Program-made: the position numbers and the translations under genes | The notes under the pieces: model-generated | Databases searched by the model: none | Told to the model about the DNA's origin: nothing | Seen by the model: the letters and a program-made list of their open reading frames with translations, nothing else | Assembly: GCF_016765655.2 (NCBI RefSeq) | Contig: NZ_CP086106.1 | Coordinates: forward strand, 1,610,501 to 1,674,500 | DNA: 64,000 bases | Source of the DNA: Skermanella mucosa | GTDB lineage: Bacteria; Pseudomonadota; Alphaproteobacteria; Azospirillales; Azospirillaceae | Reading direction: 5' to 3' | In this document: one piece after another, positions 1-64,000 of the stretch | Position numbering within the stretch: position 1 is the first letter of the stretch | How the letters are laid out: each line of letters starts with the position of its first letter

Positions 1-1
1 G

Positions 2-337
2 CTGGTCCGCGTGGTCAAGGGGGCGATCCTGGACGTCGCGGTCGACCTGCGGCGCGGATCCCCGACGTTCGGCCGGCACGTCAAGGCCCGCCTCGACGCG
101 GAGTCCGGCCGCCAGATCCTGGTTCCCGCGGGCTTCGCCCACGGTTTCGTGACGTTGGAGCCGGATACGGAGGTCATCTACAAGGTGACCAACTATTACG
201 CTCCCAGCCACGACCGGGGCCTTCTGTGGAACGACCCTGACCTGGGGATCGAGTGGCCGGTGGCCGGCGACCAGGCCGTGCTGTCCGACAAGGACAAGGT
301 GCAGCCGCGCCTGCGCGACCTGAAGGATGCCTTCTGA
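2..337 (+). CDS. rfbC: dTDP-4-dehydrorhamnose 3,5-epimerase (5' truncated by window edge)
   Basis: C-terminal 111 residues of an RmlC-family cupin epimerase, which epimerises C3 and C5 of dTDP-4-keto-6-deoxyglucose in dTDP-L-rhamnose synthesis. The frame is open from base 2, and the first residues ([19 protein letters not shown]) match the middle of the family, so the true start lies upstream of the window. Other family marks are the [12 protein letters not shown] strand, the [18 protein letters not shown] segment that carries the active-site tyrosine region, and the [11 protein letters not shown] turn. It precedes an SDR epimerase and rfbA on the same strand, consistent with a sugar-nucleotide cluster. 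rfbB and rfbD are not seen in the window. Confidence 0.93.
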
Positions 338-676
338 GGCCTGAAGGGTACCTTCTCAGGAGAGTATCGCGACGGTCTGGAGAGTGTGAAAGGGGGACCC
401 TGATAAGAGCACCCCGATTTCCTCTCCAGACATCGCGGAACGAATGCTAGGCATCTCCGTTCGATTAATCGAGTAACTACCGAAGCGATAGCTGTGGACA
501 GAGCGGCAGTCGCTTAAAATGGTCACAGACAAGGGGCGAAGAACCCGAGCCCTTGTTTCTAGACCTGAAACGTCTCTAGACCCGAAACAATTACGGTCAA
601 CGCAGCGGGGCAGCATATTCGCGGAGATCGCGAGCCCCGTGCTTTGCACCATTATGCACCAGCCGAGGAATATACA
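338..676 (+). other. Intergenic stretch between rfbC and the epimerase
   Basis: About 340 bases with no convincing gene, more AT-rich than the flanking genes. It holds the tandem 17-bp palindromes listed separately (555-588), about 90-120 bases before the epimerase start, so it probably carries the promoter and operator of the downstream genes. No rho-independent terminator with a T-run is obvious after rfbC. Confidence 0.5.
555..588. promoter_or_regulatory. Tandem 17-bp imperfect palindromes, candidate operator
   Basis: Two adjacent 17-base units, gtttctagacctgaaac (555-571) and gtctctagacccgaaac (572-588), agree at 15 of 17 positions. Each has inverted ends (GTTTC...GAAAC, perfect in the first unit). 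Two head-to-tail dyads about 100 bases upstream of a start codon is the usual layout of a cooperative repressor or activator site. The cognate regulator is unknown. Confidence 0.4.
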
Positions 677-1744
677 ATGCAGCGTGTGATGGTCACCGGC
701 GCCGGCGGTTATATCGGCACAACCCTCGTTCCGATGCTGCTCGACCAGGGCTATGCCGTGCGCGCGGTTGACCGGTTCTTCTTCGGTCATGAACTGCTGA
801 AGTCCCACCCTGACCTGGAGATGGTCCGCGAGGACGTCCGCCGCCTCTCCGTGTCGGATTTCGCCGGAGTCGATGCGGTCATCGACCTCGCCGCCATTTC
901 CAACGATCCCAGCGGCGAGCTGTTCCAGGACGTGACCTGGGCGGTCAACCACCGCGCCCGGGTCCGGTGCGCCGAGCTGGCCAAGCAGGCCGGCGTGAAG
1001 CGTTATGTCCTGCCGTCGTCCTGCAGCATCTACGGCTTCCAGCCCGACGGCGTCGTTGCCAACGAGGAAACGGCAACCAACCCGCTCACCACCTATGCGA
1101 AGGCCAACGAGCAGGCCGAGCATGGCGTGCTGCCGCTGGCCGACGACAACTTCACCGTCGTGGTCCTGCGCCAGGCGACCGTCTACGGCTACAGCCCGCG
1201 CATGCGGCTGGATCTGGCCGTCAACGGCATGACCTTCGGAGCCTGGAAGACCAGCAAGCTGCCGCTGATGCGCGACGGCTCCCAGTGGCGCCCGATGGTC
1301 CATGTCCGCGACACCGCGTCGGCCCAGATGTTCATGCTGACCGCGCCCGCGGAAAAGGTGAACGGCCGGATCTTCAACGTCGGTTCCGAAGCCAACAACT
1401 ACCAGATCGGCAAGCTGGCGCAGATCGTCGTCGATACCCTGCCGAACAAGGTCGAGATCGAGTGGTACGGCGATGCCGACACCCGCTCGTACCGCGTGTC
1501 GTTCGACCGCATCGAGTCGCTCGGCTGGAAGGCCCAGCGGGTCGCCGAGGACGGCATCCGGGAGATCGCGGCGAAGCTGGAGTCGGGAGAGCTGGACCGC
1601 ACGACCGAGACGATCACGCTGGACTGGTACAAGAACCTCGTGAAGTGGCACGAAATCATCCGGAAGGTCGAGCTGTACGGCGGCATCTTCGATATCCCGG
1701 AAGCCGAGGCCGAAAGCCTGCGCCGTTCGGAGGCGGCTGAATGA
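677..1744 (+). CDS. NAD-dependent epimerase/dehydratase (extended SDR), sugar-nucleotide type
   Basis: 355-residue extended short-chain dehydrogenase, probably acting on an NDP-sugar. The N-terminal Rossmann motif TGAGGYIG lies at residues 7-14, an SSCSIYG active-site strand near 114-120, and TTYAKAN at 138-144. The usual YxxxK is here Y140-A-K-A-N144, so the canonical lysine position holds Asn; a lysine sits at 142 instead. Start chosen at the ATG at 677 because a GAGGA box lies 7 bases upstream and the Rossmann strand follows at once; an in-frame ATG 33 bases earlier lacks this. The stop overlaps the rfbA start (ATGA), indicating translational coupling. The substrate is not identifiable from sequence alone. 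Confidence 0.85.
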
Positions 1745-2655
1745 AAGGGATCATCCTGGCCGGCGGGTCAGGGACGCGGCTTGCTCCCATCACCAGCGTG
1801 GTGAGCAAGCAGCTTCTCCCCGTCTACGACAAGCCGATGATCTACTACCCGCTCAGCACCCTGATGCTGGCGGGAATCCGGGACGTGCTGATCATCACCA
1901 CGCCTCAGGACCGCGACCTCTTCGCCCGCCTGCTGGGTGACGGCTCCCGCTGGGGCATGAATCTCAGCTACGCCGTCCAGCCCAGCCCGGACGGCCTGGC
2001 CCAGGCGTTCCTGATCGGCAAGGACTTCATCGGCAACGACCCGGTCTCCCTGATCCTTGGCGACAACATCTTCTTCGGCTACGGCATCACCGACCGCCTC
2101 CAGCGCGCGGCCAAGCTTACCGACGGCAGCGTGGTGTTCGCCTACCAGGTCAGCGATCCGGAACGGTACGGCGTGGTCGCCTTCGACCACGCGGGCCGGG
2201 TGACCGACATCGAGGAGAAGCCGGCCAAGCCGAAGTCCAACTTCGCGGTCACCGGCCTGTACTTCTACGACAGCGACGTCGTCGGCATCGCCAAGGACCT
2301 GAAGCCCAGCGCCCGCGGCGAGCTGGAGATCACCGACCTCAACCGCGTCTACCTGGACCGCGGCAAGCTCTCGGTCGAACTGCTCGGCCGGGGAACCGCC
2401 TGGATCGACACCGGGACCCATGACAGCCTCCTGAACGCCGGCAACTTCATCGAAGTGATCGAGGCCCGGCAGGGCCTCAAGGTTGCCTGCCCCGAGGAGA
2501 TCGCCTGGCGCATGGGGTACATCACCGACAGCCAGCTTGCGGAACTGTCCGCATCGCTGATGAAGTCGGGCTATGGAAAATATCTGCTTCGGCTGCTCGA
2601 GCAGGATTTCTCCGGCTGGCAGCCGGAGTTCAAGTCGGACAGCGAACACATCTGA
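1741..2655 (+). CDS. rfbA: Glucose-1-phosphate thymidylyltransferase
   Basis: 304 residues, the usual RmlA length. It transfers dTMP from dTTP to glucose-1-phosphate, the entry step to dTDP-sugars. The N-terminal nucleotidyltransferase signature [11 protein letters not shown] followed by [18 protein letters not shown] is clear, as are LGDNIFFG (metal/nucleotide site), [20 protein letters not shown], and [16 protein letters not shown] near the C terminus. Translationally coupled to the upstream epimerase by a 4-base ATGA overlap. With the rfbC fragment upstream it indicates deoxysugar supply for O-antigen or exopolysaccharide. Confidence 0.97.
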
Positions 2656-2702
2656 TTATCCGGGCGCCGTCGCCTGACGGCCGCCCCCCAAGGGAGATTA
2701 TC

Positions 2703-3899
2703 ATGCAGCACAGTCCGGAGATCCGGATCGGTGTCGTCGGCACCGGCTTCATTTCCTCGCATTTCATCATGGCGCTGGACCGGCAGAAGGGCTTCACGGC
2801 CTCCCGGGTCCTGACCCGCCGCCCGGTCGAGGGCTGCACGGGCTTTCCCCGGCCCGAGCTGCTGACCAATTCCCTGGCGGACCTGATCGAGAATTCCGAC
2901 GTCGTGCTGGAATGCACCGGCGACGCGATCCACGCGACGGACGTCGTGGCCGCGGCGCTCAGCGCCAACCTGCCCGTGGTCACGATGAATTCGGAGTTCC
3001 ATATCACCGCCGGATCCTATTTCGTCGGCAAGGGCTTGGTGACCGAGGCCGAGGGCGACCAGCCGGGCGACCAGGCGGCACTCCGCGAGGACGCGCTGGA
3101 GATGGGTTTCGAGCCGCTGGTGTACGGCAACATCAAGGGCTTCCTGAACCATGATCCGACCCTGGAGGACATGACCTACTGGGGTAACCGGAGCGGCATC
3201 AGCCTGCCGATGGTGACCTCGTTCACCGACGGCACCAAGGTTCAGATCGAGCAGGCCTTCGTCGCCAACGGCCTGGGCGCCGAAATCGCGAAGCCGGGCA
3301 TGCTGGGCGTTCCCGAGGACGACCTGAAGGCGGGCGGCACCCAGCTTGCCGAAGCCGCCGACAGGCTCGGCAAGCCGATCAGCGACTATGTCCTGTCGCT
3401 CAAGCTGCCACACGGCGTCTTCATCGTCGGCAAGCACGATCCCCGCCAGAAGGGCGCGCTGCGTTACCTGAAACTGGGCGACGGCCCATACTATGTCATC
3501 CTGAAGCACAATATCTTCGTGCACCTGGAGATCCTGAAGACGATCAAGCGGGTCGTCAACGAGCGGCGCATCCTCCTGGACAACTCGGCCGCGCCGGTCG
3601 CCAGCGTCTGCACCGTGGTCAAGCGCGACCTTAAGCCGGGCGACCGGATCGCGTCGGGCATCGGCAGCTTCGACGTGCGCGGCGAAGCGGTGCGCATCGC
3701 CGACACCGTGGGCCACGTTCCGATCGGCCTGCTTGCCGATGCGGTGATCACCCGTCCCCTGAAGCGCGGCGACATCATCCGCATGGAAGACGTCGAGCTT
3801 CCGGACAGCCTGGCCCTCCGGGCCTGGAAGGAAATCGAGCGCTCGGCGCTGAACGCGAGCCAGGTTCGGACGGAGACGCGGACGGCGATCGCGTCCTGA
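2703..3899 (+). CDS. NAD(P)-dependent oxidoreductase with C-terminal SAF domain
   Basis: 398 residues. An N-terminal Rossmann fold (IGVVGTGFISSHF at about 8-20) resembles homoserine-dehydrogenase/DapB-like oxidoreductases. A C-terminal SAF (antifreeze/flagellar FlgA-like) segment spans about 300-380, with VKRDLKPGDRIASGIGSFDVR and RPLKRGDIIRMEDVELP. This fusion is known from uncharacterised oxidoreductases in polysaccharide clusters; SAF domains also occur in sialic acid synthases and altronate dehydratases. A GGGAG ribosome site lies just upstream of the ATG, 47 bases after rfbA, so it is probably co-transcribed. The substrate is unknown, though a sugar or sugar acid is plausible from context. 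Confidence 0.8.
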   Translation: MQHSPEIRIGVVGTGFISSHFIMALDRQKGFTASRVLTRRPVEGCTGFPRPELLTNSLADLIENSDVVLECTGDAIHATDVVAAALSANLPVVTMNSEFHITAGSYFVGKGLVTEAEGDQPGDQAALREDALEMGFEPLVYGNIKGFLNHDPTLEDMTYWGNRSGISLPMVTSFTDGTKVQIEQAFVANGLGAEIAKPGMLGVPEDDLKAGGTQLAEAADRLGKPISDYVLSLKLPHGVFIVGKHDPRQKGALRYLKLGDGPYYVILKHNIFVHLEILKTIKRVVNERRILLDNSAAPVASVCTVVKRDLKPGDRIASGIGSFDVRGEAVRIADTVGHVPIGLLADAVITRPLKRGDIIRMEDVELPDSLALRAWKEIERSALNASQVRTETRTAIAS

Positions 3900-3910
3900 C
3901 CGAGGGGGGA

Positions 3911-3946
3911 TCCCTCCGAGGTATATACCAACGCACCCCGGAGGGA
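3911..3946 (+). other. Nested inverted repeat between oxidoreductase and AAA ATPase genes
   Basis: Outer arms tccctccg (3911-3918) and cggaggga (3939-3946) are perfectly complementary and enclose a second perfect 10-base palindrome, ggtatatacc (3920-3929). No T-run follows, so a simple intrinsic terminator is unlikely. It could be an operator or processing site before the ATPase gene. No other gene is seen in the 135-base gap. Confidence 0.35.
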
Positions 3947-4034
3947 ACCCTGGACCCGGCCCCAGATTGATAGGGGCATGGTTTCCGACTACTGACCGTG
4001 GCATCAACCGTGTGTTCAAAGGTACAACCGACGT

Positions 4035-5630
4035 ATGCGTAACTTTTTCCGGAAACGGCGTAATCCCCAGTTCGGTGAGGCCGGCGCAGGTGAGAATGTC
4101 CGGCCGGATCTGGACCCGCGCGTGACACCGTTCGGGCCGCGGCTGGTGTCCGACCTGGGCGGTTCCGACCTGGGCGACTCCGACCTTGACGATGATTCCG
4201 ACCGGGGAGAGGGGGAGGACGCGGATCTTGCGCTTTCCCGCCAGGGCGGGCTCGGGCACGCCGGCAATGCGGCCGAAGACCGCGGCCTGATGATGCGGTC
4301 CGCATCCGGCCTGCTGCATGCCCGGAAGGGAGACGACCATCCGGCACCGCGGCCTCGGGGTGACGACGAGGATTTGGAACTGCCGCGCTTCTCGCTGCCG
4401 GTCGCCGGAACCTTGCGGTCGCGGGCGAGCGGGCATCTCCCGGGCCTGACTCCGGAGCTGAACAAGGCGCTGCGCGAGGCTTTCACCCCGACGCGACCGA
4501 AGCAGGAAGTCAATTCCCTGTTCGTCGGCAGGCTGAACACCCTGCGCCGCATCATCGCGGCGATCGAGGAGGAGCGGGCGCACGTAGTCCTGTTCGGCGA
4601 CCGCGGCCGGGGCAAGACCTCGCTCGCCAACGCCATCCAGCAGATCGCCCAGCAAGCGGGATATTTCACGCTGAAGTTGACCTGCAGCGCGGAGCTGAGT
4701 TTCGAGGACATTTTCCGGAACTTCCTGAGGAGGATTCCCGGTACCTTCTACCGGTCCGAGGTGGACAACCCGTTCGCCGCCCGGCGCACCATGTCGAGCT
4801 TCGACGAGCTGCTGCCGTCCGGCCAGTTCAGCGTGACCGAGCTGAACGACGTCCTGGCCGAAATCCAGGGCGCCCATGTCTTGCTGGTCCTGGACGAGTA
4901 CGACCGCGTGACCAGCGAGGATCTGCGGAACAAGTTGGCGGAGTTGATCAAGAACCTGACCGACAGCTCGATCCCGGTGACGCTGTTCGTCGTCGGCGTG
5001 GCCGAGAGCCTGGACCAGCTGCTGGGCAAGCATCCGTCGATCCAGCGTTCCCTCGTCGCCGTGCACCTGCCCCTGATGAGCGACAAGGAGATCGACCGCA
5101 TCATCGTGGCCGGCTCCGAGGCCGCGGGCGTGGGATTCAGCGAGGAGGTCCGCGACCGGATCGTGATGCTCGCCAAGGGACTGCCCTATTATGCGCAGCT
5201 CCTGGCGCTCCACGCCGCGCGGAGCGCGGTCAGCCGCGGCGCCACGCAGGTGAACGGCGCGGATCTTGCCTATGCCGTGGCGCGCTGCGTGCAAGAGGCC
5301 GAGCGGGGTATCGTGGAGGCGTACAACAAGGCTCTCGGCCCTGACCGCAAGGCGTCCTTCTCCGACGTCCTGTACGTCGCGGCGCAGTGCCGGTCCGACG
5401 AGTACGGCAGCTTCCATCCCGGAGACATGGCGCAGGTTCCGATCCGCGAATCGGGCGAACCCTTGCCGTTGCTGTCCCTGCAGTATCCCCTGAGCCGGCT
5501 GAGTGATGACGAGCGGGGAGGCGTCCTCCAGCGGATCGTCGAGCCCGGTGGCTTCCGCTATCGTTTCCGCAATCAGATGATGCGCCAATACGTGCTGATG
5601 CGCCAAGCCAAGGAGCGCGGCCTGGTCTGA
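4035..5630 (+). CDS. AAA-family ATPase (Orc1/Cdc6-like) with long acidic N-terminal tail
   Basis: 531 residues. Positions 1-130 are low-complexity, rich in Asp/Gly/Arg and probably disordered. The P-loop module follows: VGRLNTLRRI (164-173), Walker A GDRGRGKTS (188-196), Walker B LLVLDEYDRV (283-292) and a sensor strand near TLFVVGVAES. A helical lid and a C-terminal region ending in a winged-helix-like FRYRFRNQMMRQYVLMR follow. It matches the general architecture of stand-alone Orc1-like ATPases found beside polysaccharide genes; no specific function can be assigned. It follows the oxidoreductase by 135 bases on the same strand. Confidence 0.75.
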   Translation: MRNFFRKRRNPQFGEAGAGENVRPDLDPRVTPFGPRLVSDLGGSDLGDSDLDDDSDRGEGEDADLALSRQGGLGHAGNAAEDRGLMMRSASGLLHARKGDDHPAPRPRGDDEDLELPRFSLPVAGTLRSRASGHLPGLTPELNKALREAFTPTRPKQEVNSLFVGRLNTLRRIIAAIEEERAHVVLFGDRGRGKTSLANAIQQIAQQAGYFTLKLTCSAELSFEDIFRNFLRRIPGTFYRSEVDNPFAARRTMSSFDELLPSGQFSVTELNDVLAEIQGAHVLLVLDEYDRVTSEDLRNKLAELIKNLTDSSIPVTLFVVGVAESLDQLLGKHPSIQRSLVAVHLPLMSDKEIDRIIVAGSEAAGVGFSEEVRDRIVMLAKGLPYYAQLLALHAARSAVSRGATQVNGADLAYAVARCVQEAERGIVEAYNKALGPDRKASFSDVLYVAAQCRSDEYGSFHPGDMAQVPIRESGEPLPLLSLQYPLSRLSDDERGGVLQRIVEPGGFRYRFRNQMMRQYVLMRQAKERGLV

Positions 5631-5648
5631 TCGGCCGAAACCGGTGTT

Positions 5649-5697
5649 CCGTACGGTATCGGTGCCGGCCGCCGGGGGCGGCGCCGATATCGTACGG
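5649..5697 (+). terminator. Stem-loop after the AAA ATPase gene
   Basis: Arms ccgtacggtatcggtgcc (5649-5666) and ggcgccgatatcgtacgg (5680-5697) pair over 18 bases with two G-U wobbles in RNA, around a GC-rich loop. It begins 18 bases after the stop codon and lies before a convergent gene. The T-run is weak (gagtttc), so it may be a rho-assisted or bidirectional end point. Confidence 0.5.
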
Positions 5698-5753
5698 GGA
5701 GTTTCAGGAGCGACTCGACCCGGCCTCCCGGGCGAAGGACCTTGTCTGGTCGG

Positions 5754-5930
5754 TCAGTGGGTCTTGAAGTAGATGTAGGTCGCGATCACTGCGGCCAACG
5801 ACGCGAACAGGGTGGCCAGGATCAGGCAGCTCATCAGGAACTGCCTGATTTCACCTTGCTTCCACGCGCTCCGCGCGAGCAGCGCCAGATAGGCCGCTAC
5901 GAACAATCCGATTCCCTGCAGGGGCGTCAT
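5754..5930 (-). CDS. Small two-helix membrane protein, unknown function
   Basis: 58 residues from the ATG at 5930, which has an AAGGAAG ribosome site about 9 bases upstream. The frame is open further upstream, but that part (to 6098) looks non-coding. Two hydrophobic segments are visible: GIGLFVAAYLALLA near the N terminus and FLMSCLILATLFASLAAVIA near the C terminus, separated by a charged KQGEIR turn. No family is recognised. It converges with the AAA ATPase gene. The coding call rests on the ribosome site and the coherent hydrophobic pattern. Confidence 0.55.
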   Translation of the reverse strand: MTPLQGIGLFVAAYLALLARSAWKQGEIRQFLMSCLILATLFASLAAVIATYIYFKTH

Positions 5931-6684
5931 CCCGGCTGGCTTCCTTCCCGCCGGGTTCTCCGATGTCTCGTCACGGGCACAATTCCTTCCGATTTCCGCA
6001 ATGTGGTTCACCCCTTTGGGGGTGTCCATTGGTCGAAAGTGTGCTCGAAAGGCCGCACCTCCCCTGAATGCGGCGATGGGCGGGGTAATTCGCCTCACCC
6101 GAGTCTGGCGTAAATCGTAAATTTATATTAACCATATTTGCGACGGTTTGGCTGGCGGACGGATGCTCTGCGATCATATCCAGTGCTCCTGACGCATGCC
6201 AGGTTCAAGTACGTCGGTGTGTTCTCGGAGACCAGTGAAGACCGGGGCAGATGCATGCGCTGCCAAGTCAACTTTGCTCAGGTGGTGAATGTCGGCTCGA
6301 TACGATATTGACCAGAGCGATTGTGCGGTGCACTATATGCTTAATAGCGCAGTAATCTGAAGTAACACAGTGACTTCGGGTAAGATGCCTCGTCTGCGGA
6401 AACGGAACTGGCTAGTCTTTTTTCGCGACGGTACCTCGAAATTTCGGATAAGAAAGGCTGAGAGAGTTACTCTTAACATTGGGGAGCTTTGGACCTATGT
6501 CTAACGCGTGCTCGGTTTATTCCAATGGAGAGATATCCTGTCAGTCGCCTCTGGGGTAACTTCATCCGAAAGAGAGAAGAAGGTGCGACCTGGAAAGAGA
6601 CTGGACGGCTAGCGACGGCCATCCGATCGATCAACCGGCGCAAGAAACAAGAACTACAAGTACCTTTCAGCGCGGGAGCGGATT
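5931..6684. other. Long intergenic region upstream of the first luxR gene
   Basis: About 750 bases, noticeably AT-richer than the flanks (for example around 6108-6141), with no reading frame of convincing composition. An 81-codon frame at 6489-6734 overlaps the luxR start and looks fortuitous. It most likely carries the promoters of the divergent 58-residue protein and luxR. I see no RNA gene or CRISPR. Confidence 0.4.
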
Positions 6685-7365
6685 ATGCAACGTACCGAAG
6701 CTTTTCTGATCGACTCGAACAAACTTTTCCGTGAAGGGCTGAAACGCCTTCTGGACGACTCACCGTTCCAGATCGTCGCCGAAGCGGGAAACCTTCGCGA
6801 AGGAGTGGCGATCGCCGAGTCCGGACTCCGGCCCCAGCTCGTGCTGCTCGATCTGGTCAACGGCGGTGACGACGAAGCGGAAGCCATGCGCCGGCTGCGG
6901 TCCCTGCTGCCGGATACCCGCATGGTCGTTCTCACGACCGACCTGTGCACCCGCCGTCTGGCCAACGCCCTCGAGGCCGGTGCCGATGGTTACCTGATGA
7001 AGGATCTCTCGGCCGACGCGCTGGCGCAGTCTCTTCGCCTGGTGATGATGGGCGAGAAAGTGTTCCCGACGCACCTCGCGGCCCTGCTGATCAGCGGCCG
7101 GGTGAACGGCAACGGGCTGGAAATGCCGATCTCCCGCAAGGGCCTGTCCCAGCGCGAGGTCCAGATCCTGCGCTGCCTGCTCAACGGCGACAGCAACAAG
7201 ATGATCGCCAATCACCTGAACATCACCGAGGCGACGGTGAAGGTCCATCTGAAGAGCCTGCTGCGCAAGATCAACGCGTCGAACCGCACCCAGGCCGCCA
7301 TCTGGGCCCTGAACAACGGCATCGGCGGGGAACTGACCGGCAGCGCGGCGGCTTCCATCGCCTGA
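6685..7365 (+). CDS. NarL/FixJ-type response regulator with LuxR DNA-binding domain
   Basis: 226 residues. Receiver domain at about 1-120: LFREGLKRLL helix 1, probable phosphoacceptor D56 in LVLLDLVNG, and conserved K106 in GYLMKDLSA. The acidic pocket is reduced, with only D10 (LIDSN) where most receivers have two or three acids. A GerE/LuxR helix-turn-helix spans about 152-210 (LSQREVQILRCLLNGDSNK, then ATVKVHLKSLLRKI). A GGGAGCGG ribosome site precedes the ATG. No cognate kinase is adjacent. It is convergent with a second LuxR-type gene. Target genes are unknown. Confidence 0.88.
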   Translation: MQRTEAFLIDSNKLFREGLKRLLDDSPFQIVAEAGNLREGVAIAESGLRPQLVLLDLVNGGDDEAEAMRRLRSLLPDTRMVVLTTDLCTRRLANALEAGADGYLMKDLSADALAQSLRLVMMGEKVFPTHLAALLISGRVNGNGLEMPISRKGLSQREVQILRCLLNGDSNKMIANHLNITEATVKVHLKSLLRKINASNRTQAAIWALNNGIGGELTGSAAASIA

Positions 7366-7395
7366 GCCTGGATACGGATCATTGTCCATACCGCC

Positions 7396-7436
7396 CCGGG
7401 GATCAGGCGCCCGCCGAATGGGCGCCTGATCCCCGG
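7396..7436. terminator. 17-bp perfect stem-loop after luxR
   Basis: Arms ccggggatcaggcgccc (7396-7412) and gggcgcctgatccccgg (7420-7436) with a 7-base loop, 31 bases after the luxR stop. There is no adjacent T-run, but a second hairpin with T-runs on both strands follows directly. Together they look like a strong bidirectional end point between convergent genes. Confidence 0.6.
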
Positions 7437-7445
7437 CGGGATGAA

Positions 7446-7491
7446 AAAAGAAGGCCGGCCTTCCGCCGAATGCGGATGGCGGCCTTCTTTT
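7446..7491. terminator. Bidirectional rho-independent terminator between convergent luxR genes
   Basis: Arms aaaagaaggccg (7446-7457) and cggccttctttt (7480-7491) are perfectly complementary. T-runs follow on both strands, and an inner mini-stem ccgc/gcgg lies in the loop. Its position between two genes that face each other fits termination of both. Confidence 0.75.
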
Positions 7492-7532
7492 CGTCAGCAG
7501 GGGAGTGGATCCCGTTTCCGGTCCCCCGGGGA

Positions 7533-8222
7533 TCAACCCTCGGAGCTTCTGACCGCGAGGGGCGGCGCTGACTCGGCGTTGCGGGCCTGCTCCAGGGATG
7601 GCTGCTGACGGGCAGCGAATACGCCCGCCTCGGTACGATTGCGGAAATGGAGCTTCGACAGGACGCTCCGCACCATCGACTTGATGACGGCTTCCGACAG
7701 GTCCAACTGGTCCGCGATCGTCCTGTTGTTCAGTCCCTGGCCGAGCAGCAGGAGCGTCTGGAACTCGACCGACGACAGGCGAGGGAGCAATGTCAGCCTG
7801 ATCTCGTCCACGCCCAGGCGCGACAGGAACTGCTTGGGCATCAGGCAATGCCCCTCGAGCCCGAGATCGATCAGTTCGTTGATCCTGCCGACATTGATGT
7901 CCTGGAAAACCCAGGCATCGGCGAAGGCCAGTATATGTGCCGCATCGAGGAGTTCGCGGCTGCTCAGGACGACGACGATGCGGCTCCGGCGGGAGAGCCG
8001 CAGGTACACCATCGGCTCGTTCTCGCGCAATGCCGCGAACTGCTGGACGCCGATCAGGATCGCGTCGGGCGTTATGTTGCTCTGCTGCAGATCGGAAATG
8101 TCGTGGAACACCGAGATCCGGTGTCGACCGGCGCTTTCCAGCGCCGATACGAGCGGCTCGGCGATCGTGTCGTCGTCAACGACGAGGCAGACATGCATGG
8201 GCGTCACTGTGTTCAACTTCAT
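7533..8222 (-). CDS. LuxR-family regulator with degenerate (non-phosphorylatable) receiver
   Basis: 229 residues from the ATG at 8222; a longer start at 8279 and a shorter one at 8198 are possible, and no ribosome site decides. An N-terminal receiver-like fold is recognisable (VCLVVDDD at 11-18). The phosphoacceptor position is replaced (AILIGVQQF, Gly where LDL is expected), and the conserved lysine is Gln (WVFQDIN). The C-terminal LuxR helix-turn-helix is intact (LSSVEFQTLLLLGQGLNNR, then AVIKSMVRSVLSKLHFRNR). Such pseudo-receivers work independently of phosphorylation. It faces a canonical relative across a double terminator. Targets are unknown. Confidence 0.82.
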   Translation of the reverse strand: MKLNTVTPMHVCLVVDDDTIAEPLVSALESAGRHRISVFHDISDLQQSNITPDAILIGVQQFAALRENEPMVYLRLSRRSRIVVVLSSRELLDAAHILAFADAWVFQDINVGRINELIDLGLEGHCLMPKQFLSRLGVDEIRLTLLPRLSSVEFQTLLLLGQGLNNRTIADQLDLSEAVIKSMVRSVLSKLHFRNRTEAGVFAARQQPSLEQARNAESAPPLAVRSSEG

Positions 8223-9348
8223 ATTATCCAAACCGGGGGCGAAGACCTGTCGGGTGGTCTGGTCGTTCGGCGCATGCATGGCACTGCTCTCAGTTTCTGC
8301 CCGGCGCCGCAGGGAAGGGCACCGTGCGGTGGTGGGTGGCAGGGCATCGGCTGATCTGTCGTCATCGTTAAGGTCTCAAAGAATTGACCAGTGGGAGGAA
8401 AGAAACGAGACAACAAACATCAAATTTAGACCGTTAGGCAAGCTAAAATCCAAAGTAGTTGGATTTGGTTAATTTACAATATCCCAGGCATTGCGCTGCG
8501 GAAATATAGCAATGAGGTTATATTCCTGCTTATCGTGGCAACCCATCCGGTCGAGACCGGCGCAAAAGTGCGTCTTTCTGGCAAAGCTTGGTTGTGAGTT
8601 GCGGATTTGGTTATCTCCTTTGATTGTGTCCGCGCTGTTCGTGGCTGGGCTGGTATTCGAGGGGCCGTGCGGTTGCTACGTTACGTTCCGAATTCGGTCA
8701 TGCGACCAGCGAGCGCCGGAAGGCCGTGAATGGGGCATTATTGGGGCGAGTTCGCATAACAATCTAAGCATTGTGGCGATCCGATGGCTCGAAATAAACG
8801 AGATCTGCCCCGATACGGACGGTATAACCCCAATACACCCGCGAGAGGGCAGTCTTGCTTGGTCAGCCCGGATTGGACTGGACGCCACCAGCCGGCCATA
8901 TTGGCCGGCATCTTCGGATGAACTTTGCGGATGCGCGAAGTCGAGATGCCCTGACCTCTTACGAGGGTGCGCTTTCGCCACGGTACTCCGAAAGGAGAAG
9001 CCGGGTGCCGATTGCTGTGCCTATTATCGCTGCCGCCGTGCTATATCGTCTAACTATAGGAAACTGGGCAGTCCGGAGCGAGGGAGGTCGGATTGGGTAG
9101 GTTCTCGCGCGCGGGCGGCAAGCCGCTCTCCCTGGATCGCCGGGGGTAGGGGATCCGCCGAGTACGGGACGGCGTCGGGACAGGTCAAGGCGCGGTCAAG
9201 CCAGGGGGCTTTCCGGCACCTATGGTGGAAAATCGTATCGGTCGGGAGAAATGTTCGGTGACTTGAAATCGACCGGCACTTCGTTGTGCCAAAATCCCTT
9301 TGTAAACGTTTCTGTCGTGTGGCGGTTGGCCGTCTTTGAGGTGCAGCG
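8223..9348. other. 1.1-kb intergenic region between divergent luxR-type genes
   Basis: No frame here has convincing amino acid composition; a 256-codon frame at 8491-9261 is rich in Cys, Arg and Ser and has no domain. The base composition is more AT-rich in places (8380-8480). It contains a perfect 8-bp dyad, gccggcca/tggccggc, with a tat loop at 8891-8909. It must hold promoters for the regulators at 8222 (-) and 9349 (+). No tRNA, IS element or CRISPR is seen. Confidence 0.4.
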
Positions 9349-10005
9349 ATGAAAATATTGATTGGCGACGACCATTTGCTGTTCAGGGAAGGTTTGCGTC
9401 GTCTGCTGGAACAACTGAGTGCCGATGCCACCTTCACCGACGCCAGTACGTTCGATGAGGTGCTGGAGCTTGTCCAGAACGGCGGCGACACGTTCGATCT
9501 GATCCTGATCGATCTCCAGATGCCGGGATGGCCGGGGTTCTCAGGACTGGAGCAGGTCTGCACCGAAGCCTCGGACACCCCGGTCGTCGTCGTGTCGGCG
9601 TCTGAGAACCAGGCTGATGTCCGCAGTTCGCTGGATGCCGGGGCCGCCGGCTTCATCCCGAAGTCGTCCAGCGTCAAGATCATGCTCAGTGCCTTGAACC
9701 TCGTGTTCTCCGGCGGGATCTATCTTCCGCCGTCGGCGATCCATGCCGATGTCGCGGCGAAGGCGACCCCCATCAAGGTCGAGACTGAGCATGGCGGCGA
9801 CCGGGGCTCCAATCACCACCAGTTGACCCAGCGCCAGTGGGAGGTGTTGAACTGCCTGCGCGAAGGCAAGTCCAACAAACAGATCGCCTATGAGCTGGGA
9901 TTGTCCGAAGGGACGGTGAAGATCCACGTCACCGCCATCTTCAAGTCGCTTGGCGTCAAGAACCGGACCCAGGCGGTCATCGTCGCTTCGGAACTCCAGC
10001 GCTGA
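9349..10005 (+). CDS. NarL/FixJ-type response regulator, canonical receiver
   Basis: 218 residues. The receiver carries all key positions: acidic pair D7-D8 (ILIGDDHLLFREGL), phosphoacceptor D55 (LILIDLQMPG), Ser in VVVVSASENQ, and K105 (AGFIPKSSS). The LuxR helix-turn-helix is at about 150-210 (LTQRQWEVLNCLREGKSNK, then GTVKIHVTAIFKSLGVKNR). It is the third LuxR-type regulator within 3.4 kb and the only one with a full phosphorylation site set. No histidine kinase is nearby, so it is an orphan here. Role unknown. Confidence 0.9.
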   Translation: MKILIGDDHLLFREGLRRLLEQLSADATFTDASTFDEVLELVQNGGDTFDLILIDLQMPGWPGFSGLEQVCTEASDTPVVVVSASENQADVRSSLDAGAAGFIPKSSSVKIMLSALNLVFSGGIYLPPSAIHADVAAKATPIKVETEHGGDRGSNHHQLTQRQWEVLNCLREGKSNKQIAYELGLSEGTVKIHVTAIFKSLGVKNRTQAVIVASELQR

Positions 10006-10623
10006 TACACCGGATCGAGCACATTCCGCCCCCGTGACGACAGGTGCGTGACAGCTTGATCCGGTAGACTTCCCCAGGCTGCACGGGCCGGCCATAGTCT
10101 CCGCGCCGGAAGCGGCGGGCCCCGGAGCAACTCTGATGCCTGTGTCGGGCATGCGGTCTTTCCTGGCACCCCGGGTTCCAACAAGGCCGGTCCAGCACCT
10201 CCCGGCGGAACCCGGCCCGATAGTCGTGCCGGCACGTTCCGCTTCATCCGAGCGACGACAGCGTCTGTCAGTCATCGGGACCGGCGGCCGGACAGGGAGG
10301 AAGTGGCCACCATGGCCGCATCGACTGCCCTGCCGAGCGGCGAGCCTGTGATCCGGAGCGTCGCCATGACGGCCGATGCTCGTTCCGATCACGCTCAGCC
10401 CGGCTCGACTGGCTTCTTAGATACGCTGAAGCGCGACAACTTCCTGCGATAGCGGCACTTGGCCTTCCAGGCACCCTGATCTTCAGCACCATGGCGGCGC
10501 CGGGGCGTGGCCCTTTGATCTTCGCGCATGGCGCTGTAAACTGATGATCCACCGCACGTCCGGCGTTTCCGCGCGTGTTGCGGTGCAATGAATGATAAGA
10601 ACGGATCGGGAGCGAAAAGCCAA
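10006..10623. other. Intergenic region upstream of thioredoxin-like gene
   Basis: About 620 bases without a supportable gene. A loose stem (10009-10020 with 10054-10065, one wobble) lies just after the luxR-type gene and could contribute to termination. Short open frames on both strands show only GC-driven composition. Otherwise I see nothing in it. Confidence 0.4.
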
Positions 10624-11169
10624 ATGGCGGCACAGTCGACGATTTGCGATTTCGGGTGGAAAGCCGTGGATTTCAGCCTGCCGGCCACCGATGGCAGACG
10701 CTACGGTCTGGCCGACTTACGGGGGCCGAACGGTACCCTCGTCATGTTCATCTGCAATCACTGCCCCTACGTGAAGGCGGTGATCGACCGCATCGTCCGG
10801 GACTGCCGCGACCTGGAGCCCCATGGGGTCCGGGCCGTCGCCATCATGTCGAACGACACGGAGCGCTATCCCGACGACGATTTCGACAACATGATGCGGT
10901 TCGCTGAACGGCACGCCCTGCCGTTTCCCTATCTGATCGACGAGAGCCAGCAGGTCGCGAAAGCCTATGACGCGGTCTGCACGCCCGACTTCTTCGGCTT
11001 CAACGCCGATCTGGAACTGCAATATCGCGGCAGGCTGGACGCTTCCAAGGTCCAGCCGGTTCCGAACGCCCGGCGCGAACTGTTCGACGCCATGGTCCGC
11101 ATAGCCGAGACGGGTCAGGGGCCGGCGGAGCAGATCCCCAGCATGGGCTGCTCGATCAAATGGCGTTAG
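10624..11169 (+). CDS. Thioredoxin-family protein (AhpC/TSA-like)
   Basis: 181 residues from the ATG at 10624, which has a GGGAG box upstream; an earlier ATG at 10588 has none. The thioredoxin fold starts with VDFSLPATDGRRYGLADLRG. The active site is CNHC followed by PYVK (FICNHCPYVKAV), typical of a family of cytoplasmic peroxiredoxin/thioredoxin-like proteins. Later marks are IDESQQVAKAYDAVCTPDFF (cis-Pro region) and the C-terminal MGCSIKWR. No signal peptide is visible. The family's exact substrate is not established; a thiol-disulfide or peroxide role is inferred. Confidence 0.85.
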   Translation: MAAQSTICDFGWKAVDFSLPATDGRRYGLADLRGPNGTLVMFICNHCPYVKAVIDRIVRDCRDLEPHGVRAVAIMSNDTERYPDDDFDNMMRFAERHALPFPYLIDESQQVAKAYDAVCTPDFFGFNADLELQYRGRLDASKVQPVPNARRELFDAMVRIAETGQGPAEQIPSMGCSIKWR

Positions 11170-11312
11170 GCGAAGCCGGGCGGGAGGATGAATCGGGTCT
11201 CCAGGCGTGCTCCGGGTCGCTATGCCGCCTTGACCGCCATCGGGCCGTCTGGTAATCGGCCCAACCCGGACGCATGAGGACCGGCGGACTTCGTCTGCCC
11301 GGAAAAAGCTAT

Positions 11313-11984
11313 ATGACCGATATCTTCCGCGAAGTTGATGAAGAGCTTCGCCGCGATCGATTGGAAAAGCTCTGGAAGCGGTACGGTGCGCTGATCGTGG
11401 TCGCCGTGGTCGCCGGTACCGCGGGCTTCATGGCATGGCGCAGCTGGCAGCAGTCGCAGGCCGAGACCCAGACCCAGCAACTGGCCGACGCGCTCCGCCT
11501 GGCCGGTGCGCCGGACGGGCAGGGCGGCACCGCGGGCGGCAGCCCCGAGGCCGCGGCCGATGCGCTCTCCGCCTTCGCGGGGCAGACGGGTGCCGGACCG
11601 GGAACGCTGGCCCGCTTCTACGAGGCGGGGCTGCGCGCCCGTGAGGGCAATGGCGAGGCCGCCGTCTCGATCTACGACCAGCTCGCGCAGTCCTCGGACG
11701 TGGCGCAGGTCTATCGCGATCTCGCGACGGTGCTATCCGTCATGCATCAGGTCCAGTCCGGCGATCCGGGCCAGCTTCGCGCCCGGCTTCAGCCGCTGAC
11801 CGCGGAGACCAGCCCGTGGCGTCATTCGGCCCGCGAGTTGACCGCCCTGCTGGCGATTCGCGCGGGCGACCGCGATGCCGCCGCCAAGCTGTTCGCCCAG
11901 CTCCAGGGCGATGCGTCCGCCCCCTCCGGTGTCCGCAACCGCGCCACCGAACTCGCCGCCCTCTACGCTGTCGAGCCGCAATGA
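11313..11984 (+). CDS. YfgM-like tetratricopeptide membrane protein
   Basis: 223 residues from the ATG at 11313, which has a GGAAAA stretch upstream. A short cytosolic N terminus (TDIFREVDEELRRDRLEKLW) is followed by one membrane helix (YGALIVVAVVAGTAGFMAW) and a helical repeat region resembling the TPR-like domain of YfgM, an ancillary SecYEG/periplasmic chaperone-network protein. It directly precedes bamB with an ATGA overlap and then der. This yfgM-bamB-der order is well known in Proteobacteria and supports the call. It probably acts at the inner membrane in envelope protein biogenesis. Confidence 0.85.
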   Translation: MTDIFREVDEELRRDRLEKLWKRYGALIVVAVVAGTAGFMAWRSWQQSQAETQTQQLADALRLAGAPDGQGGTAGGSPEAAADALSAFAGQTGAGPGTLARFYEAGLRAREGNGEAAVSIYDQLAQSSDVAQVYRDLATVLSVMHQVQSGDPGQLRARLQPLTAETSPWRHSARELTALLAIRAGDRDAAAKLFAQLQGDASAPSGVRNRATELAALYAVEPQ

Positions 11985-13375
11985 CCCAACGCTGCGCCCA
12001 ATCGTCTTCCCAGTCCATCAGCCGGCCTGCCGGCCGATCCGTCACCCGCTCGCTGAGCGCCAGGCTACTGGCCGCCGGCATGGTGACCCTGTCCCTGGCC
12101 GGCTGCGGCTCGGGAAGCTGGTTCGGCGACAGCGAGCCGCCGCCGCTTCCCGGCGAGCGGATTTCCGTGCTCCGGCTGGAACGGCAGCTGGAGCCCGATC
12201 CGCGCCTGGCCGACCTCCGGGTCGAACTGCCGGCACCGACCGCGAACGCGGCTTGGCCCCAGGCCGGCGGCAATCCCGACCATGCCATGGGCCATCTTGC
12301 CCTGGCGGCACAGCCCCGTCAGGCATGGACCGCGGACATCGGTTCCGGCTCGTCCAGCGACACGCGCCTGCTCGCCCAGCCTGTGGTGGCCGGCGGCCGG
12401 GTCTATACCCTCGACACCGATTACGAACTGACCGCCTTCGATACTGCTACCGGACGCGAGGTCTGGCAGGTCAGCGTCGAGCGCGAGAACGAATCCGGCG
12501 GCGCGCTGGGCGGCGGGGCCGCCTTCGCCGACAACAGGCTGTTCGTGACCACCGGCTACGGCGAGTTGCTGTCGGTCGATCCCGCCTCAGGCGCGATCGG
12601 CTGGAGGACCCGGGTTCCCGGTCCGGTGCGATCCGCACCGTCCATCGCGAACGGCCGGGTGTTCGTCATCACGGTGGATAACCAGCTGATCGCCTATTCG
12701 GCCAGCGACGGCGCCACCCTGTGGACCCACACCGGCATCCTGGAGACCGCGGGGCTGCTGGGCGCCGCAAGCCCGGCGGTGGATGGAACGATCGTCGCAG
12801 CCCCTTATTCCTCCGGCGAGCTGTTCGCCCTGCGGGCGGAGAACGGACGGGTCGCCTGGTCGGACAACCTGGCCGCCGTGCGGCGGGTCGGAGCCTTGTC
12901 CAACCTTGCCGACATCCGTGGCATGCCCGTGATCGACCGGGGGCTTGTCGTTGCCGTCAGCCATAGCGGCCGCATGGTCGGGATCGACGAACGAACGGGC
13001 GGACGCGCCTGGGAGCAGGAGATCGGCGGGGTCGATACCCCGTGGGTCGCCGGCGACTTCATCTTCGTGCTGACCAACGATAACGAGGTCATAGCGCTCA
13101 CCCGCCAGTCCGGCCGGGTGCGCTGGGTCGCCCCGCTGGCACGCTACGAGGATCCCGAGGACCGCAGCGGCCCGATCATCTGGACCGGTCCGGTGCTGGC
13201 CGGGGGGCGCCTGTGGCTGGTGAATTCCGTCGGCGACTTGGTGGCGCTGTCCCCCGAGGACGGACGGGAGCAGCAGCGCTTCGAGCTGCCCGACGGCGCG
13301 TTCATTTCGCCGGTGGTGGCCGACGGCACGCTTTACGTCCTGACCAACGACGGTACCCTGGTCGCCTATCGCTGA
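11981..13375 (+). CDS. bamB: Outer membrane protein assembly factor BamB (lipoprotein)
   Basis: 464 residues. The start is the ATG at 11981, overlapping the previous stop. A long N-terminal signal ends in a lipobox, LSLAGC, with Cys42 the predicted lipidated residue. The mature part is a PQQ-type beta-propeller with repeated blades such as [48 protein letters not shown] and [18 protein letters not shown]. BamB is a lipoprotein of the BAM complex that helps BamA insert beta-barrels. It is longer than E. coli BamB (about 390), mainly at the N terminus, as is common in alphaproteobacteria. Operon with the YfgM-like gene; der follows. Confidence 0.93.
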
Positions 13376-13428
13376 GGCGGCCGATTATTGGAGTGGTGGA
13401 GCCGTTCTCGGCTCCCTACATGGAAGCA

Positions 13429-14814
13429 ATGTCTTTAACCGTCGCGATCATCGGCCGGCCCAATGTCGGCAAGTCCACCCTGTTCAACCGGCTCGTCGGC
13501 AAGCGGCTGGCGCTGGTGGACGATACCCCCGGCGTCACCCGTGACTGGCGCGCGGCTCCGGCCCGGCTGGCCGGCATCGACCTGACCGTGATCGACACCG
13601 CCGGCCTTGAAGAAGCCTTCGACGACAGTCTCGAGGCGCGGATGCGCCGCCAGACCGAGCGGGCGATCGAGGAGGCGGACGTCGCCCTGCTTCTGATCGA
13701 TGCCCGCGCCGGCGTCACGCCGCTGGACCAGCACTTCGCGACATGGCTCCGCAAGGGCAAGACCCCGGTCATCCTGCTGGCCAACAAGTGCGAGGGCCGG
13801 GCCGGGGCGCCGGGTCTCTACGAGTCGTTCGAACTTGGCCTGGGCGAACCGGTGCCGATTTCCGCCGAGCACGGCGAGGGCTTGGCGGAACTGGTCGAAG
13901 CCCTGCTACCCTACGTGCCGCCCGAGGAGACGCAGCCGGACGCCGAGCAGGACGAAGCCGGCACCGATCCGGAAGCGCGCGAGGACGGCAAGCCGGAACC
14001 GGTGCGCCCGCTCCAGCTTGCGATCGTCGGCAGGCCCAACGTGGGCAAATCGACCCTGCTGAACAGCCTTGTCGGCGAGGAGCGGGTCTTGACCGGTCCC
14101 GAGGCCGGCATGACCCGCGACGCCATCACCGTCGAGTGGACCTACAAGGACAGGCCGATCCGGCTGGTCGACACCGCCGGGATGCGCAGGAAGTCGCGGG
14201 TGGACGACAAGCTGGAGAAGCTGGCCGTCGCCGACGCCCTGCGGGTGATCCGGCTTGCCCAGGTGGTCGTGCTGGTGGTCGATGCGGAAGCGATCCTGGA
14301 CCACCAGGACCTGACCATCGCCCGCATGGTGCTGGACGAGGGGCGTGCCCTGGTCATCGCGGTCAACAAGTGGGACACCGTCACCGACCGCGCGGGCACG
14401 CTCAAGCAGATCGACGACAAGTTGCAATCGCAATTGGCGCAGGTCCGGGGGATTCCCGTTGTCACCCTGTCTGCCTTGCGCCGCCAGAAGCTCGACGCCC
14501 TGCTCGACGCCGTACTGGACATCTACGAGATCTGGAACAGGCGTGTCGGCACGTCGGACCTGAACCGCTGGCTGGCCGGCATGACCGAGGCGCATCCGCC
14601 GCCGGCGGTCGAGGGGCGGCGGATCAAGATCCGCTACATGACCCAGGTGAAGGCCCGCCCGCCCACCTTCGCGCTGTGGGTCAGCAAGCCGCTGGACCTG
14701 CCGGAGAACTATCTCCGCTATCTGGTGAACGGGTTGCGGGATGCGCTCGACCTCCCCGGGGTGCCGATCCGCATGCTGACACGCAAGGGCAAGAATCCTT
14801 ATGCCGAGGAATAG
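13429..14814 (+). CDS. der: Ribosome biogenesis GTPase Der (EngA)
   Basis: 461 residues with the double GTPase arrangement unique to Der. The first G domain has GRPNVGKS near residue 9 and DTAGLEE. After an acidic linker rich in Glu/Asp, the second has [29 protein letters not shown] and NKWDT. A C-terminal KH-like domain runs to TRKGKNPY. Der works in late 50S maturation. The start is placed at [11 protein letters not shown], the family's usual beginning; an in-frame ATG at 13420 adds three residues. It lies 53 bases downstream of bamB. Confidence 0.95.
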
Positions 14815-14976
14815 CGCCTAAGTTACCGGAAAACTCGGATAACTTCTTGTAATTGTTACCTCTTTTGAAACTTCCTGCAGGTATGGGTCAGGTTTCCTGC
14901 CCAAGTTGCGGGGCCTGACCGGGCCTTGCCGACGGGCGATTCCTTCACCCGCCTCAGGGAAGAGTTCAAGAGACCG

Positions 14977-16665
14977 ATGAATACCCTCACCAATTTCAAG
15001 ATCCAGACGAAGGTGTTCATTTCCTTCGGGCTGGTGCTCGCCGTGTCCGCAGGTCTGGGGCTTTTCGCCCTTGTCCGGCTGGCCGACATGAACGCGATCA
15101 CCGAGCAGCTTCGGGACCGCTGGTTGCCCAGCACGGGATATGTCGGGGAGTTCCTCACCGGAGCCAACGAGTACAGGACCTACGAATCGGGTCACGTCTC
15201 CGAAGTGAACATCGACCTCATGCTGGAACGGGAACGCTTCGCCCAGGCGCTGGTCGAGCGGATCGAGGCGACCCGCAGGAAATACGAAGAATTCGACATT
15301 TCCGGCCGCGAAGGCGAGGTCTACGAACAGTATCTGGCGGCCTGGAGCCGCTATGTCCAAGCCACGAAGACGGTCTTCCAGCTGTCGCGCGAAGGGCGGA
15401 AGGAGGAGGCGTCCAAAGTCTTCCTGAACGACTCCCGCAACGCCTTCCGCGACATGAAGAAACATGCCGAGGAGCTGGTGCGGGTGACCATCGCCTCCGG
15501 GCAGTCGGTCGGCGATATTTCTTCCGCGATCTATGGCATGACCTGGAAGCTGATCGTCGCCGCGATGGTCGCGGCGCTGGTCCTGTGCAGTCTCGCGGGC
15601 CTGTTCCTGGTCGCCTCGATCTCGCGGCCGATCCGCGCGCTGTCCGAGACGATGGGGCAGCTCGCCAAGGGCCGGCTCGACACCTCCGTGACCGGAACCG
15701 GCCGCCGCGACGAGATCGGCCGGATGGCTTCCGCCGTCCAGGTGTTCAAGGACGGCCTGGTGACGGCCAAGGAACTCCAGGCGGGCCAAGCTGCGGAGCA
15801 GGTCGCCAAGGAGCAGCGCGCCGCCCGGATCGAGGATCTGATCGGCCAGTTCGAGCGGCAGGCCGTCGCGGTGCTCGGCGGCGTGACGGCGGCGGCCGAC
15901 CAGCTCGACGATACGGCCCAGGGCATGACCGCGGTCGCCGACCGGACCCTGCGCCAATCCACCGCGTCGGCTGCGGCGGCGGAGCAGACCTCGGCCAATG
16001 TCCAGACCGTGGCCAGCGCCACCGAGGAGATGACGAGCACGCTCCAGAGCATCTCGCGCCAAGTGTCCCAGTCGAGCATGGTCGCCACCTCCGCGGTGGA
16101 GGAGGCGGGGCAGACCAACGAGACGGTCCGCGGACTGTCCGACGCCGCCCAGCGCATCGGGGAAGTGATCGGGCTGATCCAGACGATCGCCGAGCAGACC
16201 AACCTTCTGGCGCTCAACGCCACCATCGAGGCGGCCCGCGCCGGCGAGGCGGGCAAGGGCTTCGCCGTCGTGGCCTCCGAGGTGAAGAGCCTGGCCAACC
16301 AGACCGCGCGGGCGACCGAGGACATCACGACCCAGGTCGCCGCCATGCGCGAGGCGACCGGCGGGGCGGTCGGCGCGATCCAGGGCATCGGCAAGACGAT
16401 CTCCTCGATCCACGAGATCGCGACCAGCATCGCCGGCGCGGTCGAGGAGCAGAACGCCGCGACGTTCGAGATCGCGCGCAACGTCCAGCAGGCTGCCCGG
16501 GGCACCCAGGAGGTTTCGGCCAACCTGTCGGAGGTATCGCAGGCAGCCGCCCAGACGGGAGCGGCCGCCACCCAGGTACTCGGCGCCGCCAAGGAATTGG
16601 GCAAACAGGCAACCACCCTGCGCCGGGAAATCGAGCAGTTCCTGTCCGGAATCAGGGCGGCGTGA
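14977..16665 (+). CDS. Methyl-accepting chemotaxis protein
   Basis: 562 residues. A first membrane helix at about 12-34 (VFISFGLVLAVSAGLGLFAL) and a second near 190-212 (LIVAAMVAALVLCSLAGLFL) bracket a periplasmic helical ligand domain. HAMP follows (SISRPIRALSETMGQLAKGR ... RRDEIGRMA), then the signalling domain with its conserved hairpin tip (AEQTNLLALNATIEAARAG). The start was chosen at MNTLTNFKIQTKV, just before the first membrane helix. The ligand is not predictable. It stands alone, with no che genes nearby, as is common for chemoreceptors in motile alphaproteobacteria. Confidence 0.93.
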   Translation: MNTLTNFKIQTKVFISFGLVLAVSAGLGLFALVRLADMNAITEQLRDRWLPSTGYVGEFLTGANEYRTYESGHVSEVNIDLMLERERFAQALVERIEATRRKYEEFDISGREGEVYEQYLAAWSRYVQATKTVFQLSREGRKEEASKVFLNDSRNAFRDMKKHAEELVRVTIASGQSVGDISSAIYGMTWKLIVAAMVAALVLCSLAGLFLVASISRPIRALSETMGQLAKGRLDTSVTGTGRRDEIGRMASAVQVFKDGLVTAKELQAGQAAEQVAKEQRAARIEDLIGQFERQAVAVLGGVTAAADQLDDTAQGMTAVADRTLRQSTASAAAAEQTSANVQTVASATEEMTSTLQSISRQVSQSSMVATSAVEEAGQTNETVRGLSDAAQRIGEVIGLIQTIAEQTNLLALNATIEAARAGEAGKGFAVVASEVKSLANQTARATEDITTQVAAMREATGGAVGAIQGIGKTISSIHEIATSIAGAVEEQNAATFEIARNVQQAARGTQEVSANLSEVSQAAAQTGAAATQVLGAAKELGKQATTLRREIEQFLSGIRAA

Positions 16666-16669
16666 TCGG

Positions 16670-16704
16670 AAACGGCCGGGCGGTCCCGCCGCCCGGCCGT
16701 TTTC
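16670..16704. terminator. Rho-independent terminator after the chemoreceptor
   Basis: Arms aaacggccgggcgg (16670-16683) and ccgcccggccgttt (16689-16702) form a perfect 14-bp stem with a tcccg loop, ending in a T-run. It starts 4 bases after the stop codon and ends just before the convergent GNAT gene, so it can serve both strands. Confidence 0.85.
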
Positions 16705-16710
16705 GTCTTA

Positions 16711-17217
16711 TCAGGTCAGGTTCTCTTCGATCAGCCGTTCGACCACCACGACATCGCGCCAGACCCCATCCAGCTTGCCGTGCTTCAGGTAGGTTCCCAC
16801 CTCGCGAAAGCCCACGGCGGCGCAGGCGCGGCGGCTGGCGCCGTTCTCGGTGAAGATGCGGGACACCAGTTTCCAGTATCCGGCTTGGCGGGCCGCCTCG
16901 ATCAGCCCGGCCAGCGCCGCTCGGCCGGCGCCCCGTCCGCGTTCGCTCCGCGCGACATAGACCGAGAACTCGGCGATGCCGCCGTAGCAGCCCCGGGACC
17001 GGTAGGACGAGGTGGAGGCGAAGGCGACGACCTTCCCGTCGTCTTCCGTCACGACGATCGGGAAGGGACCGAGCGGGCCGGTCGCGTCGAACCAGGCCCG
17101 GATCTGCTCGACGGTCCGAGGCTCGGTTTCGAACGTCCCGATCCGGTCGGCGATGCCCTGGTTATAGATTTCGGTGATCGGACCGGCGTCGGCCGGGGTA
17201 GCGGGGCGGGTCAGCAT
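16711..17217 (-). CDS. GNAT N-acetyltransferase (phosphinothricin/ArsN1-like)
   Basis: 168 residues of a GNAT fold: LTRPATPADAGPITEIYNQG at the start, YVARSERGRGAGRAAL as the acetyl-CoA motif A (RGRGAGRA), and NGASRRACAAVGFREVGTY near the C terminus. This profile fits the phosphinothricin N-acetyltransferase/ArsN1 branch, which acetylates phosphinothricin, arsinothricin or related amino compounds. Substrate use cannot be read from sequence. It is downstream of an SDR gene on the same strand with a gap of 30 bases, so probably co-transcribed. Confidence 0.82.
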   Translation of the reverse strand: MLTRPATPADAGPITEIYNQGIADRIGTFETEPRTVEQIRAWFDATGPLGPFPIVVTEDDGKVVAFASTSSYRSRGCYGGIAEFSVYVARSERGRGAGRAALAGLIEAARQAGYWKLVSRIFTENGASRRACAAVGFREVGTYLKHGKLDGVWRDVVVVERLIEENLT

Positions 17218-17247
17218 GGCGGCGTCGGAGCGGGGGCGGAGCCTGGG

Positions 17248-17955
17248 TCAGACGGAAACGACCTCGCCGTGCAGCCGGCAGGCGGGCTCGGCCAGTTCGA
17301 CGAAGCGGTCCGTGATCTCCTCCGGGGCGGGATGGATCATCGGGTCTTCGCCGGGGAAGCCGTGGGCCCGCATCTTGGTCCGCACCACGCCGGGGTCCAG
17401 CAGGTTCACCTTCAGAGGCGAGAGCGCCACCTCCAGGGCATACATCCTGACCATCATCTCCAGCGCGGCCTTGCTCGCGGCGTAGGCGCCGAAATAGGCC
17501 ACCGGGCCGCGGGCCACGCCCGAAGTCACGAACATCGCCCGGCCGGCATCCGACCCGCGCAGGAGCCGGTCGAGGCTCCGGATCAGCCGGTAGTTGGCGG
17601 TTACGTTGAGCCCGAAGACACGGTCCCAGGTCTTGGGCGCGTAGTGCGAGATCGGGCTGAGGTCGCCCAGCATCGCCGCGTTGCCGACCAGGATGTCGAG
17701 CCGCCCGAACCGTTCGAAGATCGACTGGCCGAGCTGGTCGATCTTGTCGAAATCCATCAGGTCGACCGGCACCAGCGTCGCGGTGCCGCCCTTGGCGCGG
17801 ACCCGGTCGTCGACCTCCTCCAGCCCGCCGACGGTGCGGGCCGCGAGGATGACATGCGCTCCCTCGGCGGCGAAACGTTCCGCTACGGCGGCGCCGATGC
17901 CTCGGGATGCGCCCGTGATCAGGGCGACGCGGTTCGACAGGCGGGGTTCGGACAT
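17248..17955 (-). CDS. SDR family NAD(P)-dependent oxidoreductase
   Basis: 235 residues, classical SDR length. Cofactor motif TGASRGIG at about 14-21, NAAML at the NNAG position, a serine in FVTSGVA, and the catalytic YAASK. It follows purF on the same strand after a short gap and precedes the GNAT gene. The substrate is unidentified. Such SDRs downstream of purF are common in Rhodospirillales genomes as I recall, but the functional link is not established. Confidence 0.85.
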   Translation of the reverse strand: MSEPRLSNRVALITGASRGIGAAVAERFAAEGAHVILAARTVGGLEEVDDRVRAKGGTATLVPVDLMDFDKIDQLGQSIFERFGRLDILVGNAAMLGDLSPISHYAPKTWDRVFGLNVTANYRLIRSLDRLLRGSDAGRAMFVTSGVARGPVAYFGAYAASKAALEMMVRMYALEVALSPLKVNLLDPGVVRTKMRAHGFPGEDPMIHPAPEEITDRFVELAEPACRLHGEVVSV

Positions 17956-18004
17956 GGAGGCTGTTCTCGTGGTCAGGTATCGTGTTGGTCGGGTAATGGC
18001 GGGA

Positions 18005-19462
18005 TCAGCCGCGCGCTTCGGCGCGGTAGGTGATCTCCGACGTTTCGCCCGGAGTGTCCCGGTCGAGCAGCGGGATCGGATAATCGCCGGTGAAGCAGGC
18101 GTCGCAATATTGCGGCCGGGCGTTGTTGCGGCCCGGCTCGTTGACCGCCTTGTACAGGCCGTCGATCGAGATGAAGGCCAGGCTGTCGGCGCCGATATAC
18201 TTGGCCATCTCGTCGATCGAGTACTTGTGCGCCAGCAGCTTCTCCTTCTTCGGCGTATCGACGCCGTAGAAGCAGGCGTGGCTGGTCGGCGGGCTGGAGA
18301 TCCGCATATGGACCTCCCGGGCGCCGGCCCGGCGAACCATCTCGATGATCTTGATCGAGGTCGTGCCGCGGACGATGCTGTCGTCCACCAGGACGACCCG
18401 CTTGTTCTCGATCATGTGGCGGTTGGCATTGTGCTTCAGCTTGACGCCCAGGTTGCGGATCTGGTCGGTCGGCTCGATGAAGGTGCGGCCCACATAGTGG
18501 TTGCGGATAATGCCCAGCTCGAAGGGGATGCCGCTTTCCGCCGCGTAGCCGATCGCCGCCGGCACGCCGCTGTCGGGAACCGGGATGACCACGTCGGCAT
18601 CGACGGCGCTCTCCCGCGCCAGCTCCATGCCGATGCGCTTGCGCGCCTCGTAGACCGAATTGCCCTCCATCACGCTGTCGGGCCGGGCGAAGTAGATGTA
18701 TTCGAAGATGCAGAAGCGGCGGTGCTGCGGCAGGAACGGGCGGAGGCTGTGGACGCCGGAGCTGTCCAGGACGATCATCTCGCCCGGCTCCACGTCGCGG
18801 ACGAAGTCGGCGCCGATGATGTCGAGCGCGCAGGTCTCGCTGCACAGCACGTGGCTGTCGCCGACCCGGCCCAGGACCAGCGGCCGAACGCCCAGCGGGT
18901 CGCGCACGCCGATCACCATGTCCTTGGCCAGCGCGATCAGCGAGTAGGCGCCTTCCACTTGGCGGAGCGCCTCGACCATGCGGTCGATCACCGAGCCGCT
19001 GCGGGCGGTCGCCATCAGGTGGACGATCACTTCCGTGTCGGTGGTGGATTGGAACAGGCAACCGCGCCGGACCAGCTGGCGCCGAAGCATCAGCGCATTG
19101 GTCAGGTTGCCGTTGTGCGCCAGGGCGAAGCCGCCGAACTCGAAGTCCGCGAACAGCGGCTGGACGTTGCGCAGGACCGTGTCGCCGCTCGTGGCGTAAC
19201 GGACGTGACCGATCCCGGCATGGCCGCGCAGCTTGGCGATGACCGACTGGGAGCTGAAATTGTCGCCGACCTGCCCCATGGCATGCTGGATATGGTAGTG
19301 CTCGCCATCGAAGGTGACGATGCCCGCCGCCTCCTGCCCACGGTGCTGGAGGGCGTGGAGACCGAGCGCCGCGACGGCAGCCGCCTCACCGTGGTTGTAA
19401 ACGCCGAACACCCCGCACTCTTCGCGCAGCTTGTCGTCATCGAACGGATGGGTCGTCAACAT
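18005..19462 (-). CDS. purF: Amidophosphoribosyltransferase
   Basis: 485 residues. It catalyses the first committed purine step, moving glutamine amide nitrogen onto PRPP. The N terminus has a short propeptide before EECGVFG, whose cysteine (about residue 16) becomes the N-terminal nucleophile after cleavage. The glutaminase half includes LQHRGQEAAGIV; the phosphoribosyltransferase half carries VVLVDDSIVRGTTS. Cysteines in RFCIFEYIYFARPDS, HACFYG and YCDACFTGDYP resemble the [4Fe-4S]-type PurF of Bacillus subtilis. It is in a minus-strand run downstream of cvpA, an arrangement also known in E. coli (cvpA-purF). Confidence 0.96.
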   Translation of the reverse strand: MLTTHPFDDDKLREECGVFGVYNHGEAAAVAALGLHALQHRGQEAAGIVTFDGEHYHIQHAMGQVGDNFSSQSVIAKLRGHAGIGHVRYATSGDTVLRNVQPLFADFEFGGFALAHNGNLTNALMLRRQLVRRGCLFQSTTDTEVIVHLMATARSGSVIDRMVEALRQVEGAYSLIALAKDMVIGVRDPLGVRPLVLGRVGDSHVLCSETCALDIIGADFVRDVEPGEMIVLDSSGVHSLRPFLPQHRRFCIFEYIYFARPDSVMEGNSVYEARKRIGMELARESAVDADVVIPVPDSGVPAAIGYAAESGIPFELGIIRNHYVGRTFIEPTDQIRNLGVKLKHNANRHMIENKRVVLVDDSIVRGTTSIKIIEMVRRAGAREVHMRISSPPTSHACFYGVDTPKKEKLLAHKYSIDEMAKYIGADSLAFISIDGLYKAVNEPGRNNARPQYCDACFTGDYPIPLLDRDTPGETSEITYRAEARG

Positions 19463-19503
19463 GGGTGCTAAACCCTTTCGCGGGGTTTGTGAACGGTAGG
19501 CTG

Positions 19504-20211
19504 TCAGCGGTTGGTCTCGATCAGGCGGTCGAGTTCGGTTCGGTCCCGGTCCTTATACCCCGAGTCGGGCACCTGCGCACCCGCGTTCGTCGCGGCCGCC
19601 GGCGTCGGCCTGGGGGTGGAAAGGCGCTTCAGGGCTTCGTCCTGGACGGCGCGATTCGCCATGTCGGCGGCTGCCTTGGCCGCGGCGGCGCCGGACGCCG
19701 CCTGAGACTCGACCGCCGGACCGGTGCGGCCGGGCACCAGGTTTCGCAGCATCTCGGCCCCGGTCTGGATCACCGGCATGGTTCTCGCCTCCCGGAGCCA
19801 GCGCGGCTGCTCCGTGGGGGGGAAGACCCAAGTCACCGAGATATAGGCAAGGCAGACGATCACCGCACCCCTGGCGATGCCGAAAACGAAGCCGAGGGAG
19901 CGGTCAACGGCGCTCAGCGCCGAGCCGCGCACGCCCTTGGAGATCTGGTGGCTGAGGATCGACAGCAGGATCAGGGACGTGACGAATACCGCGAGGCCGG
20001 CCACGCCCTTGGCGATCAGGTCCTTGGCGACGACCTGCTGGACCAGCGGCAGGGCATGGGGGAACAGGTACAGGGTCGCGAAGGCGGCGCCGACCCAGGC
20101 GCCGACCGACAGCACCTCGCGGACCAGTCCGCGTGCGAACGCCAGCAGGGCCGACAGCAGCAGGATGACGATGACGGCGATATCGGTCGGGTTGATTGAT
20201 GTCGAGTCCAT
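19504..20211 (-). CDS. cvpA: CvpA family inner-membrane protein
   Basis: 235 residues from the ATG at 20211; a GTG at 20226 would add five residues. Four hydrophobic helices are visible: IAVIVILLLSALLAFARG, an FATLYLFPHALPL region, VAGLAVFVTSLILLSI, and LGFVFGIARGAVIVCLAYI. The GLVREV and DRSLGFVFG motifs are typical of the CvpA/colicin V production family. A charged, Ala-rich C-terminal tail follows. It is directly upstream of purF, as in many Proteobacteria. Function is poorly defined, with links to envelope stress and solute resistance in enterics. Confidence 0.87.
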   Translation of the reverse strand: MDSTSINPTDIAVIVILLLSALLAFARGLVREVLSVGAWVGAAFATLYLFPHALPLVQQVVAKDLIAKGVAGLAVFVTSLILLSILSHQISKGVRGSALSAVDRSLGFVFGIARGAVIVCLAYISVTWVFPPTEQPRWLREARTMPVIQTGAEMLRNLVPGRTGPAVESQAASGAAAAKAAADMANRAVQDEALKRLSTPRPTPAAATNAGAQVPDSGYKDRDRTELDRLIETNR

Positions 20212-20251
20212 GTCGGGATCCGTCACGTCATCTGGTGGATCAGGGGAGGCA

Positions 20252-21661
20252 TCAGGCCCGCCCGCGTCCGGCGGACGCCGCGGCGCGGGGTTCCTGGAAC
20301 ATCGGGATCAGGTCCTCCAGGTGGGCCAGCTCGATCCTGCGGATTCCGACATCGCCGCGGCTGCCGGACTTCCGGCTGCGCTGGGTCGGCATCAGGGACT
20401 TCTCGAAGCCGAGCTTCGCGGCCTCCTTCAGGCGGACGTCGGTCTGGCTGACCGCGCGGATCTCGCCCGACAGGCCGACCTCGCCGAACACCACCGTATC
20501 GGCCGGCACCGGTTCCCCGGTCAGCGACGACACCAGCGCCGCCGCGACCGCCAGGTCGGCGGCCGGTTCGCCGATCCGCAGGCCGCCCGCCACGTTCAGG
20601 TAGACGTCGTTGGCGCCGATCGCGACCCCGCAGCGCGCCTCCAGCACGGCAAGCACCATGGCGAGCCTGCCGCCGTCCCAGCCGACCACCGCGCGGCGCG
20701 GCGTGCCGAGGGGGGAGGGGGCGACCAGGGCCTGGATCTCGACCAGCACCGGGCGGGTTCCTTCAAGGCCGGCGAACACGCAGGCGCCGGATACGTCGCC
20801 GCGCCGCTCCGCCAGGAACAGTTCCGACGGGTTGGACACTTCGGTCAGGCCGGAGTCGGTCATCTCGAACACGCCGATCTCGTCGGTCGGGCCGAAGCGG
20901 TTCTTCACCGCGCGGAGAATCCGGAACTGGTGGCCGCGCTCCCCTTCGAAATAGAGCACCGTGTCGACCATGTGCTCCAGCACCCGCGGGCCCGCGATCG
21001 TGCCTTCCTTGGTCACGTGCCCGACCAGCACCAGGATGATGCCGCGCCGCTTGGCGACCCGGATCAGTTCCTGGGCCGAGGCGCGCACCTGGGCGACCGT
21101 GCCGGGCGCGCTGTCCAGCGTGTCCACGTACATGGTCTGGATCGAATCGATGATGCACAGGCCCGGCGCGTCGGCGGCGTCGAGGGAGGCGACGATGTCG
21201 CGGACGTTGGTCGCTGCGGCAAGTTCCACCGCGGAGTCGCTGGTGCCGAGGCGCGACGCGCGCATCCTGACCTGATCGACCGCTTCCTCGCCCGAGATGT
21301 AGGCGCATCGCAGGTTCCGGGCGAGGCTGCAGACGACCTGGAGCAGAAGGGTGGATTTGCCGATGCCGGGATCGCCGCCGACCAGCAGGGCCGATCCCGG
21401 CACCATGCCGCCGCCGCACACGCGGTCATATTCCGCGATGCCGGTGATGCGCCGGGGAGCCTTCTCGGAAACGCCCTTCAGGTCGACGAAGTCGATCCGC
21501 CGGCCGGTGCCGGCCGTCCGGCCCAGGCCCTTGGGGGCGCTTTCCGGAACCGCCTCTTCCACGAGGGTGTTCCACTCGCCGCACGCGTCGCACTTGCCGC
21601 TCCATTTCGGAGAGCTGGCGCCGCAGGCCTGGCAGACATAACGTGTGTTGGAACGGGCCAA
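20252..21661 (-). CDS. radA: DNA repair protein RadA (Sms)
   Basis: 469 residues if translation starts at the TTG at 21661, just before ARSNTRYVCQACG; the frame is open to an ATG at 21778, but the extra residues match nothing expected. Domains: N-terminal C4 zinc finger (CQACGASSPKWSGKCDAC), RecA-like ATPase with Walker A GGDPGIGKST, the RadA-specific KNRFG motif (VKNRFGPTDEIGVFEM), and a C-terminal Lon-protease-like domain without the proteolytic function. RadA promotes branch migration in recombination. A GAGAA box precedes the TTG. Gene order mlaE-mlaF-radA-cvpA-purF is collinear. Confidence 0.93.
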   Translation of the reverse strand: MARSNTRYVCQACGASSPKWSGKCDACGEWNTLVEEAVPESAPKGLGRTAGTGRRIDFVDLKGVSEKAPRRITGIAEYDRVCGGGMVPGSALLVGGDPGIGKSTLLLQVVCSLARNLRCAYISGEEAVDQVRMRASRLGTSDSAVELAAATNVRDIVASLDAADAPGLCIIDSIQTMYVDTLDSAPGTVAQVRASAQELIRVAKRRGIILVLVGHVTKEGTIAGPRVLEHMVDTVLYFEGERGHQFRILRAVKNRFGPTDEIGVFEMTDSGLTEVSNPSELFLAERRGDVSGACVFAGLEGTRPVLVEIQALVAPSPLGTPRRAVVGWDGGRLAMVLAVLEARCGVAIGANDVYLNVAGGLRIGEPAADLAVAAALVSSLTGEPVPADTVVFGEVGLSGEIRAVSQTDVRLKEAAKLGFEKSLMPTQRSRKSGSRGDVGIRRIELAHLEDLIPMFQEPRAAASAGRGRA

Positions 21662-21887
21662 TGTAACCGGGTTCTCGACGTGTTTGCGGTGCAGCAATGG
21701 ATAGCACGCGCGAACTTTCCGACCTATGGGAAACGCCAGGCTGGAAGACATTCGGCGCGAGACCTTGCCACGGGCCATGCCCGGCCCGGGAACTATCCTG
21801 AAAACGCTCGATGCTTATCGAAACAGCGTTTATTTAAGATGAACAGAACAGGAATACCAGAGGCCGACCCGGGGTCGATGCCGCGGG

Positions 21888-22721
21888 TCAGGGTTGCATG
21901 ACCTCCATCTGGATCGGCCCGTCGGCGCGCCCATGGATGAACTGGTCGACATATGGGTTGCCGGAATTGTCGATCTCCGACACCGGGCCGCTCCAGATGA
22001 TCTTTCCTTTGTAGATCATCGCGATCCGGTCGGCGATCTTGCGGGCGCTGGCCATGTCGTGGGTGATGGACAAGGCGGTGGCACCCAGGTCCCTGACGCA
22101 CTTGATGATCAGGTCGTTGATCACGTCGGCCATGATCGGATCGAGTCCGGTGGTCGGCTCGTCGAAGAAGATGATCTCCGGCTGCGTGGCGATCGCGCGG
22201 GCCAGGCCGACGCGCTTCTGCATGCCGCCGGACAATTCCGCGGGGAACAGGTCCGCCACTTCCTTGGCGAGGCCGACCGAGGCCAGTTTCTCGACCGCGA
22301 TCTCGCGCGCCTTGCCGCGGGGCATCTTCTCGCCCTGGATCAGGCCGAAGGCGACGTTCTCCCACACCGGCAGGCTATCGAACAGGGCGGCCCCCTGGAA
22401 CAGCATGCCGAACTTGCGCATCACCCGCTCGCGGTCGCGCGGACCGAGATTGGCCGTCTCCTCCCCGTCGATCCGGATCGACCCGCTGTCTGCCAGCATC
22501 AGGCCGATCGCGCATTTCAGCATCACCGACTTGCCGGTGCCCGAGCCGCCGATCACCACCAGGGATTCGGCCCGGCCGACCTCCAGGTCCACGCCGTTCA
22601 GCACGTGCTTGTCGCCGAAGGATTTGTGGACGCCTGACAGCTTCAGCTTGGGCGTGACGGTCTGGGTCCCGGGCGCGGCGTGGGCCGGCCTGCCTTCTGC
22701 GGTATGTGTCATGGCGCTCAT
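21888..22721 (-). CDS. mlaF: ABC transporter ATP-binding protein, MlaF-like
   Basis: 277 residues with all ABC ATPase marks: Walker A GGSGTGKS, Q-loop LFQGAALFDS, signature LSGGMQKR, Walker B IIFFDEPTTGLDP and the H-loop THD. The LFQGAALFDSLPVWENVAFGL stretch is typical of MlaF, the ATPase of the phospholipid transporter that maintains outer-membrane lipid asymmetry. The ATG overlaps the mlaE stop (ATGA). The usual MCE-domain gene mlaD does not follow; the next gene is radA. Confidence 0.92.
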   Translation of the reverse strand: MSAMTHTAEGRPAHAAPGTQTVTPKLKLSGVHKSFGDKHVLNGVDLEVGRAESLVVIGGSGTGKSVMLKCAIGLMLADSGSIRIDGEETANLGPRDRERVMRKFGMLFQGAALFDSLPVWENVAFGLIQGEKMPRGKAREIAVEKLASVGLAKEVADLFPAELSGGMQKRVGLARAIATQPEIIFFDEPTTGLDPIMADVINDLIIKCVRDLGATALSITHDMASARKIADRIAMIYKGKIIWSGPVSEIDNSGNPYVDQFIHGRADGPIQMEVMQP

Positions 22722-23491
22722 CGCGAAAAGAACAGGCCGGTGATCAGGTAGTTGAACACCAGGATAAGGATGGAGGAGGACACGACCGCGTTGGTCGTCG
22801 CGGCACCCACGCCCTGGGCGCCGCCGCGCGACTGGTAGCCGTGGTAGCAGCCCATCAGCGCGATCACGAATCCGAAGACGGCCGCCTTCACCAGGCCGGA
22901 GATCACGTCCATCGGCACCAGGTACTCCCAGGTGCGCCCGATATAGGCCGCCGGGTTGAAGTCCAGCCGGTAGACGCCGATCAGGAAGCCGCCGAATACG
23001 CCGATGATGTCGGCGATCAGGACCAGCAGCGGCAGCATGGTGAGGCCTGCGATGAGGCGGGGCACCACGAGGTACTTGAACGGGTTGGTCGCCAGGGTGG
23101 ACAGGGCGTCGACCTGCTCGGTCACCCGCATGGTCCCGATCTCCGCGGCCATGGAGGCACCGATGCGGCCTGCCACCATCAGACCGGCGAGCACCGGCCC
23201 CAGTTCTCGGGTGACGGAGAGTACCACCACGGTCGCGACGGCCCCCTCCGCCTGGAAGCGGGCGAAGCCGGTATAGCTCTGCAGGGCCAGCACCATGCCG
23301 GTGAACAGGGCGGTCAGTCCGACGACGGGCAGCGAATAATAGCCGATGTCGATCATCTGTCGCCCGATCAGGCGCATATAGAACGGCGGCCGGAAGCAGT
23401 GCGAGACGGCGACGCCCGTAAACAGCATAAGCCGGCCGGTCGCTTCCAGAAATATCAGGAAGGCGCGGCCGGTCGTGGTCAGGAAGCCCAT
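22718..23491 (-). CDS. mlaE: ABC transporter permease, MlaE-like
   Basis: 257 residues from the ATG at 23491, which has a GGGGGAT ribosome site just upstream; the open frame extends to 23596 but that part is not protein-like. Five or six hydrophobic helices, with the family core VTRELGPVLAGLMVAGRIG and AAEIGTMRVTEQVDAL. MlaE/YrbE permeases form the inner-membrane channel of Mla transporters. Coupled to mlaF. Confidence 0.92.
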   Translation of the reverse strand: MGFLTTTGRAFLIFLEATGRLMLFTGVAVSHCFRPPFYMRLIGRQMIDIGYYSLPVVGLTALFTGMVLALQSYTGFARFQAEGAVATVVVLSVTRELGPVLAGLMVAGRIGASMAAEIGTMRVTEQVDALSTLATNPFKYLVVPRLIAGLTMLPLLVLIADIIGVFGGFLIGVYRLDFNPAAYIGRTWEYLVPMDVISGLVKAAVFGFVIALMGCYHGYQSRGGAQGVGAATTNAVVSSSILILVFNYLITGLFFSR

Positions 23492-23750
23492 TGATCCCCC
23501 GTGGCAGCCTAGCGGGTGGCGGTTCCGCTCACCCACGCCCCCGTGCCGGGCACGACACTCGGGCCGGACGCGTCGAGGGAACGGCTGGAACCACACACCT
23601 AAACTGCTGGTGCCGTTGCAACTTTACCTCAGCGCGCAACCTTGTGCGGCGCACCCTAGCCAACCGTCATAACACTGTCAACGGCGGGGGCGCCAGCGGT
23701 TGCCCATAGGTGGATGGGGGCGGGCCTTCCGGCCGCACCCCCGTTTTCCC
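23492..23750. other. Gap between mlaE and dnaB
   Basis: About 260 bases, no supportable gene. The start of the mlaEF transcript should lie here. A GC-rich imperfect stem near 23713-23745 (gggggcgggcc / ggccgcaccccc) sits just after the dnaB stop and may help end that transcript. Confidence 0.35.
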
Positions 23751-25262
23751 CTATTCGTAGTCGCTGCCACCGCCCGGGTGGCTCTGGTCCAGGTCGCCGA
23801 ACTTGGTGTACTGGCCATCGAAGAACAGGCGCACCGTGCCGATCGGCCCGTGGCGCTGCTTGGCGATGATGACTTCGCCGGTGTTGTGGACTTCGCCCAG
23901 GCGCTGCTGCCAGCGCTGGTAGCGATCGTTGAACTTGTCGTCGGCCTCGTCGGGCCGCCGGCTCGGTTCGGCGCGTTCCAGGTAATACTGTTCGCGGAAG
24001 ACGAACATGACCACGTCGGCGTCCTGCTCGATCGATCCGGACTCACGCAGGTCGGAAAGCTGCGGACGCTTGTCCTCGCGCTGCTCGACGGCGCGGGACA
24101 GCTGGGACAGGGCCATGACCGGGACGTCCAGCTCCTTGGCGATGGCCTTCAGGCCGCGGGTGATCTCGGAGATTTCCTGCACCCGGTTCTCGTTGCCCTT
24201 GCCTCCGGAGCCGCGCAGCAGCTGGAGATAGTCGACCACGATCAGCCCGAGGCCGCCCGACGTGCGCGCCAGCCGGCGCGACCGGGTCCGGACCGCCGCG
24301 ATGCTCAAGGCCGGCGTGTCGTCCACATAGAAGGGGACGCGCGACAGGATGCTGCTGGCTTCCGAGAAGCGCTGGAAGTCCTCCGGCTTCAGGTCGCCGC
24401 GCCGGATCTTCTCCGAGGCGACCTGCGCCTCGTCCGCCAGGATACGGGTCGCCAGCTGCTCGGCCGACATTTCCAGCGAGAAGAAGGCGACCCCCGCGCC
24501 TTCCTTGCCGTCGGTGCGCAGGTGGGCCTTGGCCGCGGCGAACGCGATGTTGGTGGCGAGCGCCGTCTTGCCCATGGACGGACGCCCGGCGAGGATCAGC
24601 AGGTCGCTGGGATGAAGACCGCCCAGCTTGCGGTCCAGGTCGATCAGGCCGGTGGTGACGCCTGTGACCTGGCTGTCCCGCTTGAACGCCTCCTCCGCCA
24701 TCTCGATGGCGACTCGGAGCGACTGGCTGAACGGCTGGAAGCCGCCCTGGATGTCGCCGGTCGTCGCCAGGTCGAAGAGCTTCTTTTCCGCCCCTTCGAT
24801 CTGTTCGAGCGCCGCACCCTCGAGGTTGTGGCTGTAGGCCTCGTTGACCATGTCCTCGCCCATGTCGATGAGCTGGCGGCGGAGGTACATGTCGTGGATG
24901 ATTCGGCCATAGTGCTCGGAATTGACCACCGAGACCACGCTGCCGGCCAGTTCGGCGAGGTAGCCGACGCCGCCGACGCTATCCAGCGCCGGATCGCCTT
25001 CGAAATAGCGCTTCAGCGTGATCGGGTCGGCGACCTCGCCGCGCTGGACCAGGGTATGGATCGTCTCGAAGATTCGGCTGTGGACTGGATCGTAGAAATG
25101 CTCCGGCTTCAGGAACTCGCCGACCTTCTCGTAGGCCTTGTTGTTGGTCAGGATCGCGCCCAGCAGGCTCTGCTCAGCCTCGGCGTTGTGCGGGGTGATT
25201 CGGTAGCTGGGGCGTCGTCCGGCAGCATCCGCGGGGCGGGCGGCGCGAGGATCAGTGGTCAT
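23751..25262 (-). CDS. dnaB: Replicative DNA helicase DnaB
   Basis: 503 residues from the ATG at 25262; an ATG three codons earlier (25271) is equally possible. The N-terminal domain (PHNAEAEQSLLGAILTNN) mediates hexamer and DnaG contacts. The RecA-like C-terminal domain has Walker A AGRPSMGKTALA, Walker B GLIVVDYLQLL, and the DnaB-specific LSQLSRAVEQREDKRPQLSD with the arginine finger region. It unwinds DNA at the replication fork. It has its own upstream region with two DnaA-box-like sequences. Confidence 0.96.
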   Translation of the reverse strand: MTTDPRAARPADAAGRRPSYRITPHNAEAEQSLLGAILTNNKAYEKVGEFLKPEHFYDPVHSRIFETIHTLVQRGEVADPITLKRYFEGDPALDSVGGVGYLAELAGSVVSVVNSEHYGRIIHDMYLRRQLIDMGEDMVNEAYSHNLEGAALEQIEGAEKKLFDLATTGDIQGGFQPFSQSLRVAIEMAEEAFKRDSQVTGVTTGLIDLDRKLGGLHPSDLLILAGRPSMGKTALATNIAFAAAKAHLRTDGKEGAGVAFFSLEMSAEQLATRILADEAQVASEKIRRGDLKPEDFQRFSEASSILSRVPFYVDDTPALSIAAVRTRSRRLARTSGGLGLIVVDYLQLLRGSGGKGNENRVQEISEITRGLKAIAKELDVPVMALSQLSRAVEQREDKRPQLSDLRESGSIEQDADVVMFVFREQYYLERAEPSRRPDEADDKFNDRYQRWQQRLGEVHNTGEVIIAKQRHGPIGTVRLFFDGQYTKFGDLDQSHPGGGSDYE

Positions 25263-25318
25263 CGTTTCCATGTCGGGGAGACTAGCAGAGCGGGCCGGGC
25301 CGAGATAGACGCCGCGGC

Positions 25319-25359
25319 TGTGGATAGCTTGTGGAACCCGGCGAGTGAAGTTATCCACA
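25319..25359. promoter_or_regulatory. Two inverted DnaA-box-like sites upstream of dnaB
   Basis: ttatccaca at 25351-25359 is an exact consensus DnaA box on the + strand. tgtggatag at 25319-25327 is the reverse complement of ctatccaca, one base from consensus. They lie 57-97 bases before the dnaB start codon and point away from each other across 23 bases. This could let DnaA regulate dnaB; binding is inference. Confidence 0.5.
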
Positions 25360-25474
25360 GGCTGTGAAGATGGCGGAAATTAGCTCTCGCCATGAGGATT
25401 TCCGGATGCGATCATGCATCGAGGCATGGGTGTATTAACCATGCCATCGCCCGAGTTAAGGAAGGATTGGTTGA

Positions 25475-25879
25475 GTGGCCCGGAAATCCGACGGCGATAG
25501 CCGCCCGACGGCGGCTCAGGTGGAGTTGGCCCGGCTGGTGGCGGACCGGCACGATGTGCGGCTTCCGACCGGGTTCGAGAGCGACGGGACCTGGACGGGC
25601 AAGTTCCTCGACGTCTTCGCCTACGACACCGAGGTGGAGGAGGATGTCTTCCGCCGGATCCGCAACCTCGTCCAGTATGTCCGCGAAGGGCGCGACATCC
25701 CCGAGATGGCGCGCAAGGTCGGGCTCCGCCCGGATCAGGCCGAGTTCATGATCTCGGTGCTGCGCTGGTCGGACTACGACATGGAGGAGGTGGTCGAGGA
25801 TTTCGACACCGACCCGGAGGACGCCGCCTGGCGCGACATGGACCGCGACGTCGAGGCGCGTTCCTACGAATACTATTAG
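25475..25879 (+). CDS. Conserved-looking hypothetical protein, acidic C terminus
   Basis: 134 residues from a GTG at 25475, preceded by a strong AAGGAAGG ribosome site. The middle (VFRRIRNLVQYVREGRDIPEMARKVGLRPDQAE) resembles a small helical, possibly helix-turn-helix-like, segment. The C terminus is very acidic and aromatic (WSDYDMEEVVEDFDTDPEDA). No signal peptide or membrane helix. It is divergent from dnaB. I do not recognise a family. Confidence 0.7.
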   Translation: MARKSDGDSRPTAAQVELARLVADRHDVRLPTGFESDGTWTGKFLDVFAYDTEVEEDVFRRIRNLVQYVREGRDIPEMARKVGLRPDQAEFMISVLRWSDYDMEEVVEDFDTDPEDAAWRDMDRDVEARSYEYY

Positions 25880-25932
25880 TGGTCCCGCACAGTCTTTCTG
25901 ATGACGTTCGGCGGAGGCGAAGGCGGAGTGCG

Positions 25933-26029
25933 GTAGCTCGGCCTTCGCCCGTCAGGGCAAACGCCGACACCCTGCATCGACGCTCCGGCCATGCTGTCGG
26001 CGTCGGCCTTCGGCCGAGGCCGACCTACG
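25933..26029. repeat. REPIN-like inverted repeat, diverged copy
   Basis: The right arm (25993-26028) contains a strong hairpin, gtcggcct...aggccgac. Its reverse complement aligns with the left arm (25933-25970) at most positions: both begin gtag-tcggcct and end acgccgaca-c. Total length about 97 bases. This two-hairpin head-to-head layout resembles REP doublets. A second element of similar size but different sequence lies at 61925-62017. Confidence 0.5.
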
Positions 26030-26133
26030 ATAAATCAATCAACAACACGGTGCGCGAGGTCGGCCAGGCATTAGGTTTGTCGCAACAACTGTCCGGATAG
26101 CCTGTTGGACGAGGCAGTTGTTGAGAGGATCCG

Positions 26134-26319
26134 ATGCGGTATCGCGAGCAGAATGAGGACGGAAACGACACCGCCGGCCATATTGGTGCGGCGGCAGGCC
26201 TGATCATCGGCATCGTGCTGGGCTCGGTCATGCTGAATTTCACCGGCTCCGAGATCTCCGGCGAAGCCGGTTCGAACTCCGCGTTCACGCGCGAGTTGAA
26301 GACGCTCATGCACGGCTGA
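26134..26319 (+). CDS. Small single-helix membrane protein, unknown
   Basis: 61 residues with a clear AGAGGA ribosome site 6 bases before the ATG. A charged N terminus (MRYREQNEDGND) is followed by one hydrophobic helix (AAAGLIIGIVLGSVMLNF) and a polar tail. A strong terminator follows 31 bases after the stop, which supports a real transcription unit. A 9-bp inverted repeat (caacaactg at 26083, cagttgttg at 26115) lies just upstream. No known family. Confidence 0.6.
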   Translation: MRYREQNEDGNDTAGHIGAAAGLIIGIVLGSVMLNFTGSEISGEAGSNSAFTRELKTLMHG

Positions 26320-26350
26320 CTGGAACTCGCAAGGCTTTCTTCAAGCACGA

Positions 26351-26383
26351 AAAGCGCGCCGGCTGCCACAGCCGGCGCGCTTT
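26351..26383. terminator. Bidirectional terminator between small ORF and rplI
   Basis: Perfect 14-bp stem, aaagcgcgccggct (26351-26364) with agccggcgcgcttt (26370-26383), loop gccac. A/T-tracts at the base serve both strands. It lies between the + strand 61-residue gene and the - strand rplI. Confidence 0.85.
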
Positions 26384-26416
26384 CGCGTGGGAGCAATGGA
26401 TGTCCGCCGACGCCGA

Positions 26417-26989
26417 TCAGGCGTTGTCGGTATCCTCTTCCTCGTCGGCAGCGGCGGCGGCAGCCGCTTCCGCCTCTTCCTCGTCGGCCAGCAGGTCGGC
26501 CGTGGTGACCATGCCGCCGCGCTGGGCCTGCATCTCGGCCTCTTCCAGCGAACGGGCGACGTTCACCTTGACGTTCACGCTCACCTCCGGGTGGAGGATG
26601 ACGCGCACGTCGAACAGGCCGAGGCTCTTGATCGGGTCGCTGATGGCGACCTGATTGCGCTCGACGGTGAAGCCGTTGGCGGTCACCGCCTCGGCGATGT
26701 CGCGACCGTTGACCGAACCGTACAGCATGCCCGACTCGGCAGCCTGACGGGTGATGACGACGGCCAGGCCCTTCATCTTGCCGGCCACTTCCTCGGCTTC
26801 CTTCCGGCGCTCCAGGTTCTGCGCCTGAAGCTGGGCCTTCTGCGTCTCGAAGAAGGCGAGGTTCGCCTTCGTCGCGCGCAGGGCCTTCTTCTGCGGCAGC
26901 AGGAAGTTGCGCGCATAGCCGGGCCGAACCTTGACGACCTGACCCATCTGGCCGAGCTTCTCGACCCGCTCCAACAGAATGATATCCAT
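26417..26989 (-). CDS. rplI: 50S ribosomal protein bL9
   Basis: 190 residues from [20 protein letters not shown], the usual L9 start; further upstream the frame lies within the preceding gene. The N-terminal rRNA-binding domain includes [17 protein letters not shown] long connecting helix ([16 protein letters not shown]) and the C-terminal domain follow. An Ala/Glu-rich acidic tail ([21 protein letters not shown]) makes it longer than the 149-residue E. coli protein, as is common in alphaproteobacteria. Last gene of the rpsF-rpsR-DUF2232-rplI operon, 2 bases after the previous stop. Confidence 0.97.
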
Positions 26990-26991
26990 GA

Positions 26992-27939
26992 CTAACTCTC
27001 CTGATCCGGGCCGGTCCGGGAGAACCGCCGGCGCAGCCCGGCCCATTGCTCAATCACACCAAGGCCGACGACCATGGCGATCGGCCAGCCGGACACCAGC
27101 AAAAAGAAGTAAAACACCATCAGCAGCAGGGTCCGGGCCTGCCGCCCGCCGGCGAAGGCGTGAACCACCGCCAGCCCGGCGAAGAAGAACGGTACCAGCA
27201 GCACGATCGCCGCGTTCAGCCCCAGGTATCCCAGCTGCCCCTCGCCGCCCAGCAGGGCCAGGACGCCGGCCGCCGCCAGAAGCATCGGGGTCCAGTTCGG
27301 CAGCTCGACCTCCGCGACCCGCATCGCGGGACGGAGATTGCGGCCGAACCGCATCAGCACCCCCTGGGCCAGGGCCGCGTTGATGATCGCCATCGTGAGC
27401 CACGAGACCACCACCATGCCGGGGAACACCTGCGCGAATCCCTCGATCAGCTCGCCCAGCGGTTCCTCCGCCCCGGCGGTGCCGGCCGCGGCGTCGCCGA
27501 ACGCGAGGCTCAGGAACTGCCGGACCGATCCTTCGAGGCCGCCCGGATCCCCGAGCGTCAGCAGCGCCGCCAGTCCCAGTCCAACAAGGCCCAACCCGGT
27601 CAGGACCACCAGCAGCAGCCCCGGCGGGTACCATTCCAGCGTCCCGTCGGGAGCGGGCCGGGCCAGCAGCGCCTGCCGGACGATCACCGCCACCACGATC
27701 CCGTTGGCCAGGCCGTAGGACAGGCCGAACAGCGGTCCGCCGAACCCGGCGACCGCCAGGACCGCGACGGTGCCGGCGATCGCGAACGACCGCAGCCCCA
27801 ATCCCAGCCCGACCATCAGCAACGGGAGCGGCCCCAGATAGGCCAGGATCACCGTGCCCAAGCCGCCGGCCGTCACGGAAAGGTAAAGCAGCGCGCTGAG
27901 CACGCCACCGCCGATCGCCATCAGCAGGGCATTAGGCAT
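26992..27939 (-). CDS. DUF2232 polytopic membrane protein
   Basis: 315 residues, almost entirely hydrophobic, about eight predicted helices (for example [20 protein letters not shown] and [20 protein letters not shown]). Proteins of the DUF2232/YybS type sit between rpsR and rplI in alphaproteobacteria and in several Gram-positive operons, and this one does so exactly. Function is not established. It is 45 bases after rpsR and 2 bases before rplI. Confidence 0.85.
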
Positions 27940-27984
27940 TGCGCCGCTCCATCCTCCCGTAAGCCGGCCCGGTCGCCCGGGTGC

Positions 27985-28251
27985 TTACTTCACGACGTAG
28001 GGCAGCAGGGCCAGGAAACGGGCGCGCTTGATCGCCCGCGCCAGCTCGCGCTGCTTTTTGGTGGACACCGCGGTGATGCGGCTCGGCACGATCTTGCCGC
28101 GCTCGGAAATGAAGCGCGAGAGCAGCTTGATGTCCTTGTAGTCGATCGTCGGCGCGTTCGGACCCGAGAACGGGCAGGTCTTGCGGCGGCGGAAGAACGG
28201 ACGACGCGGACCGCCACCAGAACGGCCACCGGGGGACGGTGCGGCACTCAT
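27985..28251 (-). CDS. rpsR: 30S ribosomal protein bS18
   Basis: 88 residues. [15 protein letters not shown] at the N terminus, then [19 protein letters not shown] and [20 protein letters not shown], the hallmark of S18. The ATG overlaps the rpsF stop by the ATGA arrangement. A Gly/Pro-rich N-terminal extension of about 12 residues is seen. Confidence 0.97.
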
Positions 28252-28724
28252 GCCTGCTCTCCTTCGAATTCAGTGCGGCGGGGAGGACGGGGGCCGCGGT
28301 CGCCGCGGTCACCACGATCGCCGCGGTCACCACGATCGCCGTCGAAGCGGCGGCCGCCGCGGTCGCCACGATCACCGCGGTCGCCACGCTCGCTCCGCTC
28401 GTTGCGGCTCTGCATCATGGCGGACGGGCCGGGCTCCAGCTCGTCGACGCGAACCGTCATGTAGCGCAGCACGTCTTCGCTGATGCTCATGTTGCGCTCC
28501 ATCTCGGCGACGGCCGGGGCGGGGGCGACAAGATTGAACAGGACGTAGTGGCCCTTGCGGTTCTTCTTGATCTTGTAGGTGAGGGTCTTCAGACCCCACT
28601 GCTCGGTCTTGGCAACCTCGCCACCGTTCTCGCGGATGATGTTCGAGAAGGTTTCGGTCAGCTGCTCGACCTGCGCGGACGAGATGTCCTGGCGTGCAAT
28701 GAACACGCACTCGTAATTCGCCAT
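28248..28724 (-). CDS. rpsF: 30S ribosomal protein bS6 with Arg-Gly-Asp-rich tail
   Basis: 158 residues. The S6 fold ([19 protein letters not shown], then [18 protein letters not shown]) ends near residue 100. After it comes a low-complexity tail of about 40 residues made of GDR/GDRG repeats, a segment RRFDGD, and more GDRG repeats. E. coli S6 is tailed by Glu residues added by RimK; this tail is different. First gene of the ribosomal operon, with a candidate promoter about 120 bases upstream. Confidence 0.96.
28294..28394. repeat. Short tandem repeats encoding the S6 GDR tail
   Basis: The DNA under the S6 tail is a run of 9-base units (on + strand ccgcggtca/ccacgatcg and variants) forming near-identical 18-base doublets at about 28314-28349. 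Such in-frame repeats can expand or contract by slippage. Confidence 0.6.
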
Positions 28725-28842
28725 TTGGTCTCCCCATGGCTGTTAACGGTCCGGCGCTGCGGTCCGGCGAAATGCCGGAATCAGCCGCCCGGGCCTAGCC
28801 GGACGCTTGGCGTGCGCCGGCAAGGAGCTTTGGAAGCCGCGC

Positions 28843-28870
28843 ACTATACACACCCGCGCCCACGGAGCAA
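28843..28870 (-). promoter_or_regulatory. Candidate sigma-70-type promoter of the rpsF operon
   Basis: On the - strand, TTGCTC (28870-28865) and TATAGT (28848-28843) are separated by 16 bases, about 120 bases upstream of the rpsF ATG. This fits a housekeeping promoter in spacing and sequence, but no experimental start is known. Confidence 0.4.
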
Positions 28871-29033
28871 GCGAATAAGCTTGACAGCGGGAGCTGCGGC
28901 ATCTTCGCTTCCGAGCGTCGCGGCAGGCCGCTTCAAGTGCAGTGCAGCATACGGTTCTCGGCGTAACCGTTCGCATCGCCGTTTCGCCCGGCCTTGACTT
29001 CATTCTGCCAAGCGGTATGACTACCGGCCATTT

Positions 29034-29054
29034 AGGCGCCTCCCGAAGGCGCCT
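29034..29054 (+). other. Stem-loop in the fabD leader
   Basis: aggcgcc (29034-29040) and ggcgcct (29048-29054) form a 7-bp stem followed by ttcaattat. It ends 21 bases before the fabD start. It resembles a short terminator but sits downstream of no + strand gene, so it may be part of a 5' leader. Confidence 0.35.
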
Positions 29055-29075
29055 TTCAATTATACGGGTACAGTG

Positions 29076-30020
29076 ATGACGCGCGCATTCGTCTTTCCGG
29101 GCCAGGGCAGCCAGGCGGTCGGCATGGGCCGGGAACTCGCCGATGCCTTCCCGGTCGCCCGTCACACCTTCGAGGAGGTGGACGAGGCGCTGCAACAGAA
29201 CCTGTCCCGCCTGATGTTCGAAGGCCCCGAGGGCGACCTGACCCTGACCGAGAACGCGCAGCCGGCGCTGATGGCGGTCAGCATCGCCGTCCTGCGCGTG
29301 CTGGAACGGGAAGGCGGGGTCGAGCTGCACAAGGCCGCGGCCTTCGTCGCCGGCCACTCGCTCGGCGAATATTCGGCGCTGGCCGCCGCCGGCACCTTCA
29401 GCCTGTCCGATACCGCGCGCCTGCTCAAGCTGCGCGGCCAGGCCATGCAGAAGGCGGTTCCGGTGGGCGAGGGCGCCATGGCGGCGCTGCTCGGCCTGGA
29501 TTTGGCGGCGGCGCAGGAAGTCGCGGCCGAAGCGGCGCAGGGCGAGGTCTGCTCGACGGCCAACGACAACGCGCCGGGGCAGGTGGTCGTCAGCGGCCAC
29601 CGGGCGGCGGTCGAGCGCGCGATCGCGGTCGCGGCGGGGCGGGGCGCCAAGCGGTCCATCCTGCTGCCGGTCAGCGCGCCGTTCCATTGCGAGCTGATGG
29701 CGCCGGCCGCCGAATCGATGGCCGAGGCGCTCGCCAACGTCGAGCTGCGCGGCCCGGTGGTTCCGGTCGTCGCCAACGTCACCGCGGAGGCGGTGGTCAG
29801 CCCGGACGAGATCCGCCGCCTGCTGGTCGACCAGGTCACCGGGCTGGTGAGGTGGCGCGAAAGCGTCCTGTTCATGAAGGGGCAGGGGGTCGACACCCTG
29901 GTCGAGCTGGGCTCGGGCAAGGTCCTGAGCGGCCTCGCCAAGCGCATCGACCGGGAGATCTCGGGCCTGTCGGTCCAGGGGCCGGCCGACATCGAGACTT
30001 TCCTCAGGACCCTCTCCTGA
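29076..30020 (+). CDS. fabD: Malonyl-CoA:ACP transacylase FabD
   Basis: 314 residues from ATG 29076 (a GTG codon lies directly before). It loads malonyl groups onto acyl carrier protein. FVFPGQGSQAVGMG at the N terminus and the nucleophile elbow GHSLGEYSAL contain the catalytic serine. SAPFHCELM holds the catalytic histidine. First gene of the fabD-fabG-acpP-fabF-mltG cluster. Confidence 0.96.
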   Translation: MTRAFVFPGQGSQAVGMGRELADAFPVARHTFEEVDEALQQNLSRLMFEGPEGDLTLTENAQPALMAVSIAVLRVLEREGGVELHKAAAFVAGHSLGEYSALAAAGTFSLSDTARLLKLRGQAMQKAVPVGEGAMAALLGLDLAAAQEVAAEAAQGEVCSTANDNAPGQVVVSGHRAAVERAIAVAAGRGAKRSILLPVSAPFHCELMAPAAESMAEALANVELRGPVVPVVANVTAEAVVSPDEIRRLLVDQVTGLVRWRESVLFMKGQGVDTLVELGSGKVLSGLAKRIDREISGLSVQGPADIETFLRTLS

Positions 30021-30072
30021 ATCCCGCATCCTACCGGCTGCGTCGCGCCGCACGTTGATTTCGAGGCCATCG

Positions 30073-30810
30073 ATGTTCGATCTGACAGGTAAATCCGCGC
30101 TGGTGACCGGCGCTTCCGGCGGGATCGGGGCCGCCATCGCGCGTGCCTTGCATGCCCAAGGGGCATCGGTCGCCCTGTCCGGCACCAAGGTCGAGGCACT
30201 GGAGGCGCTGGCGGCGGAGCTGGGCGCGCGCGCCTTCGTGGTGCCGGCCAACCTCAGCGACACGGCCGCCACCGAGGCCCTGGTCAAGAACGCCGAAGCC
30301 GCCATGGGGCAGGTCGACATCCTGGTCAACAATGCGGGACTGACCCGTGACGGCCTTGCCATGCGGATGAAGGACGAGGACTGGCAGCTGGTGCTCGACG
30401 TCAACCTGACGGCGGGCTTCAGGCTGTCGCGCGCGGTGCTGCGCGGGATGATGAAGCGACGGTGGGGCCGCATCATCGGGATCACCTCGATCGTCGGGGT
30501 CACCGGCAATCCGGGGCAGGCCAACTATGCGGCCAGCAAGGCCGGCATGATCGGCATGTCCAAGGCGCTGGCCGCCGAGGTCGCGTCGCGCAATATCACG
30601 GTGAACTGCGTGGCCCCTGGCTTCATCGCGACCGCGATGACCGACGTGCTGCCCGACGAGCAGAAGCAGAAGCTGACGGGAGCCGTTCCGGCGGGCCGGC
30701 TGGGCGATCCGGGCGACATCGCCGCCGGCGTCGTCTACCTGGCCAGCGAACAGGCCGGTTACGTCACGGGGCAGACATTGCATATCAACGGCGGCATGGC
30801 CATGATCTAA
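30073..30810 (+). CDS. fabG: 3-oxoacyl-ACP reductase FabG
   Basis: 245 residues from [19 protein letters not shown]; an in-frame TTG at 30055 was not used. Rossmann motif [12 protein letters not shown] in [11 protein letters not shown], catalytic Ser in ITSIVG, YAASKAG with the Tyr and Lys, and the FabG-typical C terminus [14 protein letters not shown]. It reduces 3-ketoacyl-ACP with NADPH in chain elongation. Situated between fabD and acpP. Confidence 0.97.
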
Positions 30811-30988
30811 GGGAACATGGCGGATCCGCGACGGTTGCCAGCGGGGGATGCTGGTCAACCCCGTTCAAGTGTGTTATGTGACGGCACTTTTCATGGGGCC
30901 GACACTAACGGGTTGGGCCGATAATATCTGGTGTCCAGACGTCGGGGCTCACCCCAATCAAACGAAAGATTTGGGAAGGTTTGTAAAG

Positions 30989-31228
30989 ATGAGTGACATC
31001 GCCGATCGCGTGAAGAAGATCGTCATCGAACACTTGGGCGTCGAAGAGTCCAAGGTCACCGAAAATGCCAGCTTCATCGACGATCTGGGCGCCGACAGCC
31101 TGGACACGGTCGAGCTGGTGATGGCGTTCGAAGAAGAGTTCGGGTGCGAGATCCCCGACGACGCCGCCGAGAAGATCCTGACCGTCAAGGACGCGATCGA
31201 TTTCATCAAGGCGAACGCCGCGGCCTGA
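30989..31228 (+). CDS. acpP: Acyl carrier protein
   Basis: 79 residues starting [18 protein letters not shown], with a GGGAAGG ribosome site upstream. The phosphopantetheine serine is in [19 protein letters not shown], the most conserved ACP segment. Acidic as expected. The 178-base gap after fabG holds no gene. It shuttles acyl chains in fatty acid synthesis and feeds lipid A and phospholipids. Confidence 0.98.
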
Positions 31229-31243
31229 GCCCCGGTACAGAGT

Positions 31244-31285
31244 AGGGGCCCGGCCAGGTCGGCGACCTGGCCGACCGAAGCCCCT
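31244..31285 (+). other. Nested stem-loop between acpP and fabF
   Basis: Inner arms cggccaggtc (31251-31260) and gacctggccg (31264-31273), perfect 10 bp, loop ggc. Outer arms aggggc (31244-31249) and gcccct (31280-31285). No T-run. It could act as a partial terminator or mRNA stabiliser that keeps acpP transcript abundant relative to fabF, which is inference. Confidence 0.45.
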
Positions 31286-31350
31286 GCCGTTCACTCCCTG
31301 GCCTTACCAAGGCATTGGCTTTCCAAGCCACGAGCAGTTCAGGATTGATC

Positions 31351-32616
31351 ATGAGACGTGTCGTCGTAACCGGTCTCGGGATGGTGTCGCCCCTCGGGGT
31401 CGGCGTTCAGAACAACTGGGAACGTCTCATCAAGGGCGAGTCCGGCCTGCGCGCCATCACGTCGTTCGACGTTTCGGACCTGCCGGCCAAGATCGCCGGC
31501 CAGGTGCCGCGCGGTCCGACCGCCGAGGGCCTGTTCAACGCGGACGACCATGTGTCGACCAAAGACCAGCGCAAGATGGACGAGTTCATCGTGCTGGCCA
31601 TCGCAGCCGCCCGCGAAGCGGTCGCCGACAGCGGCTGGGAGCCGCAGACCGACGAGCAGCGCGAGTCCACCGGCGTCATGATCGGCTCCGGCATCGGCGG
31701 CCTGATCGGCATCTATGAGGGTTCCATCACCCTTCACGAGAAGGGTCCGCGCCGGATCTCCCCCTTCTTCATTCCCGCCAGCCTGATCAACCTGGCCTCC
31801 GGCCATGTCTCGATCATGTACGGCTTCAAGGGACCGAACCATTCGGCCGTCACTGCCTGCTCGACCGGCGCGCACGCCATCGGCGACGCCGCACGCCTGA
31901 TCATGTGGGAAGACGCCGACGTCATGCTGGCAGGCGGCACCGAGGCGGCCGTCAGCCGCCTGGGCATCGCCGGCTTCGCTGCGGCCCGCGCGCTCTCGAC
32001 CGGCTACAACGACCGCCCGACGGAAGCCTCGCGCCCATACGACAAGGGCCGGGACGGCTTCGTGATGGGCGAGGGCTCCGGCGTCCTCGTGCTCGAGGAG
32101 CTGGAGCATGCCAAGCGCCGCGGCGCCAAGATCTATGCCGAGGTGACCGGCTACGGCCTGTCCGGCGACGCCTACCACATCACGTCCCCGCCGGAAGACG
32201 GCAACGGGGGCTTCCGGTCGATGCGCAACGCCCTGAAGCGGGCCGGCGTCGATCCGTCCGAGATCGATTACGTCAACGCCCACGGCACCTCCACGCCGCT
32301 CGGCGACGAGATCGAGCTGGGCGCGGTCAAGCGGCTGTTCGGCCCGGCGATCGAGACGGTCTCGATGTCGTCGACCAAGTCGGCGATCGGCCACCTGTTG
32401 GGCGCCGCCGGCGCGGTCGAGGCGATCTTCTCGATCAAGGCGATCAACGACGGCGTGGTTCCGCCGACGCTGAACCTGCAGGATCCTTCGGAGAGCTGCC
32501 TGGGCGTCGATCTCGTGCCGAAGCAGGCGAAGGAGAAGCGGGTGAAGGCTGCCTTGTCGAACTCGTTCGGGTTCGGCGGCACCAACGCCTCGCTGGTTTT
32601 CAAGGAATACAAGTAG
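31351..32616 (+). CDS. fabF: 3-oxoacyl-ACP synthase II FabF
   Basis: 421 residues from MRRVVVTGLGMVSPLGVG, with AGGA upstream. Condensing enzyme: the active-site cysteine lies in TACSTGAHAIG, histidines in NAHGTSTPLGD and SAIGHLLGAAGAVEA, and FGFGGTNASLVF at the C terminus. It elongates acyl-ACP by two carbons. It follows acpP and precedes mltG with a 7-base gap. Confidence 0.97.
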   Translation: MRRVVVTGLGMVSPLGVGVQNNWERLIKGESGLRAITSFDVSDLPAKIAGQVPRGPTAEGLFNADDHVSTKDQRKMDEFIVLAIAAAREAVADSGWEPQTDEQRESTGVMIGSGIGGLIGIYEGSITLHEKGPRRISPFFIPASLINLASGHVSIMYGFKGPNHSAVTACSTGAHAIGDAARLIMWEDADVMLAGGTEAAVSRLGIAGFAAARALSTGYNDRPTEASRPYDKGRDGFVMGEGSGVLVLEELEHAKRRGAKIYAEVTGYGLSGDAYHITSPPEDGNGGFRSMRNALKRAGVDPSEIDYVNAHGTSTPLGDEIELGAVKRLFGPAIETVSMSSTKSAIGHLLGAAGAVEAIFSIKAINDGVVPPTLNLQDPSESCLGVDLVPKQAKEKRVKAALSNSFGFGGTNASLVFKEYK

Positions 32617-32623
32617 GTTCGCC

Positions 32624-33616
32624 ATGCGTCTTGCCGTCCGGGTCGCGATCGGGGCGGTCGTCGTCATCGGCTTGTTCGCCGGCGCGGCGCTGTGGGGTCT
32701 CCACCTCGTCAATCGCGCCGGCCCGCTCGCGGCCGAAAGCTCGGTCGTGATCCCGCGCGGCAGCGGGCTCGATGCGATCAGCGCATCGCTGACCGAAGCC
32801 GGGGTTGTGGATGCGCCGCTGGTCTTCGTGGCCGCCGCCAAGGTCACGGGAGCCAACCGGGCGCTCAAGGCCGGTGAATATGCTTTCCCCGCCCATGTCA
32901 GCATTGCCGAAGCCCTGCGCATCCTGCAGAGCGGCAAGACGGTGGTCCGCCGATTCACGGTGCCCGAGGGGTTAACCTCGTCGCAGGTGGTAGCCTTGCT
33001 GCGCGACGAGCCGTCGCTGTCCGGCGAGATCACCTCCGATCCGGCCGAGGGTACCCTGCTGCCGGAGACCTATCACTACTCCTGGGGCGACGGCCGCGCC
33101 GACATGCTGAAGCGGATGCAGGCGGCCATGCAATCGGCGCTGAAGGCGGCGTGGGACAAGCGCTCCCTGTCGCTGCCGCTGGACAATCCCGAGCAGGCGC
33201 TCGTCCTGGCGTCGATCGTCGAGAAGGAGACGAGCGTGCCGCAGGAACGGGCCAAGGTCGCCGGCGTCTTCGTCAACCGGCTGCTCGCCAGCATGCGGCT
33301 CCAGTCCGATCCCACGGTAGTCTATGCGCTGACCCAGGGAGGCGGGACCCTTGGGCGCGCCCTGACCCGGGCCGACTGGAAGGTCGAGTCGCCGTACAAC
33401 ACCTATGTGGTGGACGGGCTGCCGCCGTCGCCGATCGCCAATCCGGGCAAGGCCGCACTGGAGGCCGCCATGAACCCGGAGCAGCACGACTATGTCTATT
33501 TCGTCGCCGACGGGACGGGCGGCCATGCCTTCGCCAAGACGCTGGCCGAGCACAACCGCAACGTCAGCCGCTGGCGCGAGGTGATGAAGCGGCAGGGCGA
33601 CGACGCCGCGGAATAG
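32624..33616 (+). CDS. mltG: Endolytic murein transglycosylase MltG
   Basis: 330 residues. An N-terminal membrane anchor (VAIGAVVVIGLFAGAALWGL) is followed by a YceG-like domain with VPEGLTSSQVVALL, the PETYHYSWG strand and the catalytic glutamate in LASIVEKETSVPQERAKV. The C-terminal SPYNTYVVDGLPPSPIANPG is diagnostic. MltG cleaves nascent glycan strands and sets peptidoglycan chain length. Co-transcription with fabF is likely. Confidence 0.95.
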   Translation: MRLAVRVAIGAVVVIGLFAGAALWGLHLVNRAGPLAAESSVVIPRGSGLDAISASLTEAGVVDAPLVFVAAAKVTGANRALKAGEYAFPAHVSIAEALRILQSGKTVVRRFTVPEGLTSSQVVALLRDEPSLSGEITSDPAEGTLLPETYHYSWGDGRADMLKRMQAAMQSALKAAWDKRSLSLPLDNPEQALVLASIVEKETSVPQERAKVAGVFVNRLLASMRLQSDPTVVYALTQGGGTLGRALTRADWKVESPYNTYVVDGLPPSPIANPGKAALEAAMNPEQHDYVYFVADGTGGHAFAKTLAEHNRNVSRWREVMKRQGDDAAE

Positions 33617-33625
33617 TCTCCCGGC

Positions 33626-34318
33626 TCAGGCCCTGGCCAGCACCCGCCGGGCCAGCGGCACCGTGATCCGCCGGCGCGCGGCCAGCGCCGCCGCGTCCAG
33701 GTCGGCGACGAGGCGTCGGGCGGCATCGAACGATCGCTCCATGTGGGTCACCAGGAAGCGGATCACGTCGTGACCGACCCGCAACTGCCGGTCGGCGAAC
33801 AGCTTCACCAGGATCGCCGCCAGAAGCGCGTCGTCCGGCGCGCCCACCGCGACCGCGGGCGCCGCCATCAGCCGCGACCGCAGATCCGGCAGGTTGATAC
33901 CCCACCGGGCGGGTGCCGACTCCGACGTCAGAAGCAGATGCCCGCCGGTTTCCCGCGCCAGATTGTAGAGATGGAACAGGGCGCGTTCGGCCCGCGCGTC
34001 GCCGGTGCCGCGGTCGGCATTGTCGATCACGACGGCTGCGGCCTCGCTTAGCAATCTCGGCAGGGTCTCGATCCGGAGATCGCCGGGCTCGACCCGCGGC
34101 GCCTGGGTGCGGGCGCGCCACACCTGGGCCAAATGGGTCTTGCCGCAGCCCGCCGGCCCGAAGATCACCAGCGCCGGTGCCGGCCAGTTGGGCCACAGGT
34201 CGAGCCACGCGACCGCCGCCTCGTTGCTGGGCGCCACCAGGAAATCGTCCGCTCCCATCGCCGGCCGGTGGCCCAGATCCAGGGGGAGCTGCGCCGGGGT
34301 TCCGGTCACGGCCGCCAA
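33626..34318 (-). CDS. hdaA: Hda/HdaA-type regulator of DnaA (DnaA-like AAA+ protein)
   Basis: 230 residues. The N terminus carries a perfect beta-clamp binding motif, QLPLDL (10-15), followed by a DnaA-like AAA+ module (Walker A FGPAGCGKTHLA; Walker B as AAAVVIDNAD; sensor LLLTSE). It lacks DnaA's DNA-binding domain IV. This is the architecture of Hda, which with the sliding clamp stimulates ATP hydrolysis by DnaA to stop over-initiation. It follows the PerM-like gene with a 13-base overlap on the - strand. Confidence 0.88.
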   Translation of the reverse strand: MAAVTGTPAQLPLDLGHRPAMGADDFLVAPSNEAAVAWLDLWPNWPAPALVIFGPAGCGKTHLAQVWRARTQAPRVEPGDLRIETLPRLLSEAAAVVIDNADRGTGDARAERALFHLYNLARETGGHLLLTSESAPARWGINLPDLRSRLMAAPAVAVGAPDDALLAAILVKLFADRQLRVGHDVIRFLVTHMERSFDAARRLVADLDAAALAARRRITVPLARRVLARA

Positions 34319-35394
34319 GCCTCGTCCGCAGGACCCGAATCCGGACCCGAATAGTAGGAGCTTGACAGGTACTGCTGTAGCGCGAACCGGGTGAGCACGC
34401 CGATCACCGCCGCGACCGGAACCGCCATCAGCACGCCGACGAAGCCGAACAGGCTGCCGCCCGCGAGCAGCGCGAACATCACCCAGACGGGGTGCAGCCC
34501 GACCTTATCGCCGACCAGCTTGGGCGTGAGGAAGTTGCCCTCCACCGCCTGCCCGACCAGGAAGATCACGACCACGACGACCACCGGCGTCCAGGTATCG
34601 TACTGGACCAGTGCGATCCCGACGCTCGACACGAAGCCGACCAGCGACCCGACATAGGGGATGAAGGACAGCAGCCCGGCGATCGATCCGACCACGAGCC
34701 CGAAATTCAGCCCGAAGACCGACAGGGCGACGCCGTAGAACAGCCCGAGCACGAGGCAGACGGTGGCCTGCCCGCGGACGAACCCGGCCAGCGTCCTGTC
34801 GATCTCGTTGACCTGGTCCAGGATCGTCGCGGCGTGCTGCCGGGGCAGCCAGCCATGGATGGTCCCGATCATCACGTCCCAGTCGCGCAGCAGGTAGAAG
34901 GCGACGATGGGCGTGATGAACAGCAGGGTCAGCACGTCGAACAGGGCGACGCCGCCGGTCACGATCGACTGCAGGACGGTGCCTAGCCAGCCGACCACCT
35001 CTCCGGCGTAGGAACCGATGGCGGTGCGCAGCCGCTCCAGGTCCTCGGGGGACAGCTGGGTAAGCAGGCCCTCGGCGGTGGGGATCGCCGTATTGTTCAC
35101 CCAGGCGACGATGCGCGGCAAGGTCTCGACCAGTTGGACCACCTGCGCCTGGATCAGGGGAACCAGCAGGATCAGAACGAGGACGAGGCAGAGCACGAAG
35201 AACAGCAGGACGCCGGTCGTGGCGAGCCAGCGCGGCGTTCCCATCCGCTCCAGGCGGTCGGCGACCGGATCGAGGAAATAGGCGATCGCCATGCCGGCCA
35301 CGAAGGGCAGCAGCATGTCGCGCAGCACGTAGAGCGCCACGAAAGTGACGACCGCCGTGATCAGCCAGAAGCGGCGCTGGCGCCGCCGGCTCAT
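34306..35394 (-). CDS. AI-2E family transporter (PerM/YdiK-like)
   Basis: 362 residues from the ATG at 35394, which overlaps the pgsA stop (ATGA). Eight or so hydrophobic helices; characteristic segments are LLPFVAGMAIAYFLDPVADR near the N terminus, VGSIAGLLSFIPYVGSLVGF and VEGNFLTPKLVGDKVGLHPV. The family (UPF0118) includes TqsA and various permeases; substrates vary, including some Na+/H+ antiporters. PerM-like genes beside hda are common in Proteobacteria. The substrate here is unknown. Confidence 0.88.
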   Translation of the reverse strand: MSRRRQRRFWLITAVVTFVALYVLRDMLLPFVAGMAIAYFLDPVADRLERMGTPRWLATTGVLLFFVLCLVLVLILLVPLIQAQVVQLVETLPRIVAWVNNTAIPTAEGLLTQLSPEDLERLRTAIGSYAGEVVGWLGTVLQSIVTGGVALFDVLTLLFITPIVAFYLLRDWDVMIGTIHGWLPRQHAATILDQVNEIDRTLAGFVRGQATVCLVLGLFYGVALSVFGLNFGLVVGSIAGLLSFIPYVGSLVGFVSSVGIALVQYDTWTPVVVVVVIFLVGQAVEGNFLTPKLVGDKVGLHPVWVMFALLAGGSLFGFVGVLMAVPVAAVIGVLTRFALQQYLSSSYYSGPDSGPADEAWRP

Positions 35395-35951
35395 TTCGTG
35401 CCGCCGAGCCGGCTGAGCAGCCGGCTTCCCGTCACCACGTAGCCCAGCCCCGACCAGACGGTGGTCACGGCCACCGCCCAGGTCATGATCGGCGTGATCC
35501 AGGCCAGGTCCACCGGCGGTTCCGTCAAGCCCAGCCCGAATGTGGACAGGACGAGCGCCGCCAGGGCGATCTGCATGGTTGTATTGACCTTGCTGATGAA
35601 GGACGGCTGCATCGCGAACGACTCCTTGAGCGTGTAGAGCAGCAACACGCCGCCGACGATCAGGATATCGCGAAACACCACCAGGATCACAAGCCAAAGG
35701 GGAAGATACCCGGTATGGCCGAGCGTCAGATAGACGCTGACCAGCAGCGCCTTGTCGGCCAGCGGGTCCAGGTAGCCGCCCAACATGGTGCGCGCCCGGA
35801 AGGCGCGCGCGATGAATCCGTCCACCGCGTCGGAAACGCCGGCGGCGACGAACAGCCAGAACGCCCAGAACAGCTCGCCGTCCAGGATGAGCCACACCGC
35901 CAGGGGCACCGACAGCAGGCGCCCCATGGTGATGATGTTGGGAATGCTCAT
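35391..35951 (-). CDS. CDP-alcohol phosphatidyltransferase (PgsA-like)
   Basis: 186 residues, four or five membrane helices. The family motif D-x2-DG-x2-AR-x8-G-x3-D-x3-D is complete: DAVDGFIARAFRARTMLGG followed by YLDPLADK. It starts with MSIPNIITMGRLL, as in PgsA. It most likely makes phosphatidylglycerol-phosphate from CDP-diacylglycerol, or a related head-group transfer; a true PgsA elsewhere in the genome cannot be excluded. Coupled to the permease gene by ATGA and lies 19 bases after the DUF2066 gene. Confidence 0.87.
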   Translation of the reverse strand: MSIPNIITMGRLLSVPLAVWLILDGELFWAFWLFVAAGVSDAVDGFIARAFRARTMLGGYLDPLADKALLVSVYLTLGHTGYLPLWLVILVVFRDILIVGGVLLLYTLKESFAMQPSFISKVNTTMQIALAALVLSTFGLGLTEPPVDLAWITPIMTWAVAVTTVWSGLGYVVTGSRLLSRLGGTK

Positions 35952-35970
35952 GATGCGCGGACCCGGCCCG

Positions 35971-37230
35971 TCACCGGAAGGTGCGGCCGACCGGTCCCGA
36001 TGCCTGCGATCCGGCCCAGCGCAACTGCCAGACGGGTCCCGTCTGGTAGACGCCGATCGGCTGCCCGGCCGGCCCCAGCACGGACACGGGCGCCGCCACC
36101 GTTCCCGGAACGGCCGGCAAGCCCGCCTGGGCGGCGGCCTGATCGAGCGGCGGCGCCTCGGTCAGTTCCAGATCCTGCTGGGACAGCGCGGTCGCCAGCA
36201 CCTCCGGTGTGCCCCGGTATGTCAGTTCGACCCGCGCCGCCGTCCGGGTCAGGGACATCAGGTCGGCGCGCGTCACGGTCGGAACCTGGGAAAGCCGCCG
36301 CTTGGTCTGGACCCAGTCGTCGAGGCGGGCGATCGGCACGGCGACCTGCATGGTCTGCTCCGGCCCGGCGGCGACGGTGTTGGCCTGCCGCCATTTCTCA
36401 TCGAGCGAGCGGACGACCGCCGCTACTCCGCCGGCCAGGTAGGCGTCCACGGTCTGGCCCGGAGCGGCGGGGACCGTGACGGTGTCGCTGCGCTTCGACC
36501 CGTCCGGCGAATAGCGGGTCAGCCTGACGGTGTTGGGCTGGGACGGGTCGGGCTCCGCCCCGCGCACGCCCAGTACCGCCACCAGCACGTCGCTGGCGCC
36601 GTAACGCTCGGCGATCGCGTTGAACCCGCCGGTATCGCCCTCCAGCGCGGTGGCGGCGCTGACATCGGCGATGTCGGTCAACTCGCCATAGGGGACGACG
36701 ATCGGAACCATGCCCTGCGGCGGCGGGAAGTTCTCCCACGCGGCGCGCCAGGCGCTGCGGTCCTCCCACAGCACCGGGGGATTGCCGCTCGACTGGTAGA
36801 CGGGCAGTACCAGCACGGGCCGGCTGCGGACCTCGACATAGCTGGCGCCCTTGTCCTGGAGCAGCGTCCGTACGTTCGCGGGGCGGAAGCGTACGGTCAG
36901 CGTCGCCAGGTAGCGCACCGCCGAACTGCGTTCCCGCTGCACCTCGAAGTCCTGGACCAGCCTTGCCACCTCCAGGTCGCTCAGTTCGGGCGGGCGGGCG
37001 CCGGGGACGGGGCTCAGGCGGCCGTAGAGTTCGGCGAACGCCTTGCGCTGGGCCTCGGTGATCGCCCGGTCGCGCGCCGCCGCGGCATTGTCCGCCGTGA
37101 CGTCGACCGCGACGTCCTTCACGGTGAAGATATCGCTGCTTTCCTGAGCCCTTGCCGGGCCGGAAAAAGCCAGCAGGACGATGCCGAGGACTAGCTGGAA
37201 CAGGCATGCCAGCGGACGGCGGTGAAGCAT
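35971..37230 (-). CDS. DUF2066 domain exported protein
   Basis: 419 residues from MLHRRPLACLF, with a GGAAGG ribosome site 8 bases upstream. A signal peptide ends near GPARAQES. The body (FTVKDVAVDVTADNAAAARD, AQRKAFAELYGRL, RPVLVLPVY) fits DUF2066, found upstream of pgsA-perM-hda clusters in alpha- and gammaproteobacteria. Function is not known; a periplasmic role is inferred. It is divergent from purM across a 106-base region that must contain both promoters. Confidence 0.82.
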   Translation of the reverse strand: MLHRRPLACLFQLVLGIVLLAFSGPARAQESSDIFTVKDVAVDVTADNAAAARDRAITEAQRKAFAELYGRLSPVPGARPPELSDLEVARLVQDFEVQRERSSAVRYLATLTVRFRPANVRTLLQDKGASYVEVRSRPVLVLPVYQSSGNPPVLWEDRSAWRAAWENFPPPQGMVPIVVPYGELTDIADVSAATALEGDTGGFNAIAERYGASDVLVAVLGVRGAEPDPSQPNTVRLTRYSPDGSKRSDTVTVPAAPGQTVDAYLAGGVAAVVRSLDEKWRQANTVAAGPEQTMQVAVPIARLDDWVQTKRRLSQVPTVTRADLMSLTRTAARVELTYRGTPEVLATALSQQDLELTEAPPLDQAAAQAGLPAVPGTVAAPVSVLGPAGQPIGVYQTGPVWQLRWAGSQASGPVGRTFR

Positions 37231-37336
37231 TGCAAAGCCTTCCGTTTCGAGTATGTTCGGCCCTTGATGCCGGCCCGTGATGCTGTTCATGACCTGGGAC
37301 CGGCCCGGTTTATAACCCAGCGCACGCGAGGACGCC

Positions 37337-38419
37337 ATCAGCACCACACCGAATAACACCGGCGACGCCTATAAGGATGCCGGTGTTGACATCGACGCCG
37401 GCGCTGCTCTCGTCGATGCGATCAAGCCGCTGGCGAAGGCGACCGCCCGGGTCGGGGCGGATGCGGGACTGGGCGGCTTCGGTGCCCTGTTCGACCTGAA
37501 GGCGGCCGGCTACAAGGACCCGATCCTGGTCGCCAGCACCGACGGCGTGGGCACCAAGCTGAAGATCGCCATCGCCGCCGGCAAGCACGATACCATCGGC
37601 ATCGATCTCGTCGCCATGAGCGTCAACGACCTCGTGGTGCAGGGCGCCGAACCGCTGTTCTTCCTCGATTACTTCGCGACCGGAAAGCTCGACGTCGCGG
37701 CCGGCCGGGACATCGTCGCCGGCATCGCCGAGGGCTGCCGGCAGGCCGGGTGCGCCCTGATCGGCGGAGAGACGGCCGAGATGCCGGGCATGTACGCGGG
37801 CAAGGACTACGACCTCGCCGGTTTCGCCGTGGGGGCGGCCGAGCGCGGGCAGATCCTGACCGGTGCCGACGTGGCCGCGGGAGACGTGGTGCTCGGGCTG
37901 GCGTCGAGCGGCGTCCATTCCAACGGTTACTCGCTGGTGCGCCGGATCGTCGAGAAGGCCGGGCTGTCCTATCAGGACGAGGCGCCTTTCGCGCCGGGGA
38001 CCACGGTCGCCGAGGCCCTGCTGACCCCGACCCGGATCTACGTCAAGCCGGTGCTGGCCGCCGTGCGGGCGGGCACCGTCAAGGCGCTGGCCCATATCAC
38101 CGGCGGCGGCCTGACCGACAATATCCCCCGCGTGCTGCCCGAAGGCCTGGGCGTCTCGCTCGATGCCACGGCGTGGCCGCTGCTTCCGGTGTTCCGCTGG
38201 ATGGCGGACTCGGCGGTCATCGGTGACGACGACCTGGCGCGCACCTTCAACTGCGGCATCGGCATGGTCGTCATCGCGGCGGCGGACAAGGCCGACGAGA
38301 CGCAGCGCATCCTCAGGGAGGCCGGCGAGACGGTCTACCGGATCGGCGAAGTGCAGCCCGCGATCGGCGATGTCGAGCGCGTGGTGATCGACGGAGTGGA
38401 CACGGCGTGGCACGGCTGA
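37337..38419 (+). CDS. purM: Phosphoribosylformylglycinamidine cyclo-ligase (AIR synthase), ATC start
   Basis: 360 residues, the normal PurM length (about 350), if translation starts at the ATC at 37337. From there the protein reads [17 protein letters not shown], then [20 protein letters not shown]. Between the in-frame TAA at 37313 and the GTG at 37547 there is no ATG, GTG or TTG, but the essential N-terminal part is conserved. A GAGGA site lies 4 bases before the ATC. Family motifs include [39 protein letters not shown] and [14 protein letters not shown]. It makes aminoimidazole ribotide; overlaps purN. Confidence 0.93.
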
Positions 38420-39060
38420 AGGTCGGTGTCCTGATCTCGGGCCGGGGAAGCAACCTCCAGGCCCTGATCGACGCCTGCGCCGATCCCTGCTTCCCGGCGG
38501 AGATCGTGCTGGTGCTGTCCAACAAGGCCGACGCCTATGGGCTGGAGCGCGCCAGGGCGGCCGGCATTCCCGCATCCGTCGTCAGCCACCGGGACTTCGC
38601 CGACAAGCCGGGTTTCGAGGCGGCCATGGACGCGGCGCTGAGGTCGGCCGGGGTCGATCTGGTCTGCCTCGCCGGTTTCATGCGGCTGCTGACGGCCGAC
38701 TTCGTCGAGCGGTGGCGCGACCGGCTGATCAACATCCATCCCTCGCTGCTGCCCTCATTCAAGGGGCTCGACACCCACGCCCGCGCGATCGAGGCCGGCG
38801 TGAGGTTCACCGGATGCACCGTGCATTTCGTCCGCCCCGCCATGGACGAGGGACCGATCATCGTGCAGGCCGTGGTGCCTGTCCTGCCCGACGACGATGC
38901 CCATGCCCTGGGCGACCGCGTGCTGGTCGCCGAACACCGGTGCTATCCCCTGGCGCTCCGCCTGATCGCCGAGGGTAGGGCCCGGGTCGAGGGGGAACGG
39001 GTCGTGCTGTCCGACAGTCCGCCCCAACCGGACGGACCGGTACTTAATCCTCCCGCATGA
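38407..39060 (+). CDS. purN: Phosphoribosylglycinamide formyltransferase
   Basis: 217 residues from a GTG at 38407 that overlaps the end of purM by 13 bases. [14 protein letters not shown] at the PRPP-like site, LAGFMRLL, the catalytic Asn-His of [12 protein letters not shown], and Asp in [13 protein letters not shown]. It formylates GAR with 10-formyl-THF in purine synthesis. purM-purN is a common pair. Confidence 0.96.
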
Positions 39061-39147
39061 TCCTCGTCACGGATAGCGCTTGTAAATGAACCGGCCGTCC
39101 CTTAAATCGGGACCGCCGAAAACCGAATAACAACGCAGAGGTTGGAG

Positions 39148-39294
39148 ATGGCCGTGGCCGACAATAACGACGATCTTCGGAACGAAGAGTTCCGCGCCCA
39201 TTTGGAAACCTATGAGCGTTTCACCATGCTGACGAAGTACGGCACCATCGCCGTCATCGCCATCCTGGTTCTCATGGCGATCTTCCTGCTCTGA
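39148..39294 (+). CDS. aa3-type cytochrome c oxidase subunit IV
   Basis: 48 residues, short enough to be missed by gene finders with a size cutoff. ATG at 39148 with GAGG 6 bases upstream. The sequence reads MAVADNNDDLRNEEFRAHLE, then TYERFTMLTKYG, and a single membrane helix TIAVIAILVLMAIFLL. This is the bacterial aa3-type oxidase subunit IV family (COX4_pro), known from alphaproteobacteria such as Paracoccus, where it sits beside the oxidase but is not needed for activity. No other oxidase gene is near. Confidence 0.85.
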   Translation: MAVADNNDDLRNEEFRAHLETYERFTMLTKYGTIAVIAILVLMAIFLL

Positions 39295-39348
39295 CGCCTT
39301 GACCGGGCGGCGCCCGTCTCCTTCAGCGCGGCGGTCGCGCCCGGTTCC

Positions 39349-40302
39349 ATGACTCCCCCGTTCAATCCCTTCCGAATCGACTGGAACGACTGCACCTTCT
39401 CCCAGTGGGATGCCCTGCTGGCCCGGTGCAAGCGCCCGACCCTGCTCCAGTCCTGGCAATATGCCCTGGCGCTGGCGAAGACCGAGGGATGGAAGGCCGA
39501 TTTCGGCATCATCCGCTTCGAGAACAAGCCCGTCGGCCTCGTCCAGGTGCAGACGAAGCGCTGGCTGCCGTTCCTGACCACCTGCAGGATCTATCGTGGT
39601 CCGCTGTGGATCCATGACGAGATCCCGGGAGAGATGCTGAAGCTGGTCCTGCGCATGATCCGGGACCGCTACCATCTCCTGCGCGGCCGTCCCCTGGTCT
39701 TCCACCCCGAAATGATCGACAGCGAGGCCGCGCGCAAGCGACTGGCGGACACCGGCTTCCACCGCCGGGAAGAGGGGTACGAGTCGGTCTGGCTCGACCT
39801 CGCTTCCGAACCCGATGTTCTGAGGGCCGGGCTGCACGGCAAGTGGCGCAACATGCTCCATCAGGCGGAACGCAACGGCCTCTCCGTCGAGGTCGACACA
39901 TCGGCTGTCCACTTCGACTGGCTGATGGAACATTACCTGCAGGACAAGATGGCGCGGAATTATCGCGGGCCATCCCCCGCCTTCCTGCGGGTCCTGCACA
40001 ATCTTTCGGCCGAGACGACGCCGCCGGTCCTGCTACGGGCGGTTCACCAGGGCCGGCCGGTCGCAGGCGTACTGCTGGTGCGGCATGGTGCCGCGGCCAC
40101 CTATCAGGTCGGCTGGAACGGGGAGGAGGGGCGGGATCTGCGCGCCCATCATCTGCTGCTGTGGCAGTCGGCGCTGTGGCTGAAGGCCCAGGGCCATACC
40201 GGCTTCGACCTCGGCGGCATCAACGAGACGACGCCGGGGATCGCGCGGTTCAAGATCGGCATGGGCGGCCAGCCGTTCCGCCTGGTCGGCGGGTACGTCT
40301 GA
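39349..40302 (+). CDS. FemAB/BioF2-like GNAT acyltransferase
   Basis: 317 residues with a duplicated GNAT fold. LLQSWQYALALAKTEGW marks the N-terminal half. KWRNMLHQAERNGLSVEV and the C-terminal AHHLLLWQSALWLKAQGHTG with FDLGGI are typical of FemAB-related/BioF2-like acetyltransferases, a group that includes tRNA-dependent aminoacyl transferases of peptidoglycan bridges and CelD-like proteins. In Gram-negatives the substrate is usually unknown. The start at MTPPFNP follows a short gap after the oxidase peptide. Confidence 0.78.
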   Translation: MTPPFNPFRIDWNDCTFSQWDALLARCKRPTLLQSWQYALALAKTEGWKADFGIIRFENKPVGLVQVQTKRWLPFLTTCRIYRGPLWIHDEIPGEMLKLVLRMIRDRYHLLRGRPLVFHPEMIDSEAARKRLADTGFHRREEGYESVWLDLASEPDVLRAGLHGKWRNMLHQAERNGLSVEVDTSAVHFDWLMEHYLQDKMARNYRGPSPAFLRVLHNLSAETTPPVLLRAVHQGRPVAGVLLVRHGAAATYQVGWNGEEGRDLRAHHLLLWQSALWLKAQGHTGFDLGGINETTPGIARFKIGMGGQPFRLVGGYV

Positions 40303-40339
40303 CCGTCCGGCTGCCGTCAGTTCCCGATCAGGGCCCCTA

Positions 40340-40762
40340 TCAAGGAACGATTTCGCTCTTGCTGAAGAAGAACTTGATCTCGCGGGCGGCGTTCTCCGGG
40401 CTATCCGAGCCGTGGACCGAGTTGGCCTCGATCGACTCGGCGAAATCCTTGCGGATCGTGCCGGCGGCGGCGTTCGCCGGGTTGGTGGCGCCCATGATGT
40501 CGCGGTTGCGCTGGACGGCGTTGTCGCCTTCCAGGACCTGGACCACCACGGGGCCGGAAATCATGAAGTCGACCAGCTCGCCGAAGAACGAGCGCTCGGC
40601 ATGGACCTCGTAGAACTTTTCCGCCTGTTCCTTGGTCAGGCGGATGCGCTTCTGCGCGACGATCCGCAGCCCGGCTTCCTCGAAGCGGGCATTGATCTTG
40701 CCCGTAAGGTTCCGGCGGGTCGCGTCCGGCTTGATGATGGACAAGGTCCGTTCGACGGCCAT
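40340..40762 (-). CDS. ndk: Nucleoside diphosphate kinase
   Basis: 140 residues, the usual size. [20 protein letters not shown] at the N terminus, the phosphohistidine in [12 protein letters not shown], and [18 protein letters not shown]. It transfers gamma-phosphate between nucleoside triphosphates and diphosphates. Convergent with the FemAB-like gene. Confidence 0.98.
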
Positions 40763-40937
40763 GTTGGAAGGCTCCTGTGTGCTCTCGCAAAATTCGCGGC
40801 GTTATATACGCGCATCGGCCGGGTTAGCAACGGGGCTTTTTCGACGGACCCACCGGGGGACCCTTTCGGCGCTATAGCGATTTCCGTTTCCAGTCCCTTC
40901 AAAACGGCCCGTCCGGCATGCTATCACCAGCCCCGGC

Positions 40938-42830
<1,893 letters not shown>

Positions 42831-42839
42831 GCCGGCCCG

Positions 42840-43619
42840 TCAGTCCTTGGCCGGCGTCCTGGCCAGCAGGACGTCGGCGACCCCGGCGGGCAGGGCTGCG
42901 ATCAGCCAGCTCATGAAGTATGTCGGGAAGGGAAAGGCGATGCGGGCGCGGTCGCGCTCCAGCCCGCGCCGGATGATCCGGGCCGCCCGGTCGGCATCCA
43001 TCAGCAGGGGCATGGGGAAGCGGTTGCGGGCGGTGATCCTGCTGCGCACGAAGCCCGGGCAGATCACCGAAACCTCGACTCCCTTCGGGCGCAGGTCCAG
43101 CCGCAGCGACTCGCCGTAGCTCCTCACCGCCGCTTTGCTGGCGCAATAGGCCGGAGCCCCGGGATAGCCATGGAAGCCGGCGAGCGAGCTGACCAGGCCC
43201 AGCTGCCCGCGCCCGCGCTCCGCCATCGGCCCGATCAGGGGATGGATCGTGTTCAGGACGCCGTCCAGGTTGACCGAGAAGATGCGCCGGGCCTGCTCTT
43301 CGCTCTCGCCCCGTCCGCGCTTTCCGTCACCGCCGCCGGTTCCGCCGCTGATCCCGGCGTTGGCGATGCACAGGTCGATCGGAGTCGAGGCGTCTACGCC
43401 TGACAGCCACCGCCGCATGCCCTCGCGGTCGGTCACGTCGATCACCGCCGCCCGCACCGTGGCCCCGCGCGCCGTGCAGCGCGCCGCCACCTCGTCCAGC
43501 CGGCCGCCATCCCGGCCGGTCAGCACCAACGTGACGGCGGGACCGGCATAGGCTTCGGCCAGGGCCTCGCCGATGCCGCTGGAGGCGCCGGTGATCAGGA
43601 TCGTGCGGGGATCGCGCAT
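42840..43619 (-). CDS. SDR family NAD(P)-dependent oxidoreductase
   Basis: 259 residues from MRDPRTILITGASSGIGEAL at 43619. NAGISGG for the NNAG site, SLAGF near the catalytic serine position, and YCASKAAV with Tyr and Lys. The C-terminal part (FPMPLLMDADRAARIIRRGL) resembles YqjQ/DltE-type SDRs. Convergent with the ABC-F gene and divergent from yicC. Substrate unknown. Confidence 0.87.
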   Translation of the reverse strand: MRDPRTILITGASSGIGEALAEAYAGPAVTLVLTGRDGGRLDEVAARCTARGATVRAAVIDVTDREGMRRWLSGVDASTPIDLCIANAGISGGTGGGDGKRGRGESEEQARRIFSVNLDGVLNTIHPLIGPMAERGRGQLGLVSSLAGFHGYPGAPAYCASKAAVRSYGESLRLDLRPKGVEVSVICPGFVRSRITARNRFPMPLLMDADRAARIIRRGLERDRARIAFPFPTYFMSWLIAALPAGVADVLLARTPAKD

Positions 43620-43724
43620 GGCGGGTCTCCGGGCGTCGGGATTGGAGCGAAGGCCACAGCCGCTTGTTGTCAAGGGATGCGGGAGGTATAAGAGCGGCCA
43701 CCCAACGGTACTAGCGAGGCAGCG

Positions 43725-44618
43725 TTGAGCGCTCAACAACAAGTCGCCAGCATGACTGGTTTCGCCCGGGCCGAAGGGCGCGACCAGGGTTATGCCTGGA
43801 CCTTCGAGATCAAGAGCGTCAACAGCAGGAACCTCGACCTCCGCTGCCGGCTGGCGCCGGGCTTCGACGCGCTGGAGCCGGTCGCCCGGACCGCCGTTCC
43901 CCAGCGGGTGCGCCGCGGCAGCGTCAACGTTTCCCTGTCGGTCACCCGGACCGCGGCGCCGAACCAGATCCGGATCAACCGCGACCTGCTGGACCAGCTC
44001 ATATCCCTCGCCGCCGAACTCGGCGGGAAGACGGAGAAGCCGCGGCTCGACGCGCTGCTCGCGGTGCGGGGCGTGGTCGAGACGGTCGAGGACGCCGATT
44101 CCGGCGACGACCGCGAGCGGCTCGAAGCGGCGATGGCGGCGACCCTCCAGCAGGCGCTCGATCATCTCGGCGCGGTCCGGCTGGCGGAAGGGGCGCGGCT
44201 GGTTGAGGTGCTCAACCAGCACCTGAACGAGATCGCCCGGCTGACCGACCGGGCCTCGGCCTGCGCCGCTCTCCAGCCGGAGGCGCTCCGGCATAAGCTG
44301 CGCGGGCAGGTCGCGGCCCTGCTGGACGCGGTGCCCAGCCTGACCGAGGAGCGGCTGGCCCAGGAAGCGGCGCTCCTGATCGCCCGCGCGGACGTGCGCG
44401 AGGAACTGGACCGCCTGCGCGCCCATGTAGCGGCCGCGCGCGACATGCTTGCCAAGGGCGGCGGGATCGGCCGCCAGCTCGACTTCCTGTGTCAGGAGTT
44501 CAACCGGGAAGCCAATACCCTGTGCTCCAAATCCTCCGACGTGGAGTTGACCCGCACCGGCCTCGCCTTGAAGGCCGCCATCGAACAGTTGCGTGAGCAG
44601 GCGCAGAACATCGAATGA
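43725..44618 (+). CDS. yicC: YicC/YloC family endoribonuclease
   Basis: 297 residues. The start is taken at a TTG (43725) with GAGG 5 bases upstream, because family members begin a few residues before SMTGFAR, as here (VASMTGFARAEG); the ATG at 43752 would cut this. FEIKSVNSRNLDLRCRLAPG is the N-terminal family mark, and the C-terminal IGRQLDFLCQEFNREANTL with CSKSSDVE is diagnostic. E. coli YicC is an endoribonuclease that degrades the small RNA RyhB. It is coupled to gmk by ATGA, an arrangement common across bacteria. Confidence 0.9.
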   Translation: MSAQQQVASMTGFARAEGRDQGYAWTFEIKSVNSRNLDLRCRLAPGFDALEPVARTAVPQRVRRGSVNVSLSVTRTAAPNQIRINRDLLDQLISLAAELGGKTEKPRLDALLAVRGVVETVEDADSGDDRERLEAAMAATLQQALDHLGAVRLAEGARLVEVLNQHLNEIARLTDRASACAALQPEALRHKLRGQVAALLDAVPSLTEERLAQEAALLIARADVREELDRLRAHVAAARDMLAKGGGIGRQLDFLCQEFNREANTLCSKSSDVELTRTGLALKAAIEQLREQAQNIE

Positions 44619-45286
44619 CCGTACCCATGGACATGCAGCCGGCCGGACCGGGCCCGGCCAAGATCGGACGCCGCGGGCTGATGCTGGTGCTGTCGTCGCC
44701 CTCGGGCGCCGGCAAGACGACGATCGCGCGGCGCATGCTACAGCGCAACAGCAGCCTGACCATGTCGGTGTCGGTCACGACCCGCCCCATGCGGCCGGGC
44801 GAGGTCGACGGCGTCGACTACCATTTCATCGACCGGGAAAGATTCGAGCAGATGGTCGCCGAGCGCCAGCTGCTGGAGCATGCCCGGGTCTTCGGAAACT
44901 ACTACGGCACGCCGAAGGGGCCGGTCGAGCAGGCGCTCGCCAAGGGGCGGGAGATCCTGTTCGACATCGACTGGCAGGGCACCCAGCAGCTTGCCGAGAA
45001 CGCCCGCGACGATCTGGTCAGCGTCTTCGTCCTGCCGCCGTCTGCGAAGGAGCTGGAACGCCGGCTGTACGCCAGGGCGCAGGACAGCGCCGAGGTGATC
45101 GCCGGCCGCATGGCCAAGGCGTCGGACGAGATGAGCCACTATTTCGATTACGACTATGTGATCGTCAATTACGATATCGAATCCAGCGTCCACCAGGTGC
45201 AGACCATCCTGGAGGCCGAGCGCCTCAAGCGGCGCCGCCAGGTCGGCTTGGCCGACTTCGTCCGGCAACTCCAGGACGGTCTCTGA
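44615..45286 (+). CDS. gmk: Guanylate kinase
   Basis: 223 residues. P-loop SSPSGAGKTT, TTRPMRPGEVDGVDYHFI (GMP-binding region), HARVFGNYYGTPKG and DIDWQGTQQL. It phosphorylates GMP to GDP. The N terminus has about 15 residues before the P-loop strand; its ATG overlaps the yicC stop. Confidence 0.97.
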   Translation: MTVPMDMQPAGPGPAKIGRRGLMLVLSSPSGAGKTTIARRMLQRNSSLTMSVSVTTRPMRPGEVDGVDYHFIDRERFEQMVAERQLLEHARVFGNYYGTPKGPVEQALAKGREILFDIDWQGTQQLAENARDDLVSVFVLPPSAKELERRLYARAQDSAEVIAGRMAKASDEMSHYFDYDYVIVNYDIESSVHQVQTILEAERLKRRRQVGLADFVRQLQDGL

Positions 45287-45289
45287 AGA

Positions 45290-46126
45290 CTAAGGCTCCC
45301 TGCGCCTCCGGTAGGCCCGCGCCAGGGCGGCGAAGCCGGCGACGGGGATCTCCTCCGCGCGCTGGGTCGGCACCAGCCCGGCTTCCTCGATCAGCGCCTC
45401 GGCGTCGCCCAGGGACTTCAGGCTGGCCCGAAGCATCTTTCGGCGCTGGCCGAAGGCGGCGGCGGTCAGTGTTTCCATAGCGCCGAACTCGGCGGGCTCG
45501 GGAGCCTGCCGCGGGACGAGCTGAACCACCGTCGACTCGATCTTCGGCGGCGGCGTGAAGGCGCGGGCGGGCAGGTTGAACAGCGGACGCACCTCCGCCC
45601 GCCACTGGGCGATCACCGACAGCCTTCCATAGGTCTTGCCGCCGGGCTTCGCTGCCAGGCGGTCGGCGACCTCACGCTGGAACATCAGCGTCAGGCTTTG
45701 GAACCGCTCGATCCGGCGCAGCCAGCCGATCAGCAGCGGCGTCGCGACATTGTAGGGCAGGTTGGCGACGATGGCGCGCGGGGCGGGGGCCAGCGCTTCG
45801 ACGTCGGCTTCCAGCGCGTCGCCTTCGACCAGCCGCAGCCTGCCCTCGGCGGCCTCCACCAGATCGGCCAGCGCGGTGATGCAGCGGGCGTCGCGCTCGA
45901 TCGCGACCACCCCGGCGGCGTCCGAGTTCAGCAGCGCCCGCGTCAGCCCGCCGGGGCCGGGTCCGACCTCGACCACCGTGACGCCGGCCAGGTCGCCGGC
46001 CGCCCGCGCGATCCGGCCGGTCAGGTTCAGGTCGAGCAGGAAGTTCTGACCCAGCGCCTTGCGGGCTCCCAGGTCGAAGCGCGCGATGACGTCGCGGAGC
46101 GGTGGCAGGTCGTCGATCCGGCTCAT
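45290..46126 (-). CDS. rsmA: 16S rRNA (adenine(1518)-N(6)/adenine(1519)-N(6))-dimethyltransferase
   Basis: 278 residues from [20 protein letters not shown] at 46126, overlapping the pdxA stop (ATGA). [19 protein letters not shown] motif [16 protein letters not shown], and the catalytic [11 protein letters not shown]. RsmA (KsgA) dimethylates two adjacent adenines near the 16S 3' end during 30S maturation. Last gene of the lptF-lptG-surA-pdxA-rsmA run. Confidence 0.96.
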
Positions 46127-47160
46127 CTCCCGCGGCGCTCTGGAACGTAGCGCCGGGCGGCGCGGTAGCCCGCCATCTCCACGGCCGTCTTCAGCGCCGC
46201 GATCAGGCTCGCCGGGTCGGCCTTGCCGGTACCTGCGATATCCAGTGCCGTGCCGTGGTCGGGCGAGGTCCGCACGAAGGGCAGGCCCAGCGTGATGTTC
46301 ACCCCGGTGTCGAAGTCCACCGTCTTCAAGGGTATCAGCGCCTGGTCGTGATACATGCAGAGGACGGCGTCGTACCGGCTGCGGGCGGCGGCGTGGAACA
46401 GCGTGTCGGCCGGGAGCGGGCCGATCACCCGGTATCCTTCGCGCTTCAGGACGGTCGCCGCCGGCGTGATGATCTCGATCTCCTCGGTGCCCAGCGTGCC
46501 CCCTTCGCCGGCATGCGGGTTGAGCGCCGCCAGGGCGAGACGGGGCTCCTCGATCCCGAAGTCCGCCGCCAGGGCGGCAGCCGTCACCCGCGCGCACTGC
46601 ACGATGCCCTGGGTGGTCAGTGCGTCGATCGCGTCCCGCAGCGGCAGGTGGATCGTCACCGGGATGACCCGCAACCCGCCGCCCGCCAGCATCATCACCG
46701 GTTCCGTCACCATCCCGGCCAGGGCGGCCAGGTACTCGGTATGGCCGGGATAGCCGAAGCCGGCCTGATACAGCGCGCTCTTCTGGATCGGGTTGGTCAC
46801 CATGGCGGCACAGGCGCCGGCCTGGACCAGCATCACCGCGCGCTCGATGCTGGAGAGGACGGCGGCGCCGTTCTCCGGGTCGGGCCTGCCCGGTTCCACC
46901 GGATGGTCCAGGGAAACCGGCAGGACCGGCAGCGCGCCGTCGAACACGGCGGCGGCCTCGGCCGGATCCCCCACCCGCGCGACCGGGACGTCCAGGCCGA
47001 TCAGGCGGCCGAGCGACTCGATCCGGGCGGGATCGTCGAGCAGCACGAACGCCGGCACCGACCGTTCCCGCCGCGCCGCCCAGGCCATCAGCGCCAGCTC
47101 GCCGCCGATGCCCGACGGCTCGCCCATGGTCAGGGCGAGCGGCGCGCCGCTGCCGCCCAT
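46123..47160 (-). CDS. pdxA: 4-hydroxythreonine-4-phosphate dehydrogenase
   Basis: 345 residues. [16 protein letters not shown] at the N terminus, GHTEYLAAL, the metal-binding [19 protein letters not shown] and [12 protein letters not shown], then [19 protein letters not shown]. It makes 3-amino-2-oxopropyl phosphate in pyridoxal phosphate synthesis. Its ATG shares one base with the surA stop. surA-pdxA-rsmA is a widespread proteobacterial order. Confidence 0.97.
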
Positions 47161-48341
47161 CAGACGCGCAGGTCCACGAAGGCGGACATGCGCAGGTCGC
47201 GCAGCAGCCGGCGCTGCAGCATGTCGAGGCGATCCTGGCCCAAGGCTCCCAGGATCTGGTCGCGCGGCGGCAGCACCGTGCCCGTCGTGCGCTGCTCGCG
47301 CAGCAGCAGGATATGGTAGCCGGTCAGGCTGCGGATCGGGCGGGAGGCCTGGCCGGGGCGCAGGTCGCGCAACGCCGCGTCGAGCTCCTCGGGGAGCTGG
47401 CCCTGCTGCACCCAGCCCAGGTCGCCGCCGTTGGTGGCGCCCGCCGACTGCGAGAATTGGCGCGCCACGGCGGGGAAGCTGGCGCCCTGGGCGATCTGCT
47501 CGACCAGCCGGTCGGCCAGCCGCCGGACTTCCTCCTCCCGCTCGGGGGAATCGACGGCCAGGTAGATCTCGGCCGCCAGGTACTCGGGCTTGCCGGCGTT
47601 GGCCTCGATCCGCTGGAGCACCGCGTCGATCTCCTCCTCGCCGATCTCGATGCTGGGCCGCAGCCGCCGCTGGACCAGCTTGCCCCAGCCGATGGTGGCC
47701 CGGATCTGGCTTTCCAGCGCGCTGCGCGGCACGCCCTGGCTCGCCAGCATCTTCTCCAGCTGGTCGCGCTTCATCTGGTTCTGCTCGGCCACCCGGCCGA
47801 AGGCGTCGTCGATCTCCTTGTCGGTCACGGAGATGTTGGCCCGCGCCGCTTCCTGCATCTGCAGCCGCTCGTCGATCAGGCTGCGCAGCACCTGGGGGGT
47901 CAACCGCTGGCGAACCTCGGCGGTGCCGGGCAGGCCGGAGGAGACCAGCGCAAGCTGCAGCCGGGCCGAGAGATCGGACATCGAGATGATGTCGTCGTTG
48001 ACCACGGCGGCGATCCCCTCCACCGAACGGGGCGGCGGCGGGGCGATCGCCGGGGCCTCGGCCGGGCGTGACTGCTGGGCGGGGGCGGGTGCCGCGGGAC
48101 GCGGCGCTGCCTGCGGAGCGGGCCGGGGCGCCGTTTGCTGGGGTGCCGTCTGCTGCGGCGCCGGACGCGGCTGCTGTTGCTGCGGCTGTTGCTGCTGGCC
48201 GCCCTGGGGAACGGTCTGCGGCGTGGCGAACTGGGCGGACGCCGGAAGAGTTCCCATGATGCCGGCCGAAGCGATCAAGGCCGCGGTGAAGACTGCGGCG
48301 CTCCAGCTCTGTCGTATGCGGCGGCTGATCGGGTAAAGCAT
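47160..48341 (-). CDS. surA: SurA-like periplasmic peptidyl-prolyl isomerase/chaperone
   Basis: 393 residues from the ATG at 48341; a TTG at 48368 with a GGAAGGG box is an alternative. A signal peptide ends near LPASAQ. Next is a Pro/Gln/Ala-rich linker (about residues 40-100), then the SurA N-terminal domain ([29 protein letters not shown]) and one parvulin domain ([43 protein letters not shown]). E. coli SurA has two parvulin domains. It escorts outer-membrane proteins to BAM, whose subunit bamB is also in the window. Confidence 0.92.
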
Positions 48342-48433
48342 GAATCTATGCACTTTCGGCCCTTCCAATGCTTTGGGCGGTCACGGGTTCGAATACGGGT
48401 CGGAAGCGAACGTTGGGGCGGTCGTCGGCATGG

Positions 48434-49537
48434 TCATCCGTCCTCGAGGTGGAGCAGCACGGCGATGCCGAGCAGCAGGCTCGCCCCGGCCGGAGCCCAG
48501 GCCGCCAGGGGCACGGGGATCGTCTCGGATATGCCGAAGGCGCGGACCACGTCGCTGAACAGGAAAAGCACGAAGCCGGTCACGACGCCGCCCGCCACCA
48601 TCATCATCGTTCCTCCCCGCCGCGTCTGGCGCAGCGAGAAGGCGGCGGCGAACAGCACCATGGCGCAGAACAGCAGCGGCGTCGACAGCAGCGACTGGAA
48701 ATGCAGCCGGTGCCGGGTCGCGGAGAAGCCGGTCTCCTGCAGGGTCCTGATGAAGCCCGGCAGTTCCCAGAAGGACATGCTGTCGGGTGAAGCGAAGCTC
48801 TCCTGGATGCGTTCCAGCGTCAGGTCGGTGTCCAGCCGGTAGGAGTCGAAGGCTTCCGCGGGCCCGGTTCCGGAGTTCAGCCATCCCTGGCGGATCATCC
48901 AGTGTCCGGGCTCCAGCGTCGCCGACGTGGCGTCGATCCGGCTCGCGAACTCGCCGTCGGCATCGTACATGAAGACGTTGACCGGCCGCAGGGTGGTGGT
49001 CCCGGCCTCGGCGGTGTCGGCGTGGATCAGGTATTGGCCGTTCTCCTGGATCTGCCGGAGCCACAGGCCGGAGCCGGAGACCACCAGCGAACTGGTCCGG
49101 CCGCGCAGGTACCGGTCCTCCATCTTCTCGTACCGGGCGACCAGCACCGATCCGGCCGGATTGATCACCGTCACCTGGAACACGGCGATCAGCGGCGCCA
49201 CAATCAGCACGGGCGCCAGGAACTGCCAGGCCGAGACGCCGACGGCGCGGGCGACCACCAGTTCCTGGCTGCGGGTCAGCCGCCAGAAGGTGAACATGCC
49301 GGCGAACAGGATCACGAAGGGGAACACCTGCTGGCCGATCTCCGGCAGCTTGAACAGCGCCATCTGCACGACGACCGAGAAGGTCGCGTCGGGCTTCCCG
49401 GCGGCGCGGCGAAGCAGTTCCACCGTGTCCAGCAACAGGATGATCGCCAGCAGGATGCCCAGCAGCATGCAGAAATAGAGCAGGAACTGCCGTCCGATAT
49501 AGCGCGAGAGCGTGGCCGAGGTCCTCATCCCGATCAT
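48434..49537 (-). CDS. lptG: LPS export ABC transporter permease LptG
   Basis: 367 residues. Three N-terminal membrane helices (FLLYFCMLLGILLAIILLLDT and following), a periplasmic beta-jellyroll in the middle (DGEFASRIDATSATLEPGHW), and three C-terminal helices ending LAAWAPAGASLLLGIAVLL. Works with LptF and the LptB ATPase to lift LPS from the inner membrane. Start overlaps the lptF stop. Confidence 0.94.
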   Translation of the reverse strand: MIGMRTSATLSRYIGRQFLLYFCMLLGILLAIILLLDTVELLRRAAGKPDATFSVVVQMALFKLPEIGQQVFPFVILFAGMFTFWRLTRSQELVVARAVGVSAWQFLAPVLIVAPLIAVFQVTVINPAGSVLVARYEKMEDRYLRGRTSSLVVSGSGLWLRQIQENGQYLIHADTAEAGTTTLRPVNVFMYDADGEFASRIDATSATLEPGHWMIRQGWLNSGTGPAEAFDSYRLDTDLTLERIQESFASPDSMSFWELPGFIRTLQETGFSATRHRLHFQSLLSTPLLFCAMVLFAAAFSLRQTRRGGTMMMVAGGVVTGFVLFLFSDVVRAFGISETIPVPLAAWAPAGASLLLGIAVLLHLEDG

Positions 49538-50655
49538 CCCGCGGTCTGTTGGAAGCGGGATGCGCGACCGCCACGCAGGCGCGGCCTGATCATCAGGAAG
49601 GCGCCGACCGCCAGCGGGACGGTGACGAGGACGTAGAGAAGCGGGATGAAGGCGTTGTTGTTGACCGCCAGGTTGGTGATGCCGAGCGCCGCGCTCTGCA
49701 GCACCAGCACGCCGGCCACCGCCGAGACGATGCGCCTGCCCTGGCCGCGCCGGTTGAACTCGCCGACCAGCAGGATCGCCACGCCCATCATGGTGAATCC
49801 CAGCGCGAAGATCGGGCTGGTGTAGCGCTGGTGCAGCTCCGCGGTCAGCCGGCTCTTGATGGGCAGCAGTTCCGGGTCGTCGGCCGCACGCATCAGTTCG
49901 GCGGTCGAACGTTCCCGCGCGTCGGGGACGCGTTCCGCGAACTGCTTCTCGAAAATGCGAAGGTCGACGGCATAGCGGTCGAAATACAATTGTGACATGC
50001 GGCCGGTCGCGAGGTCGACTTCCTGGCGGTTGCCGTCGAACACGACGACGCGGGTGCCCGCCTCGCCCTCCACGGTCATGCCGCGGTCGGCATTGATCGT
50101 GACCGGCTTGCCCGGCACGCGGGTGTCATGGATCAGCAGGCCCTGCAGTTCGCCGTCCGGCATCCGTCTCCGGACATAGACGGTCACGCCGTCGCCGGCC
50201 TCGTTGAAAACCCCTTCGCGCAGGAACACGGTCGAGAATTCGCTTCTCGCGAGGCTTTCCAGCCGGCTCAGCTCACGGTGGGCCGCCGGGGCGAGATAGA
50301 GCGTCAGCCCGTAGCCGATCATCGTGACCAGCAGGGCCAGGATCAACGCGGGCTTGGCGAGGCCCCACGGTCCCAGCCCGGCGGACCGCATCACCACCAG
50401 TTCCGAATCCATCGTCAAGCGGTTGTAGGTGAACAGGACGGCGGCCAGCAGGCTGATCGGCAGCACGATCGACAGGAACGTGGGAAGGGTAACCAGCATG
50501 AGCTGAAGGAACAGGTAGACCGGAGCGCCGCCGTCCACCACGATCTCGAGGAGGCGCAACGATTGCGTGAGCCAGATGACCAGCGTCAAACCGGCGGTGA
50601 CGAAGACGGTCGCCACTGCAAGGTGGCGGAAGAGATAGAGCGTCAACCGTTTCAT
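49534..50655 (-). CDS. lptF: LPS export ABC transporter permease LptF
   Basis: 373 residues from MKRLTLYLFRHLAVATVFVT; the extension further upstream is not protein-like. Same fold as LptG: N-terminal helices, the coupling segment near ALLFTYNRLTMDSELVVMRS (written here from its parts), a periplasmic domain, and a C-terminal membrane bundle (IFALGFTMMGVAILLVGEF). First gene of a five-gene minus-strand run; the promoter should lie in the 250-base gap shared with pepA. Confidence 0.94.
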   Translation of the reverse strand: MKRLTLYLFRHLAVATVFVTAGLTLVIWLTQSLRLLEIVVDGGAPVYLFLQLMLVTLPTFLSIVLPISLLAAVLFTYNRLTMDSELVVMRSAGLGPWGLAKPALILALLVTMIGYGLTLYLAPAAHRELSRLESLARSEFSTVFLREGVFNEAGDGVTVYVRRRMPDGELQGLLIHDTRVPGKPVTINADRGMTVEGEAGTRVVVFDGNRQEVDLATGRMSQLYFDRYAVDLRIFEKQFAERVPDARERSTAELMRAADDPELLPIKSRLTAELHQRYTSPIFALGFTMMGVAILLVGEFNRRGQGRRIVSAVAGVLVLQSAALGITNLAVNNNAFIPLLYVLVTVPLAVGAFLMIRPRLRGGRASRFQQTAG

Positions 50656-50907
50656 GGACTCGCACTTATACCCGGCCAATTCGCCGTCCGGCACCCGGAG
50701 TATCGGCCCTGCCAGCGGCCCGACGGACGAAAGTGGCGCGCGAGCCCTGGTCGGCATAGCTTGACAGCGTATCGGCCGTGTTCTTTATCGGACACGCGCC
50801 GTCGAAACAACCATCCGATGCCGGGCCGGCCAAATTGCCGCCGGGACAAAAGGCCCCATCAGGCCCCATACGCTCAAACATGAGGGCGATAACCCATGAG
50901 GGTAGAC

Positions 50908-52410
50908 ATGAAATTCACGTTCTCCGATCTCACCCCGTCGCTGCCCGCATCCGGCTCGCTCGTCCTGCCCGTCCTGGCCGAACGCACGCTGACGCCCGCC
51001 GGCACCGACCTGGACGGGAAGACCGGCGGCATGCTGACCCGCGCCATGGCCGCCAACAAGTTCTCCGGCAAGACTGACGAGGTCCTGACCATCGTGGCGC
51101 CCGCTGGCGTCGACCTCGACCACATCGTCCTGATCGGCCTCGGCAAGCCCGAGCAGGTCACCGACCTCATCCTGCAGGACGCCGGTGGCGCCATTGTGGC
51201 GACCCTGGGGAAAAACGCGGCCGAGGTGTCGGTCGTGGTGGAGCAGGCGCCGGGCGTAGCGCTGGAGCCTTCGGCGATGGCGGCGGAAATCGCCTTCGGG
51301 GCGCTGCTGCGCTCCTACCGGTTCGACAAGTACCGCACGAAGGAAAAGCCGGAGGCCAAGCCGGCACTGCAAGCGGTCAACCTCCTGACCAAGGGCCCGG
51401 ACGCCGCGGAGAAGCTGTTCGCCGACCGCCAAGCGGTCGCATCCGGCGTCTTCCTGACCCGCGACGTGATCTCCGAGCCGGCCAACATCCTTTATCCCCG
51501 CACGCTGGCCGACCGCTGCCTCGAACTGTCCGAACTGGGCGTCGAGGTCGAGGTGCTCGACCAGGGGCAGATGGAGAAGCTCGGCATGGGCGCCCTGCTC
51601 GGCGTGGCGCAGGGCAGCGTGCGGGAGCCGTACCTGGTCGTCATGAAGTATGACGGCGCCCCGGACGCCGCGGACAAGCGGCCGGTCGCCTTCGTCGGCA
51701 AGGGCGTCACCTTCGACACCGGTGGCATCTCCATCAAGCCCGCGGCCGGGATGGAGGACATGAAGTGGGACATGGGCGGCGCCGGCGTGGTCCTGGGCCT
51801 GATGAAGGCGCTGGCCGGCCGCAAGGCCAAGGTCAACGCGGTCGGCGTGGTGGGACTGGTCGAGAACATGCCGTCGGGCAGTGCCCAGCGGCCCGGCGAC
51901 ATCGTGACCAGCCTGTCCGGCCAGACCATCGAGGTGCTGAACACCGACGCCGAGGGCCGGCTGGTCCTGGCCGACGCGCTGTGGTTCACGCAGGACACCT
52001 TCAAGCCCCGGGCCATGGTCAACCTGGCGACCCTGACGGGGGCCGTCATCGTGGCCCTGGGGACCGAGCACGCCGGGTTGTTCTCGAACGACGACGCCTT
52101 GTCGGAGCAGCTGACCGCCGCGGGCCGCAAGGTCGGCGAGAAGCTCTGGCGCATGCCGATGAACGAGGCCTACGACAAGGCGATCAACTCCGACGCCGCC
52201 GACGTCAAGAACATCGCGGGCAGCCGCGACGCCGGCAGCATCATCGGCGCGCAGTTCCTGCAGCGCTTCGTCAACAACGTGCCCTGGGCGCACCTGGATA
52301 TCGCCGGCGTGACCTGGTCGAAGAAGGACGCCGGAACGATCCCCAAGGGCGCCACGTCCTTCGGCGTTCGCCTGCTCGACCGCTACGTCGCGGACGTGTA
52401 CGAGGGCTGA
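50908..52410 (+). CDS. pepA: Leucyl aminopeptidase PepA
   Basis: 500 residues from the ATG at 50908 (GAGGG upstream); an ATG at 50896 would add four. M17 family: metal site GKGVTFDTGGISIKP, the signature NTDAEGRL with metal and catalytic residues, MVNLATLTGAVIVALG. Cleaves N-terminal amino acids and in E. coli also binds DNA in Xer recombination. The last codons carry a GAGGG that can serve the next gene's start. Confidence 0.96.
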   Translation: MKFTFSDLTPSLPASGSLVLPVLAERTLTPAGTDLDGKTGGMLTRAMAANKFSGKTDEVLTIVAPAGVDLDHIVLIGLGKPEQVTDLILQDAGGAIVATLGKNAAEVSVVVEQAPGVALEPSAMAAEIAFGALLRSYRFDKYRTKEKPEAKPALQAVNLLTKGPDAAEKLFADRQAVASGVFLTRDVISEPANILYPRTLADRCLELSELGVEVEVLDQGQMEKLGMGALLGVAQGSVREPYLVVMKYDGAPDAADKRPVAFVGKGVTFDTGGISIKPAAGMEDMKWDMGGAGVVLGLMKALAGRKAKVNAVGVVGLVENMPSGSAQRPGDIVTSLSGQTIEVLNTDAEGRLVLADALWFTQDTFKPRAMVNLATLTGAVIVALGTEHAGLFSNDDALSEQLTAAGRKVGEKLWRMPMNEAYDKAINSDAADVKNIAGSRDAGSIIGAQFLQRFVNNVPWAHLDIAGVTWSKKDAGTIPKGATSFGVRLLDRYVADVYEG

Positions 52411-52414
52411 TCGG

Positions 52415-53248
52415 ATGAGGGGCGCGCGGGAACCGGCTTTTTCGCGCGCCCGAGCGGATCATGTCGCCGCCACGGAGTCCCAGGGAGCGCCGACCGGCGT
52501 GCGCTGGCGCCTGTTCGGCGACACCCGCCCGCCGCTGACCGCCACCTTCTTCCTGGGTGACCTTGCGCGCCGTGCCGCGATCGGCCATGCCGGCCGGATG
52601 CTCGGGGCCGACCGCGTGCCCCCGGTCATCAGCGGCCACGGCATCGACCGCGACCCGCGCCACCGCCATGCCTTCTTCCTGCCGGAGGACGCCGATGGCG
52701 ACGGCGTGCTGGACCATGTCCTGATCACCGCGTCGGCGGGTTTCGGCCGCGAAGCGGTGGACTCCCTGGCGACCCACGGCAGGCTGTTCGACGGCCGGAA
52801 CGGCGAATGGGCGGTTCGGTGCGTCTGGCTGGGCGAAGCGGAACGGGCGCCGTCCCGGCTGGCCGGACCCTCGGCCTGTTGGGAATCGGTGACGCCTCAT
52901 GTGCCGCCCTGGCATGTCCGCCGCGGCCTCACGAACGCCGACCAGATCCGCCGCGAGTTACACCGGCGTGGCCTTCCGGCGCCGCGATGCCTGGAACAGG
53001 TCCCGGGGCCGCTCCGACGCGACGATGCGCCTGTGCGGCCGGAGGACTTCGTTCCACGGTTCGGCCGCAGAACCTTTGCCCATGGCTCCGCCCACCCCGA
53101 AACCACCGCGGCGTTCTGGCGCCTGACTTTTCCAGAGCCGATCGCCGGGCCGCTTGCGATCGGTTGGGGCTGTCATTTCGGGCTGGGTCTGTTCAGCCCT
53201 TCGTCGGCCTTGGAAACCCTGGCTGACGAAGGACCGGGACCGTCCTGA
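52415..53248 (+). CDS. Orphan Csb2-like protein (Cas6-like half of the type I-U/I-G Cas5-Cas6 fusion)
   Basis: 277 residues. Several blocks match the C-terminal half of Csb2 (GSU0054 family): RPPLT (38-42), SGHGIDRDPRHRHAFFLPED (73-92) followed by ADGDGVLDHVL, WESVTPHVPPWH (156-167), ELHRRGLP (181-188), and FPEPIAGPLAIG-WGCHFGLGLF (239-260), the last being a Gly-rich RAMP/Cas6-type loop. The N-terminal Cas5 part of a full Csb2 (450 or more residues) is absent. GAGGG at the end of pepA lies 8 bases before the ATG, so translation is probably coupled. No CRISPR array, cas3, cas7, cas8 or cas1/2 is in the window. Function is inferred only: a possible RNA-binding or RNA-cleaving protein. The family match is from memory. 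Confidence 0.7.
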   Translation: MRGAREPAFSRARADHVAATESQGAPTGVRWRLFGDTRPPLTATFFLGDLARRAAIGHAGRMLGADRVPPVISGHGIDRDPRHRHAFFLPEDADGDGVLDHVLITASAGFGREAVDSLATHGRLFDGRNGEWAVRCVWLGEAERAPSRLAGPSACWESVTPHVPPWHVRRGLTNADQIRRELHRRGLPAPRCLEQVPGPLRRDDAPVRPEDFVPRFGRRTFAHGSAHPETTAAFWRLTFPEPIAGPLAIGWGCHFGLGLFSPSSALETLADEGPGPS

Positions 53249-53330
53249 CGCCGCCGATTGTCCTTTCGGGACCCGTCCCGCTACGATGCCGTGGAGAGCA
53301 AGCCTGCCCGTCAGCATCCTGGATCGAACC

Positions 53331-53780
53331 ATGACCGAAATCCGCTTCTATCATCTCCAGCGCAAGACGCTGGAGGACGCGCTGCCGCAGATCCTGGAAA
53401 AGACCCTGGAGCGCGGCTGGCGGGCCGTCGTCATGGCCGGATCGGAGGAACGGGTCGAGGCCCTGGCCCAGCACCTGTGGACCTACAAGGATTTCGGGTT
53501 CCTGCCCCACGGCAGCGCCCGCGACGGCGACGCGGAGCACCAGCCGGTCTGGCTGACCACCGAGGACGAGAACCCCAACGGCGCCACGGTCCTGATCCTG
53601 ACCGACGGCGGGGTTTCCGACCGGCTCGACGGATTCACCCTGGTCTGCGAGATGTTCGACGGTAACGATTACGACGCCGTGCAGGCCGCCCGGAGCCGAT
53701 GGAAGCAGTACAAGGCCGATGGCCACGCGCTGACCTACTGGCAGCAGACCGATCGCGGAGGCTGGGAAAAGAAGGCTTGA
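53331..53780 (+). CDS. holC: DNA polymerase III chi subunit
   Basis: 149 residues from MTEIRFYHLQRKTLEDALPQ at 53331. GWRAVVMAGSEERVEALAQHLW, FLPHG and VWLTTEDENPNGATVLIL are chi-family marks. Chi links the clamp loader to single-stranded DNA-binding protein. In many alphaproteobacteria holC follows pepA directly; here the Csb2-like gene separates them. The end overlaps no other gene; the next gene is convergent. Confidence 0.93.
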   Translation: MTEIRFYHLQRKTLEDALPQILEKTLERGWRAVVMAGSEERVEALAQHLWTYKDFGFLPHGSARDGDAEHQPVWLTTEDENPNGATVLILTDGGVSDRLDGFTLVCEMFDGNDYDAVQAARSRWKQYKADGHALTYWQQTDRGGWEKKA

Positions 53781-53793
53781 GGCCGCGACGGGC

Positions 53794-55758
53794 TCAATCC
53801 ACCGCGACGGCCCGCTTCAACGGGTTCTCGCCCGGCGGCCAGATGCCGCGCTCGACGGCCTCGCGGCCCTGGAAGACCAGATAGCTCTGGCGGCCATAGT
53901 GGGGCAGGGGGCGAAGCAGCGCCTCGAGCGCCGCGCGGTCGTCCGCCGCCACGACCAGGGCCGGTGAACCGCTCTCCAGGCGTTCGGTCCAGACCCGCGC
54001 CGTTCCCTTGCCCGCCAGCCTGTCGGGGACCGGCCCCAGCCCGAGGCGGGCCAAGGCTTCGTATACCTGCGTCGTCATGCCGATCACCGCGACCGGCGCT
54101 CCGGCGCGGGGCTCGCCCGCCGCGGCTCCCGCATCCATGAGGCGGGAAGCCAGGGCGCGCCCGAGGTCCTGGTGAGGGCCGGCCAGCACCAGGCGGGTGG
54201 CGGGATTGAGGGTGACGTCGCGCAGGATCGGCGCCGCCTCTCCCGGGGCCAGGCGGCGGAACAGCCGGTAATCCGGATCGACGGCGACGCCCAGCGGCGG
54301 CGCGTCGAGTTCGATCGTCCCGGTGGCCTCGCTCCCGGCCAGCGGAATGGTACGCCGGAGCTGTCCTTCCGCCGTCTCGACGACCACCGGCACCTCCAGC
54401 CGGTAAGCCGGCTCGCCCTGGCCGACCCGGACATCAAGCCGGTAGCGTTCGCCGGTCCGAGTCGCCGCCGCCTCCATCAGGCGGAGCGCCGGGGCGCCGG
54501 TCCGCGACACCCACTGGTCGAAGAATTCCGCCAGATCGCGGCCCGACGCCGCCTCGAACGCGGCGCGCAGATCGCCCCAGCCCGCCCGCCGGAAGCGGTG
54601 CCGCTCCCAGATCAGCCGGATGCCTCGGTCGAACGCCTCGTCCCCCAGCATGTCCCGCAGCATCAGGAACAGGTAGGCCGACTTGTTGTAGCCCACGATC
54701 TTCGCGGCGCCATGGACACGCGACGTGAAATCGGCGAGCGCACCGTCCCGATCTTCGGGCAGGGCCGCGTAGTCGCGCAGCCAGCCGAACCGCATCTCCC
54801 GCGCGGCCCCGGGATCGCGCGCGGCGGTGAGGCCGTAGTCGGCCATGTAGGTCGTCAGCCCCTCGGACCAGTTGCCGGAGGCATAGTCGACCAGCACGCC
54901 GTTGCCCCACCAGTTGTGCAGGATCTCGTGGGGCAGCGACTGGCCGCGCATAAAGGGCAGCGGTAGCACCTGTCGCCCGACATAGGTCAGGCCGGCGAAT
55001 CCCAGCCCCACCGGCAGGGGAGCCGAGAGGATCGAGAAGCCGGAAAAGGGATAGGTCCCGATCCGCTCGGAAAAATGCGCGATGTAGGTTTCCGAAGCCT
55101 GCAGATAGTCGTCGGACAGGTGTTCCAGGTCGGGCTCGAACAGGGTCCTCAGCCGCAACCCGCCGGCCATGCGCTCCCGTACCTGCCAGCGGCCGGCGAA
55201 CAGCGACGGCTCCTCCACCGCGGGATCGGCGGTGAAGACCGTTTCCCCATCCGTCTCCTCCGCAAGGTCGCCGGTCACGGCGGCGCGGTAGCCTTCGGGG
55301 ACCCGCACCGCCAGCCGGTAGGCCGTGCGCTCCGCGTCGAACCGGGGAAGCCATCCCGTCCCTCCCGGCAGGAAGCTTCCCGTTTCGCCCGATCCCGGCT
55401 CCTCGCCGCCGAACGGGCTGCCGCTGTCGTCGAGCGGCGCCAGGATGCCGGAATAGCGGATCGTCACCCGCATGTCGCCCGCACCGGCCGCCGGAACGCG
55501 CCACCGCGTCGGGCCGCCGGCGATGTCGGCCGGGCGGCCGTCGATCTCGACGCGGACGGGCGAAAACCTCGGCGACAAGTGGAACTCCAAGGGGCCGCCG
55601 CCGGTCACCGTCACCCGGTCGGTCACTTCAAGCCGGCGCTCAGCCGGGTCGAGGTGTATGGCGGCGTCGTGGGTCACCCGGGAGGCGGGAGCGGCGAGGC
55701 ACGGCGGGGCGAAGGTCAACCAGAGTAAGGCGCCGATGGCGGCCAGGCCGCCCTTCAT
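53794..55758 (-). CDS. M1 family metallopeptidase, exported
   Basis: 654 residues from MKGGLAAIGALLWLTFAPPC at 55758, a signal peptide with cleavage near LAAPA. Zinc site HEILH within LPHEILHNWWGN, and the third ligand Glu in NWSEGLTTYMADYG, 18 residues further on. The N-terminal beta domain (VTHDAAIHLDPAERRLEVTD) and C-terminal beta-rich part complete an M1-like fold. Unlike typical aminopeptidase N it lacks a clear GAMEN exopeptidase motif. Probable periplasmic or outer-membrane peptidase, substrate unknown. It is 19 bases after the CYTH-CHAD gene. Confidence 0.85.
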   Translation of the reverse strand: MKGGLAAIGALLWLTFAPPCLAAPASRVTHDAAIHLDPAERRLEVTDRVTVTGGGPLEFHLSPRFSPVRVEIDGRPADIAGGPTRWRVPAAGAGDMRVTIRYSGILAPLDDSGSPFGGEEPGSGETGSFLPGGTGWLPRFDAERTAYRLAVRVPEGYRAAVTGDLAEETDGETVFTADPAVEEPSLFAGRWQVRERMAGGLRLRTLFEPDLEHLSDDYLQASETYIAHFSERIGTYPFSGFSILSAPLPVGLGFAGLTYVGRQVLPLPFMRGQSLPHEILHNWWGNGVLVDYASGNWSEGLTTYMADYGLTAARDPGAAREMRFGWLRDYAALPEDRDGALADFTSRVHGAAKIVGYNKSAYLFLMLRDMLGDEAFDRGIRLIWERHRFRRAGWGDLRAAFEAASGRDLAEFFDQWVSRTGAPALRLMEAAATRTGERYRLDVRVGQGEPAYRLEVPVVVETAEGQLRRTIPLAGSEATGTIELDAPPLGVAVDPDYRLFRRLAPGEAAPILRDVTLNPATRLVLAGPHQDLGRALASRLMDAGAAAGEPRAGAPVAVIGMTTQVYEALARLGLGPVPDRLAGKGTARVWTERLESGSPALVVAADDRAALEALLRPLPHYGRQSYLVFQGREAVERGIWPPGENPLKRAVAVD

Positions 55759-55777
55759 GCCGGATCGTCCCAATTCT

Positions 55778-57448
55778 TCACCCCCAGAAAGGCTCGGCCT
55801 TCTCGTAGTCGCGCCACCGGTCGGGCAGGTCGGCCATGTGCCGGCGCATCCGCCGCTCCAGCCAGTCGGCGAAGTCGCCCGCCGCCCGCCGGACGTCGCG
55901 CCCGGCATCGGCCGAAAGGGCGTCGATCATGCGGCGGCTGACCGCGGCGTCGTTCAGGGTGCCCAGCAGATCCTGCAGGGCCTCGACCGACTCCAGGTAG
56001 GGGCGGACCGAGCCGGCGGGATAGAGGCCGCGGAAGAACTCGACTGCGTAGCGCAGCTTCTTGAAGCTGATGCGCAGCTGGTGCCGCTGGTCGGCGTCCA
56101 GCTTTCGGATCTGCCGCCCCGACTTGCGGGACTTGCGGTGCCGCAGGTCCAGCCAGCTCCCGGCCAGGTCCGCCATCGGCCGGGCCAGGAGCAACCGGAC
56201 GTCGGGCGCGGAGTCCTCGTTCCAGCGTCCGGACTCCAGCCAGCCGCCGAGGCCCAGCATCAACGTCGTGTAGCGCGGCGCGTGCAGCGCCTCGACCGCG
56301 CGGGCGTGGGCGGAGCGGCGCGAGTCCGCGATGGCCTGGCCCAGCAGGCGGACGCCCTCGTCGCTGCCCTGCTTCTCGGCATAGGGCTCGAAGAAGAGAG
56401 TCTGGAGGTTGTCCCAGTCGCGGGCCGGACCCAGGCGTTCGGCCAGCCACTTGACCTCGTCCTTCAGCATCCGCGCGTCGGGCGACGCGATGACGTCGTC
56501 GAACAGGGTCAGCGCGGAGCGCAGGCGCCGCAGGGCCACCCGCATCTGGTGGATGCCCTCGGCTTCCACTCCCGCCACGGCGCAGGCCTGGTTGGCGAGC
56601 GCATGGCTCATGCAGTTGCGCACGATGTGGCGGAAGCTCTCGGCCACCGTGGTGGCCGGCGTCAGGCCCAGGGGAGGAGCCTTCGAAAACCGGGGCAGGG
56701 CGCCCGTGACCAGGGCGAACCCGGCCTCCGCCTTGCTCTCCGTCGCGATGCGCAGCGGCACGATCCGCTGGAGTTCGTGGGCCAGCTCGAACAGGGCGGT
56801 GATCGATCCCGCCTTCAGCTCCAGCTCGATCTCGCTGATCGGCCGGTGCGCGACGCCCGCCCGGATCTCGCCGGTGTCGAGGGCAACCTCGATCGCGGTC
56901 AGCGGATCGGGCCTGAGCATCAGGGTGGTGCGCTGGAAGTCCGTCAGGAACATCGGCCGGATCGCCGGAAGCGCGTCCTGCGGCACGACCTCGCGCACCC
57001 CGTCCAGGGTGAGCAGGGAGATGTCGGGATCGTCGGAGGGGATCTGCCACTCCCATTCGCGCCGGACCGCCACGGCCGCCGCGTCTCCCGGCGTCCCGCT
57101 GTTCATGGTCTTGACCGCCTGGATCCGCTGGGCGCCCTGGCGGCGCACGCGCAGCGCTACCCCATAGGCCGCAAGCGCCAGGTCCGGCGTGTCGTAGTAG
57201 AGGGTATAGAGGCGCTGGCTGGCCGCCGTGCCGTGCTGCAGCCCGACCAGGGCCGGATGCCTCACCAGCCGGGCGAGATTGCCCGGGGCGACGTACAGCT
57301 TCAGCTCGATCTCCCGCGCCGCCTGCGGCGGTGCGGGCGCCGTCCCGGGAAAGTCCTTTTCCGGTGGAGCCGTGTCCGTCGATTGCAGGTTCGTGCTGTC
57401 GCGGTTGTTCGGCACGGGCGGTGCAGCCTCGCTGGTCGGGAGCATCAT
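55778..57448 (-). CDS. CYTH and CHAD domain protein, inorganic triphosphatase-like
   Basis: 556 residues. CYTH domain at about 45-240 (EIELKLYVAPGNLARLV, the ExExK signature; RRQGAQRIQAVKT), then a CHAD helical domain with conserved histidines (EGIHQMRVALRRLRSAL and HQLRISFKKLRYAVEFF). CYTH proteins hydrolyse triphosphates; CHAD domains bind polyphosphate. With sixA, ppk1 and ppx nearby it fits polyphosphate metabolism. A Pro/Thr-rich N-terminal stretch precedes the CYTH domain. Confidence 0.92.
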   Translation of the reverse strand: MMLPTSEAAPPVPNNRDSTNLQSTDTAPPEKDFPGTAPAPPQAAREIELKLYVAPGNLARLVRHPALVGLQHGTAASQRLYTLYYDTPDLALAAYGVALRVRRQGAQRIQAVKTMNSGTPGDAAAVAVRREWEWQIPSDDPDISLLTLDGVREVVPQDALPAIRPMFLTDFQRTTLMLRPDPLTAIEVALDTGEIRAGVAHRPISEIELELKAGSITALFELAHELQRIVPLRIATESKAEAGFALVTGALPRFSKAPPLGLTPATTVAESFRHIVRNCMSHALANQACAVAGVEAEGIHQMRVALRRLRSALTLFDDVIASPDARMLKDEVKWLAERLGPARDWDNLQTLFFEPYAEKQGSDEGVRLLGQAIADSRRSAHARAVEALHAPRYTTLMLGLGGWLESGRWNEDSAPDVRLLLARPMADLAGSWLDLRHRKSRKSGRQIRKLDADQRHQLRISFKKLRYAVEFFRGLYPAGSVRPYLESVEALQDLLGTLNDAAVSRRMIDALSADAGRDVRRAAGDFADWLERRMRRHMADLPDRWRDYEKAEPFWG

Positions 57449-57481
57449 CCTTTTGTAGATACTAGACCGCCGTGCCCAGCG

Positions 57482-58000
57482 TTAAGTTAATTTTTTCGGA
57501 AGGACGAGGCCGGCGAGCGTTCCCGCGCGCGACCCGATGTCGCTCCAGGAGCCTTGGGCGAAGGTGAGCACCGCCAGCGCGGCCGTCGGGAACTTGCCGG
57601 CGAGACTGCGCAGGAGGGAGGCGTCGCCATCTCCCGCCAGATCCTGCGCCAGATCGTGCAGATCGGGGTTATGGGCGACCAGCAGGACCGTCGCGGCATC
57701 GTCGGGCAACCGGCGAAGCCGCTCCAGCAGCGCATTCTCGCCGCTCAGGTACAGCCCACGATCGTATTCGGCAGGCACCTGGCCGGTTCCCAGCTGGGCC
57801 GTGACCAACCCCAGGGTATCGACCGCGCGGCGCGCCGTGGAGCAGAGGATGACGTCGGGGTGGAAACCTTCGCCGCGCAGATGGCGGCCGATCAAGGTCG
57901 CGGCGCGGGCCCCCCGGGGAGCCAAGGGCCGGTCATGGTCATCGAGGGAAGGATCGTTCCAGGCGGATTTGGCGTGCCGGAGCAGGTAAAGCGTCTTCAT
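57482..58000 (-). CDS. sixA: SixA-type histidine phosphatase
   Basis: 172 residues. The phosphohistidine motif LRHAKSAW at the N terminus, DHDRPLAPRGARAA, CSTARRAVDTL, and the second histidine in LLVAHNPDLHDLAQDL. SixA-like enzymes dephosphorylate histidine phosphotransfer proteins. It lies 33 bases upstream of the CYTH-CHAD gene, same strand, and divergent from ppk1. Confidence 0.9.
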   Translation of the reverse strand: MKTLYLLRHAKSAWNDPSLDDHDRPLAPRGARAATLIGRHLRGEGFHPDVILCSTARRAVDTLGLVTAQLGTGQVPAEYDRGLYLSGENALLERLRRLPDDAATVLLVAHNPDLHDLAQDLAGDGDASLLRSLAGKFPTAALAVLTFAQGSWSDIGSRAGTLAGLVLPKKLT

Positions 58001-58151
58001 TGCGTTGACGTGAGCCTCAAGGTATTCCCTATTCGGGTTCGGCTGGCGCGGATGCCGCGGAATCCGGCAACGTTTACCGTCCGCCTGTCAAAGCGTAACC
58101 GAGTCGCGCTATCGTGACCATTCCGTTAATCGTTTGAGCCCCGAGGAAGCC

Positions 58152-60299
58152 GTGACCAGCGCGCAGGAAATCGAGACCCCCGAGATCGATCCAACCTCTC
58201 CGGACCGGTTCATCAACCGTGAACTGTCCTGGCTGGCGTTCAACCAGAGGGTCCTCGAGGAATCGCTCAACGTGAGCCATCCGCTGCTGGAGCGGCTGCG
58301 GTTCCTGTCGATCTCCGCCAGCAACCTGGACGAATTCTACATGGTCCGCGTCGCGGGCTTGAAGGCCCAGGTCCGGGCCGGGATCACGACGCTGTCCGAC
58401 GACAATCTCGGCCCGTCCCAGCAGCTCGCCGCCGTCAACCAGCGCGTGATCGAACTGATGCGCGACCAGCAGAACGGCTGGAGGACGCTCCGGAAGGAAC
58501 TGCGCGAGGCCGGGATCACCGTGGTGGACCCCAGCGAGCTCACCGATGGCGAGATGGACTGGCTGGAAGCCCGGTTCCTCGACGACATCTTCCCGCTCCT
58601 GACGCCCATCGCGGTCGATCCGGCCCATCCTTTCCCGTTCATCCCGAACCTGGGGTTCAGCCTGGCGCTCCAGCTCTACGACCCGGACCGCAGCCAGAAC
58701 CTGGACGCCCTGCTGCCGATGCCGTCCCAGCTCGAACGCTTCGTCCGGCTGCCGGGGTCCGACGTCCGGTTCGTCCTTCTGGAACAGCTCGTCCTGCTGT
58801 TCCTCGACCGGATCTTCCCGGCGCCGTTCAAGCTGACCGGGCACGGGGTGTTCCGGATCCTGCGCGACAGCGAGATGGAGATCGACGAGGAGGCGGAGGA
58901 CCTGGTCCGCACCTTCGAGAGCGCGCTGAAGCGCCGCCGGCGCGGCAGCGTCATCCGGCTGGCGGTCAATATCGGGATGGCACCGGACCTGCGGGAGTTC
59001 CTGCGCCATCAGCTCTCCGTCTCCAACGACGACGTGTTCGTGCTGGAAGGGCTGATCGGCCTCGCCGATACCAAGCAGCTCATCATCGAGGAGCGCCCAG
59101 ATCTCGTCTTCCCGCCCTACAACGCCCGCTTCCCCGAGCGGATCCGCGATTTCGGCGGCGACTGCTTCGCGGCGATCCGGCACAAGGACATCGTCGTCCA
59201 CCATCCGTACGAAAGCTTCGACGTGGTGGTGCAGTTCCTGCGCCAGGCGGCGCGCGACCCGGCGGTGGTCGCGATCAAGCAGACGCTGTACCGGACCAGC
59301 AAGAACTCGCCCATCGTCGCGGCCCTGATCGAGGCGGCGGAGGCCGGCAAGACGGTCACCGCCATGGTCGAGCTGAAGGCCCGCTTCGACGAGGAGGCCA
59401 ACATCCAGTGGGCGCGCGACCTTGAGCGCGCCGGAGCCCAGGTGGTCTACGGCTTCGTCGACCTGAAGACCCACGCCAAGGTGTCGCTGGTGGTCCGGCG
59501 CGAGGCCAAGGGCCTGCGCAGCTACGTCCATTTCGGCACCGGCAACTACCATCCGATCACGGCCAAGGTCTACACCGACCTGTCTTTCTTCACCTGCGAC
59601 CCGGCGCTGTGCCACGACGCCGCCTTCATGTTCAACTACATGACCGGCTACGCGACGCCGAAGTCGCTGGAGAAGGTCTCCATAGCCCCCCTCGCGCTGC
59701 GCGAGAAGCTGGTCGAGCTGATCGACCGGGAGATCGACTTCGCCCGCGCCGGGAAGCCGGCCCGGATCTGGGTCAAGCTGAACTCGCTGGTCGACTCCCG
59801 CCTGATCGACAAGCTCTACGAGGCCTCCCAGGCAGGCGTCCTGATCGACTTGATCATGCGCGGCATCTGCTGCCTGCGCCCCGGCGTGCCGGGCCTGTCC
59901 GACAATATCAGGGTCAAGAGCATCGTCGGCCGGTTCCTGGAGCATGGCCGGATCATCTGCTTCGGAAACGGCCACGTCCTGCCGTCGCCCGAGGCCAAGG
60001 TCTTCATCTCCTCGGCCGACTGGATGCCGCGCAACCTGGACCGGCGCATCGAGACCCTGGTGCCGATCGAGAACCCGACGGTCCATCAGCAGATCCTGGA
60101 CCAGATCATGGTCGCCAACCTGAAGGACGAGGCACAGAGCTGGTATCTGGCTTCCGACGGCTCCTACCGGCGGGCGAAGGTCGACAAGGATGCTTTCAGC
60201 GCCCATACCTATTTCATGACCAACCCCAGCCTGTCCGGCCGCGGCAGCGCGATCTCCGGGGCGCGGATTCCGCCGCGCCTGGTCCTCCAATCCAAGTAG
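58152..60299 (+). CDS. ppk1: Polyphosphate kinase 1
   Basis: 715 residues from a GTG at 58152, which has GAGGAAG just upstream; a TTG at 58134 is an alternative. N domain [20 protein letters not shown] domain, and two phospholipase-D-like C domains. The phosphohistidine region is [14 protein letters not shown] and the active-site neighbourhood is [17 protein letters not shown]. It polymerises ATP gamma-phosphate into polyphosphate. ppx follows in 33 bases. Confidence 0.96.
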
Positions 60300-60331
60300 C
60301 AAGTCCATAAAGGCGCGACGGGCACCACGAC

Positions 60332-61846
60332 ATGACCCTCACCCTCGATCGGCGTCCGGCGGCCGACCTCCAGCGTTCCGAACGGATCGCGGTGATCGAC
60401 ATCGGCTCAAACTCGATCCGGCTCGTCGTCTATGACGGCCTGCACCGGGCGCCCGTGCCCCTGTTCAACGAGAAGATCATGTGCGGGCTGGGCCGCACCG
60501 TCGAGAAGACCGGCCGGCTGAACCCGGAAGGCGTGACGCTGGCGCTGGACAACATCGCCCGGTTCGGCCGCCTGATCGACGGCATGGATGTCGGCCGGAC
60601 CGAGGTGCTGGCGACGGCCGCGGTGCGCGACGCCGCCGACGGCGTCGATTTCGTCAAGGCGGTCAATGCCAGGACCGGCCTGACCGTCCGCACGATCGCC
60701 GGCGAGGAGGAGGCGCGCCTGTCGGCGATGGGGGTGCTTTCGGGCACGCCGGGCGCCGACGGGCTGATGGGCGACCTGGGCGGCGGCAGCCTGGAACTGG
60801 TCGGCCTGGACCGCGGCGCCATCGGTCCCCAGGTCACCATGCCGCTCGGTCCCCTGCGGCTTCTCGAGTCCTGCGGCGGCAAGATCGCCGCGGCGGCCCG
60901 GACCATCGACCAGCACCTTCAGGCGCTGCCCTGGCTGGCGCAGCACAAGGGCCGCCCCTTCTATCCGGTGGGCGGAAGCTGGCGCGCGCTGGCGAAGCTG
61001 CACATGGAGCAGGTCAACCATCCGCTCCACGTCATCCATCACTACACGGTCGGCGGCGCCCAGCTCCGCGACTTCGCCGGGGAGATATCCCGTCTCAACC
61101 GCGCGTCCCTGGACAAGGTGTCCGGCGTGTCGAGGCGCCGGTCGGACACGCTTCCCCTGGCGGCGCTGGCACTCGAACGGCTGCTGGCGATCGTCGCGCC
61201 GTCCGAGGTGGTCTTCTCCGCCCATGGCCTGCGCGAGGGGCTGCTGTTCGACATGCTCGGCGCGCAGGAGCAGCGGGAAGACCCGCTGATCAGCGCCTGC
61301 GCCGGGCTGGCCAAGCGGATCGGCCGGTTCGACCAGGGGGAGATCATCACGAACTGGACGGCGTCCCTGTTCGCCGGCGAGGACGAGGTGTCGGCCCGGC
61401 TGCGCCGCGCCTCCTGCCTGCTCAGCGATCTCGGCTGGTCGGAGCACCCGGACTATCGGGCCGAGCATGCCTATATGCGGATCCTGCGCATGCCCTTCGC
61501 CGGCATCGACCATGGGGAGCGGGCTTTCCTGGCCCTGGTCGCCTATGCGCGCTACGGCGGCCGGATCGACGATCCGATGGTGGCGGTGGCGCGCGGCCTG
61601 GTCCAGGAGGGCAGGGCGGCGAAGGCGGGCATCCTCGGCCTGGCGCTCCGCCTCGCCCAGACGCTGACCGGCGGCGTGGCCGCGCTGCTTCAGCGCACCA
61701 GCCTGTCGATCGATGAGGAGGCCCTGATCCTCTGCGTTCCGGAAGACGCCCGGGTGCTGGTCGGCGACACGGTCCAGCGCCGCCTGGACGCGGTCGCCAA
61801 GGGGCTCAACCGGCGGGGCGAGATCGTGATCGCGCCGCCGAGATAG
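60332..61846 (+). CDS. ppx: Exopolyphosphatase Ppx/GppA family
   Basis: 504 residues. ASKHA fold: IDIGSNSIRLVVYDG (phosphate 1), ATAAVRDAADG, GEEEARLSAMG and DLGGGSLELVGL. The C-terminal half contains an HD-like helical region. It removes terminal phosphates from polyphosphate or pppGpp. Co-oriented with ppk1, 33 bases apart, so synthesis and breakdown of polyphosphate are encoded together. Confidence 0.94.
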   Translation: MTLTLDRRPAADLQRSERIAVIDIGSNSIRLVVYDGLHRAPVPLFNEKIMCGLGRTVEKTGRLNPEGVTLALDNIARFGRLIDGMDVGRTEVLATAAVRDAADGVDFVKAVNARTGLTVRTIAGEEEARLSAMGVLSGTPGADGLMGDLGGGSLELVGLDRGAIGPQVTMPLGPLRLLESCGGKIAAAARTIDQHLQALPWLAQHKGRPFYPVGGSWRALAKLHMEQVNHPLHVIHHYTVGGAQLRDFAGEISRLNRASLDKVSGVSRRRSDTLPLAALALERLLAIVAPSEVVFSAHGLREGLLFDMLGAQEQREDPLISACAGLAKRIGRFDQGEIITNWTASLFAGEDEVSARLRRASCLLSDLGWSEHPDYRAEHAYMRILRMPFAGIDHGERAFLALVAYARYGGRIDDPMVAVARGLVQEGRAAKAGILGLALRLAQTLTGGVAALLQRTSLSIDEEALILCVPEDARVLVGDTVQRRLDAVAKGLNRRGEIVIAPPR

Positions 61847-61924
61847 GTCGTTGGGCGCGGGCTGGAGCGGTTTTCGACCAGATCGAACCGTTCCGGCCCA
61901 CATGGCCTGCCGTTCCATTCGCCG

Positions 61925-62017
61925 CGATGCGTTGGGCCACGGCCCAACCTAAGGTTTACGCGGAGCGGCGAAGATTCGGGCCGTCGATCGTAGGTTGGGC
62001 CGTGGCCCAACGCATCG
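61925..62017. repeat. REPIN-like element, perfect 26-bp inverted repeat
   Basis: Arms at 61925-61950 and 61992-62017 are perfect reverse complements over 26 bases, with a 41-base spacer. Each arm is itself a hairpin (gttgggccacggcccaac). The element lies between convergent ppx and rnd. The layout is like REP doublets of about 95 bases; compare 25933-26029. It could also help terminate both transcripts. Confidence 0.65.
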
Positions 62018-62058
62018 GTCCGGCTGCCCCGGGCGGATCGACCTGATCGGGCACGGCT

Positions 62059-63219
62059 CTAACGGTCCGCGTCCAGCGGAACCAGCTTGACCCGCTTGTC
62101 CTCGATCGCCAGGGCGACGCGCCCATGCTTCAGCTTCAGCGCCAGGTCGCCGAACAGCTCGCGGCGCCAGCCCTTGAAGGCCGGCACCGGGGCTTCGTCG
62201 TCGGCGGCGATCGCTTCCAGGTCGGCCGAGCTGGCTACCAGCTTGGTCGCCACCTGCTCGTCCTCGCACCGCATCTTCAGCAGGACGCGCAGCAGCTCGA
62301 CTATGGGTGCCAGGCCCGGAGGCAGTTCGGCCCTGGGTTCCCCGGTCGGGCATTCGCCGACCGGCATGGAGACGCCGCGCTCCACCGCCGCCAGCAGCTC
62401 GGTTCCCCAGCGGCCCTCGGCGACGCTTTTCCCCAGCCCCCGGGTGCGGGCAAGGTCGTCCACCGACCTGGGAGCGTGGGAGGCTATCTCCAGCAGGGCC
62501 TCGTCCCGCAGCACCCGGGAGCGCGGGATATCCTTGCGCTGGGCCTCGCGCTCGCGCCACGCGGCAAGCTCCTTGAGGATGGCGAGGAAGCGCGGCTTGT
62601 CGGTGCGGACCTTGAGCCGCTTCCAGGCGTCGTCCGGCTCGACCCGGTACGTGGCCGGGTCGGTCAGCACGGCCATTTCCTCTTCCAGCCAGCTTGCGCG
62701 GTCGGTGCGCTCCAGGCGGCGCTTCAACTTCTCGTAGGCCGGGCGAAGATGGGTCACGTCCGACAGGGCGTAGGTCAGCTGCCGCTCGGTCAGCGGGCGG
62801 GCCGACCAGTCGGTGAAGCGCGACGACTTGTCCACGCGCGCGCCGGCCAGCTTGGCGATCAGCGTCTCGTATCCGACGCTGTCGCCGAAGCCGCAGACCA
62901 TGGCGGCGACCTGGGTGTCGAACAGCGGCCTGGGGATCTCGCCGGCGAGATTGTGGAAGATCTCCACGTCCTGGCGCGCGGCATGGAAGACCTTGAGCAC
63001 CGACGGATCGCCCATCAGGCGGTAGAGCGGTGCCAGGTCGATGCCTTCGGCCAGCGGGTCGACCGCCGCGGCCTCATCGGGTCCGGCGATCTGGACCAGG
63101 CAGAGTTTGGGCCAGAACGTCTTCTCCCGCATGAATTCGGTGTCGACGGTGATGTATTCCGCCGCCTTGAGACGTTCGCACAACGCCTCCAGATCGGCTG
63201 TGGTCGAGATCAGGGTCAT
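62059..63219 (-). CDS. rnd: Ribonuclease D
   Basis: 386 residues from [20 protein letters not shown] at 63219. DEDD exonuclease marks: Exo [14 protein letters not shown], Exo [15 protein letters not shown], and Exo [23 protein letters not shown] domain after about 210 ([20 protein letters not shown]). It trims tRNA 3' ends. Divergent from aspS. Confidence 0.95.
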
Positions 63220-63425
63220 GCAACAGTCATACAACACCGGAGGCGCCCGGAAAAGCGGGGCTGCTACAACTTGACAACCGGCTTGCATCCATGTGCTTCT
63301 GCGCCATCATCCAACCTCCAGGGCGGGATCGCGGGCCGATGCCCTTTGCGTCCCCCCTGGCCGAGCCGGCGCCGCGGCATTCCGTTTCGCGGCGCCCGAA
63401 ACTGTTATTTCAAGGTGCGCTCCCC

Positions 63426-64000
63426 ATGCATCCCTACCGGACCCACACCTGCGGTGCCCTGCGTGATACCGATGCCGGCCAGATCGTGCGCCTGTCGGGC
63501 TGGATCAATCGTAAGCGCGACCACGGCCAACTGCTGTTCATCGACCTGCGCGACCACTACGGCATGACGCAGTGCGTGATCGACAGCTCCAGCCCGCTGT
63601 TCCAGGTGGCCGAGGGGCTGCGCCTGGAATCGGTCGTCACGGTCACCGGCAAGGTCGTCGGCCGCACGCCCGAGACGATCAACGACAAGCTGCCGACCGG
63701 CAGGATCGAGGTCCAGATCCAGGAACTGGCGGTGCAGAGCGCCGCCGAGCCGCTGCCGCTGCAGGTCAACAGCGACGCCGACGCCGGCGAGGAGATCCGC
63801 CTGCGTTACCGGTTCCTGGACCTGCGGCGCGAGAAGATGCAGCAGAACATCCTGCTGCGCTCCCAAGTGATCGCGTCGGTCCGCCGCCGGATGATCGAGC
63901 AGGGCTTCAACGAGTACCAGACGCCGATCCTGACCGCCAGCAGCCCGGAGGGAGCCCGCGACTTCCTGGTGCCGAGCCGCATGCATCCCGGCAAGTTCTA
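63426..64000 (+). CDS. aspS: Aspartyl-tRNA synthetase (3' truncated by window edge)
   Basis: First 191 residues, open to the window end. [20 protein letters not shown] begins an OB-fold anticodon domain with [20 protein letters not shown] and [13 protein letters not shown]. Class II catalytic domain starts near [19 protein letters not shown], with [20 protein letters not shown]. Bacterial-type AspRS. Whether it is discriminating or non-discriminating cannot be judged from this part. Confidence 0.95.

Follow-up and report, generated by a model that had tools for sequence, protein, structure and literature searches.

A 277-codon open reading frame with an ATG start (52415..53248, + strand), found in the genome of Skermanella mucosa, would encode a complete free-standing Cas6-type endoribonuclease of the lineage that forms the C-terminal half of Csb2, and about 83 kb away the same chromosome carries CRISPR arrays with a type I-G-like repeat. 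In our judgement it is rather probable that the product is a trans-acting, stand-alone Cas6 that acts, or acted until recently, on these orphan arrays, whose effector has been lost or goes unrecognised. Coordinates are those of the window, the 64,000-nt stretch of DNA analysed here, unless a G or L label is given; G000 is the genome of S. mucosa itself and G002 that of its sister species. The frame follows an open reading frame of 504 amino acids that is presumably pepA (leucyl aminopeptidase; 50896..52410, + strand), the pepA stop being separated from the ATG by 4 nt, and 82 nt lie between its end and the open reading frame that we take to be holC (DNA polymerase III chi; 53331..53780, + strand), both names coming from an earlier, sequence-only reading of the stretch. 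HolC was matched in 54 of the 59 genomes searched. The order at the locus is pepA-cas6-holC, and the gene does not lie in a type I-G operon.

Homology to the Cas6-like half of Csb2, as proposed in the sequence-only reading, is borne out by profile searches. TIGR02165 matched with an E-value of 7.1e-24 and 84.8 bits, above its cut-off of 45, and the PADLOC Cas56g model at 2.1e-49, while Pfam PF09609 (Cas_GSU0054) gave 13.9 bits only, under its cut-off of 21. The Cas5-like N-terminal half is absent, as that reading had also claimed: residues 28-262 align with positions 251-491 of the 492 of TIGR02165, and the frame begins just 28 residues ahead of the Cas6 domain. This domain (residues 29-262; 52499..53200, + strand), delimited by the range of homology and by constraint, contains the HRHAFFLPEDADGDGVLDH block (residues 83-101; 52661..52717, + strand), where strictly invariant columns are kept, and, from the alignment, a C-terminal Gly-rich RAMP loop block (residues 245-262; 53147..53200, + strand). 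The latter includes GWGCHFGLGLF, which has the Gly-rich loop and the conserved histidine of the Cas6 superfamily; this putative catalytic residue, His254 (codon 53174..53176, + strand, in GCHFGLGLF), is invariant across the 22-row alignment. The window protein keeps all 27 columns that are invariant in the other 20 full rows, a reference from which the partial row L039 was left out. At columns conserved in at least 90% it keeps 40 of 46, with three of the six misses in the RFRxxRGLxQPD segment; most fused rows keep more, missing 0 to 4 in leave-one-out counts (for L034 the figure is 9 of 46, for the stand-alone L035 8 of 45), and this shortfall counts against the reading that we favour.

The predicted structure points in the same direction as the profiles. 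An AlphaFold2 model built on the 22-row alignment (pLDDT 86.1, pTM 0.83; pLDDT of 55 for residues 1-10 and 58 for residues 11-20) gave six Foldseek matches in the PDB with E < 0.001, all of them Cas6 (best E 1.2e-4). In VIA-align the top rows for the model were Cas6 proteins or Cascade chains, the best being 8fcu_B of a type I-B CAST Cascade (Z 10.9, rmsd 3.9 over 188 residues), with the Cas6 entry 6fjw at Z 10.7 (rmsd 3.7 over 184 residues). The model thus has the appearance of the double-ferredoxin RAMP fold of the Cas6 superfamily. Structure comparison suggests that Cas6b, Cse3/Cas6e, Pyrococcus Cas6 and Csf5, from types I, III and IV, are alike in this fold, whereas sequence identity to Cas6 proteins of other types is just 7-16% in the VIA-align rows. 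A PDB sequence search with the single window protein returned no match, and one with a profile gave two weak rows only (E 0.34 and 1.4), taken as chance.

Csb2 of T. sulfidiphilus provides the biochemical reference. According to PMC9638904, its catalytic residue is H503, cleavage falls 4 nt 3′ of the base of the hairpin and gives an 8-nt 5′ handle, and its isolated C-terminal domain cleaves repeat RNA but alone does not assemble Cascade. The window protein belongs to a family homologous to that C-terminal, Cas6 domain, with an order of blocks common to the relatives aligned here, and it has a putative catalytic histidine near the C-terminus; His254 would, judging from position, be the equivalent of H503. 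They differ in that the window gene is naturally stand-alone, with no adjacent csb1, cas3 or cas8. PMC3150331 describes GSU0054 as a fusion of Cas5 with Cas6, and the Cas6 of Pyrococcus as stand-alone, and PMC8866350 uses 'standalone' and 'solo' for Cas6 in general. The passages of PMC10333696 on mycobacteria describe orphan arrays and Csb2 loci, and in them no stand-alone gene of the window's kind. A search of the literature covering few subscription journals returned no paper on a stand-alone Csb2-type Cas6.

The distribution of the domain indicates where the gene came from. Profile searches matched 17 of 82 family genomes, those of the window and its sister included, as well as 14 of 385 class genomes and 6 of 398 phylum genomes, the window's included; in these two wider surveys short or contig-edge rows may hide further stand-alones. 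At 20 of the 21 genomic loci the domain ends a longer frame (L027 at a contig edge), L035 being stand-alone. The nearest relative found is a gene of 240 amino acids in genome G122 (L112:11434-12153), also without a Cas5 half and 49% identical to the window protein over its full length (118/239). It belongs to an operon in the order Cas4g/Cas1g, Cas2, array, Csb1, full Csb2, Cas3g, Cas3-extension/Cas8g, stand-alone gene and second array; its neighbours are thus cas8g and an array, in an I-G locus that looks complete, whereas the window copy is alone. In a 36-row tree these two proteins are joined with a support of 100/96, and with two further stand-alones, an orphan of genome G013 and a gene of a Marinosulfonomonas MAG, they form a group at 89/82, under the starred threshold. 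The Marinosulfonomonas gene starts about 470 bp past the last repeat of a 12-copy array and has cas1 and a gene for a CARF protein nearby. A fifth short gene (G034, by eye near a Cas4-like frame) groups elsewhere, with the third domains of three-domain Csb2 proteins.

Because the window gene groups with stand-alone relatives, it seems never to have had a Cas5 half: contrary to what had been supposed from the sequence, it is probably no csb2 shorn of that part, and it probably derives from a type I-G locus in which a gene of this sort accompanied a full csb2. Truncation of an ordinary fused csb2 would agree with the identity of the curated profiles that match, all Csb2/Cas56g or Cas5g models hit at their C-terminal halves, and with the lack of firm support for the four-gene clade; the tight pairing with the G122 gene, which coexists with a full csb2, speaks against truncation and makes it very improbable.

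Several observations were made on relatives along the way. The G013 gene (L113:868-1635), another orphan in the stand-alone lineage, is divergent from ilvD; by eye it has lost the HxHAFFLP histidines and kept the C-terminal one. In G122, also by eye, the Cas6 half of the full csb2 (L112:6210-7664) is without the HAFFLPEDxDxDG block that the stand-alone largely keeps, and a division of labour between the two is possible. Csb2-like frames of about 700-760 amino acids, in which a degenerate Cas6-like domain is followed by a second, occur in G006 (L115:4732-6978), L006, L007, L009, L120 and L141; by eye the first domain of the G006 frame has a Trp at the would-be catalytic His position. Next to the I-G locus of G122, at L112:13258-17320, a frame that by eye resembles an RT-Cas1 fusion is flanked by arrays of a different repeat, GTTTCAATCCGCTCCCGAACGCGGA.

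Carriage by phages or plasmids was considered and discarded. The window protein had no tblastn match (E 1e-5) among 50,697 phage and 72,556 plasmid records, nor did the G122 gene among the plasmids at E 0.01, nor the DNA of window positions 52400-53340 among plasmids, and none of 127 pattern stretches in viral contigs was confirmed as a relative. Rfam gave nothing up to E 1 for window positions 50800-54000.

The 64-kb window itself yielded no CRISPR array, in agreement with the earlier claim. A de novo scan of 100 stretches amounting to 1.97 of the 7.84 Mb of the genome, about a quarter of it and mostly the smaller replicons plus part of the chromosome, revealed outside the window, downstream of the gene, two arrays at G000:C1 ~1,746,418-1,748,400 (L158:11918-13900). 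They comprise 9 and 13 full repeats, 22 in all, of CTCTCCCGGGCAGAAATGCCTGGGCCTCATTGAAAC or close variants, each array being preceded by a 250-bp leader, and the two leaders are 96% identical. This repeat is of the I-G type: it is identical to the I-G repeat of G122 at 30 of 36 positions, six differing, and upon folding both form the same 8-bp hairpin followed by a 12-nt 3′ tail. Such a stem and tail fit the published Csb2 cut, 4 nt beyond the stem and then an 8-nt handle. The repeat beside the Marinosulfonomonas stand-alone folds into a less clean hairpin, and because of this difference recognition may vary within the stand-alone lineage. Rows L173, L226, L231 and L239 of the same scan consist of alike or regular units, which suggests coding or tandem repeats, and were dismissed.

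Of the 20 spacers separating adjacent full repeats, one has a match in the capsid gene of Caulobacter phage Seuss (38 nt, 89.5%, E 1e-3), and none matches the own or sister stretches examined. Among the proteins encoded next to the arrays, three examined with PADLOC and six with Pfam showed no cas family; L158:14502-15416 weakly matches the phage-defence candidate model PDC-M24B (E 8e-5) and L158:9663-10442 weakly matches a terminase small subunit. At the syntenic position both G002 and G001 lack the block of about 5 kb that contains the arrays; its two ends carry short stretches resembling each other, a hint of recombination. Between the arrays, 38 nt (L158:12622-12659) share 94.7% identity with an unannotated site in a Skermanella rosea plasmid (NZ_CP086112.1:9650-9687). 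Two megaplasmids of Azospirillum thermophilum (NZ_CP029357.1 ~303149 and NZ_CP029358.1 ~328250) match the array query and have no cas gene annotated within 9 kb in the PLSDB gene tables, which are incomplete; they perhaps carry more orphan arrays.

In the model that we favour, the protein most likely binds the 8-bp hairpin of the I-G-type repeats and most likely cuts 4 nt 3′ of the stem by means of His254. By the Csb2 rule, the products would most likely be crRNAs with the 8-nt handle AUUGAAAC. Enzyme and arrays would then be what is left of a lost I-G system, or else serve a partner that goes unrecognised.

The remaining parts of such a system were searched for in the whole of G000. Profiles for Cas1, Csb1 and Csm1 found no match, TIGR02165 matched nothing besides the window gene, and no Cas3g exceeded the cut-off, the best reaching 46 bits versus 400, with sub-cut-off matches of this kind present also in 14 of 14 control genomes. 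G000 therefore presents an array with an I-G-type repeat and not the set of csb1/cas7g, csb2 and cas3g. When the Cas proteins of G122 were compared with the stretches of G000 examined, the window gene was the sole match; the G122 repeat, with as many as 3 mismatches allowed, had no hit in G000-G004 or in G013, the S. mucosa repeat differing from it at more positions than that. In the sister genome, the stretch L116 (G002:C1:2870000-2881000) resembles by eye a type I-E cas operon, with a weak Cas1 match (E 3.4e-5). On the scale of the genome, then, the notion of a gene without a CRISPR system holds as far as a cas operon with any of the five families searched is concerned, and fails for the arrays. 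The absence of an effector or adaptation gene among those five families counts against our favoured reading. We consider it unlikely, and only a little short of improbable, that the system is a dispersed, effector-less CRISPR in which a stand-alone Cas6, maintained by selection at a housekeeping locus, makes crRNAs in trans from the distant leader-linked arrays for an effector or a regulatory partner beyond the current cas profiles.

The sequence-only reading had proposed a domesticated RNA-binding or RNA-processing protein with a non-CRISPR target, and the position between housekeeping genes, the failure to find a CRISPR effector and the second orphan beside ilvD, in a genome with no Csb1 match though with Cas1 elsewhere, would all be compatible with this. 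However, since I-G-type arrays lie in the same genome, a non-CRISPR role is not the simplest reading; their repeat fits the enzyme, the copy of the sister species is broken, and the two orphans occupy different places in two genera. Domestication is in our view improbable, and a purely non-CRISPR role, possible as it is, is no longer needed to explain the gene.

The same reading had called the gene stable, and a comparison of the pepA-holC neighbourhood with four other genomes of the genus (G001-G004) contradicts it. In G001, G003 and G004 pepA is followed by holC without the insert, and in the sister G002 the insert is present but broken: the start codon is lost, an in-frame deletion has occurred between two copies of the 11-bp repeat CCTTCTTCCTG (in the window, left copy 52545..52555 and right copy 52671..52681, + strand), and a second deletion shifts the frame. 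As both G000 and G002 have the insert, the gene predates their split and would have been in the pepA-holC gap before the two species separated; as the G002 copy is broken, the gene is dispensable there, which again counts against the favoured reading. So does the age of the array block, which appears younger than the cas6 insert or was lost twice, so that the two may not have arrived together. Synonymous divergence between G000 and G002 is 0.16 for the shared Cas6 codons, 0.17 for pepA and 0.25 for holC.

Over 79 shared codons of the Cas6 domain the two species differ by 5 nonsynonymous and 9 synonymous changes (dN/dS 0.19), which departs from neutral simulation with P 0.002-0.008 (kappa 1, 2 and 4) and shows past purifying selection on the domain, from only 14 changes in all. 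Outside it, codons 4-28 (4 nonsynonymous, 2 synonymous) and the tail 263-277 (9 nonsynonymous, 6 synonymous) do not differ from neutral expectation. The count leaves out codons 247-248 as well as 86-87 and 135-140, which lie at junctions; the differences in these codons include A86T, where the window keeps the family majority, V137D, W138R and L247V. Two of the five counted changes, D96E and W132R, replace family-conserved residues in G002, S261R is a departure of the window from the family majority, and the other two cannot be polarised. The intact frame, earlier taken as an argument against decay, carries little weight, since a GC-rich frame of this kind remains stop-free in 12-25% of its neutral simulations under substitutions alone, with indels left out.

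These data bear on the account according to which the gene and the arrays are functionless relics of a lost CRISPR system, the window copy being merely not yet broken. It draws on the broken sister copy, the three genus members without the insert, the five cas families unmatched in the genome and the fraction of neutral frames that stay open; it is opposed by the constraint on the Cas6 domain, by the uneven fall of the polarised changes (two at family-conserved residues in the sister, one a departure of the window from the family majority) and by the retention of every strictly invariant column. That constraint may date from the time before a CRISPR system was lost. We regard the relic account as a serious, if doubtful, possibility, and continue to prefer a trans-acting Cas6 that serves or recently served the arrays.

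The start of the protein deserves separate consideration. A 13-bp RNA hairpin (52420..52451, + strand; -37 kcal/mol for 75 nt, z -2.2) follows pepA and spans the region just past ATG 52415, overlapping codons that look neutral. A hairpin sequence is present in the sister too, and hairpin-like sequences also follow pepA in the relatives without the insert, both by eye. Codons 1-28 (52415..52498, + strand) show almost no homology in relatives and low pLDDT. Because of the hairpin and of the first ~25 codons, which have almost no counterpart, it is uncertain that ATG 52415 is the native start; GTG 52499, which is GTA in the sister, is a possible alternative. Translational coupling to pepA, previously proposed, becomes doubtful because codons 4-28 look neutral and overlap the strong hairpin.

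For the family, the data outline a lineage of detached Csb2-type Cas6 proteins: two are orphans, one neighbours an array together with cas1 and a CARF gene, and one shares a full I-G operon with a csb2. The existence of this lineage suggests that type I-G crRNA processing is separable from Cascade assembly, a separation compatible with the published experiment on the isolated domain. The case also calls for caution, since a cas-like gene without a nearby cas operon does not imply a CRISPR-free genome. In S. mucosa, the window gene and the arrays constitute a testable case of crRNA processing in trans without a recognised effector.
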